A DNA stretch of 37,559 nt from Terriglobia bacterium (GTDB lineage Bacteria > Acidobacteriota > Terriglobia > UBA7540), in contig JAIQGA010000059.1 in assembly GCA_020072925.1 (NCBI GenBank), positions 1 through 37,559 on the forward strand. The letters are read 5' to 3'. Both the position numbers and the translations under genes were made by a program. Shown one piece after another: positions 1-37,559 of the stretch. How positions within the stretch are numbered: position 1 is the stretch's first letter; every line of letters begins with the position of its first letter. The notes beneath the pieces are model-generated. The model had not been told where the DNA came from. It was given only the letters and a program-made list of their open reading frames with translations, and ran no database searches.

Positions 1-2
1 GC

Positions 3-125
3 GCGGCGCGTGGATCGAAACACGACCTCACCTTCGTCAGCGCCGGCCTCGGCCTGCAACACCGTTTCCTGCCACCGCCCCCGGTCGTGGCAGAGGCACC
101 GCCGCCTCCACCTCCGCCACCGCCC
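3..125 (+). pseudogene. Fragment of an outer-membrane beta-barrel protein with Pro-rich linker
   Basis: The plus-strand frame opening at the window edge encodes a stretch ending DLTFVSAGLGLQHRF. It has the alternating hydrophobic/polar pattern of a last barrel strand with a terminal Phe, and is followed at once by a run of about nine prolines. Barrel, then Pro-rich linker, then a periplasmic domain is the order seen in OmpA-family proteins. After about position 125 the frame runs to a stop at 342-344 through what is, on the other strand, the 3' end of the SIR2-partner gene, so the expected C-terminal domain is absent. I read it as a gene fragment cut off at a junction. Only about 15 informative residues support it, so the family is tentative. 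Confidence 0.4.
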
Positions 126-1644
126 CAGGGTTGGCTGCCACCGCCGTCGTCAAGTCCCGACTTAAACCTTCCCGAGTGGAAGCACTCCACTCCCCACTCG
201 GCTCCCATTGGCGCAGGAACGCGACAATCTCCTCAAAACTCATCTGAGAGAGCTCTTGAGCAGTTTTGGGGCTCGTGGGCCCACTCCATGAACTTATCCT
301 ATGCTGAACGAAATCTTTGTTTTCGGGTTCGCCGAGTTGCTTAACCAGTGCCTCGTAAAGAGACTTCCATTGCCCTGTAAGGTAACTCTCTATCGGTAGC
401 AATCTTTCAAGACGCCAACGATTTGAAAGTCTTGTAATGTCCGCCTCGGTCGCCGTCCTACCCAAGAACTTGCATTGTTCTGCCATCTTGCGAGTTGGGC
501 CCATCTCGATCCAGGCATAGATTCTCTCCTGGTTTTCTGACTTCATCTTGCCGAAGTGTTCTTTCAATAGAAGTCTGTACTCGCGATGAAAGTGTGGATC
601 GTCGTACTTCTCCGGTTTTGATAATCGATCTTCGATCATGTCGGCGACCCCCGCCGGGAACATACGAAGAACGTGCAATGCCAAGCGACTAAAGACTAGC
701 CATCTTTGGCCTCTTTCCTCGAGTCCCTCGGCCAGCTCTGCAATTGCGGCGGGATTCACCCTTACTTGTTCCTCTGTTGCGTCCCGTACCGCCGAAACCA
801 GCATCGACTTGAGGTCATCGTCGGTGCTTCGTCCGCGGTCTATTTCAGGCCGCCAAATGTAGGAATAGTCGTACGGGCCCTTATCGTCCTTACCGCTCCG
901 GGACAATTCAACCGCTGTTCTGAGGAGTTCACAGAGCATCCAGAGCGCTTTTTCCCCGGTTGCTGCGACGAGGTCTGGAATGTTTTTTTCCAGCACTTGC
1001 CCATACTCCCATAAATCGAAGCGCGGCCGTGGCTGGGGGAGGGAGAGTTCCGGCATTTTTTCGCCGAATTCCCGCTCCCTTTCGAATGCCCTCGGGTCTG
1101 GCAATACTGCCAGAAGAATCCTTGCCAGGTCCAGGGCGACTCTCCCCTGCCCGCCTTTTGCAAGATGGGAAATGAGAGCTCCCAGTTTCACCGGGAGAAG
1201 CATATAAAGCGCTTCTCGACGCTCGATCCAAGCAATTTCGGTTTTCGCCCACTCGGCAGCAAGCTCTGCGGGCATCCCGAGCGTGGCTTCCACTAGATCC
1301 ACATGGACAATTTCGTTGTCAGTTTCAGGAATCCCGAGAATGACCTCCAATACCAGTGCCGGGCTACCCTTGGCGACGCGGGCCAGATAACGGGACTGCG
1401 GCCAAGGAGGGAAGGCAAAGGTCCCCTTTGAAACGTCACGGACCAAGCTTGGAGGTTTGGTGAAGAAGCCCCTCGACCGAAGCGGGCTGATCCAGTTCGG
1501 ATTGTCTAGTCTGTCGAAGCAGTATTGCTCCGTCGCTGGGTCTCGTAGTAGCCCCAATAGTCGCAGGGAATTTTCGTCGGAGGGACCTGAGCCGAGTACT
1601 TCGTCCACTTGGCGAAGAACTTCAAAGAACTTTGACCCGCACAT
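37..1644 (-). CDS. Unknown helical partner protein of the SIR2 gene, 3' end truncated or chimeric
   Basis: The start is the ATG at 1644, four bases after the SIR2 stop and behind GGAG; an in-frame start at 1692 would overlap SIR2. The product is about 535 residues, mostly helical and soluble, with no signal peptide or membrane segment. I cannot assign a domain. Its N-terminal part has a distinctive aromatic and Pro-rich block (FDRLDNPNW, then RGFFTKPP, then FPPWPQSRYLARVAKG at about residues 42-90). From memory, and not checked, such a block occurs in long proteins encoded next to SIR2-type genes. The last 25-30 codons are Val/Ala/Pro/Gly-rich because they are the antisense of the proline-coding run at 87-130, so the natural C-terminus is probably missing. 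Tight spacing suggests co-translation with the SIR2 gene. Function could be phage sensing or scaffolding, by analogy only. Confidence 0.7.
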   Translation of the reverse strand: MCGSKFFEVLRQVDEVLGSGPSDENSLRLLGLLRDPATEQYCFDRLDNPNWISPLRSRGFFTKPPSLVRDVSKGTFAFPPWPQSRYLARVAKGSPALVLEVILGIPETDNEIVHVDLVEATLGMPAELAAEWAKTEIAWIERREALYMLLPVKLGALISHLAKGGQGRVALDLARILLAVLPDPRAFEREREFGEKMPELSLPQPRPRFDLWEYGQVLEKNIPDLVAATGEKALWMLCELLRTAVELSRSGKDDKGPYDYSYIWRPEIDRGRSTDDDLKSMLVSAVRDATEEQVRVNPAAIAELAEGLEERGQRWLVFSRLALHVLRMFPAGVADMIEDRLSKPEKYDDPHFHREYRLLLKEHFGKMKSENQERIYAWIEMGPTRKMAEQCKFLGRTATEADITRLSNRWRLERLLPIESYLTGQWKSLYEALVKQLGEPENKDFVQHRISSWSGPTSPKTAQELSQMSFEEIVAFLRQWEPSGEWSASTREGLSRDLTTAVAANPGAVAEVEAAVPLPRPGAVAGNGVAGRGRR

Positions 1645-1648
1645 GACT

Positions 1649-2575
1649 TTATCTCCGGTCTTTCTCTCCCTCGATATCAAAGCCACTTGCAAAGGGAGAA
1701 GGCCGCTCCTTTAGATCTCCTTCCTCAATCCATTGGAGGAGCACTTCTTCGAGGCCCCGAAAATCATCGCCTTTCTTATCGTATAGCACGGGAGTCACTT
1801 CTAGTGACCGAAATCCGTCTATAGCTGCCTCCGCTAATGCCCGCTCTTCAGATGAGGAATATTCTTTAACGTCCCACAATATGAAACGTCTGACCCTCCG
1901 GGCGGCTTCCTGCCGTCCCCGAGAGGAGATCCTCCTTCGCTGCTCAACACTTCCTCTCAATAGTGCTGCGATATTCTCCTCTTTGGGATTGAAAGCCACG
2001 AACAAGACGTTCTCATAGGTGAAAGTGTTCAGAAGGAATCCCGGCAGGAGGCTTCTTTGGTACGCCTCTTCAAATGACCTCGCGCCGAACACGAGTCTTT
2101 CCACGTCAAAGTTGTTGTCCTCTGGGTCGAAGTAGCCGTGCAGATAGTAGAGGGCCTTTGAGATTCCGGTGCTACTAAGGGGAAGATCCGGGTATATGAA
2201 GCATTTCTCGTAATGTTCACGCCGCGAGTGCTGGTGGACCCAAGGGTCGAAATTCGTCGTCAATAGAGCTTTGAATGGCAGCCGATGCAGATAAGGCAGG
2301 GCTGGCCGCAGGCGGGCGATGTGTCTTGGGAAGATCGTCCGCAGGGCACCGTTGAGGCGTTCCTTGCCGTTGTCGATACATCTGTCTACCACCTGTGCCT
2401 TCGAGAGGCCACCATTTGCATCTACGTCGCAGTTCGTTGCCAATTCATCTACAAGGACATCCCATTCACACCCGGGCGGAATTGAAATGCCTGCGCCCAC
2501 GAAGGCGACGCATTGGCCGCCGTAAATAAGCGCCTTGAGGTCTGCCTCGTCCGTTGTTGACTCGGTAAGGACCAT
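1649..2575 (-). CDS. SIR2-like NAD-binding protein, candidate defence effector
   Basis: This 308-residue cytoplasmic protein carries the landmarks of the divergent SIR2 (SIR2_2-like) fold. A nucleotide-binding loop FVGAGISIP lies at residues 25-33, TTNFD at 106-110 holds the Asn that defence sirtuins use for NAD hydrolysis, and YLHG at 144-147 holds the catalytic-type His. A late strand/helix, FVAFNPKEENIAALL (about 192-206), occupies the place where the family usually has a Gly/Asp-rich segment. The four-Cys zinc ribbon of deacetylase sirtuins is absent. In known systems (Thoeris ThsA, DSR1/DSR2, SIR2-HerA, SIR2-Argonaute) such domains destroy NAD after phage detection. Here the gene lies upstream of an unknown helical protein with a 4-base gap, which suggests an effector and sensor pair. 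The fold is secure; the defence role is inferred. Confidence 0.85.
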   Translation of the reverse strand: MVLTESTTDEADLKALIYGGQCVAFVGAGISIPPGCEWDVLVDELATNCDVDANGGLSKAQVVDRCIDNGKERLNGALRTIFPRHIARLRPALPYLHRLPFKALLTTNFDPWVHQHSRREHYEKCFIYPDLPLSSTGISKALYYLHGYFDPEDNNFDVERLVFGARSFEEAYQRSLLPGFLLNTFTYENVLFVAFNPKEENIAALLRGSVEQRRRISSRGRQEAARRVRRFILWDVKEYSSSEERALAEAAIDGFRSLEVTPVLYDKKGDDFRGLEEVLLQWIEEGDLKERPSPFASGFDIEGEKDRR

Positions 2576-2621
2576 CCTTGCTAGCCAGTACCCAACTTGA
2601 CCGCTCCCCCGACTATGGCTG

Positions 2622-2771
2622 TCAATTGTGCTGTGTCGAAGGATGATTCAGGTCGCGAATCAGTAGCTCCTCCGCGACGATCGTTCCCACTTCAGCCATG
2701 GGCAGAGGTCGATGTTTCATCTGTGCGAACACCCTGGTTCCTGTTGCGGTACAAGTTTTCGAGGTACTCAT
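2622..2771 (-). CDS. Possible 49-codon small ORF leading the SIR2 operon
   Basis: An ATG-initiated frame of 49 codons lies between the predicted promoter at 2794-2822 and the SIR2 start, 46 bases upstream of it. The product is basic at its N-terminus, with an amphipathic middle (MAEVGTIVAEELLIRDL), and has no recognised domain. It would be the first gene of the transcript. Against it: there is no clear Shine-Dalgarno sequence at the right distance, and short frames arise by chance. Confidence 0.25.
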   Translation of the reverse strand: MSTSKTCTATGTRVFAQMKHRPLPMAEVGTIVAEELLIRDLNHPSTQHN

Positions 2772-2793
2772 ATTCTGTGCGTTAACTATTACC

Positions 2794-2822
2794 TCTATAC
2801 ACTTTTCCGGGTGATAAGGCAA
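2794..2822 (-). promoter_or_regulatory. Predicted sigma-70 promoter of the SIR2 operon
   Basis: Read on the minus strand, TTGCCT (2822-2817) and TATAGA (2799-2794) are separated by exactly 17 bases. Each matches four of six consensus positions. Transcription would start near 2787, upstream of the small ORF and the SIR2 gene. The surrounding bases are more AT-rich than the neighbouring housekeeping genes. Confidence 0.45.
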
Positions 2823-2946
2823 GTCACAGCAGGTGACATAAGGGGATTGTAGATCTTTGCTCCCGTGAGGTTGGCGACCTGGGGACGCGTGTCCATTCAC
2901 ATTCGTGGAGTGTTCGCAGGCGGGTCGTGGCATAATGCTAAATTCC

Positions 2947-3157
2947 AGTAGGTAGTAGGTGGTAGGTAGTAGGTAGGAAAGGGAAAAGCGGAAGTAGGAA
3001 GTCGGGAGAAGAAAAGCGGGAGTCGGAAGTCGGGAGTCGCAAGAAGAAGACGAAAATCAACAATCAGCATTCGGCACTCAGCAGTCGTCAATCCAATATG
3101 GCGGAGCGCAGCCCCAACTACCGAGTGCCCGCTGCCGACGGCTGACGGCTGACCGCT
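2947..3157. repeat. Train of period-7 (heptad) repeat arrays with changing unit
   Basis: Four successive blocks share a 7-base period but differ in unit. The first is AGTAGGT-type (2947-2977). The second is GGAAGTC/GGGAGTC-type (about 2991-3040). The third is ATCAGCA-type (about 3055-3093). The fourth is GACGGCT-type (about 3137-3157). The same period recurs at 3820-3882, inside tgt, and at 22070-22090. Spacers are absent, so this is not a CRISPR array. Confidence 0.8.
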
Positions 3158-3169
3158 AAGGAGTGAAGC

Positions 3170-3808
3170 TTGGTTTGTCCCATCTGTCAAAAGCGCAAGG
3201 CGAAGCGGTACTGTCCGGCGCGGGTGGAGAACATCTGCTCGGTGTGCTGCGGCACCGAGCGCGAAGTGAGCATTGATTGCCCCTCGGATTGTGCCTATCT
3301 GGTCGCCAGCCGGGAATACGACGACGAGCGGCGAGTGATCGATTGGAAAAAGGTGCCGTTTCCGGAGGTGCGAATCCCCGGGCGCTTCGCCCACGACCAC
3401 GGGGAATTGGTGGCGGCGCTGACCCACACCCTTCTGCTTTTTGCGCGGGACCACCGGGCGCTGGTGGACTCCGACGCGGTGGCCGTCCTCCAGACGCTGG
3501 CCGAGACCTATCGCACGCTTTCGAGCGGGCTCTACTACGAGCGGCCTCCGGATTACGCGCTGCAGCGGGAACTTTATGAGGCGCTGAAGGCGGCGCTGGA
3601 GGAATTCAAGAAACGCGAACAGAATAAAGTCGGCGTGACCAGCACTCGGGAAAGCGAGATTCGAGACGCGCTCGTCCTGCTTACCCAGGTCGGCGCCACG
3701 CGCACCAACGGTCGCCCCAAAGGCCGCGCCTTCCTCGATTTCCTGAGATCGCATTTTCTCCCCGAAGAAATCGGCAAGCCGGAGTCGAAGATCATTCTCG
3801 CACCCTGA
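3170..3808 (+). CDS. Cys-rich zinc-ribbon-like protein of unknown function
   Basis: This 212-residue protein starts at TTG 3170, seven bases after a clear AAGGAG. The N-terminus has paired cysteines (CPIC at 3-6, C15, then CSVCCG at about 23-28, and C39, C43), typical of a small zinc-binding treble-clef or ribbon. The rest is helical and charged, with a mid-region DYALQRELYEALKAALEEF and no membrane segment. I do not recognise the family. It sits upstream of dnaG, where many bacteria have rpsU, but about 480 bases of repeat-rich sequence separate the two, so operon membership is doubtful. A role in nucleic-acid or protein binding is possible from the Cys motif alone. Confidence 0.75.
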   Translation: MVCPICQKRKAKRYCPARVENICSVCCGTEREVSIDCPSDCAYLVASREYDDERRVIDWKKVPFPEVRIPGRFAHDHGELVAALTHTLLLFARDHRALVDSDAVAVLQTLAETYRTLSSGLYYERPPDYALQRELYEALKAALEEFKKREQNKVGVTSTRESEIRDALVLLTQVGATRTNGRPKGRAFLDFLRSHFLPEEIGKPESKIILAP

Positions 3809-3819
3809 GGCGGGGGGGC

Positions 3820-3882
3820 GAGAGTCGAAAGTCAAGAGTTGAAAGTCGAAAGGTGAGAGTTGAGGGTTGAGGGCTGAGAGGT
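3820..3882. repeat. Nine-unit heptad repeat array, GARAGTY-type
   Basis: Nine consecutive 7-base units (GAGAGTC, GAAAGTC, AAGAGTT, GAAAGTC, GAAAGGT, GAGAGTT, GAGGGTT, GAGGGCT, GAGAGGT) run without interruption, starting 12 bases after the stop codon of the Cys-rich gene. Strand composition is strongly purine-skewed. Confidence 0.85.
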
Positions 3883-4132
3883 CGAGGAGCCTGGGGGTTC
3901 GCTATAGTTGACATTCTTCGCCCTCGGGCGGAAGGGGGCCGCGGCAAAACTGCCCCTGCCGGCTGAAAACCGCTTGGGCCCTGGCCATTTCGCCAGTTTG
4001 CAGCGCGTGGCCAAAAATATTTTCGGTCCTCGCAGTTCGTGTAACCCATTGAAAATAAGACCTATTGCGCGGAGAGATGGACAAAATAGACCTTCCGGAT
4101 GCCCACAAAACCTCAAAATCTGCCCCAGAATT

Positions 4133-4158
4133 CCCCCTATATATAGGGGGGCTTTTTT
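4133..4158 (+). terminator. Palindrome CCCCCTATATATAGGGGG followed by a T-run
   Basis: A perfect 18-base palindrome with a five-G:C stem base and a TA-rich centre is followed by GC and six Ts, the layout of an intrinsic terminator. It lies about 325 bases beyond the Cys-rich gene and about 130 bases before dnaG, so it would insulate dnaG from upstream transcription. A protein-binding or repeat-element role is also possible. Confidence 0.45.
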
Positions 4159-4289
4159 CGCCGGCCTCCCTGGATGCGTGGCTGGCAGCGACAGTTTGTT
4201 CCTTATCCAGTGACAGGGGGCAGCGGCAGCCCACCCCCGCAATTTCGAGGGTAACGAGCTATCACGGAAATCAGACTCCCTGGAACACC

Positions 4290-5408
4290 ATGAGTCAGGT
4301 GGATGAAGTTCGAGCGGCTGCGGATATCGTTCGCATCGTGGGCGACTATGTAAAGCTGCGCAAGTCGGGTGCGAACTTTGTAGGACTGTGCCCATTCCAT
4401 CAGGAGAAGACGCCGTCGTTCGCGGTTCATCCCGTCAAGCAGATCTTCCACTGCTTCGGCTGCGGCGTGGGCGGCGACGTTTTCAAGTTTGTGATGCTCA
4501 TTGAGAACCTCACTTTTCCGGAAGCGCTGCGACGCATCGCGGAAAAGGTCGGCATCACCTTGCCCGAGCGCGTCGCGGACGAAACCTACGACGCGAATGC
4601 GCGTGTCCGCGGCGAGCTTTTCAAGCTGCACGAGGCTGCTGCTAAATTCTTCGCGACCCAACTCTCCGGAACTTCCGAAGGCCGCACGGGGCGGGCCTAT
4701 CTCGCGGACCGCGGGCTGACGGATGAAGTCGTCGGCCGCTTCCGGCTTGGTTATGCGCCCGCCGAAGGGCAGGGCCTCTTCCGGCATCTGCGCGACGCGG
4801 GCTTTGAGAAGGAGTTGCTCGAGAAAAGCGGCTTGGTCCTCTACGAGGCGCAGAGTGAGCGGCCTTATGACCGGTTTCGCCGCCGCATCATTTTCCCCAT
4901 CTCCAACGAAAGCGGGAAAGTCGTGGCGTTCGGTGGACGCGCGCTAGGCGATGAGCAGCCCAAGTATCTGAATTCTCCCGAGACGCCGATCTATTCCAAG
5001 GGCCGCGTGCTGTATCACCTCGACGGCGCGGCGAGCACGATTCGCAAGCTCGATTACGCCATTCTGGTGGAAGGCTACATGGACTGCATCGCGGTGGCAT
5101 CGAGCGGCATCGAAAATGTGGTGGCCTCGTGCGGCACGAGCTTGACGGAGGGACAGATTCGATTGCTGGGCCGCCAGTCGCGACGCGTGGTGGTGAATTA
5201 CGATCCCGACTCCGCCGGGGTCGCGGCCACGCAGCGCTCGCTGGCGTTGCTGCTCGAGGAGGGCTTCGAGGCCAAAGTGCTGGCGCTCCCCGGCGGGCTC
5301 GACCCGGACAGCTACATTCGCAAGCAAGGCGCTGCCGCCTACCGCGCGCGCCTTGCCGACGCGCCCACTTACACCGATTACCTGACGGAGCGCGCCGCGA
5401 CGACATAG
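4290..5408 (+). CDS. dnaG: DNA primase DnaG, zinc-binding and catalytic core (prematurely terminated)
   Basis: DnaG makes the RNA primers for chromosome replication with the DnaB helicase. The ATG at 4290 gives MSQVDEVRAAADIVRIVGDY, a typical DnaG N-terminus. The CHC2 zinc finger follows at about residues 34-64 (LCPFH, then HCFGCG). The N-terminal core domain comes next, then the TOPRIM domain with VEGYMD (about 260) and the metal-binding acidic segment NYDPDSAG (about 304-311). The frame stops at 5406-5408 after 372 residues, right after DYLTERAA, whereas DnaG is usually about 600 residues. Sequence resembling the missing C-terminal region appears in other frames at 5485-5900. Either a frameshift with deletion, or a sequencing or assembly error, has broken an essential gene. 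rpoD follows, as in the classical macromolecular-synthesis operon. Confidence 0.9.
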   Translation: MSQVDEVRAAADIVRIVGDYVKLRKSGANFVGLCPFHQEKTPSFAVHPVKQIFHCFGCGVGGDVFKFVMLIENLTFPEALRRIAEKVGITLPERVADETYDANARVRGELFKLHEAAAKFFATQLSGTSEGRTGRAYLADRGLTDEVVGRFRLGYAPAEGQGLFRHLRDAGFEKELLEKSGLVLYEAQSERPYDRFRRRIIFPISNESGKVVAFGGRALGDEQPKYLNSPETPIYSKGRVLYHLDGAASTIRKLDYAILVEGYMDCIAVASSGIENVVASCGTSLTEGQIRLLGRQSRRVVVNYDPDSAGVAATQRSLALLLEEGFEAKVLALPGGLDPDSYIRKQGAAAYRARLADAPTYTDYLTERAATT

Positions 5409-5451
5409 AGCACCATGGCCGCGAGCGCCAGCGCGAGCGTCCGATTGAGTG

Positions 5452-5900
5452 AGTCCTCACGGCGGCGCCCGCGACCGTGCGGTCGCCGTCGGGCTCGAGC
5501 CCCAGGTCCTCCGGCCGTCGCCGCAGCAGGAGGTTGAGCGGCGCCAGCAGGAGCAAAACGAGTTTGCGCGGGTCTCGTCACGGAGGGGATTTTCAAGCGA
5601 CTGTTAGAGCTTCGACAGCGAGGAGAGAAGTTGGAACCCGCAGCGTTCACAGAGGTCCTCAGCGAGTCGGAGCGGCGCTTGGTGTTCGAGAGCCTCCTCA
5701 GCCCGGGCGCAGAACTAACCCGCGAGCAGGCGAGCGCCTGTTGTCGGGCGCTGAAAAGGGGCAAGCTGGAGCGGGAGCGCGAGAGACTCCAGGGCGATAT
5801 CGAGGCCGCCGAACGCTCCCAGGACTCCAGCCGGCTGGTGGAGCTACAGCGCGCTAAGTTGCAGTTGGACAAGGATTTGCGTGACCTGCTGCGAGTCTAA
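5452..5900 (+). pseudogene. dnaG: Displaced C-terminal part of DnaG in shifted frames
   Basis: Two frames carry what looks like the remainder of DnaG. From about 5485 to 5570 one frame reads AVGLEPQVLRPSPQQEVERR, like an inter-domain linker. From about 5577 to 5900 another reads TEGIFKRLLELRQRGEKLEP and ends in a charged helical tail (LERERERLQGDIEAAERSQD, then KDLRDLLRV), like the helicase-interacting C-terminal domain. Neither frame has a convincing start of its own. The roughly 60 residues that normally join the TOPRIM core to this region are not visible in any frame between 5409 and 5480. Translation of this part alone seems unlikely. Confidence 0.6.
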
Positions 5901-6107
5901 AAATTCTCCGTGCGGAGACCAACGAGTTGGTGTATATTACATCTAATGTAGTGGCACCGCTGAAGATGACGGTTTGCCACGATTTTGCTTCTGGATCGCT
6001 GGAGGCGGCACCGCCAAGCGGAAGCTGGGGTGTCGCTATCTTTATTTGAAGCCAAAAATTGCAGCTCATCGTATTCATCATTGAGAGACCGCCAGGAGGC
6101 TCAAGCT

Positions 6108-7811
6108 TTGGCGTTTGATGACAAGTATGACCAAGTGAATAAGCTCATCATCCTGGGAAAAGAGAAGGGTTATCTTCTCTATGACGAGGTGAACGACCTC
6201 CTGCCTTCCGACGTGCATTCCACGGAAGACCTGGAAGATCTCCTTTCGATGTTTGACAACGCCGGCATCGAGGTTCTGGACTCGCCGAAAGCAAAGTCCG
6301 CCGAGGGACTGGCGATCGAGAAAGAAGATCTCAAGGGTGAAGAGGCGGGGGAGGATGTCGAGCTTGACCTGACGCCCGGCGCGCTGGACAAGACCAACGA
6401 CCCCGTGCGGATGTACCTGCGCGAGATGGGCACGGTGCCGCTGCTGACGCGCGAAGGCGAAGTCGAGATCGCCAAGCGCATCGAGCGCGGCCAGCTCAAT
6501 GTTTTGAAGGCGCTCTCGCGCTCGCCCCTGGTGATCCACGCGCTGTTCAATTTGCGCGAGCAGTTGCGCGCCGGGCAGCGGTCGATCAAGGAAGTGGTGG
6601 TCTTTGATGACGACGAGCTGACCGAAGAAAAGGTCGCGGAGCGTCTGAAGGACGTCATCTCCTGCATCGACGAGATTGAGCGCCTTTACAAAAAGCTCGG
6701 GCAGCTTCGCAACAAGCGGGATTCGATTCCCCGCACCAAGCGTCCCCGGGACTATCGCCGGTACAGTTGGGCGGTGGCGCGCCATCGCATCCTGATCTCC
6801 AAGTACTTCCGGTCCACCCTGTTTACGCACGGTGAGCGGAAGAACCTCATTGAGAAGATCCGCGTGGCGGTCGAGGAGCTCCGGCCGCTCGAGCGCGAGC
6901 TGAACAGGCTGGAGAAGCGGGCGGAGGGCTCGCGCAGCAATGGCGGCAAAGATGCGCGCAAGGAACTGCGCGTGGTCCGCCAGCAGCTCACGGAATTCGA
7001 GGAGCGCACGCAATCCTCGGCGGTCGAGCTGCGCCGAAGCTGCCAGAACATTGTGAGCGGCGAGGCGCAGGCCGAAGCCGCCAAGCGCGAATTGATCGAG
7101 GCGAACCTCCGCCTGGTGGTTTCCATCGCCAAGAAATACACCAACCGCGGGCTTCAGTTCCTGGACCTGATTCAGGAAGGGAACATCGGCCTGATGAAGG
7201 CGGTGGACAAGTTCGAATATCGCCGCGGGTACAAGTTCTCGACCTATGCCACGTGGTGGATCCGCCAGGCGATCACGCGCGCCATCGCGGACCAGGCGCG
7301 GACCATACGCATCCCGGTCCACATGATCGAGACCATCAACAAGCTTATCCGCACCTCGCGGCAATTGGTGCAGGAGTACGGCCGCGAGCCGACCTCGGAA
7401 GAGATCGCCAAGCGCATGGATATCCCCGTGGTCAAGGTCCGCAAGGTGCTGAAGATCGCGCAGGAGCCGATCTCCCTCGAGACCCCCATCGGTGAAGAGG
7501 AAGATTCCCATCTGGGCGATTTCATCGAAGACCGCGGCGTGATCTCGCCGGCCGAGGCCGTCATCAACATCAACCTCAAGGAGCAGACCGAGGCGGTGCT
7601 GAAGACCCTGACGCCGCGCGAGGAGAAGGTCATCAAAATGCGCTTCGGCCTCGATGACGGGAGCGAGCACACGCTCGAAGAGGTGGGCCAGAGCTTCGCC
7701 GTCACGCGCGAGCGCATCCGGCAGATCGAGGCGAAGGCACTGCGCAAGCTGCGCCATCCTTCGCGCAGCCGAAAACTGCGCGCGTTCCTGGACGCGACAG
7801 TGCGGGAGTAA
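6108..7811 (+). CDS. rpoD: Primary sigma factor RpoD (sigma-70)
   Basis: RpoD directs RNA polymerase to housekeeping promoters. The chosen start is TTG at 6108, eight bases after a perfect AGGAGG (6094-6099). It gives [13 protein letters not shown], the usual beginning of region 1.1; the longer frame from 5985 adds unrelated residues. The product is 567 residues. Region 1.1 spans about 1-80, and region 1.2 begins [11 protein letters not shown] at about 97. A charged non-conserved region follows. Region 2 is [20 protein letters not shown] through [17 protein letters not shown] (about 330-390), then region 3, and region 4.2 has [20 protein letters not shown] near the C-terminus. No strong promoter was found between dnaG and rpoD, so co-transcription is likely. 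Confidence 0.97.
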
Positions 7812-7860
7812 CCCTTGCCGCCGCGAATGCTGTCCTGCCGCCTCCTGAGACCGCGGGCGA

Positions 7861-7876
7861 GAAACTGCTGAGTTTC
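7861..7876. terminator. Small hairpin between convergent rpoD and outer-membrane protein genes
   Basis: GAAACT and AGTTTC form a perfect 6-bp stem with a 4-base loop, 50 bases after the rpoD stop and 15 bases before the end of the convergent gene. There is no U-run on either strand, so termination here is only plausible from position. Confidence 0.3.
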
Positions 7877-7890
7877 ACCCCACAACCAAA

Positions 7891-8835
7891 TTAGTGAAAC
7901 AGGCGCTGCAGGCGCCGGTCGAAATTGGGGAATTCATAGGCGACGTTGAATCGCCAAAGCTGGCGATGGCTGTTGGCCGTCAGGCCGAAGGCCGGCGAGA
8001 GCTGTAGCGTCATGCCGCTTCGCAAGGCCCAGGACACTACCGGCGCGGCGTAGTGCGACGCTCTGGCTGGCCCAAACTCCTGCCAGTTGCCCAAGCCCCC
8101 AAAAACCTCCACACCCAGATGGAATTTTTCGCGACAGAGATTGCATGGGCGAGGTGAGGCGGCAAGCGATAGCGGCCGGCTCACACCCCAGGCATATCCG
8201 AATTCCCACGGCTCGTGGCCGAGGTTCTTCTCCGCCGTGAAGTTTTCCGCCACGTTCCACCCCCGATGAGTGCTGGAGAGGATCAACTTGGTTTCAATCG
8301 CGTGGTCGGGTTCGCGCCGCGTCTGGGAATTGGGTTGGGCGTTATCCTCTTCGGGACCGAAGCCCACGACCTCCTTCAGAGTTTTGTCGGCTTCACTCAA
8401 GTGTTCGTATTCAATGTAGAGCACCGGATTGATCCAATGGTCGCCCCGGAAAGGCCGCAGGCGGTTTTCCCAACGGAAGCCGGTGAACAGCGTGCTGTCA
8501 TGGCGGGTGGATTGCCCATCCAGGTAAAATGACGTTGTCCACCAGTTTCTGACGCCGTACTCGAGTTCCGTCGTTGATCCGAGGAAAGCATTTCCCGATT
8601 TCGGCAGGCCCACAATGGGGCTGAGGGAAATCTCCAGGTCGCCGACATCCTCCAACTCATGGTCGTAGGTTACGAAGTAAGGCTTCTGGTCGGCCCGAAG
8701 AGTCAGCGCGCAGAGGAGCGCAGGGATGAGGAATAAAGGCCCGCTCACGAAGGAGCGGCAGCGGTCGATAAGAGCCGTGAATCGTCCAAAAGCTAGTCGC
8801 ACACACGTTGCATTAAGCTCGTTGCGTAGAAACAT
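7891..8835 (-). CDS. Outer-membrane beta-barrel protein of unknown role
   Basis: The ATG at 8835 follows GAGGA at a normal distance; the frame is open to 8904 but without better signals. The 314-residue product has an N-terminal hydrophobic segment ([16 protein letters not shown], a likely signal peptide with a long n-region). Repeated amphipathic strands follow ([41 protein letters not shown]) and it ends near [11 protein letters not shown], all typical of a barrel with periodic aromatics. No catalytic motif is seen. It stands alone on the minus strand between rpoD and a Yip1-type gene. It could be a channel or a structural outer-membrane protein; the specific function is unknown. Confidence 0.75.
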
Positions 8836-9263
8836 GATTTCTGTCCTCGATGACAATGCGTAAGTTGACTCAGCGAGGCGCCTTCGTGTCTTAGTCACAT
8901 GCAAGCTAGTTGCAACTGTGCTGAAATTAAAGCAGGCTCGGCAAACCTCGTCAAGAGATTTGGGGTCCAGTGGTAATTTCCATCGTCCTGTTGGTCAAAA
9001 GGAGGGTGCGAGCGTCATCCCGGCTTTGCGCCGCATTCGCCATCAGTCGCTTCCCTTCGCGTAATGAAGGCTCTTGCCCAGCTTGAGGGCTGGTGGTATT
9101 TTGCGACTCAGCGAGGTAATGATTTGTATCCCAAGAATAGCGACGGAGTATGTGCCTCGTGCTGGTTCGGTGCGGGTCGGTGCTTGCTTACCCGCAGGTT
9201 GCCTGAAGTTTGAACTGGCTGCCGATGAAATGAGGATCAAGTTCATTCAGGAGGAAAGCGATT
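8836..9263. other. Divergent intergenic region between outer-membrane protein and Yip1-type genes
   Basis: This region must contain promoters for both flanking genes, but no pair of good -35/-10 hexamers stands out. A 12-base direct repeat, GACTCAGCGAGG, occurs near 8866 and again near 9105. No RNA gene or convincing ORF was seen. The Yip1-type gene is preceded by AGGAGG at 9249-9254. Confidence 0.45.
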
Positions 9264-10019
9264 ATGGCAGACGCCATGGCGACAACTGCTGAAACCCCGA
9301 ATCCGCCGGCAAAGTCTTTTCTGGCGCGCCTGATCGGTGTGTTCTTTTCTCCCGGCGCGACATTTGCGGATATCGCCCAGCACCCCGATTTCATTGCCCC
9401 TCTGGTGCTTGCGATCGTGGCATCGGTGGCAGTCACCGAGACCATGCTGGCGAAAATTGGCATGGAACGCATTGTTCGCATGTCGATCGAACGGAGCAGT
9501 CGCGCATCGTCAATGAGCGCCACGCAGATGGACCAGGCGGTTCAGCAGGGCGCGAAAATTGGCGGCATCATCGCCCACGTGGGGGGTGTAATTGGGCCGG
9601 GCATCTTTCTGCTGATCCTGGCAGGAATTGGCATTCTGATTCTGGTCCCGGTGTTCGGCGCGAAGACCAACTTCAAGACCGCGTTCTCCGTCACCTGTTA
9701 TGCGTACATGCCTGCGATCCTGGGCGCGCTGGTGACCATTCCCGTAATGATCTTCGGCGATCCCGAGACGTTCAACCCTCAGACTCCTATGCCCAGCAAC
9801 CCAGCGTTCTTTATGGACCAGCAGACAGCCTCCAAGGCCCTTTATGCCTTTGCGTCGTCGGTCGACCTATTTACGATGTGGCTTCTGGTTATGCTTGCCA
9901 TGGGCCTCTCCGCAGCTTCGGCGTATAAAGTAAAGACACGGTCCGTCTTCCTCGTCTATTTTGGCCTTTGGGCACTCTGGGTCGTTGGTAAAGTGGGCTG
10001 GGCTGCGCTGGCTGGATAG
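9264..10019 (+). CDS. Yip1-family multi-pass membrane protein
   Basis: The ATG at 9264 follows AGGAGG by nine bases. The 251-residue product starts with a short cytoplasmic segment, then the typical Yip1-domain opening (LARLIGVFFSPGATFADIAQ: a membrane-proximal helix with Pro and Phe). About five hydrophobic helices follow: ~50-67, ~98-125, ~135-160, ~190-220 and ~228-250. Bacterial Yip1 proteins are abundant in Acidobacteriota and have no established biochemical role. The stop is 69 bases upstream of the tgt start, in the same direction, so the two could be co-transcribed. Confidence 0.8.
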   Translation: MADAMATTAETPNPPAKSFLARLIGVFFSPGATFADIAQHPDFIAPLVLAIVASVAVTETMLAKIGMERIVRMSIERSSRASSMSATQMDQAVQQGAKIGGIIAHVGGVIGPGIFLLILAGIGILILVPVFGAKTNFKTAFSVTCYAYMPAILGALVTIPVMIFGDPETFNPQTPMPSNPAFFMDQQTASKALYAFASSVDLFTMWLLVMLAMGLSAASAYKVKTRSVFLVYFGLWALWVVGKVGWAALAG

Positions 10020-10088
10020 CCGGAAGCGCAAGCAAAGGGCGTTTCGAGCGGCGAAGAACGGTCCGCAAGATTTGCGGAGGGAACACTC

Positions 10089-11399
10089 ATTAAGTTTGAG
10101 ATCATCAAACGCGACCCTGCCACCCGGGCTCGTGCAGGATTGCTGCATACATCCCACGGTGTTGTCGAGACGCCGGTATTCATGCCGGTGGGGACGGCAG
10201 GAACTGTCAAGGGCATGACCCAGGAGATGCTCGAAAGCCTGGGTGCCCAAATCCTTCTGGCCAACACCTATCACCTCTATCTCCGTCCAGGACACGAAAT
10301 CATTCGCGGCTTTGGAGGCTTGCACCGTTTCATGGCCTGGCCGCACGCGATTCTGACCGACAGTGGCGGCTTTCAGGTAATGAGCCTGAAGGGCCTGGGG
10401 CGCGTCACCGAGGATGGGGTATGGTTTCGCTCGCACTTGGACGGGTCTTCACATTTCCTCTCGCCCGAGCGGGCCGTGGAGATTCAACTGGCACTCGGCG
10501 CGGACATCATCATGACCCTTGATGAATGCGTGGAATACCCAGCCAGCCACGAAACGCTGCAACGCGCCGTCAAGCTGACGGGTCGCTGGGCGCGGCGGGC
10601 GCGGGACTATTACCTTACAGCAGTGAGTGGGGAGTCGGGTGTAGGGTGTCGGGTGTCGGGTGCAGGGACTCGGGACTCGGGAATCGGGAATCGGGGCCCG
10701 GAAGCTGGCGACAGGGGATCGGGAGTAACGCACGGCAGCGCGGAACGCGCCGAGCCAGGGAGTTCGGATTTCGCTAGTCGAGACTCAAAGTCCGCCCCGT
10801 CTCCCCCGAGTCCCGAGTCCCGAATCCCGAGTCCCGCTCTTTTTGGCATCGTCCAAGGTGGCGTGGACAAGGATCTACGCCGGGAAAGCGCGGAGGAGTT
10901 GGTCGAACTAGGTTTCGAAGGTCACGGGCTGGGTGGGTTCTCGGTGGGGGAGCCTAAGGCGGAGATGTATGACCTGGTCGAACACACCGCCGCCATGCTT
11001 CCTGCTGATCGGCCCCGGTACCTGATGGGCGTGGGAACGCCTGCGGACCTGGTCGAGGGCGTAGCCCGTGGAATCGACATGTTCGATTGCGTGCTGCCGA
11101 CGCGCAATGCCCGCAATGCCTGCGTCTTCACCTCCGAAGGGAGAGTCATTATCAAGAATGCTCGTTACGCCGGGGATGAGTCTCCTCTCGATCCGGCGTG
11201 CGCATGCCCCGTATGCCGACGCTATTCCAGGAGTTACCTCCGGCATCTTTTTGTGGCGGGGGAGATGTTAGGGGCCATTCTGGCCACTCAGCACAACCTG
11301 TACTTTTACCTTGACACGCTGCGCAAAGTCAGGCAGTCTATTTTATCTGGCGAGTTTGTGGATTTGTGTGCAAGGGTACGAGGGACTCTAGCCATTTGA
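10089..11399 (+). CDS. tgt: tRNA-guanine transglycosylase (queuosine), ATT start and repeat-derived insertion
   Basis: Tgt exchanges guanine 34 of GUN-anticodon tRNAs for preQ1, a step in queuosine synthesis. The family N-terminus (KFEIIKRDPATRARAGLLHT) begins directly after an ATT codon at 10089, seven bases downstream of GGAGGG (10076-10081). No ATG, GTG or TTG lies in frame between the preceding stop (10017) and this point, and the next candidate (TTG 10140) would remove 17 conserved residues. Visible motifs are LTDSGGFQVMSL (general acid region), FGIVQGG, the nucleophile region MFDCVLPTRNARN, and the zinc site CACPVC with a downstream His. Residues about 177-249 are a Gly/Ser/Arg-rich insertion made of heptad repeats, lengthening the protein to 436 residues from the usual 370-380. 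tgt-yajC-secDF is a widespread order. Confidence 0.95.
   Translation: MKFEIIKRDPATRARAGLLHTSHGVVETPVFMPVGTAGTVKGMTQEMLESLGAQILLANTYHLYLRPGHEIIRGFGGLHRFMAWPHAILTDSGGFQVMSLKGLGRVTEDGVWFRSHLDGSSHFLSPERAVEIQLALGADIIMTLDECVEYPASHETLQRAVKLTGRWARRARDYYLTAVSGESGVGCRVSGAGTRDSGIGNRGPEAGDRGSGVTHGSAERAEPGSSDFASRDSKSAPSPPSPESRIPSPALFGIVQGGVDKDLRRESAEELVELGFEGHGLGGFSVGEPKAEMYDLVEHTAAMLPADRPRYLMGVGTPADLVEGVARGIDMFDCVLPTRNARNACVFTSEGRVIIKNARYAGDESPLDPACACPVCRRYSRSYLRHLFVAGEMLGAILATQHNLYFYLDTLRKVRQSILSGEFVDLCARVRGTLAI
10617..10835 (+). repeat. Inverted heptad arrays inside the tgt coding frame
   Basis: Nine units of GGGNNTC/GGGTGYA type run from 10630 to 10692. Four complementary units (GAGTCCC-type) run from 10808 to 10835, where conserved tgt sequence resumes. 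The two arms can pair into a GC-rich stem of about 28 bases around a 115-base loop. The whole insertion is 219 bases, 73 codons, so the reading frame is kept although seven is not a multiple of three. Confidence 0.85.
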
Positions 11400-11439
11400 C
11401 TCATCCCCGAACCGAACCTAGAAATCCCGAAGCTTGCTG

Positions 11440-11466
11440 ATCCCGTCGACGACAGGCGGGATTTTT
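11440..11466 (+). terminator. Intrinsic terminator after tgt
   Basis: ATCCCG (11440-11445) pairs with CGGGAT (11457-11462) over an 11-base loop and runs into five Ts. It lies 40 bases after the tgt stop and 30 bases before yajC, so it may end or attenuate transcription between tgt and the sec genes. Confidence 0.65.
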
Positions 11467-11497
11467 CATTCGTCACCTGAAGGCTCGCGTCTCCACC

Positions 11498-11863
11498 TTG
11501 ACCGAGTGCTCACTCGTTAACGGTATCGCTCTCGCGGCAGACGCCGGTATGGGCGGCGGATTGTTCTCGTTTATCATCCTCTTCGCCCCGCTCTTTGCAA
11601 TTTGGTATTTCCTGGTAATTCGTCCTCAACAACAGCAGCGGCGCAAGACACAAGAGATGCTCGCCAACCTCAAGACGGGAGATCGGGTCGTAACCAGTGG
11701 GGGCATCTACGGGACGATCGTAGCCTTCCGGAACGGGGTGGTCCAGTTGCAGATCGCCAGCCAGGTCAGAGTAGATCTGGCGCGGACCGCGATTACCGGC
11801 GTGGTGACGGAAGAAGCGGAAGCGGCCGCCAAGCAGCAAGAGGCGGCGGCAAAGAAGAAATGA
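11498..11863 (+). CDS. yajC: Sec translocase accessory subunit YajC
   Basis: YajC is a single-span membrane protein that associates with SecDF. The frame from TTG 11498 gives 121 residues; an in-frame ATG at 11549 is an alternative, and neither has a good Shine-Dalgarno sequence. A hydrophobic helix (FSFIILFAPLFAIWYFLVI, about 23-41) is followed by the family signature RPQQQQRRKTQEML. The KTGDRVVTSGGIYGTIV core comes next, with an Ala/Lys-rich tail. It precedes secD and secF, the usual arrangement. Confidence 0.92.
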   Translation: MTECSLVNGIALAADAGMGGGLFSFIILFAPLFAIWYFLVIRPQQQQRRKTQEMLANLKTGDRVVTSGGIYGTIVAFRNGVVQLQIASQVRVDLARTAITGVVTEEAEAAAKQQEAAAKKK

Positions 11864-11958
11864 TACCCTCCGCTCCCTATCGGCTTCGCGGTTGGGGGCG
11901 GACGGAGAGTCACCGGCGAGTACCAGATTCGCTGGCAAGGGGGTTGTGACTTCCGGCA

Positions 11959-13563
11959 ATGAAGCTACGTAATCGAACCATACTTATCGCCGTGGTTGTG
12001 GTTGTCTGTTTGATCGGCATTATTGGCTTTCCTAAGAACTATCAAGCGCTCAAAGACAACTTCAAGAATCATATTCGACTGGGTTTGGACCTGAAGGGCG
12101 GCACCCACCTGGTCCTGCAGGTCCAGGTCGAGGACGCCGTCAACATTACGGCGGACGCGGCGCGCGAGCGCCTCCAGGACGAGTTGAAGAATCGCAGCAT
12201 TCCGTTCGCGGATATCCAGAAGTCGGACGACACCTCCAAGCAACCTCCCATCCATCGCATCCTGATCAAAGGCATCCCGCAAGAGAAGAGCGCCGACCTG
12301 CAAACGCTGACCAGCGAGCAGTTTTCTGACTGGGAAGTGTCTCGCATGCCGGGCGACGCTACGGCCTGGATGATGACTTTGAAGACGACCTCAGCCGCCG
12401 CCATTCGCAACCAGGCTTTGACGCAGGCGATGGACACCATCCGGCGTCGCGTGGACGCCCTGGGAGTTACGGAGCCCACCATCGCTGAGTACGGCCAGGG
12501 AGACTACGAGTTGGTGGTGGAATTGCCTGGTGTCGATGATCCCACTCGGGTCAGAGATATCATGCAGCGCACGGCCATGCTGGAACTGAAGTTGGTCCAG
12601 GATGGGCCGTTTCCCTCTCGCGAAGCGGCGTTGTCCGCGCACGGAGGGATTTTGCCGCCGGATACGGATCTGCTTCCGGGACCGGCCGGCCAGAATGGTG
12701 AGACCTGGTATGTGATCAATCGCGTGGCCGCCGTCACGGGCCGCGACTTGACCGGAGCCGACCCCTCCCACGATGAGGCTGGCCAGCCCGACGTCGACTT
12801 CACCCTGACACGCGACGGCGCGGCGCGCTTTGCACGCGTGACGGGCGCGAACATTGGCAAGTATTTGGCCATTGTGCTGGACAATCGGGTGGTCAGCGCG
12901 CCGGTCATTCAAAGCCAGATTTCCGACCGCGGTCAGATCTCGGGAGGGTTCACTCCCCAGAAGGCACAGGACTTGGCGCTGATGCTCCGTTCGGGCGCTT
13001 TGCCCGCATCCATCAAGTACCTTTCGGAAGAGACCGTCGGACCGTCGCTGGGCGCCGATTCTATCCGACACGGCATCGTCGCGTGCATCGTGGGATTTGC
13101 GGCCGTGATGTGCTTCATGCTGATTTACTATCGCGGCGCCGGCGTCAATGCTGACGTGGCGCTGATCCTGAACCTCATTATCCTGGAGGCGGCGCTCGCT
13201 TACTTTGGGGCGGTTTTGACGTTGCCGGGCATTGCAGGAGTCATCCTTACCGTCGGTATGGGTGTCGACTCGAATGTACTTATCTTCGAGCGAATTCGTG
13301 AAGAACTGCGTCTGGGCAAGGCTGTCGGCGCAGCGGTGGCAGGGGGCTTCGATCACGCCTTCGTCACTATCATCGACACTCACGTGACCACCGTCGTCTC
13401 GGCGGCGATTCTGTTCGCGTTCGGTACCGGGCCCATCAAGGGTTTTGCCGTGACCCTGACCATCGGTCTGGTGGCCAACTTATTTACGTCCGTCTTTGTG
13501 TCGCGCACCATTTTTGACTACGTTCTCACCAAGCGTGAGAAAGGTGCGGCGCTGAGCATTTAA
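11959..13563 (+). CDS. secD: Protein-export membrane protein SecD
   Basis: SecD works with SecF to pull translocating proteins across the inner membrane using proton flow. The 534-residue product has an N-terminal membrane helix (about 8-26), the LGLDLKGGTHLVLQV motif (about 42-56), and a large periplasmic domain ending near DVDFTLTRDGAARFARVTG. Five further membrane helices fill the C-terminal third, including GMGVDSNVLIFERIREELR. The ATG at 11959 has only a weak upstream purine run. secF follows after 66 bases. Confidence 0.96.
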   Translation: MKLRNRTILIAVVVVVCLIGIIGFPKNYQALKDNFKNHIRLGLDLKGGTHLVLQVQVEDAVNITADAARERLQDELKNRSIPFADIQKSDDTSKQPPIHRILIKGIPQEKSADLQTLTSEQFSDWEVSRMPGDATAWMMTLKTTSAAAIRNQALTQAMDTIRRRVDALGVTEPTIAEYGQGDYELVVELPGVDDPTRVRDIMQRTAMLELKLVQDGPFPSREAALSAHGGILPPDTDLLPGPAGQNGETWYVINRVAAVTGRDLTGADPSHDEAGQPDVDFTLTRDGAARFARVTGANIGKYLAIVLDNRVVSAPVIQSQISDRGQISGGFTPQKAQDLALMLRSGALPASIKYLSEETVGPSLGADSIRHGIVACIVGFAAVMCFMLIYYRGAGVNADVALILNLIILEAALAYFGAVLTLPGIAGVILTVGMGVDSNVLIFERIREELRLGKAVGAAVAGGFDHAFVTIIDTHVTTVVSAAILFAFGTGPIKGFAVTLTIGLVANLFTSVFVSRTIFDYVLTKREKGAALSI

Positions 13564-13629
13564 GGAAAATACGGGAACTTCCCGCGGCTCTGCGGTGTCC
13601 ATCCTAACGGCGAAGTGCGGGGTTAGATT

Positions 13630-14856
13630 ATGGAGTTTTTTCACGAGCCCAAGATTGAGTGGATGGGAAAGAAGTGGTACTTCATCGCCCTTTCCCTCGC
13701 CCTGGCAGCCGCCGGGCTGATTTCCATCGCCGTGCATCGCGGCCTGATCTACGGGATCGACTTCCGCGGCGGCACGGTGGTGACGGTTAAGTTCGCCAAG
13801 CAGCCGAACCTCGATGCCATTCGTAACGAACTGCACGCCGAAAATATCCGCGACGAGACAATCCAGCAGATCGGCGCCGCACAGGACCACGAAATCATCA
13901 TCTCGCTGGACCTAAAAGAGACGACCTCCACCCAGGCCCTGGATACAGGAAAGCGGGCGATTATTACGGCCCTGTCGAGAATGTTCGGGACGCCTCCGGC
14001 TGGCAAGGAAGATTTCAACAACGCCAGCCCCCAGACCGTGGCCGAGCGTCTGATTGCTTCCGACCCGCTGAAGCTGGCATCGAAAGGTCTGGACGCCGCC
14101 ACCAAAGGCTATCAGGACTTGGCACAGGCGCTGGTGAATTTCCGCAATAACCCCCCGAAAAGCGGCCTGATCGCGGACTTTCAGGAACTCAATTCCGTCC
14201 CCGGCGTGACTCCCGCCGTGACTTCCGCCCTGAATGACAACTTCTATCTTTCCGGTTTCGCGGCCAAAGACACCAAGATCGTCGGACCGAAGGTCGGCAA
14301 AGACCTGCGTCTGCAGGCGCTTTATGTGACCCTGGCAGGTCTGGCCGCCATGCTAGTTTACATCTGGTATCGATTTGAGCTAGTCTATGGGCTGGCGGCG
14401 GTCGTCGCCACGTTCCACGACGTCATCATAACCCTTGGGTTCTTTTCGCTGCTGAACAAAGAGATTACGCTGACGGTGATTGCAGCGTTGCTGACGCTCG
14501 TGGGTTATTCCATGAACGATACCATCGTCGTCTTCGATCGCATTCGGGAGAACTTCCGGCTGAACAAGCGCGAGAACTTCGTCGAACTGGTGAATCGCAG
14601 TATTAACCAGACCTTGAGCCGGACCATCTTGACGTCGGGTTTGACCTTCATCGCGGTGCTCTCGTTGTTCATCTTCGGCGGGGAGGTCATTCACGGATTT
14701 GCCTTTGCGCTCGTCGTGGGGGTCATCATCGGCACCTATTCTTCCATTTTCATTGCCAGCCCCATTGTGGTGTATTTCCATATGCGGCTGGCCAAGACCC
14801 CGGCGGGAACGAAAGTGAAGGTTTACGAGCGCGAGGCCGCAGGCGCGCGCCGGTAG
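13630..14856 (+). CDS. secF: Protein-export membrane protein SecF with enlarged periplasmic domain
   Basis: SecF is the partner of SecD. Visible features are a first membrane helix (about 17-36), YGIDFRGGTVVTVKF (about 41-55), and the C-terminal five-helix block containing GYSMNDTIVVFDRIRENFR. At 408 residues it is about 90 longer than typical SecF. The extra length lies between about residues 115 and 200, in the periplasmic loop (polar, helical, ending SVPGVTPAVTSAL). It reads continuously and looks like a lineage-specific elaboration. tonB follows after 39 bases. Confidence 0.96.
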   Translation: MEFFHEPKIEWMGKKWYFIALSLALAAAGLISIAVHRGLIYGIDFRGGTVVTVKFAKQPNLDAIRNELHAENIRDETIQQIGAAQDHEIIISLDLKETTSTQALDTGKRAIITALSRMFGTPPAGKEDFNNASPQTVAERLIASDPLKLASKGLDAATKGYQDLAQALVNFRNNPPKSGLIADFQELNSVPGVTPAVTSALNDNFYLSGFAAKDTKIVGPKVGKDLRLQALYVTLAGLAAMLVYIWYRFELVYGLAAVVATFHDVIITLGFFSLLNKEITLTVIAALLTLVGYSMNDTIVVFDRIRENFRLNKRENFVELVNRSINQTLSRTILTSGLTFIAVLSLFIFGGEVIHGFAFALVVGVIIGTYSSIFIASPIVVYFHMRLAKTPAGTKVKVYEREAAGARR

Positions 14857-14895
14857 TTCCGTTGCCGGCGTGTGCAATTTTGAGGAGGGACAGCC

Positions 14896-15948
14896 ATGGC
14901 GATGTTTGACGAAACCCTTCTGGATTCTTCGCCCAAACGCGCGCCGGTGCTCAAGACCAAGCACTGGCTAATCTCGATCGGGGTGGGAGTCGTGATTTTC
15001 GCGACGTGGTTCTTTGGGATCCCCATGCTCTCACCAGGTGCCGAGGAAAAGGTGCTGGTCGCGCAAGCTGCGATCCTTGGGGTTTTTTTTACCTGTTACG
15101 CGCTGATGTTATGTTACGTGCTGGCCGATGCGGCCAGCCTGCATTTCAGCCCCTGGTTCTGGTTCTTCGTCACTCTGGTCCTGTGCGCCGTGGGGTTCAT
15201 CATTTACCTGATCTATACGGCGGCCAAGACGGACAACTGGAAGCGGGCGACGATTCCCGTTGCCTATATTTTTGAGGTCATCATCATTGGCGCCATGGTC
15301 CTTTACCCCCTCATCATGACAGAGGCCTTGCCCAAGGCGCAGTTGATGACCTTTCTCGCGGCGCCTCCGCCGCCCCCGCCACCGCCGCCTCCCCCCGCAG
15401 CCGCGCCTCAGCCCGTGCGGGTCATTAAACGGGTCAGCATGGAAGATATGATGAAGGCGCCCACCGTCATTCCCAAGTCGGTCAGGCAGATCAAGGACGA
15501 GCCCGAGCCGCCGCCCCAGGGAGCGGTGGGTGTAGTAGGTGGCGTCCCGGGTGGCGTGCCCGGCGGTCAGGTGGGTGGTGTGCTCGGTGGCGTGATTGGG
15601 GGCGTGCTTTCTTCCGCTGCTCCGCCGCCCCCGCCTCCCCCGAAGGCCGCGACACCCAAGCGCATCCGCGTGGGCGGCCAAGTCGAACAAGCGAAGCTGA
15701 TTTTCCAGCCGAAGCCCGATTATCCGCCCCTGGCCAAGATGGCGCGCATTCAGGGAACCGTACGCCTGGAGGCGATCATCAGCAGGGACGGCACCATTCA
15801 GGACCTGAAAGTTCTAAGCGGACACCCGCTGCTGGTGAAGTCGGCCCTGGAGGCGGTTCAACGCTGGCGGTATCAGCCGACCTTGCTGAACGGCGAACCG
15901 GTGGAAGTGGTCACCGAGATCGATGTGAACTTTACTCTGCAGGAGTAA
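14896..15948 (+). CDS. tonB: TonB-type energy transducer with four N-terminal membrane helices
   Basis: TonB carries energy from ExbB-ExbD across the periplasm to outer-membrane transporters. The ATG at 14896 follows GAGGAGGG. The C-terminal domain (about 270-349) is clear: YPPLAKMARIQGTVRLEAII, then AVQRWRYQPTLLNGEPV. It is preceded by Pro-rich segments (157-167 and about 243-250) and a Gly-Val repeat region (GGVPGGVPGGQVGGVLGG). Unusually, the N-terminus has four hydrophobic helices (about 24-44, 54-77, 86-108, 122-141) where canonical TonB has one. The fourth helix abuts the proline run and may serve as the classical anchor. exbB-exbD-exbD follow directly. Confidence 0.9.
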   Translation: MAMFDETLLDSSPKRAPVLKTKHWLISIGVGVVIFATWFFGIPMLSPGAEEKVLVAQAAILGVFFTCYALMLCYVLADAASLHFSPWFWFFVTLVLCAVGFIIYLIYTAAKTDNWKRATIPVAYIFEVIIIGAMVLYPLIMTEALPKAQLMTFLAAPPPPPPPPPPPAAAPQPVRVIKRVSMEDMMKAPTVIPKSVRQIKDEPEPPPQGAVGVVGGVPGGVPGGQVGGVLGGVIGGVLSSAAPPPPPPPKAATPKRIRVGGQVEQAKLIFQPKPDYPPLAKMARIQGTVRLEAIISRDGTIQDLKVLSGHPLLVKSALEAVQRWRYQPTLLNGEPVEVVTEIDVNFTLQE

Positions 15949-15989
15949 CTTAAGGATCTGCAAAATCTTCGAGGAGGGAACGAAACTCT

Positions 15990-16727
15990 ATGCTAGCGGT
16001 AAAACTCTTCACGCTGGGTTTGTGGTTGTTTCAGGAAGCTGCCGAGACCCCCGGATTTGACCCTATTTCCATGTGGCGCTCGATGGGTTGGCCGGCTCGC
16101 TCGGTGGTGATTCTGCTTTTCATCATGTCGGCGTGGTCCATCGGTGTCATGATCGATCGGTGGATTGCGTTCAGTTCCGCCCGCAAACAGTCGCGGATCT
16201 TCGCTCCAGCCGTTGCGGGCGCCTTGAAAGACGGCAAGATCGATGAGGCCATCTCCATCGCCGAGCAGAACAAGCGCAGTCACCTCGCGAAAGTCGTTAC
16301 GGCGGGGTTGCAGGAATTCCAGGCGCATCAGGTCTCCGCGGAGATCCCCGGAGAGACCATCGAGGCCTCGAAACGGGCTCTCGAGCGGGCTGCGGCGATC
16401 GTGCACGCTGAACTGAAGCGCGGTGTATCCAGCCTGGCGACCATTGGATCGACCGCACCTTTCGTGGGGCTGTTCGGAACGGTGCTGGGCATCATCCACG
16501 CGTTCCAGGGGATTTCCTCCGCGAAGTCAACCGGGTTGGCGGCGGTCGCAGGCGGCATCGCGGAAGCTCTGGTGACCACCGCGATCGGCCTTTTCGTGGC
16601 CATCCCGGCCGTGTGGATCTACAACTACTTCACGAGCAAGATTGAGGCCTTCGACGTCGAGATGGACAACTCCTCGTCGGAGCTGATTGATTACTTCATC
16701 AAACGGACATCGCGAGGGAAGAAGTAA
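15990..16727 (+). CDS. exbB: Proton-channel subunit ExbB (MotA/TolQ/ExbB family)
   Basis: ExbB forms the pentameric inner-membrane channel that powers TonB. The ATG at 15990 follows GAGGAGGGA. The 245-residue product has a first membrane helix at about 31-51, a cytoplasmic domain with SIAEQNKRSHLAKVV, and the conserved pair of C-terminal helices with IGSTAPFVGLFGTVLGIIHA and GGIAEALVTTAIGLFVAIPA. TolQ is a possible alternative name, but the neighbouring TonB favours ExbB. Its stop overlaps the next start (TAATG). Confidence 0.93.
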   Translation: MLAVKLFTLGLWLFQEAAETPGFDPISMWRSMGWPARSVVILLFIMSAWSIGVMIDRWIAFSSARKQSRIFAPAVAGALKDGKIDEAISIAEQNKRSHLAKVVTAGLQEFQAHQVSAEIPGETIEASKRALERAAAIVHAELKRGVSSLATIGSTAPFVGLFGTVLGIIHAFQGISSAKSTGLAAVAGGIAEALVTTAIGLFVAIPAVWIYNYFTSKIEAFDVEMDNSSSELIDYFIKRTSRGKK

Positions 16728-17176
16728 TGGCGAAACGAACCTCAACACTGGGAGCGGTCTCCGACATCAACGTGACCCCCATGGTCGATGTGATGCTGGT
16801 GTTGCTGATCATCTTCATGGTAATCACGCCGATGTTGCAGCATGGGGTCAGCGTCGACATGGCCCGGGTGAATAACCCGCGCACCATGCAAGACGCCGAT
16901 AAGGAAGACGCCGTGGTGATTGCGGTCACACGGGATGGGAAGCTCTACCTGGGTTCGGACCCCATCCGGCTCGACGAAATCACCACAAAAACCAAAGACC
17001 GCATCGCCAACAGACTCGACAAGACGGTCTATGTGAAGAGTGATGCCCGCGCGAAGTACGGAGACGTGGTGGCCGTGGTGGATGCCGTGCGGGCGGCGGG
17101 CGTCGACCAGTTGGGTCTGCTCACCGAAAGGGTCGAACGCCGCATGCCGGGAGCTGCGGCTGCGCCCGAAATGTAG
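16727..17176 (+). CDS. exbD: ExbD/TolR-family protein, first copy
   Basis: ExbD works with ExbB in proton-driven energising of TonB. The start overlaps the exbB stop by one base, so translation is coupled. The 149-residue product has the family opening SDINVTPMVDVMLVLLIIFM, where the Asp in MVDVML is the proton-carrying residue, then one membrane helix and a periplasmic domain ending VDAVRAAGVDQLGLLTERV. Confidence 0.93.
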   Translation: MAKRTSTLGAVSDINVTPMVDVMLVLLIIFMVITPMLQHGVSVDMARVNNPRTMQDADKEDAVVIAVTRDGKLYLGSDPIRLDEITTKTKDRIANRLDKTVYVKSDARAKYGDVVAVVDAVRAAGVDQLGLLTERVERRMPGAAAAPEM

Positions 17177-17216
17177 GGTCGGCCGCAGCAGCTCAGATTA
17201 GCGGGAGGGTAGAACT

Positions 17217-17645
17217 ATGGCTATGGCCGTGGGGGGTAGCAAGAAAGGTCCACTCGTGGACATGAATGTTACCCCTTTGATTGACGTATTGCTGGTTTTG
17301 CTGATCATCTTCATGGTGATCACGCCGTTAACACCGAAAGGACTGGATGCGCTCGCACCTCAGCCCAACCCCAACGCCAAGCCGGATCTGGAGCTCGAGT
17401 CGCGGACGGTTGTGGTCAGCATTGATGCCGGCCGAAACCTCAAGATCAATCAGGACCCGATACTGATCGGCCAACTGGGCCAGCGCCTGGAGGACATCTT
17501 CAAGACTCGGAACGAGCGCGTGGCGTTTGTGAAGGGAGATCCCACGCTGCCTTTCTCCGAGGTGGCGACCGTTATCGGCATCATGAAAGATTCGGGTATT
17601 GATAAGATCGGACTGATCACCAAGGCCTTGGAGGAAGGCCAGTAA
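17217..17645 (+). CDS. exbD: ExbD/TolR-family protein, second copy
   Basis: A second ExbD lies 40 bases after the first, with GGGAGGG ahead of its ATG. It shows VDMNVTPLIDVLLVLLIIFM with the conserved Asp, and a 142-residue length. Its periplasmic part differs clearly from the first copy (LDALAPQPNPNAKPDLELES), so the two are diverged paralogues and could form mixed ExbD dimers. Tandem exbD genes are common in Acidobacteriota and Myxococcota. Confidence 0.93.
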   Translation: MAMAVGGSKKGPLVDMNVTPLIDVLLVLLIIFMVITPLTPKGLDALAPQPNPNAKPDLELESRTVVVSIDAGRNLKINQDPILIGQLGQRLEDIFKTRNERVAFVKGDPTLPFSEVATVIGIMKDSGIDKIGLITKALEEGQ

Positions 17646-17679
17646 TCCCACGCCTCCAAAACTCGAGGGAGGAACCCCG

Positions 17680-18486
17680 ATGAGAGTGTACAAGCTCGCC
17701 CCCTTGTGTGGGGCGTTGCTCCTAGCGGCTGCTTCTGTGGGTTGTAACCGGCTGAGGGCGCGCGATCAATTGAACAAAGGCGTGTCCGCATTTCGGAATG
17801 CGCAGTTTCAGGCTGCCATTATGCATTTCAAGAACGCGGTGGTTTTGGACCCCACGCTGTTAAACGCGCGGCTTTACCTTGCCACCTCGTACGGTCAGTT
17901 GTACGTTCCCGGGGGCGAGTCGCCGGATAACCTCAAGGTCGCGCAGCAGGCGATCGACGCCTTTCAGGACGTTCTGAAGATGGATCCCAAAAATACCTCC
18001 GCACTCGGCAACATCGCGCAGATTTATTACTATCAGAAGAAGTTCGATAAAGCCAAGGAGTATCAGCTCCAGGTAGTGAAGCTCGATCCCAATAATCCTG
18101 ATCCCTATTATTGGATCGGCGTGCTGGACTGGTATATCTGCATGCCGCGCACGATGCAGTTGCGGAAGGACCTCCGCTTGGACGTCCCAAAGAACAACGA
18201 CCCGAATCAATTACCGCCTCTCCCGGAAAAAGCTCGCGCGGATCTCGAGAAACAGAATGGCGCGCTTGTTGATGAGGCGATCAAGGCGCTCCAGAAAGCC
18301 CTCGAGCTGAAGCCCAACGATTTCAGCACCATGGCCTATTTGAACCTCATGTACCGTCAGAAGGCCGACATCGAGAGTGACGACAGCGCGCGCCAAGCAG
18401 ACCTGAAAACGGCGGAGGATTGGACCAACAAGGCGCTGGAAAGTCGCAAGGCCGCCGCGGAGAGGCCCGCAGGTCCCGCCCAATAG
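17680..18486 (+). CDS. TPR-repeat lipoprotein
   Basis: The ATG at 17680 follows GGGAGG. The signal peptide ends in a lipobox-like LLAAASVGC with Cys22. Tetratricopeptide repeats then follow: FRNAQFQAAIMHFKNAVVLD, QAIDAFQDVLKMDPKNTSAL, FDKAKEYQLQVVKLDPNNPD, and a last one at EAIKALQKALELKPNDFSTM. The C-terminus is charged and Ala/Pro-rich. Such lipoproteins scaffold periplasmic assemblies. Its position as last gene of the TonB block, 34 bases after exbD, suggests it assists that system, but this is inference. Confidence 0.85.
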   Translation: MRVYKLAPLCGALLLAAASVGCNRLRARDQLNKGVSAFRNAQFQAAIMHFKNAVVLDPTLLNARLYLATSYGQLYVPGGESPDNLKVAQQAIDAFQDVLKMDPKNTSALGNIAQIYYYQKKFDKAKEYQLQVVKLDPNNPDPYYWIGVLDWYICMPRTMQLRKDLRLDVPKNNDPNQLPPLPEKARADLEKQNGALVDEAIKALQKALELKPNDFSTMAYLNLMYRQKADIESDDSARQADLKTAEDWTNKALESRKAAAERPAGPAQ

Positions 18487-18517
18487 GCGGCCGCACACCC
18501 TCCTGGAAGATTCTGAC

Positions 18518-18547
18518 CGGGTCCAGTCGCCGTGGCGACTTGACCCG
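18518..18547 (+). terminator. Long GC-rich stem-loop after the TonB operon
   Basis: CGGGTC-CA-GTCGCC pairs with GGCGAC-TT-GACCCG, giving two perfect 6-bp stems separated by a two-base internal loop and closed by GT. It begins 32 bases after the TPR gene stop. There is no T-run directly after it; the next hairpin follows three bases later. Confidence 0.5.
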
Positions 18548-18550
18548 TAG

Positions 18551-18572
18551 CCCTGCTGAGCGGCAGGGTTTT
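18551..18572 (+). terminator. Intrinsic terminator of the sec-TonB operon
   Basis: CCCTGC (18551-18556) pairs with GCAGGG (18563-18568) over a 6-base loop and is followed by TTTT. It is the second of two tandem hairpins ending the block of plus-strand genes. Confidence 0.65.
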
Positions 18573-18681
18573 CCCCGCTGCAATCAATGGGATCGTGTTG
18601 TCGCGCTCGCCCGGCCTCCTTTGCGGTGCGTCGCTTCACCAGCCCTCATTTCAAAGCCCAAGGCGCGCGGCCGCCGGCGGT

Positions 18682-19680
18682 TCACAGCGGCTTCGTGCGG
18701 GCGACCGACGCAGCCTGAAACGCCGCCAGATTGGCGGAGGTGATGACTGCGGTTCCGGTGTCCACGCGGGTGGGCAGAGGAGAAGCGGGGGCGGTGCGCC
18801 AGTCCTTGAACTCGTGAACCACGTTGTGGTGCAGGTCGTCCAGGAACCGTAGCCCATAGAAGGCCATCGTGTACGGCTTCTGGGCGATGGCTGCCGCGAT
18901 CGAACCCTCGGAAATGAATTCCAGCGTTTCCGGGCTCTTATCCATGGCCACGATCACGATCTTGCCTTGCAGATTGAGCCGATGCATGACTTCCGCGGCG
19001 CCTGGCCCGCCTGACGCTTCGACGCACAGAATGCCGTCCATCTTCTCGTTCTTGGCCAGCAGGGCCGAGATCTGATCGTTGGCGGAGCGCGGGTCGCCCT
19101 TGTCGTCGAGAGTCTGGGTGATCGTGAGGCCCGGATATTTCGCGAAGGCGTCGTGCACCCCGCGTACGCGTTCATCCAGATTGAACTGTCCCGGAATAGT
19201 AATCACCACCACGCGTCCCTGGCCGTGCAGGAGTCCGGCCATCTGGCGGCCGCTTTCCAGGCCGGCCTGATAATTGTCCGTGCCAATGAAGAGGACGCGC
19301 CGCGATTCGGGCGCGTCGGAATCCGCGCAGATCACCGGAATCCCCGCCTGCAGGGCTTCATCAATAGCCGGCTTGAGAGTGTCCGCGCGCGCTGGTGAAA
19401 CCAGGATTCCGGAAGGATGTCCGGCCATCGCCTGGCGAAAGGCGTCAAGTTCTTCCTCCGGAGAATAGGATGCGGGCCCGGTGAAGTCCGCCTTCACTCC
19501 CATGGTGCGCGCCGCGTCCATGAACCCGGCCTGTGCTTCCTGCCAGTACGGCAGGTTGATATTGACAGCGACAAAGACGTAGCGCTCGGTCTCCTCGTGA
19601 TAAGGCTTCTGGCAGGAACTCGCCGTAATCAACACCGAGAGTACGGCCAGATGAGCCGCGTAGCGGAAATGCTGTTTCAT
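18682..19680 (-). CDS. Periplasmic sugar-binding-type lipoprotein (orphan)
   Basis: The ATG at 19680 gives a 332-residue product with a lipoprotein signal peptide ending ITASSC (Cys23). The rest matches the type-1 periplasmic-binding fold of ribose/xylose-binding proteins (Peripl_BP_4): NLPYWQEAQAGFMDAARTMG, then GILVSPARADTLKPAIDEAL, ICADSDAP, and IPGQFNLDERVRGVHDAF. Such proteins deliver sugars or autoinducers to ABC importers or sense them. No permease or ATPase gene is next to it, so it may be a stand-alone sensor or use components elsewhere. It converges on the TonB operon. The ligand is not predictable here. Confidence 0.85.
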   Translation of the reverse strand: MKQHFRYAAHLAVLSVLITASSCQKPYHEETERYVFVAVNINLPYWQEAQAGFMDAARTMGVKADFTGPASYSPEEELDAFRQAMAGHPSGILVSPARADTLKPAIDEALQAGIPVICADSDAPESRRVLFIGTDNYQAGLESGRQMAGLLHGQGRVVVITIPGQFNLDERVRGVHDAFAKYPGLTITQTLDDKGDPRSANDQISALLAKNEKMDGILCVEASGGPGAAEVMHRLNLQGKIVIVAMDKSPETLEFISEGSIAAAIAQKPYTMAFYGLRFLDDLHHNVVHEFKDWRTAPASPLPTRVDTGTAVITSANLAAFQAASVARTKPL

Positions 19681-19896
19681 GGCTGCCCCCAAACTGACGG
19701 CGCGTCCGCAGGGCGCGCCGGTTTTGCAGAAAGAAAAGCTCCCGAACTCCGCACTGTGCAGGAACGAAGGTTAACACAGAATCCTACCTGTGGTCTCGGG
19801 TTGTCGCGAGTCCTGCCGAGGCGCGATGTTCACTCCGCACTCATGCGTGCTTGAACCGACCTTGCCCGCTGGCCTAGAATGGTAAGGAGGTCCAGC

Positions 19897-22038
19897 GTGC
19901 AATTCGAGGACATTATCGGAAAGGTCGAGGAGTATCGTCCGGGCGAGGACCTGGCGCTGCTGCGTCGAGCCTATCAGTTTTCCGTCTCGCAGCACGCAGA
20001 GCAGAAGCGCCTTTCCGGCGAGCCTTACATCATCCATCCGCTCGAGGTCGTTCACATTCTGGCGGAGATGAAGCTCGATCCCGTGTGCCTCGCGGCGGGC
20101 ATGCTGCACGATGTGGTGGAGGACACGCGCACGAACATCGAGGGGGTGCGCCGGGAATTCGGCCCGGAAGTGGCGCGCATCGTCGAGGGCGTCACCAAGA
20201 TCGGCCGGATGAAATTCACCAGCCCCGAGGAGCAGCAGGCGGAGAACGTCCGCAAGATGGTCCTGGCCATGGTGGACGATATCCGCGTCGTGCTGGTGAA
20301 GCTCGCCGACCGGCTCCACAACATGCGCACGCTCGAATATCTGACTCCCGAAAAGCAGCAGCGCATCGCGCGCGAGACGCTGGATATTTATGCGCCCATC
20401 GCGCATCGCCTCGGCATGGGCAAGGTGCGCGGCGAACTTGAAGACCTGTCGTTCCGCTATCTGGACCCGGAGGGGTTCACAGAAGTCAAGAAGGCCCTCG
20501 AGAGCCGCCGCAAAGTGAACGAGGAGTTTCTCCAGGACGTGCGCGGCCAGGTCGAGGCCAAAATGCGCGAGATGAGCATCCCGGCGCGCGTCGAAGGCCG
20601 CATCAAGCGCCTGTACAGCATCCGCCAGAAGCTCCTGCGGCAACACATCGGCATCGAGCAGGTGTACGACCTGCTGGCCATCCGCATCGTCACCGACAGC
20701 GTGAAGAACTGTTATGCCGCCCTGGGCGTCATCCACAATACCTGGCGTCCCGTGCCGGGCCGCATCAAGGATTTCATCGCCATCCCCCGCCCGAACCTCT
20801 ACCAGTCGCTGCATACCTCGGTGATTGGCCCGCACGGCCAGCCGTTCGAGGTGCAGATCCGCACCGAGGAGATGCACCGCATCGCGGAAGAGGGCATCGC
20901 CGCGCACTGGAAATACAAGGACGGGCGCAGCCTCGAGGAGCAGGACGAGGAGCGTTTCGCCTGGCTGCGCCATCTGGTGGAATGGCAGCAGGAAATGCGC
21001 GACCCGGGCGAATTTCTCTCCACGCTGAAGATCGATCTCTATCCCGAGGAGGTTTACACCTTCACGCCCAAGGGCAAGGTGATCGTCCTGCCGCGCGACG
21101 CCACGCCCATCGACTTCGCCTATGCCATTCACACCGAGGTCGGCCACCACTGCGTCGGCGCCAAGGTCAATGGCCGCATCGTGCCCCTGAAGTACCGCCT
21201 GCGCAACGGCGATATCATCGAGATCGCAACGAAGACCGACCATAGTCCGAGCCGCGATTGGCTGGCGATGGTCAAGACCTCGCGCGCCCGGAACAAGATC
21301 AAGCACTGGATCAACGTCCAACAGCGGACCCAGGCGCTCGAAATCGGCAAGCGCCTGCTCGAGAAGGAAGCGCGCAAGTACGACATAGTCCTCAAGAAAA
21401 TCAGCCCGGAGGATTTTCAGCGGGTCTCGCGCGATTACGGCTGCACACTGGTGGACGACCTGTACGCTGGACTTGGCTATGGAAAATTCGCGGCGCGCCA
21501 GGTGCTCGGCAAACTCTCGCCCTCCATGCCCCTCGAGCCCGGCCAGCCTTCCCGGCTGACCACCGTCAAGCGCGCGCTTGGCCTTTCGCGCGACATCGCC
21601 ATTCAGGTTCACGGTCACGACGACCTGATGGTGTATCGCGCGAAGTGCTGCAACCCCATCCGGGGCGAGGAAATCACCGGCTACATCACGCGCGGCAAGG
21701 GCATCGCCGTGCACTCCAGGCGCTGCCCCAACGTGCAGAACCTGCTCTACGACGCCGACCGGCGCATCGACGTGGAATGGGTTGGCCCCAAGTACAGCGT
21801 CTACGCCGTGAAATTGATCTTGTACACCCAGGATCGGCAAGGGCTCCTCGCCGATGTGACCTCGGCGATCAGCAGCGTCCATTCGAACATCCAGAACATT
21901 GAGGCGCGCACCGGCGACAATGAGGCCAATATCGACGTAACCGTAGATATCGTCGATCTTGATCACCTGGAAAAAATCGTCTCGTCCCTGCGCCGCATCG
22001 ACGGCGTCCTGCAGGTCGAGCGCGTCATGCACCCTTAA
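19897..22038 (+). CDS. rel: Bifunctional (p)ppGpp synthetase/hydrolase Rel
   Basis: This makes and breaks the stringent-response alarmone. The GTG at 19897 sits five bases after a near-perfect TAAGGAGGT (19883-19891); an upstream in-frame ATG (19879) precedes that signal. The product is 713 residues. It has an HD hydrolase domain with HDVVED (71-76), a synthetase domain with RIKDFIAIPRPNLYQSLHTS, and a TGS domain starting EEVYTFTPKGKVIVLPRDAT. A conserved Cys region (KCCNPIRGEEITGYITRGKG) and a C-terminal ACT domain (VKLILYTQDRQGLLADVTSA) follow. The intact HD motif and the RIKD motif (not the EFDD of RelA) indicate both activities. It appears monocistronic or leads into the RidA gene. Confidence 0.95.
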   Translation: MQFEDIIGKVEEYRPGEDLALLRRAYQFSVSQHAEQKRLSGEPYIIHPLEVVHILAEMKLDPVCLAAGMLHDVVEDTRTNIEGVRREFGPEVARIVEGVTKIGRMKFTSPEEQQAENVRKMVLAMVDDIRVVLVKLADRLHNMRTLEYLTPEKQQRIARETLDIYAPIAHRLGMGKVRGELEDLSFRYLDPEGFTEVKKALESRRKVNEEFLQDVRGQVEAKMREMSIPARVEGRIKRLYSIRQKLLRQHIGIEQVYDLLAIRIVTDSVKNCYAALGVIHNTWRPVPGRIKDFIAIPRPNLYQSLHTSVIGPHGQPFEVQIRTEEMHRIAEEGIAAHWKYKDGRSLEEQDEERFAWLRHLVEWQQEMRDPGEFLSTLKIDLYPEEVYTFTPKGKVIVLPRDATPIDFAYAIHTEVGHHCVGAKVNGRIVPLKYRLRNGDIIEIATKTDHSPSRDWLAMVKTSRARNKIKHWINVQQRTQALEIGKRLLEKEARKYDIVLKKISPEDFQRVSRDYGCTLVDDLYAGLGYGKFAARQVLGKLSPSMPLEPGQPSRLTTVKRALGLSRDIAIQVHGHDDLMVYRAKCCNPIRGEEITGYITRGKGIAVHSRRCPNVQNLLYDADRRIDVEWVGPKYSVYAVKLILYTQDRQGLLADVTSAISSVHSNIQNIEARTGDNEANIDVTVDIVDLDHLEKIVSSLRRIDGVLQVERVMHP

Positions 22039-22069
22039 TCCCTTCCGGTCCGACAGGCGACCCGATGCT

Positions 22070-22090
22070 GATTGCTGAATGATGAATGAT
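22070..22090. repeat. Short heptad array between rel and the RidA gene
   Basis: Three consecutive 7-base units (GATTGCT, GAATGAT, GAATGAT) lie 31 bases after the rel stop. They are a small member of the period-7 family seen upstream of dnaG and inside tgt. Confidence 0.55.
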
Positions 22091-22140
22091 GACCAGGTCG
22101 TCCCTCCGGTTCGGTACCTGGAGATTCAGGAGAACACAAC

Positions 22141-22521
22141 GTGAGCAAAGACGTCATCGCCACCTCGCAAGCCCCGTCCGCCATCGGTCCGTACTCGCAG
22201 GCGGTCCGCAGCGGTCCGTGGGTGTTCGTTTCCGGCCAGATTCCGCTCGACCCTGCGACGGGAAAAATCGTGGAGGGCGACATCGCCGCGCAGACGGAGC
22301 GCGTGCTGAAGAATCTCGCCGCCATCCTCGAAGCTGCGGGCGCCGGCCTGGCGCAGGTGGTCAAGACCACGGTCTACCTCCGCGACCTGACCGAATTCGC
22401 CCGGATGAACGAGGTTTATGCGCGCTTTTTCGCCGACAAACCTCCGGCGCGCGCCACCGTCGAAGTGTCGCGACTGCCGCGCGATGTCCAGGTGGAAATC
22501 GACGCCATCGCCGCGCTGTGA
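22141..22521 (+). CDS. ridA: RidA/YjgF-family reactive enamine/imine deaminase
   Basis: RidA hydrolyses reactive 2-aminoacrylate-type intermediates released by PLP enzymes. A GTG start at 22141 follows AGGAGA. The 126-residue product has the family pattern: [15 protein letters not shown], then [16 protein letters not shown], and the C-terminal [20 protein letters not shown] with the conserved Arg that binds the substrate carboxylate. It forms homotrimers in the family. It lies 102 bases downstream of rel. Confidence 0.93.
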
Positions 22522-22581
22522 GCGAGACCCGCCGCGCGGGCAAGAGGCGCAAAGGCTCAGTGACTCGGGCCGCGGGGAAAG

Positions 22582-22770
22582 CTAGAGCTTGGTGACCTTG
22601 CCGGACCGGAGGCAGGACGTGCAGACGGTGAGGGTCTTGTGCGCGCCGTTCACCAGCGCGTGCACGCGCCGCAGGTTGGGATTCCAGCGCCGCTTCGTCA
22701 CGTTGTGCGCGTGACTGATATGATTGCCATACTTGGGGCCTTTTCCGCAAAGGTCGCAGGCGCGAGCCAT
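22582..22770 (-). CDS. rpmB: 50S ribosomal protein L28, zinc-binding form
   Basis: At 62 residues it has the full family length. Four cysteines (5, 8, 50, 53) make it the C+ zinc-binding type. The core [21 protein letters not shown] is typical of L28. GGAG precedes the ATG, and a promoter lies upstream at 22815-22843. It is monocistronic and converges on the RidA gene. Confidence 0.96.
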
Positions 22771-22814
22771 AGGTCCACTCCACGATCCAAACCGGGGATT
22801 GACTGCAAAGTGTT

Positions 22815-22843
22815 ATTCTACCAAACCTTCGCGATTTTGCCCA
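22815..22843 (-). promoter_or_regulatory. Predicted promoter of rpmB
   Basis: On the minus strand TGGGCA (22843-22838) and TAGAAT (22820-22815) are 17 bases apart, matching four and five of six consensus positions. The transcript would start near 22808, giving a leader of about 38 bases. Confidence 0.5.
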
Positions 22844-22877
22844 CCGTTTTCCCGTCCGCAGGGGGTACAATAACCAG

Positions 22878-23942
22878 ATGCGCTTATCCATAATCTCCCG
22901 GCGGCGAAGGCTCGCCGCGTTTCTCCTGTGTGTGGCTGCGCTCTTTGCACTCCCGGACTGCCGGCGCAAAGGGGCGGCGAACCCGGACGTCTGGGCGGAA
23001 GTCGACGGCCAGCCCATCTCGCGCGATCAGGTGGAACGCATCTACCGCAGCCGCGTGGCGGCGGGCAACGATGCGACCAACGCGGAAGAAGCCCTGAGCT
23101 TCAAGCTGAATGTCCTCGACGAATTGATCAACAACCAGATCCTGGTCGCCCACGCCTCGCACGCGCGCGTCACCGCCTCGGAAGCCGAAGTGGACAACAA
23201 GATGAACGAGCTCCAGAGCCCTTATTCCCGGGAGGAATTTCAGAAAAAGCTCCAGGACCAGGGCGTGGCGATGGATGACTTGCGGCACCAGATACGCGAT
23301 AATATCATTATAACTAAATTAATTAATAAGGAAATCATGTCGCGCATCTCGATCAGCGACGCCGAAATCGCTGCCTACTACGACCACAACAAGGCGAGCT
23401 TCAACGTGCCCGAACCCGAATATCACCTGGCCCAGATACTGGTTACCCCCGTCGCGGACCCGGAAGTCCGCAACCTGAAGGACGACGACGCCAAGGACCC
23501 GGCGACCGCGGGGCGTAAAATCCAGGCGATCTACCAGCAGCTCAAGGCCGGCGCGGATTTCGCCGGGCTCGCGCAGCAATATTCCGAAGACCCCCGCACC
23601 GCCTCCGGCGGCGGCGACATGGGCTTCATTCCCGCCTCGAACCTGAAGACCAGCCCGCAGCTCTTGCAGATCGTCACCTCCCTCAAGGTTGGCCAGATTT
23701 CCGGAATCATCCGGACTTCCACCGGCTATCATATCGTCAAGCTGCTGGGCCAGGAAGCCGCCGGACAGCACCCGCTCACCGACGTCAAGGTCCAGAACGC
23801 CATCCGCCAGACGCTGCGCAATGAGAAGGAGCAGCTTCTTAAGGCCGCCTACATCGAAGTCCTCCGCGACCGCGCCAAAATCTCGAACTACCTCGCGGAG
23901 CAGATTGTGAGCGGCCAGGCGGCGCCCGGAACCGGAAAGTAG
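22878..23942 (+). CDS. SurA/PpiC-type peptidyl-prolyl isomerase, exported
   Basis: This is a periplasmic chaperone for outer-membrane proteins, by family. The 354-residue product has a signal peptide (RLAAFLLCVAALFALPDC). The Cys could be lipidated, but Asp just before it is atypical of a lipobox. A SurA N-terminal-like helical domain follows (VDGQPISRDQVERIYRSRVA and onwards). A parvulin rotamase domain comes next (about 178-290), with YHLAQILVTP, FAGLAQQYSEDPRTASGGGD and GYHIVKLLG. A TACAAT -10-like hexamer (22866-22871) lies so close to the ATG that a leaderless mRNA is conceivable. Codons at 23297-23338 are unusually AT-rich. Confidence 0.9.
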   Translation: MRLSIISRRRRLAAFLLCVAALFALPDCRRKGAANPDVWAEVDGQPISRDQVERIYRSRVAAGNDATNAEEALSFKLNVLDELINNQILVAHASHARVTASEAEVDNKMNELQSPYSREEFQKKLQDQGVAMDDLRHQIRDNIIITKLINKEIMSRISISDAEIAAYYDHNKASFNVPEPEYHLAQILVTPVADPEVRNLKDDDAKDPATAGRKIQAIYQQLKAGADFAGLAQQYSEDPRTASGGGDMGFIPASNLKTSPQLLQIVTSLKVGQISGIIRTSTGYHIVKLLGQEAAGQHPLTDVKVQNAIRQTLRNEKEQLLKAAYIEVLRDRAKISNYLAEQIVSGQAAPGTGK

Positions 23943-23984
23943 CCGACGGCTACTGGCGCGACAGTGCCTCTCCGCTCGCGAAGC

Positions 23985-24100
23985 AAAGATCAACACAGAG
24001 CTCTCAGAGTAGAACCTCTGAGGACGCAGAAAGAAAGGCTGGGCGCTGGGTCTGTGAACTCTCTCACGACTCTGCGATCTATGTGTTGCAGTCTTCTTCC
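23985..24100. repeat. Imperfect inverted-repeat intergenic element
   Basis: The stretch after the isomerase gene contains CTCAGAG and CTCTGAG separated by six bases (about 24003-24022), within an ACACAGAG/CTCTGAGGACGCAG-like text. It has no coding potential. It resembles CTCTGTG-type dispersed intergenic repeats I associate with Acidobacteriota and related groups, from memory only. Confidence 0.35.
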
Positions 24101-24155
24101 TACCTTTGAATCTCTTTTGCGAAACCAAAATGCTTGGGCCGACGTTGAATGGCCG

Positions 24156-24698
24156 TCACTCCAGCCGCAACAGGCGAACTCCAGTCTCGACTCCCCGGCC
24201 CTCCTCAATGTAGATCTTCTCCACGCGCCCCGCGCGGGGGGAGCGCAGTTCGTTCTGCATCTTCATCGCTTCGATCACCAGCAGTCCCTGGTCCTGCTTC
24301 ACTTCCTGGCCTTCCGCCACCAGAACCTTCACGATCTTGCCGGGCATGGGCGCGAGGATATCCTGAGGTCCTTCGGCGCCGAGAGCGGCGGCTCCCTGGC
24401 GGCGACGCCGTCGTGGGTCGCGGATTTCCACCAGGTAGTGCCGCAGGCCCACGGTGACCACAAAGGGACTTTCGAGCCCCGCCGGATCGCCCGGGCGCTT
24501 CGTGACGTGCGCTTCGAACGACCGCCCGTTCACCAGGATCGAATAGGTCCCGGGCGAGATGGCCTCCGCGAGCGCTTCGATCGTTTGCCCGTCCAGCACA
24601 AAGCGCAGCCGTCCTGCGCCGTCGCCGGAGAATGGCGCGGATTCCAGTTGGTGTTCCGAGGACTTGGAGCCAGCGCGCAATTTCAAATCGAATTTCAT
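24156..24698 (-). CDS. Biotin carboxyl carrier domain protein of acyl-CoA carboxylase
   Basis: The C-terminal half is a biotinyl domain: LAPMPGKIVKVLVAEGQEV, then the biotin-attachment motif EAMKMQNE with Lys146. The N-terminal half (about 1-95) is a beta-rich linker domain as found in acetyl/propionyl/methylcrotonyl-CoA carboxylase alpha chains. The start abuts the biotin carboxylase stop, with one base shared. In many relatives the two are fused; here they are separate but translationally coupled. It carries the carboxylated biotin between the two catalytic subunits. Confidence 0.93.
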   Translation of the reverse strand: MKFDLKLRAGSKSSEHQLESAPFSGDGAGRLRFVLDGQTIEALAEAISPGTYSILVNGRSFEAHVTKRPGDPAGLESPFVVTVGLRHYLVEIRDPRRRRRQGAAALGAEGPQDILAPMPGKIVKVLVAEGQEVKQDQGLLVIEAMKMQNELRSPRAGRVEKIYIEEGRGVETGVRLLRLE

Positions 24699-26230
24699 CA
24701 GTGGTCGTTTCTGCGGCGCCGCTGTGGCCAGGCATTCAACAGCGCTTCGCGTCCCGCGCGCTTCCAGGCGCTCGATGCGGGCGCTTCGACGGCCGGCTGG
24801 GAATTTCGCGTGCGCTCGACGTGGAGCGCTGCCGCCAGCAGCGCGATCCGTTCCTCCTCAGTCGAGGGCGGCTCTTCGATCATCAATCCCGCGGCCAGCG
24901 CGCGGTCGATGAAGCCGGTGTCAATGCGCCCGGCAATGAAGTCCGGATGTTCCAGGATGCGCCGGAAGAAGGGGACGTTCGTCTGCACGCCCAGGATTTC
25001 GTACTCGCCCAGGGCGCGCTGCATGCGCGCGATCGCTTCCTGGCGGTCCGTGGCCCAGACCGCCAGCTTGGAGAGCAGCGGATCGTATTCGAGCGGCACG
25101 CGCCAGCCCTCATACACGCCGCTGTCGCGCCGAATACCCGGGCCCGCCGGTACCTGTAACCTCGAGATCAATCCCGGCGAGGGAAAGAAATTGTTGCTCG
25201 GGTCCTCGGCGTAGATGCGGCATTCAATCGCCACGCCCCGCAGGCGCACGTCTTCCTGCTTCCACGCCAGGCGCTCGCCCGCCGCAATTCGCAACTGTTC
25301 TTTGACCAGGTCAATCCCCACCACGAGTTCGGTGACGGGATGCTCGACTTGTAGCCGCGTGTTCATCTCCAGGAAATAGAAATTGCGGTTCCGGTCGAGC
25401 AGGAATTCCACCGTCCCGGCGTTCCAGTAGCCGGCGAGTTTGCCGATGCGCACCGCGGTCTCGCCCATGCGGCGCCGCAGGTCCTCGTCCACAGCCGGCG
25501 AAGGACATTCTTCCATGACCTTCTGGTGGCGCCTTTGGAGCGAACATTCGCGCTCGCCCAGGTAAGTCAGCGTGCCGTGCTGGTCGCCGAGAATCTGGAT
25601 TTCCACGTGGCGCGGATGCTCGATGTACTTCTCCAGGTACACCGAGGGATCGTTGAAGGCGTTCTGCGCCTCGGACCGCGCGGTGCGGTAAGCCGATTCG
25701 AGTTCCGCCGGCGCCTGCACCAGCCGCAGGCCTTTGCCGCCCCCGCCCGCCGAGGCTTTTAGCATGACCGGGAATCCGATTTCGCCGGCGAGGCGAGATA
25801 CTTCGTCGAAGCTCTCGAGGTTGCGATCGGCGCCGGGCACCACGGGCAACCCGGCTTGCATCACGACGTGACGCGAGGCCGTCTTGGATCCCATCAGCTC
25901 CATGGCAGTGACCGGCGGGCCGATGAAGACCCCGCCCGACTCCTCGCAGGCGCGCGCGAACTCGGGGTTCTCCGCCAGAAACCCGTAGCCGGGATGAATC
26001 GCTTCCGCGCCGCTGCGCCGCGCCGCATCGAGCACGCGGTCGATGCGCAAGTAACTCTCGGTGGAAGGCGCGGGGCCAATCGGGTAGGCTTCGTCGGCGT
26101 AGCGCACGTGCAATGACGCGCGGTCTACCTCCGAGTAAACTGCCACCGTGCGGATGCCCATTTCCCGGCAGGCGCGCATCACGCGCACCGCGATTTCACC
26201 GCGATTGGCAATCAGGATCTTTTTGAACAA
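24698..26230 (-). CDS. accC: Biotin carboxylase subunit of acyl-CoA carboxylase
   Basis: The enzyme carboxylates biotin using ATP and bicarbonate. The 510-residue product shows KKILIANRGEIAVRVMRACR at the N-terminus, the ATP-grasp glycine loop KASAGGGGKGLRLV, ECSLQRRHQKVMEECPSPAV, FLEMNTRLQVEHPVTE and the C-terminal biotin carboxylase domain. The likely start is TTG at 26230, matching the family N-terminus. GGAGG (26236-26232) lies only one base before it, too close for normal pairing, so initiation may be inefficient or start at a nearby rare codon. The C-terminal 60 residues are an extension beyond the roughly 450 of minimal AccC. Operon partners are the carrier downstream and the carboxyltransferase beyond the inserted toxin-antitoxin pair. 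Confidence 0.94.
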   Translation of the reverse strand: MFKKILIANRGEIAVRVMRACREMGIRTVAVYSEVDRASLHVRYADEAYPIGPAPSTESYLRIDRVLDAARRSGAEAIHPGYGFLAENPEFARACEESGGVFIGPPVTAMELMGSKTASRHVVMQAGLPVVPGADRNLESFDEVSRLAGEIGFPVMLKASAGGGGKGLRLVQAPAELESAYRTARSEAQNAFNDPSVYLEKYIEHPRHVEIQILGDQHGTLTYLGERECSLQRRHQKVMEECPSPAVDEDLRRRMGETAVRIGKLAGYWNAGTVEFLLDRNRNFYFLEMNTRLQVEHPVTELVVGIDLVKEQLRIAAGERLAWKQEDVRLRGVAIECRIYAEDPSNNFFPSPGLISRLQVPAGPGIRRDSGVYEGWRVPLEYDPLLSKLAVWATDRQEAIARMQRALGEYEILGVQTNVPFFRRILEHPDFIAGRIDTGFIDRALAAGLMIEEPPSTEEERIALLAAALHVERTRNSQPAVEAPASSAWKRAGREALLNAWPQRRRRNDH

Positions 26231-26653
26231 ACCTCCGCCTTTCGACGAATGAAGACGGCCTTGGGTCTTCGATTATACCCGCTCCGGCGGCGCAAGGTCG
26301 CCGCGAAGTGGTCCCCCTCTGCAAGGTGTTGAGCGCCGAGCGGCGCTTGCCCGCGGGCGTGCACGGGCCTTTGGATTCTCGCGGGTTGCTCCGCCGGGCG
26401 GCGATTTTCCACGTCGCGAGCACGCGCCGGCCACCCTCAGGCACGAAACGCCCCCACAAGACTTGCCGATGATTCTAGGCTCTATATGGGCTACCACTGG
26501 ACTAGCGAGCGTCAAGAGACAGAATCCCTACAAGCGCCGAGATTTGCGGCCCCGAGGGACGCCAACTGACGGCTGGTTCCCTCATTCGGCCTTCGGCCTG
26601 CTCCTGTGTCAGAGTCCGGACCCTTGACTTTGGCTGTGTCGCGCCGTAGTCTT
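26231..26653. other. Intergenic region between biotin carboxylase and the DUF433 antitoxin
   Basis: It is GC-rich with several short inverted segments and no convincing ORF or RNA gene. Near its end TTGACT (26624-26629) is followed after 17 bases by a weak -10, TAGTCT (26647-26652), a possible promoter for the antitoxin. Transcription would begin near 26659, essentially at the second ATG, so a leaderless message is possible. Confidence 0.4.
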
Positions 26654-26884
26654 ATGACCATGGATTACACGAAGATCATCACCATCGAGCCTGGAAAGCG
26701 GGGCGGGAAGCCGTGCATTCGGGGCCTGCGCATCACGGTTTATGATGTTTTGGAGTATCTCGCCTCGGGGATGACCGAAGCGGAGATTCTTCAGGATTTT
26801 CCGGACCTTACGTCTGAGGACATCCGAGCGTGCCTGGCCTTTGCGGCTGATCGAGAACGCAAACTGGTTACGATCCCCTCGTGA
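26654..26884 (+). CDS. DUF433-family antitoxin-like protein
   Basis: The start is ATG 26654 or ATG 26660; neither has a Shine-Dalgarno sequence. The product of about 75 residues matches the DUF433 pattern: ITIEPGKRGGKPCIRGLRIT, then VLEYLASGMTEAEILQDFPD and LTSEDIRACLAFAADRE. This is a small winged-helix-like DNA-binding fold usually paired with a DUF5615 PIN-like protein, as here. The stop overlaps the toxin start (GTGA), so the pair is translationally coupled. It is expected to neutralise the toxin and autoregulate the promoter. Confidence 0.85.
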   Translation: MTMDYTKIITIEPGKRGGKPCIRGLRITVYDVLEYLASGMTEAEILQDFPDLTSEDIRACLAFAADRERKLVTIPS

Positions 26885-27348
26885 AACTGCTCTTCGATTC
26901 GAACCTCTCCCACCGGCTCGTACGTATGCTTGCGCCGCTATATCCAGACTCCGCGCATGTTCGGGACTGTAACCTCGCGCGCGCAGGGGACGAGGTGATT
27001 TGGGATTTCGCGCGAGAAAATGGCTTCGCCATCGTCTCCAAGGACTCAGACTTCCATCAGCGGAGTTTGCTTTTCGGTTTCCCGCCTAAAGTCATTTGGG
27101 TGCGGATGGGCAACTGCTCAACCGCCGAAATTGGCGAGTCCCTCCGCAAACGCCGCCCCGAAATCACTGAGTTCCTTGCAGACGACTCTCATGCATTCCT
27201 GATTCTTTCATGCGGAATATTCCCGTGCTTTTTGGGCGGGTTGGTGTCGCGCTTGGTTTCGAGCATGCGCAGTGCGGCAATCAGGCGAGGGCGGGTATCG
27301 TGGGGCTGGATGACGTCGTCCACCCAGCCGCGTTCGGCGGCGATATAG
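26881..27348 (+). CDS. DUF5615 PIN-like toxin with antisense-derived C-terminal extension
   Basis: A GTG start overlaps the antitoxin stop by four bases. Residues 1-110 match the DUF5615 PIN-like family: [20 protein letters not shown], then [22 protein letters not shown] with acidic residues placed as in PIN nucleases, then [17 protein letters not shown]. Family members usually end at about 110-120 residues, near SHAFLIL. Here the frame runs on about 45 residues, all antisense to the 3' end of the convergent carboxyltransferase gene (27189-27348). The natural stop seems lost at the junction. The nuclease role is by family; activity of this extended form is uncertain. Confidence 0.8.
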
Positions 27349-28757
27349 GGGTTGGCGAAGCGCTCGCGAAATTCCTGGACTTTCTGAGTCCGCATAATCT
27401 CGGGCTCGGCGGCCTTCTGGAGATCGCGCCGGTAGACGATATTGACGGCGCCTTCCGGCCCCATGACGGCGATCTCCGCCGTGGGGTAGGCGAAGTTCAG
27501 ATCCGTGCGGATGTGTTTGGAGGACATCACACAATAGGCGCCGCCGTAGGCCTTGCGGGTGATGACCGTAACTTTCGGGACGGTGGCTTCCGCGAAGGCA
27601 AACAGCAGCTTGGCGCCATGGCGAATGATGCCGCCATACTCCTGCTGGGTGCCGGGAAGGAAACCGGGGACGTCCTCGAAGGTGATGAGGGGAATGTTGA
27701 AGGCGTCGCAGAAGCGCACGAACCGCGCGCCCTTCACGGAGGCGTTGATATCCAGGCAGCCGGCCAGCACGGCGGGCTGATTGGCGACGATGCCGATGCT
27801 CCGTCCCCCCAGCCGCGCGAAGCCCACGACGAGATTCTTGGCGAAATGCTCGTGAACTTCCAGGAAATAGCCGTCGTCCACCACGCGGCGGATGATTTCC
27901 TTGATGTCGTAGGGCTTGTCCGGCTCGAGCGGCACGAGCGAATCGAGCGCTTCGTCGCGGCGGTCGGCCGGGTCGTGGGGCTCCGCGCGGGGCGGGTCTT
28001 CCTGGTTGTTCTGGGGCAGGAAGGAGAGCAGTGCGCGCACCAGCGCCAGGCAGTCCGGATCGTCCTGGGCTACAAAGTGGGCAACACCGCTGGTGGCGTT
28101 GTGGGTCATGGGGCCGCCTAGGTCCTCCTTGGTGACATCCTCGTGCATGACCGTCTTGATGACGTCCGGGCCGGTGACGAACATGTAGCTGGAATTCCTG
28201 ACCATGAGCGTGAAGTCGGTGATGGCGGGGGAATAGACCGCGCCGCCCGCGCAGGGCCCCATGATGGCCGAAATCTGCGGGATCACGCCGGAGGCGAGGG
28301 TGTTGCGCAGGAAGATATCGGCATAGCCGGCCAGCGAAGCGACGCCCTCCTGGATGCGCGCGCCCCCGGAATCGTTCAGGCCCACGACCGGCGCGCCTGC
28401 CTTCATGGCTAGGTCCATGATCTTACAAATCTTGCCGGCATTGGCCTCGCTAAGCGAGCCGCCAAAGACCGTGAAGTCCTGGGCAAAAGCGTAGGCCAGG
28501 CGGCTGTTGATGCGCCCGTAGCCCGTCACCACGCCATCGCCGGGGATGCGCTGCTCCGCCATGCCAAAGTCCTGGCAGCGGTGCTCGACCAGCTTGTCCA
28601 GTTCTTCGAACGTTCCCTCGTCGAAGAGCAGGTCGAGGCGCTCGCGCGCGGAGAGCTTGCCCTCGGCGTGCTGGCGGGTGCGACGCTCCTCCCCGCCGCC
28701 GGCTTCCGCCGCTTCATGCCGCCGCCGTAGCTCCGCCAGCTTTTCCTGAAAAGTCAT
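27189..28757 (-). CDS. Acyl-CoA carboxylase carboxyltransferase subunit (PccB-like)
   Basis: It transfers CO2 from carboxybiotin to an acyl-CoA such as propionyl-CoA. The ATG at 28757 gives [20 protein letters not shown], the usual start; a TTG two codons upstream is possible. The product is 522 residues with two crotonase-type halves: [75 protein letters not shown] and [20 protein letters not shown]. The C-terminus PPKKHGNIP is canonical but followed by seven extra residues (HERIRNA), coded where the toxin-antitoxin pair begins its convergent overlap. The substrate (propionyl- versus methylmalonyl-related) is inferred from PccB resemblance. Confidence 0.93.
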
Positions 28758-28799
28758 AAGCAATCAGGCGATCGAGTTGCCCGGCCCTCGAGCGAGGGG

Positions 28800-29255
28800 T
28801 CAGGGTTCTTCTAGGGCTTCGCCGGAAGGGTCCAGCGCCGAGGACCGGGACTCCGCCAGGGGCACGCCGCACCAGCCCTCGCAGGCGATAATGGAGTTCG
28901 TGGGCCGCCGCGGATCGTACTTGATGCTGGCGACCTGCCCCAGCAACTGGGGCGCTGCGGCGGCGACCGCGGGCAGCGCCGTGATATCCTGCGCCACCTC
29001 GTACGTTACACCGGCCACTTCGTACGCGTACACCAGCAGGCGCGCCGCCGGCTTTCCGGGCTCGGAGTCGACCATGTCGAGAATGTGAGCGGCGCTGATC
29101 CGTCCGCGGCGGTTCAAATCCTGGCGCCGCAGGCGCTCGATTTCCTTGGGATCTTTGTGCCGCCCGCGTTCCAGGAGAGCCCACGCGCCGGCTCCCACCA
29201 GCGCGAGCGCGCCGCCAATCGTCAAGAACACTGCCAGACGTGCCGAGGGAATCAC
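28800..29255 (-). CDS. Small membrane-anchored protein of unknown function
   Basis: GTG 29255 overlaps the transaldolase stop (GTGA), so translation is coupled. The 151-residue product has one N-terminal membrane helix ([22 protein letters not shown]). A basic stretch and a beta-rich soluble domain follow, with [20 protein letters not shown] and [20 protein letters not shown]. That pattern recalls DUF3592-type proteins, where a VxYDPxxP motif is typical, but I cannot assign it firmly. The carboxyltransferase gene starts 42 bases downstream. Confidence 0.7.
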
Positions 29256-29899
29256 CGCACTTGTGCCTTTTCCCAGTCCTTCAGGAACTGTTCCTGCCCT
29301 TTGTCCGTCAGGGGATGCTTGATGAGCATTTCAAATACTTTGTAGGGCATCGTGGCCACATCCGCGCCCGCCTTCGCGGCATCCACGACGTGCAGCGGGT
29401 GCCGCAGGGAAGCCGCCAGCACCTGCGTCTTGAACGCGTAATTGCGGTAGATGGTCACAATCTCGCGAATCAAGTCCATGCCGACGTGCGCGATGTCGTC
29501 CAGGCGTCCCAGAAAGGGGCTCACGTAAGTGGCGCCGGTTTTGGCCACGAGCAGCGCCTGCGCGGGCGAGAAGCACAGTGTCACGTTCACCTTGATGCCA
29601 TCGCCCACCAGGCACTTTGCCGCCTTCAACCCTGCCGTGGTCGTGGGAACTTTCACTACCACCCAGCGATGCAACTTGGCCAGCTCGCGGCCCTGGCGGC
29701 ACATGCCTTCCGTGTCGGTGCAGGTCACTTCGGCGCTCACCGGGCCCTGCACGACCTCGCAGATCTCCACGACGCGTTTCTCGAAGTCGGCCTTTTCCTT
29801 GGCGATCAGCGAGGGATTCGTGGTCACGCCGTCGAGGACCCCCAGGCTCGCCGCCTCCCGGATTTCGTCCAAATTCGCAGTGTCCAAGAAGAACTTCAC
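29252..29899 (-). CDS. tal: Transaldolase, small (TalC/FSA-like) subfamily
   Basis: It catalyses dihydroxyacetone transfer in the pentose phosphate pathway. The 215 residues start at GTG 29899 behind GAGGTG. Signature segments are [30 protein letters not shown], and VVVKVPTT with the Schiff-base Lys83. Glu57 (SAEVTCTD) occupies the site where fructose-6-phosphate aldolases have Gln, favouring true transaldolase activity. An extended -10 promoter lies 45-53 bases upstream. It leads the tal-orf-carboxyltransferase operon. Confidence 0.94.
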
Positions 29900-29943
29900 C
29901 TTGCACCTCAGTTAAAGAAGTCGGCCCCAAAAACCCGATGCGG

Positions 29944-29952
29944 ATTATATCA
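29944..29952 (-). promoter_or_regulatory. Extended -10 promoter of the tal operon
   Basis: On the minus strand TGATATAAT is a perfect -10 hexamer with the TGN extension. No good -35 lies 17 bases upstream. The predicted start near 29937 gives a leader of about 38 bases before the tal GTG. Confidence 0.65.
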
Positions 29953-30060
29953 TCCCATGCGGCTTGGGACGATGGGTCCCGCTGACTCATAACTCTTTCG
30001 CATTCCCGTAGCGCAGGCTGCGCTCGCTGATGTATCCTGTTGGCCGGTGACCGTCTCACG

Positions 30061-30384
30061 ATGACAGACACTGAAGAGCTGCTTCATGCGATTGTTCGGC
30101 GGATCGTCGAGACCGCCCGGCCCGAGAAGATTGTTCTCTTCGGAAGTCGAGCGCGAGGGGACGCGCGTGAAAACAGCGATTATGATTTCCTCGTGATTAA
30201 GGATTCGGACGAGCCACCACATCGGCGCGAAGTTCCGCTCTACCTTGCCCTGGCGGACGTACACCTGCCCATCGCGGTAGTGGTGTATACCCCTGAGGAG
30301 GTTAACGATTGGCGCGAGGTTCCACAAGCCTTCGTCACCACCGCACTTCGCGAGGGAAGAGTCGTTTATGAAAGACCGCGCTGA
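30061..30384 (+). CDS. MNT-type nucleotidyltransferase antitoxin
   Basis: The ATG at 30061 gives 107 residues. The minimal nucleotidyltransferase motif is present: LFGSRARGD (26-34) and SDYDFLVI (39-46). In MNT/HEPN systems this enzyme adds AMP to the HEPN partner and silences it. The position where relatives usually carry a third Asp (a VDVVV-type strand) reads PIAVVVYTPEEV, so the third metal ligand may be missing. The stop lies inside the HEPN gene, whose ATG (30368) overlaps by 17 bases. Confidence 0.85.
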   Translation: MTDTEELLHAIVRRIVETARPEKIVLFGSRARGDARENSDYDFLVIKDSDEPPHRREVPLYLALADVHLPIAVVVYTPEEVNDWREVPQAFVTTALREGRVVYERPR

Positions 30385-30772
30385 CTTGGTGCGAGGCTTG
30401 CTGCGGAAGGCGGCGAGCGACAGGTTAAGCATGGAAGCCACGCTCAAGGTCGGGGCGTTTGACGGAGCTTGTTTCCACGCTCAGCAGGCGGCCGAGAAAT
30501 ACCTCAAGGCGTTTCTTACCTATCATGCCGCTTCGTTCCCTTTCACCCATAATCTCGCGGAGTAGACCGAGCTTTGCGCGGCAGTTGATGCGGAATTCCG
30601 CTTGCTGAAGTCGCGCGCTGCTCCGCTCACCACCTACGCCGTAAGGCTCCGCTATGACGACTTGCTGTGGCCCAGCCGGGAGGAAACCGATGAAGCGCGT
30701 TCCGTGGTGTCGGAGGTGGAACGGATGGTCCTAAGCCGGCTGCCCAGGGAAATCACCGAAACGATCAGCTAG
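30368..30772 (+). pseudogene. HEPN-domain toxin gene interrupted by an amber stop
   Basis: The frame encodes a typical HEPN protein: DLVRGLLRKAASDRLSMEAT, then FDGACFHAQQAAEKYLKAFL and FPFTHNLAE. It hits TAG at 30563-30565 and resumes in the same frame with TELCAAVDAEFRLLKSRAAP, then LRYDDLLWPSREETDEA, to a final stop at 30770-30772. The full length of about 134 residues is normal for the family. The stop replaces a residue that is usually Leu (HNLAEL), consistent with a single TTG to TAG change. Only the first 65 residues would be made unless amber is read through. Upstream MNT is intact apart from a possible lost ligand. Confidence 0.85.
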
Positions 30773-30793
30773 GGCAGATCCTCTCTGCAATTC

Positions 30794-31951
30794 TCACTGT
30801 GTTTCTACCTGCGCCTCCTGCGACGGCGCGCTCTCGTTGCCGGAGAGGTCGACGGCCGTCACCTGGTAAGCGTAAGCGCGTCCGGGCTGGACCGTAGCGT
30901 CGCGAAGCAAAGGCGTGCGCAAGAGTTCCTTCGTGATTTTGGTCGGGGGGCCCTGGCCCTCGTGACGGTAGGCGTAGTAGCCAGCGAGGTCGGGTTCGGT
31001 GTTGGCGGTCCAGAGCAATTCGACTGCGCCGGGAGAATACACCGCGGTCAAACCCGTGGGTGCCGCGGGGGGAAAGATATCACGCGCTGTGACCTCCGCA
31101 ACCTCTGAATCACCGCTATCTCCCTCGACGCCCTGCGCGCGCAGCATCGCCCGGACCCGATAATAATACGTGCGCCCAATTTCGATATTACTGTCGAGGA
31201 AGGGAGGCTCGGAAGTTTCCGTCAGGAAGGAATAGGACTCGGGTTTCCCGGTGGTGCTCCGGTAGATCCGGTAGCCCGCGAGCGCGTCCAGCGGCTTTCC
31301 ACTGAGGGTCTGGACAGGACGCGTCCAGCGCAGTTCGATGGCCTTCTCGGCCGTCACGGCGACCAGATTCATCACGGGGCGCGGAACATCCAACAGCGGA
31401 AGAGAAATCTTGTTCGAGGGATCGCTCTCCAGCGGGCGACGCCGGAAGCCGCGCGTGAGGGTGCGAACTTCCAGCGTCAAGATGGATCCCTGTTGCTCGG
31501 CAAATTCCTTTTCAGAAAGCGCCGCCGAATAGACGAGGCGCTCCCCGCGAAGGTGCGCCTGCCACTGGCTGGGGCCCAGATCGATCCAAAGTGAGAGCAC
31601 GAGCGCCGGCGGAGCGGTCGTCCCCGGCTGCATTGCACCGCGGAAGAATTCGACTTCAAGCGGCTCGGTCAGGCGCCTCCCGTCGGTAGCGAGTTGCGGA
31701 AGGGTGAAGCGGAATTCCAGGGTGTGGCCGACCTGCTCCACACTCAGATCCTTCACGGCCTCGGGCCTCTCGACACGCGGCGGCTGTGGGGGGCCTTGCG
31801 TGCCACAGCCCGCCAGAAGCACGAGTGAAAGCGCCACCACGGCAAAGTGCCGCGCCGGGCGCACGCAGGAGCACCGTGAAAAAAAGAAAGAAAGCGGGGG
31901 CGGAGTCGAGCCGGCGTCAGCGGTTTGGCGCTCGCGAGGAGGGCGGCTCAC
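30794..31951 (-). CDS. Fibronectin type III repeat lipoprotein
   Basis: The ATG overlaps the hslU stop (ATGA), implying coupled translation. The 385-residue product has a long n-region, a hydrophobic stretch and the lipobox LLAGC (Cys49). A Pro-rich segment, a beta-rich domain and two Fn3-like modules follow, with [15 protein letters not shown] to TYYYRVRAM (about 210-285) and [20 protein letters not shown] to YAYQVTAVD (about 297-375). It probably sits on the periplasmic or outer surface and binds protein or carbohydrate. The link to HslVU is positional only. Confidence 0.85.
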
Positions 31952-33357
31952 AGGATGTATCGGCTGAGGTCCTGGTTCTTGACGATATCGGCCAACTGCT
32001 TCTGGACGTAGTCTCCATCGATGCGCACGGTTTTCTTCTTCAGGTCCGGGCCTTCGAAGGAAATCTCGTCCAGCAACTTTTCCATGATGGTATGGAGCCG
32101 GCGCGCTCCGATGTTCTCGGTCTGCTCGTTGACGGCGGCGGAGAATTTCGCGATCGCCTCCAGGGCTTCGTCCGTAAAGGAAAGCTTGATGCCTTCGGTC
32201 TCGAGCAGCGCGGTGTATTGCTTCACCAGCGCGCTTTTTGGCTCCTTCAGGATGCGAATGAAATCATTCACGGTCAGGGAATGTAATTCCACGCGGATCG
32301 GGAAGCGGCCCTGGAGCTCCGGAATCAGGTCCGAGGGCTTGCTGACGTGGAAGGCGCCGGCGGCGATGAACAGGATGTGGTCCGTGCGAACCATCCCGTA
32401 GCGGGTATTGACGGTGGTCCCTTCCACAATCGGCAGGATATCGCGCTGCACGCCTTCGCGGCTGACGTCGGGGCCATGGCCGCGCTCCCGGCCCGCGATC
32501 TTGTCGATTTCATCGAGGAAAATGATGCCTGATTGCTCCGCGCGCTCGACGGCGATGCGCGTCACCTGGTCCATGTCGATCAGCTTGTTCTCTTCTTCTT
32601 GGATCAGGTAATCCATAGCTTCGGTCACGCGCATGCGGCGTTTCTTGCTGCGCTGGCCGAACAGGCCGGGGAGGATGTCCTTGATGTTGATGTCCATCTC
32701 CTCGATGCCCTGGGAGGAGATGATCTCGAAGGCGGGGAAGCTCCGGTCGCGGACTTCGACTTCCACCTCGCGCTCGTCGAGTTTGCCTTCGCGAAGCTGA
32801 GCGCGCAGCTTTTCACGCGTGCGCTGAAACTGTTCGAGCGCCGCGGCGGCCTGCTCTTCGCCGTTCCCACCGGGCTTCTCGTGCCGTCGCAGGGGGGCCG
32901 GCGGAGGCAGCAGCAGGTCGAGCAGCCGCTCTTCGGCGTTTTGCTCGGCTTTTTCCGCCACCTCGTCCACGCGTTCCTCGCGCACCATGTCGATAGAAAC
33001 TTCCACCAGGTCGCGAATCATGGATTCCACGTCGCGGCCGACGTATCCGACTTCCGTAAAGCGAGAAGCCTCCACCTTGAGGAAGGGGGAGTTCGTCAGG
33101 CGCGCGAGGCGTCGCGCGATCTCGGTTTTGCCCACTCCCGTGGGCCCGATCATGATGATGTTCTTGGGGAGGATTTCCTCGGCCAGTTCGGGCGTGAGTT
33201 TCTGTCGGCGCATGCGGTTGCGCAGCGCGACGGCCACGGAACGTTTGGCGTCGTTCTGGCCCACAACGTATTTATCCAGCTCCGTGACGATCTGGCGGGG
33301 CGTCAGCTCGTCCAGGGAGGTGGCGGTGTCGATACTTTCCGGCAAGTAAAAGACCAT
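31948..33357 (-). CDS. hslU: ATP-dependent protease ATPase subunit HslU
   Basis: HslU is the AAA+ unfoldase that feeds HslV. The 469 residues include the N-terminal [20 protein letters not shown], Walker [18 protein letters not shown] and an intermediate domain of about 130 residues (coiled, acidic). Walker [13 protein letters not shown] and [20 protein letters not shown] follow, and the C-terminal DLSRYIL tail docks into HslV. The start is 107 bases after the hslV stop. The downstream Fn3 lipoprotein overlaps the stop. Confidence 0.97.
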
Positions 33358-33464
33358 GGGTGTGGGTCCGTCGTGCTGTCCGAAGTTCTTGGGTGACGCA
33401 GTGTTCTTTCTCGGTCAGGGATTCGAGGGCGTCTACCCTCCGGACCGACGGGCCTTGGATTCTC

Positions 33465-34007
33465 CTAAATCTCCTCGATCGTTACTTGATCGTTGGTGAA
33501 AATGCAGATTTGGCCGGCCACCGCCATCGCTTCTTCCACGATCTGCCGCGCGCTGAGCGCAGTGTGCTTGGCCAGGGCGCGGGCGGCGGCCAGGGCGTAA
33601 GGCCCGCCGGAACCAATCGCCACGATGCCGTCGTCCGGTTCGATTACATCGCCGTTGCCGCTTACCAGGTACGTATACTTTTCGTCCGCGACCAGGAGCA
33701 AGGCTTCGAGGTGACGCAACGCCCGGTCCGTCCGCCAATCCTTGGCGAGTTCGACCACGGCGCGGCTCAGGTTGCCGTGGTATTCGTCGAGCTTCTGCTC
33801 GAAGCGGGCGAAGAGCGAGAGCGCGTCCGCGGTGCTCCCGGCGAAGCCCGCCACGACTTTATCGCTATAAAGCCGGCGGATTTTGCGGGCCTTCTGCTTG
33901 ACGACACTCTCCCCCATGGTCACCTGGCCGTCGCCGCCCATGGCCAGGTGACCATTGCGCCGGACACACAGAATTGTCGTGCTCCTCAGCCCGGAGGATT
34001 TTCTCAC
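33465..34007 (-). CDS. hslV: ATP-dependent protease proteolytic subunit HslV
   Basis: HslV is the threonine protease core of the HslVU complex. GTG 34007 gives 180 residues, the family length; an upstream frame to 34088 would include the promoter. The N-terminus RKSSGLRS precedes [20 protein letters not shown]. The catalytic Thr therefore follows an eight-residue segment rather than the initiator Met, and a short propeptide would have to be removed. The conserved Gly-rich [26 protein letters not shown] and [13 protein letters not shown] segments are present. It is transcribed with hslU from the promoter at 34026-34034. Confidence 0.94.
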
Positions 34008-34025
34008 GAACGCTCCAACCGAAGC

Positions 34026-34034
34026 ATTATAGCA
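34026..34034 (-). promoter_or_regulatory. Extended -10 promoter of hslVU
   Basis: On the minus strand TGCTATAAT is a perfect TATAAT with the TGN extension; no -35 match lies upstream. The predicted start near 34019 leaves a leader of about 12 bases before the hslV GTG. It falls in the 40-base gap after the upstream gene. Confidence 0.65.
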
Positions 34035-34047
34035 GATGATGCGCTCT

Positions 34048-34833
34048 TCAGCGGATGGGGTTGAAATAGTCGGCGGGATAATCCTCATTATATTGCGCGG
34101 AGGTGCGGAAGGTTTCTCCCACCCGGTCGCCGTCCATGAACCGCGCGATGTGCATGGGAGTCACGACGCCCTCAAACTCCTGGTAATCGCCGTATTCATC
34201 CGCGTAATCATCCCAGTCCCCGGTCTTGGGATTTTGAGCTCGGTAGGAAATCCGGATGGGGAGAAACTTCTGGTGATGGAGTTCCAGCTTAATGTGGCCG
34301 CCGCCGGTCTCGTAAATATCCAGGGCTTGGGTCGGTATGTTATCCACGAAATCCACGCCGCCCAGTTGGATCAGGACGCCGGGCTCGTGGATGCGCAGGC
34401 GCAGCAGGTTTTCCAGACTGTACCGGTTCGCCACCTTCCAGCGTTCCACCTGCTCGGGATACTGCGAGGTCAGGCCGTAGCGGTCCAACTCCCAGGCGCG
34501 GTCCCCATTGTTGATCAGGATGACCGGCTTGTCTTTTCCGTAGGAAAACCGGCGCTTGTCGGGATATTCGACGTAACTCACAAAGGGCGCCATGCCCGTT
34601 GTGGCTTCCTCGCGCACAGAGAAGACGCGGCCGCGCGTGGTCATCGTCTTGAAGTTCATGAAGGCCGAACCACCGAGCGCCTGGAGGCAACGTTCCAGGT
34701 ACGGCTGCGCCTTGGGATCGATGCGCGGAGGAAGTGGACTCTGCTGCGCGCACAGGCCTGCGGGCAGCAACGCCACCAGTGCGGCGAGTCCCACGAGGAT
34801 CATTGGCAATCGAAAGCGGATTGATTTAGCCAC
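34048..34833 (-). CDS. Secreted protein of unknown function, possibly LolA-like fold
   Basis: GTG 34833 overlaps the fabG stop by eight bases. The 261-residue product has a clear signal peptide ([23 protein letters not shown]) and a helical start, [20 protein letters not shown]. Antiparallel strands follow ([64 protein letters not shown]), the pattern of outer-membrane lipoprotein-sorting-like folds. No lipobox is seen. Similar proteins are frequent in Acidobacteriota without known function. Confidence 0.75.
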
Positions 34834-35590
34834 AGAGGACGTTACCCCCGTTCACGTTGAGAACTTCTCCCGTCATATAAGATGCCAGCGACGAGGCCAG
34901 AAACAGTATGGGCATGGCAATTTCTTCTGCTCGCGCAAAGCGGCGCAGCGGGATGGTGGAAACCGCCTGGCGATAGGCAGGTCGGTCCCTCGAGACCGGT
35001 GCGGACATCTCCGTGTCCACCCAGCCGGGGGCGATGCAATTCACCAGAATGTGATGCGGGGCCAACTCGGTCGAAAGCCCTTTGACCAGGCTGATGACGC
35101 CGCCTTTGGCGGCTCCATAGTGGGTGTGGAAGGCCTCACCGCGCTGCCCGGCCGTCGAGGAAACCACGATGATTCGGCCGCCCTGCGCGCGAATCATGTG
35201 AGGCACGGCATGATGAACCACCGTGTAGGCACCCTTGAGATTAATCGCCGTCATCTCATCCCACTGCTTTTCCGTCATCTTCTCGATGGGGAGGGATTCG
35301 GCATTCCAGATGCCGGCGTTGGCCACCAGGATGTCGAGCCGGCCATAGCGGCGCACCGCCTCATTGATGAGTTTCTTCGAGTCGGCCATCTTTGTGACAT
35401 CGGCACGCACCGCGCAAACGCTGCCCCTGTGGCCGCACTGGGCGACGACGGCGCGGGCACGGCGCGCGGCCTTCAGGTAACTGAATACGACCTTCGCGCC
35501 GGCTTCCGCCAGAAGCTTCACCGTGGCGGCGCCGATGCCTCTCGACCCGCCGGTAACGACCGCGACTTGATTGTCCAGCCGAATCTCCAT
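34826..35590 (-). CDS. fabG: Short-chain dehydrogenase, 3-oxoacyl-ACP reductase type
   Basis: This NADPH-dependent reductase of fatty-acid elongation type has 254 residues. The cofactor loop is TGGSRGIG (13-20), NAG is at 91-93, and the catalytic Ser lies near 145 with Tyr158 and Lys162 (HYGAAK). The C-terminal substrate region is APGWVDTEM and the ending is TGEVLNVNGG. FabG paralogues are many, so the in vivo substrate may be other than acyl-ACP. It lies between plsC and a secreted-protein gene, in the same operon as folC. Confidence 0.88.
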   Translation of the reverse strand: MEIRLDNQVAVVTGGSRGIGAATVKLLAEAGAKVVFSYLKAARRARAVVAQCGHRGSVCAVRADVTKMADSKKLINEAVRRYGRLDILVANAGIWNAESLPIEKMTEKQWDEMTAINLKGAYTVVHHAVPHMIRAQGGRIIVVSSTAGQRGEAFHTHYGAAKGGVISLVKGLSTELAPHHILVNCIAPGWVDTEMSAPVSRDRPAYRQAVSTIPLRRFARAEEIAMPILFLASSLASYMTGEVLNVNGGNVLCG

Positions 35591-35643
35591 AGAAACCTGA
35601 GCGTCATTCGGGCACTCGTCGTGTCAAGCAAGTCCGCGCCGCG

Positions 35644-36426
35644 TCAATCGTGCGCGGGCACGAAGCGCGAAGCGATTTGGGCGCGCACGCGCTCGCACAG
35701 CGCGTCCGCATCCTTAGGCGTCAGGCCCGAGGTCGGAATAGGCCGGTGAACGATCATTTCCGTCTGCCCGCTGCGAACGTGATACGTGTCGGGCTTCAGC
35801 ACCTGCCGCGTACCATTCAGGGTAATGGGCACGATCGGCACACCGGCGAGAATCGCCAGGTGAAAGCTTCCAGTCTTGAACGGCAGCATCTGGCCGTCGC
35901 GGCTGCGATGGCCCTCGGGGAATAGCACTACGGAGCTTCCGGCGCGAATTCGTTCCGCGGCCTGTTCCAGGCTCTTCAGGCTCTGCCGCGGCCGGCCGCG
36001 GTCAACAGGAATATGCCCGGACCGCCGCAAGTGCCACCCGAGGAACGGCAGGTGAAACAGCGACCGCTTGGCGACAAAGCGAAACTGCACCGGCAAATTG
36101 ACGAAGAGAACGGGAATATCCATCGCGCTCTGGTGATTCACGCAGAAGATCGCGGTGGCGTGTGGGTCCAGACTCTCCAAGCCCTCGACCCGCACGCGGA
36201 TGCCGCCGGTAGCCAGGATGGCCCTGGACCAAGCACGCGCGCAGCCATGTTGCCACCGGCCGTGAGCATCAAACAGCGAGCCGCCGAGCGAGGCCGTACC
36301 GCACACGGCGGTATAAAGGTAAATGAGGTTGTTGGTGAAGAGCAGGGACCGCGCGTAACTGAGGTAGTGCCTGGTGCGGGCGCCCGCCAGAGGCTTTTTC
36401 GCCGGGACTGTCGAGACCGTGTCCAT
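35644..36426 (-). CDS. plsC: 1-acyl-sn-glycerol-3-phosphate acyltransferase (PlsC-like)
   Basis: It acylates lysophosphatidate in phospholipid synthesis at the inner membrane. The ATG at 36426 lies seven bases after the folC stop and gives 260 residues. Motif I is NHQSAMD with His98 and Asp103, and motif III is FPEGHRSR (169-176). The segment FVAKRSLFHLPFLGWHLRRS corresponds to the motif II region. A hydrophobic N-terminal region (about 28-50) may anchor it. Confidence 0.92.
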   Translation of the reverse strand: MDTVSTVPAKKPLAGARTRHYLSYARSLLFTNNLIYLYTAVCGTASLGGSLFDAHGRWQHGCARAWSRAILATGGIRVRVEGLESLDPHATAIFCVNHQSAMDIPVLFVNLPVQFRFVAKRSLFHLPFLGWHLRRSGHIPVDRGRPRQSLKSLEQAAERIRAGSSVVLFPEGHRSRDGQMLPFKTGSFHLAILAGVPIVPITLNGTRQVLKPDTYHVRSGQTEMIVHRPIPTSGLTPKDADALCERVRAQIASRFVPAHD

Positions 36427-36433
36427 GTTCGAT

Positions 36434-37559
36434 TCAGGCCGGGCGGCTGGCGGCGGAGCGATTTGCGAATTCTTCCAGGCGCAGCGTTCCCTCCGCAAGG
36501 GCCTTTTTCACCGCGCCGACCAAGAAGAGCGAGCCCAGTACCAGGACCACATCCTCGGGAGAGCTTGCGCAACAAGCTTCCTCGAGCGCACGCGCGGGAT
36601 CGGATTCGATGATCACACGCGGCGGACGCGTCCGGGTGGCCGCCAGGATTTCCTCCGGCGTCGCGGCGCGCGCCAGGTCGGGGTGCGTCAGATAAATCTC
36701 GTCGGCGAGCGGAAAGAGGATCTCGCTGATTTCGCCGATGGCCTTATCGCGCATCGAGGCGTAGACCAACCGCCGGCGCCGACCGGCAAGATGGTCCCGA
36801 ATGAAATCGGCAACCTCCCGTGCCGCGGCGGGATTGTGCGCGCCGTCGAGCAGCACCAGAGGATGGTCCAGGATTTCCTCCAAACGGCCGGGCCATACGG
36901 CACGCCGCAGCCCTTCCCGAATGGCGTGGGGAGTGATGTTAAAGCCCTCCTGCGCCAGGCGCCACGCCGCAGTCACCGCCGCCACGGCGTTCTTGACCTG
37001 GAATCGTCCGCGTAGCGGCGCCTGCAAGTTGCTCAGACAATCGCCGTTGAGTAAAAGATTGAATGCGTAGAGGCCCTGGCGGTCGCTCAGGTTGGATACT
37101 CTGGCGAATCCCGAGGTCTCAAGCAACTCCGCCTGCAGTTCGTCGCAACGCCGGCGAATCACATCGTTCGCCTCGGGGTGCTCGCAACTCGAGATCACAG
37201 GCCGGCCGGGCCGGATGACGCCCGCTTTCTCCGCGGCAATGGCGGCGTGGGTCGTGCCGAGGAACTCCACGTGGTCGAGGCCGATATTGGTAATGACCGC
37301 GACGCGCGGCTCGGTCACGTTCGTGGCGTCGAGGCGGCCACCCATGCCGACTTCGAGCACCGCAAATTGCACACCCGCGCGCGCGAAATGCAGGAACGCC
37401 GTCGCGGTGAGGAACTCGAAGAAGCTGGGAACCTGCTCCAGGGATTTTTCTTCCACCAGCCGGTCGACCGTCTGGCGCACCGCCGTGAAGGCCGCCGCGA
37501 AGTCGTCGTCGGAGATTTCCTGCCCGTTCACGCGCATGCGCTCGTTGACGCGCACGAGG
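36434..37559 (-). CDS. folC: Folylpolyglutamate/dihydrofolate synthase FolC, 5' end outside the window
   Basis: It adds glutamates to folates, or makes dihydrofolate, using ATP. The frame is open to the window edge. The visible part starts LVRVNERMRVNGQEISDDDF and lacks the N-terminal P-loop, roughly 60-70 residues. Visible motifs are FEFLTATAFLHFARAGVQFA, the Mg-site region GGRLDATNVTEPRVAVITNI, IGLDHVEFLG, and the C-terminal domain start LVLLDGAHNPAAARE. The C-terminus is complete and plsC follows directly. Confidence 0.94.
   Translation of the reverse strand, partial: LVRVNERMRVNGQEISDDDFAAAFTAVRQTVDRLVEEKSLEQVPSFFEFLTATAFLHFARAGVQFAVLEVGMGGRLDATNVTEPRVAVITNIGLDHVEFLGTTHAAIAAEKAGVIRPGRPVISSCEHPEANDVIRRRCDELQAELLETSGFARVSNLSDRQGLYAFNLLLNGDCLSNLQAPLRGRFQVKNAVAAVTAAWRLAQEGFNITPHAIREGLRRAVWPGRLEEILDHPLVLLDGAHNPAAAREVADFIRDHLAGRRRRLVYASMRDKAIGEISEILFPLADEIYLTHPDLARAATPEEILAATRTRPPRVIIESDPARALEEACCASSPEDVVLVLGSLFLVGAVKKALAEGTLRLEEFANRSAASRPA

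Follow-up and report, generated by a model that had tools for sequence, protein, structure and literature searches.

Facing arrays of related heptamers around a Cys-rich gene and inside tgt in a Terriglobia genome

The STRR sequences of heterocystous cyanobacteria are tandem heptamer repeats, and one of them reportedly lies inside the RNase P RNA gene (Vioque, 1997). They resemble the arrays described here in also occurring inside a functional gene, but their heptamers are different and their hosts belong to a different phylum. Over-representation of heptamers in many bacterial genomes was found in 2007, without a mechanism, and G-rich heptameric repeats were described with the unit GGGAATC in Xanthomonas and GGGGA(C/T)T in Nostoc (Rehm et al., 2015; PMC4692102). 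Two Xanthomonas genomes show 83% presence of repeats at the same sites (PMC4692102). These convergent heptameric repeats are the closest known kind to ours. The TAACTGA repeats of Beggiatoaceae (PMC4679880) are likewise intergenic heptamer arrays that occur in unrelated phyla, but they use one fixed heptamer, are direct repeats (with one indirect case), and lie mostly just before start codons. Rickettsia palindromic elements (RPE), which are about 150 bp long, form sequence families and encode a conserved peptide (PMC10969869), also place palindromic DNA in frame in unrelated protein genes; in our arrays only heptamer arms recur and no conserved element sequence extends past them. REP/REPIN sequences with their RAYT transposases (PMC3733652, PMC2817692) are many short intergenic palindromes as well. 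They are tagged palindromes of 20-40 bp, whereas the arms here are tandem heptamers with no Y1_Tnp link, although REP-like palindromes share a terminase loop with heptamer hairpins in congeners.

The window is the whole stretch that was analysed, a contig of 37,559 nucleotides (C60). It contains a Cys-rich gene (3170-3808, plus strand) whose product has no Pfam or NCBIfam match and which is flanked by heptamer arrays. The first-pass annotation had reported at least five arrays at 2947-3882, with further members inside tgt and after rel, and all of these are present in the sequence. Upstream of the gene on the plus strand are an AGTAGGT array (2944-2980), an imperfect AGTCGGG array (2983-3044) whose part at 3016-3044 reads as GGGAGTC, and an ANTCRGC array, equivalent to ATCAGCA (3055-3083). 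The GACGGCT array (3125-3161, minus strand) is the convergent partner of the array at 3055-3083, with a unit similarity of 0.59, and stops about 9 bp upstream of the TTG at 3170. The AGTYGAR array (3820-3883, plus strand; GARAGTY part 3837-3883) begins about 12-15 bp past the stop of the Cys-rich gene. Inside tgt (queuine tRNA-ribosyltransferase, 10140-11399, plus strand), the left arm of a hairpin is made of GGGTGTC/GGGAATC heptamers (10622-10702, plus strand) and the right arm of CCCGAGT, the reverse complement of the left-arm type (10801-10839, minus strand). A weak GAATGAT array follows rel (22063-22095, plus strand). A single detector setting, which requires 76% matches at a given lag over 21 bases, finds five arrays in the 950-bp stretch 2941-3890, all of them at lag 7 in a scan of lags 4 to 13; 1000 Markov shuffles give an expectation of 0.003 lag-7 arrays for this stretch. 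The whole window has eight, compared with 0.055 in shuffles. The tgt hairpin folds better as DNA than its shuffles (z -2.97), the stretch 3016-3165 folds no better than its own, and an Rfam search of the window gave no match. At the left end of the window (37-2575, minus strand), two adjoining frames match the model of the anti-phage sirtuin Dsr1 (1263 positions) in separate parts, the first at 591-835 and the second, which also has SIR2_2, at 21-192; they may represent a split or decayed defence gene.

The draft genome comprises 6.50 Mb in 456 contigs, and the genome-wide counts rest on a sample of 0.80 Mb, an eighth of the whole, part of which was picked for repeat matches. In this sample a stricter detector found 53 lag-7 arrays and 3-12 at the other lags except 14 and 21; 4-5 of these 3-12 are runs of N, leaving 0-8 above the N background. 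A looser detector gave 102 arrays at lag 7 and, multiples of 7 excepted, 0-18 at other lags. The part of the sample not selected for repeats has 55 lag-7 arrays in 0.60 Mb, or about 92 per Mb. The autocorrelation called for by the first-pass annotation, applied to the 0.80-Mb sample, thus shows lag 7 exceeding the other periods. Period-8 arrays number 18 in this sample; most belong to one octamer family with inverted arms and a unit close to AATCACCC / GGGTGATT (loci L019, L020, L024, L051, and L064), a family also found inside a terminase-like gene. The strict 7-base period claimed for the region therefore describes the window's arrays and does not extend to every family of the genome. Since one family in the same genome has period 8, a mechanism working universally in 7-base steps, as had been proposed, is not required, and period 7 is typical of most families here without being a law.

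The units of these arrays are related. When each array was rotated and turned to best fit one common profile, the 102 arrays were found to have a common degenerate heptamer, ANTCRRV (T-B-Y-Y-G-A-C when read from the opposite strand). The fit scores 2.50 per array, and permuting the columns within each unit lowers it to 1.71 (sd 0.03). Of the five arrays near the Cys-rich gene, three (GGGAGTC, ATCAGCA, and GARAGTY) match the profile as they stand and one, GACGGCT, matches it on the minus strand apart from a single mismatch; AGTAGGT is the poorest match. The first-pass annotation held that the arrays have a common period and no common sequence; with the common profile so far above the permuted controls this was overstated, and the GACGGCT array represents the ATCAGCA/GGGAGTC type in reverse complement. 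Only 23 of the 102 units contain GGG or CCC, and GGGNATC is the majority unit in none of the 102, with single GGGAATC copies found in tgt. In the genome of a relative (G027), some 30 dispersed copies of an ATTCAAG/ATTCAAA alternation form a 14-mer subfamily. No conserved core or flank was found by BLAST among loci of the own genome, among G027 loci, or between the tgt insert and its genome. The related view that the arrays do not descend from one element is therefore upheld as far as a conserved core between loci is concerned, but it sits poorly with the related units and dispersed subfamilies. A MITE-type element with conserved core or flanks was considered and rejected, as BLAST homology between loci is confined to the arms.

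The main structural feature, missed by the first-pass annotation, is that many arrays have inverted partner arrays of matched units. An inverted partner (at least 16 of 20 positions complementary, within 200 bp) accompanies 40% of arrays, compared with 6% when flanks were swapped between arrays; direct partners accompany 9%, compared with 7% in the control. Neighbouring pairs no more than 250 bp apart number 34; in about half of them the similarity in inverted orientation exceeds the 95th percentile for pairs taken from different contigs, and in few does that in direct orientation. The median distance between inverted arms is 42 bp. Of 45 hairpins, 38 have the G-richer strand of each arm pointing inward (38 vs 7), and orientation by the ANTC motif shows no clear bias (28 vs 16). 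The G-over-C measure was run first, yet after the arms had been seen, and both orientation measures exclude the preselected G027 loci; some measures were picked after the data had been seen, which, like the draft state of the genomes and the one-eighth sample, weakens the claims made here. The arrays are a genome-wide class of short hairpin-like repeats, hundreds per genome, whose arms are tandem degenerate heptamers.

Most arrays lie between genes. Gene calls from a simple self-trained finder place 77 of the 102 in intergenic DNA, with 15% of the DNA being non-coding, in agreement with the intergenic enrichment that the first-pass annotation had proposed to check. Divergent genes flank only 6 of 75 intergenic arrays, compared with 27% of intergenic bases (p 4.5e-5), and many hairpins end no more than 15 bp away from a gene end. 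Protein genes that bear arrays include tgt and the terminase-like gene, both with in-frame insertions, and a DNA_pol_B gene with an open frame. The latter, a family B DNA polymerase gene at L024 962-3367 (minus strand), has two heptad array sites within one open frame.

Units differ between relatives at orthologous sites. The tgt insert (about 10604-10845) is in frame, falls in a loop, and interrupts the TGT profile match, which occurs in two stretches flanking it. Within family f1, the same loop has inverted heptamer arrays in eight genomes (G000, G004, G020, G015, G024, G027, G034, and G010), a short array in G002, and weaker arrays in G008 and G003; in other species it measures 7-34 residues without clear heptamers. 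Units in this loop include GGGGTTC, AGGTGTC, CGAAACT, AGTTCGG, and GGAAGTA. In nine species the best stems of the insert pair 17-21 of 21 positions, compared with a shuffle mean of 12-14, and left arms match the right arms of their own species more closely than those of other species (permutation p 2e-4). The sister species G004 and G020 of genus g5 have a common tgt hairpin with a 21-bp length difference, equal to three heptamers, that includes a 7-bp step. In G000 the arms of the insert match more than 40 places in the genome and the middle part matches none. The Tgt of the window groups with an Acidobacteriota sequence (support 93), and on the tree of Tgt and the Cys-rich protein, a poorly resolved tree of a partial set of 21 species on which gain and loss are undatable, the insert changed at least six times. 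The Cys-rich gene was matched in 36 of the 41 genomes searched, its own counted. Its flanks have CAGGTNN with an ACCTG partner in G002, CAGAAGT with a TTCTGAC partner in G004, and other heptamers in G008, G003, and G010; heptamers are absent from these flanks in the other relatives examined.

A second example is the terminase-like gene of genus g3, which matches Terminase_6N and 6C. In one loop with alignable flanks, G036, G031, and G034 have heptad hairpins of three different units, and G018, G027, and G255 have REP-like palindromes. The homologous loop of G000 (protein identity 47%) contains a hairpin with period 8. The REP-like palindromes are located at L277 1814-1860 and 2323-2390, in L276, and in L278, with more copies nearby in L277 and L276. 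As relatives have hairpins of different units at the same spots, the arrays look like fast-changing DNA that is probably non-essential.

Patterns of this sort are spread very unevenly. In a single family of the same phylum, AGTCRRN arrays are matched 1039 times in G108 and 9 times in G120, and the reversed pattern used as a control is matched 1426 times in G120; being rich in the control pattern and poor in AGTCRRN, G120 uses another heptamer. In 20 kb of each there are 13 and 18 lag-7 arrays, respectively. Sequences L263 (G108) and L264 (G120) come from genomes of about 8.4 Mb with very dense near-perfect heptad arrays, each with its own unit set. Within family f1 the array load grows with genome size (rho 0.58) and does not track the counts of Y1_Tnp, Ku, or RVT_1. 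Three candidate genes were rejected. For Y1_Tnp (RAYT), an array is nearby at only 1 of 10 loci and gene counts do not follow array load, and Ku is absent in 11 of 13 array-rich genomes, so end filling by NHEJ is not required. RVT_1 has no match in 7 of the 13 array-rich genomes of f1, a count from incomplete drafts and the RVT_1 model only. Outside the phylum, Oscillochloris sp. ZM17-4 (L149 7139-7307) has facing heptad arrays of AGGGGAC/AGGCAAT and ACCCTGT, and 0.91 Mb of mixed phyla showed no general lag-7 excess.

The arrays agree with the repeats of Rehm et al. in being tandem heptamers, hundreds per genome, intergenic, near gene ends, and rare between divergent genes, with frequent convergent inverted pairs and no tie to mobile elements or gene function. 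They differ in having many unit types per genome under a looser consensus, most without GGG, in the period-8 sister family, in arms that are matched locus by locus against controls, and in unit types that differ at orthologous sites. Since they lack the GGGNATC/GGGGAYT unit with its intact G-tract, they are a variant and no plain member of that class. What is new is the broad unit repertoire under one loose consensus, the arm matching tested against controls, and the unit change at orthologous sites.

We consider the chances about even that the arrays arise and change by slippage together with hairpin template switching at tolerated sites, a process that we infer from the patterns above. Ordinary replication errors would create and alter arrays. 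Slippage by whole units would extend an array and homogenise it. In a folded hairpin, each arm could serve the other as a template; such switching, or switching to an array elsewhere in the genome, would keep the arms complementary and swap unit types. Selection would purge most arrays from coding DNA and leave them between co-directional genes, at gene ends, and, in frame, in the few protein loops that tolerate them, the Tgt loop being one. The arrays would serve no host function. A narrower version, a hairpin element with no fixed sequence, is doubtful: at a given site the architecture of two facing matched arms may persist while intramolecular template switching exchanges the unit of both arms at once, on the time scale of a genus and even within the tgt coding region. 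Slippage alone predicts neither period 7 with almost none at 5, 6, 9, and 10 nor a consensus across loci, and this counts against the combined process. Pure slippage at unrelated seeds, giving units without a common origin, is very unlikely; the many unit types and the confinement of homology to the tandem part agree with it, but a common consensus far above the permuted controls, the matched inverted arms, and the dispersed subfamilies do not. A templated polymerase, telomerase-like or another reverse transcriptase, that adds heptamers in 7-base steps is less probable still and close to dismissed. The strong period 7 would suit such an enzyme, and the inward G-richer strand resembles head-to-head telomere arrays. 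However, the period-8 family shares the genome, a genome with so many unit types would require a large number of templates, and the lack of an RVT_1 match in over half of the array-rich genomes makes the reverse-transcriptase type raised by the first-pass annotation unlikely.

The main rival to slippage with template switching is mobilisation in trans, in which some transposase, perhaps one now lost, would move heptad hairpins as REP/REPIN or MITE-like palindromic elements and each array pair would mark an insertion. Dispersed subfamilies, in-frame insertions, convergent arms, and the occupation of one permissive loop by different hairpins in congeners, REP-like palindromes among them, speak for it. 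The dispersed 14-mer copies in G027 fit mobilisation better, and so does a single loop that is occupied, depending on the species, by heptad hairpins, an octad hairpin (G000), or REP-like palindromes. We nevertheless regard it as a tentative explanation, on the unlikely side, as homology between loci ends at the arms and Y1_Tnp shows no association with the arrays in number or position. A selected role of the hairpins, as transcription terminators, mRNA 3'-end structures, G-quadruplexes, or protein sites, is unlikely. It would account for arrays near gene ends, their depletion between divergent genes, and the inward G-richer strand, and more transcript starts and stops occur at such repeats in Xanthomonas (Rehm et al., PMC4692102). 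Arrays inside tgt, the polymerase gene, and the terminase-like gene are hard to reconcile with such a role, as are the many relatives without arrays at orthologous sites, the free change of units, the scarcity of GGG, and the fold of the array site 3016-3165, which is no better than that of shuffles.

Facing arms of different heptamers occupy orthologous sites, even in a conserved housekeeping gene, and this turns the mechanism of heptamer repeats into a testable question: whether both arms change together in place or a new hairpin is inserted each time. In this lineage, repeat-derived loops occur in Tgt and in other proteins, and such loops may be meaningless at the protein level.
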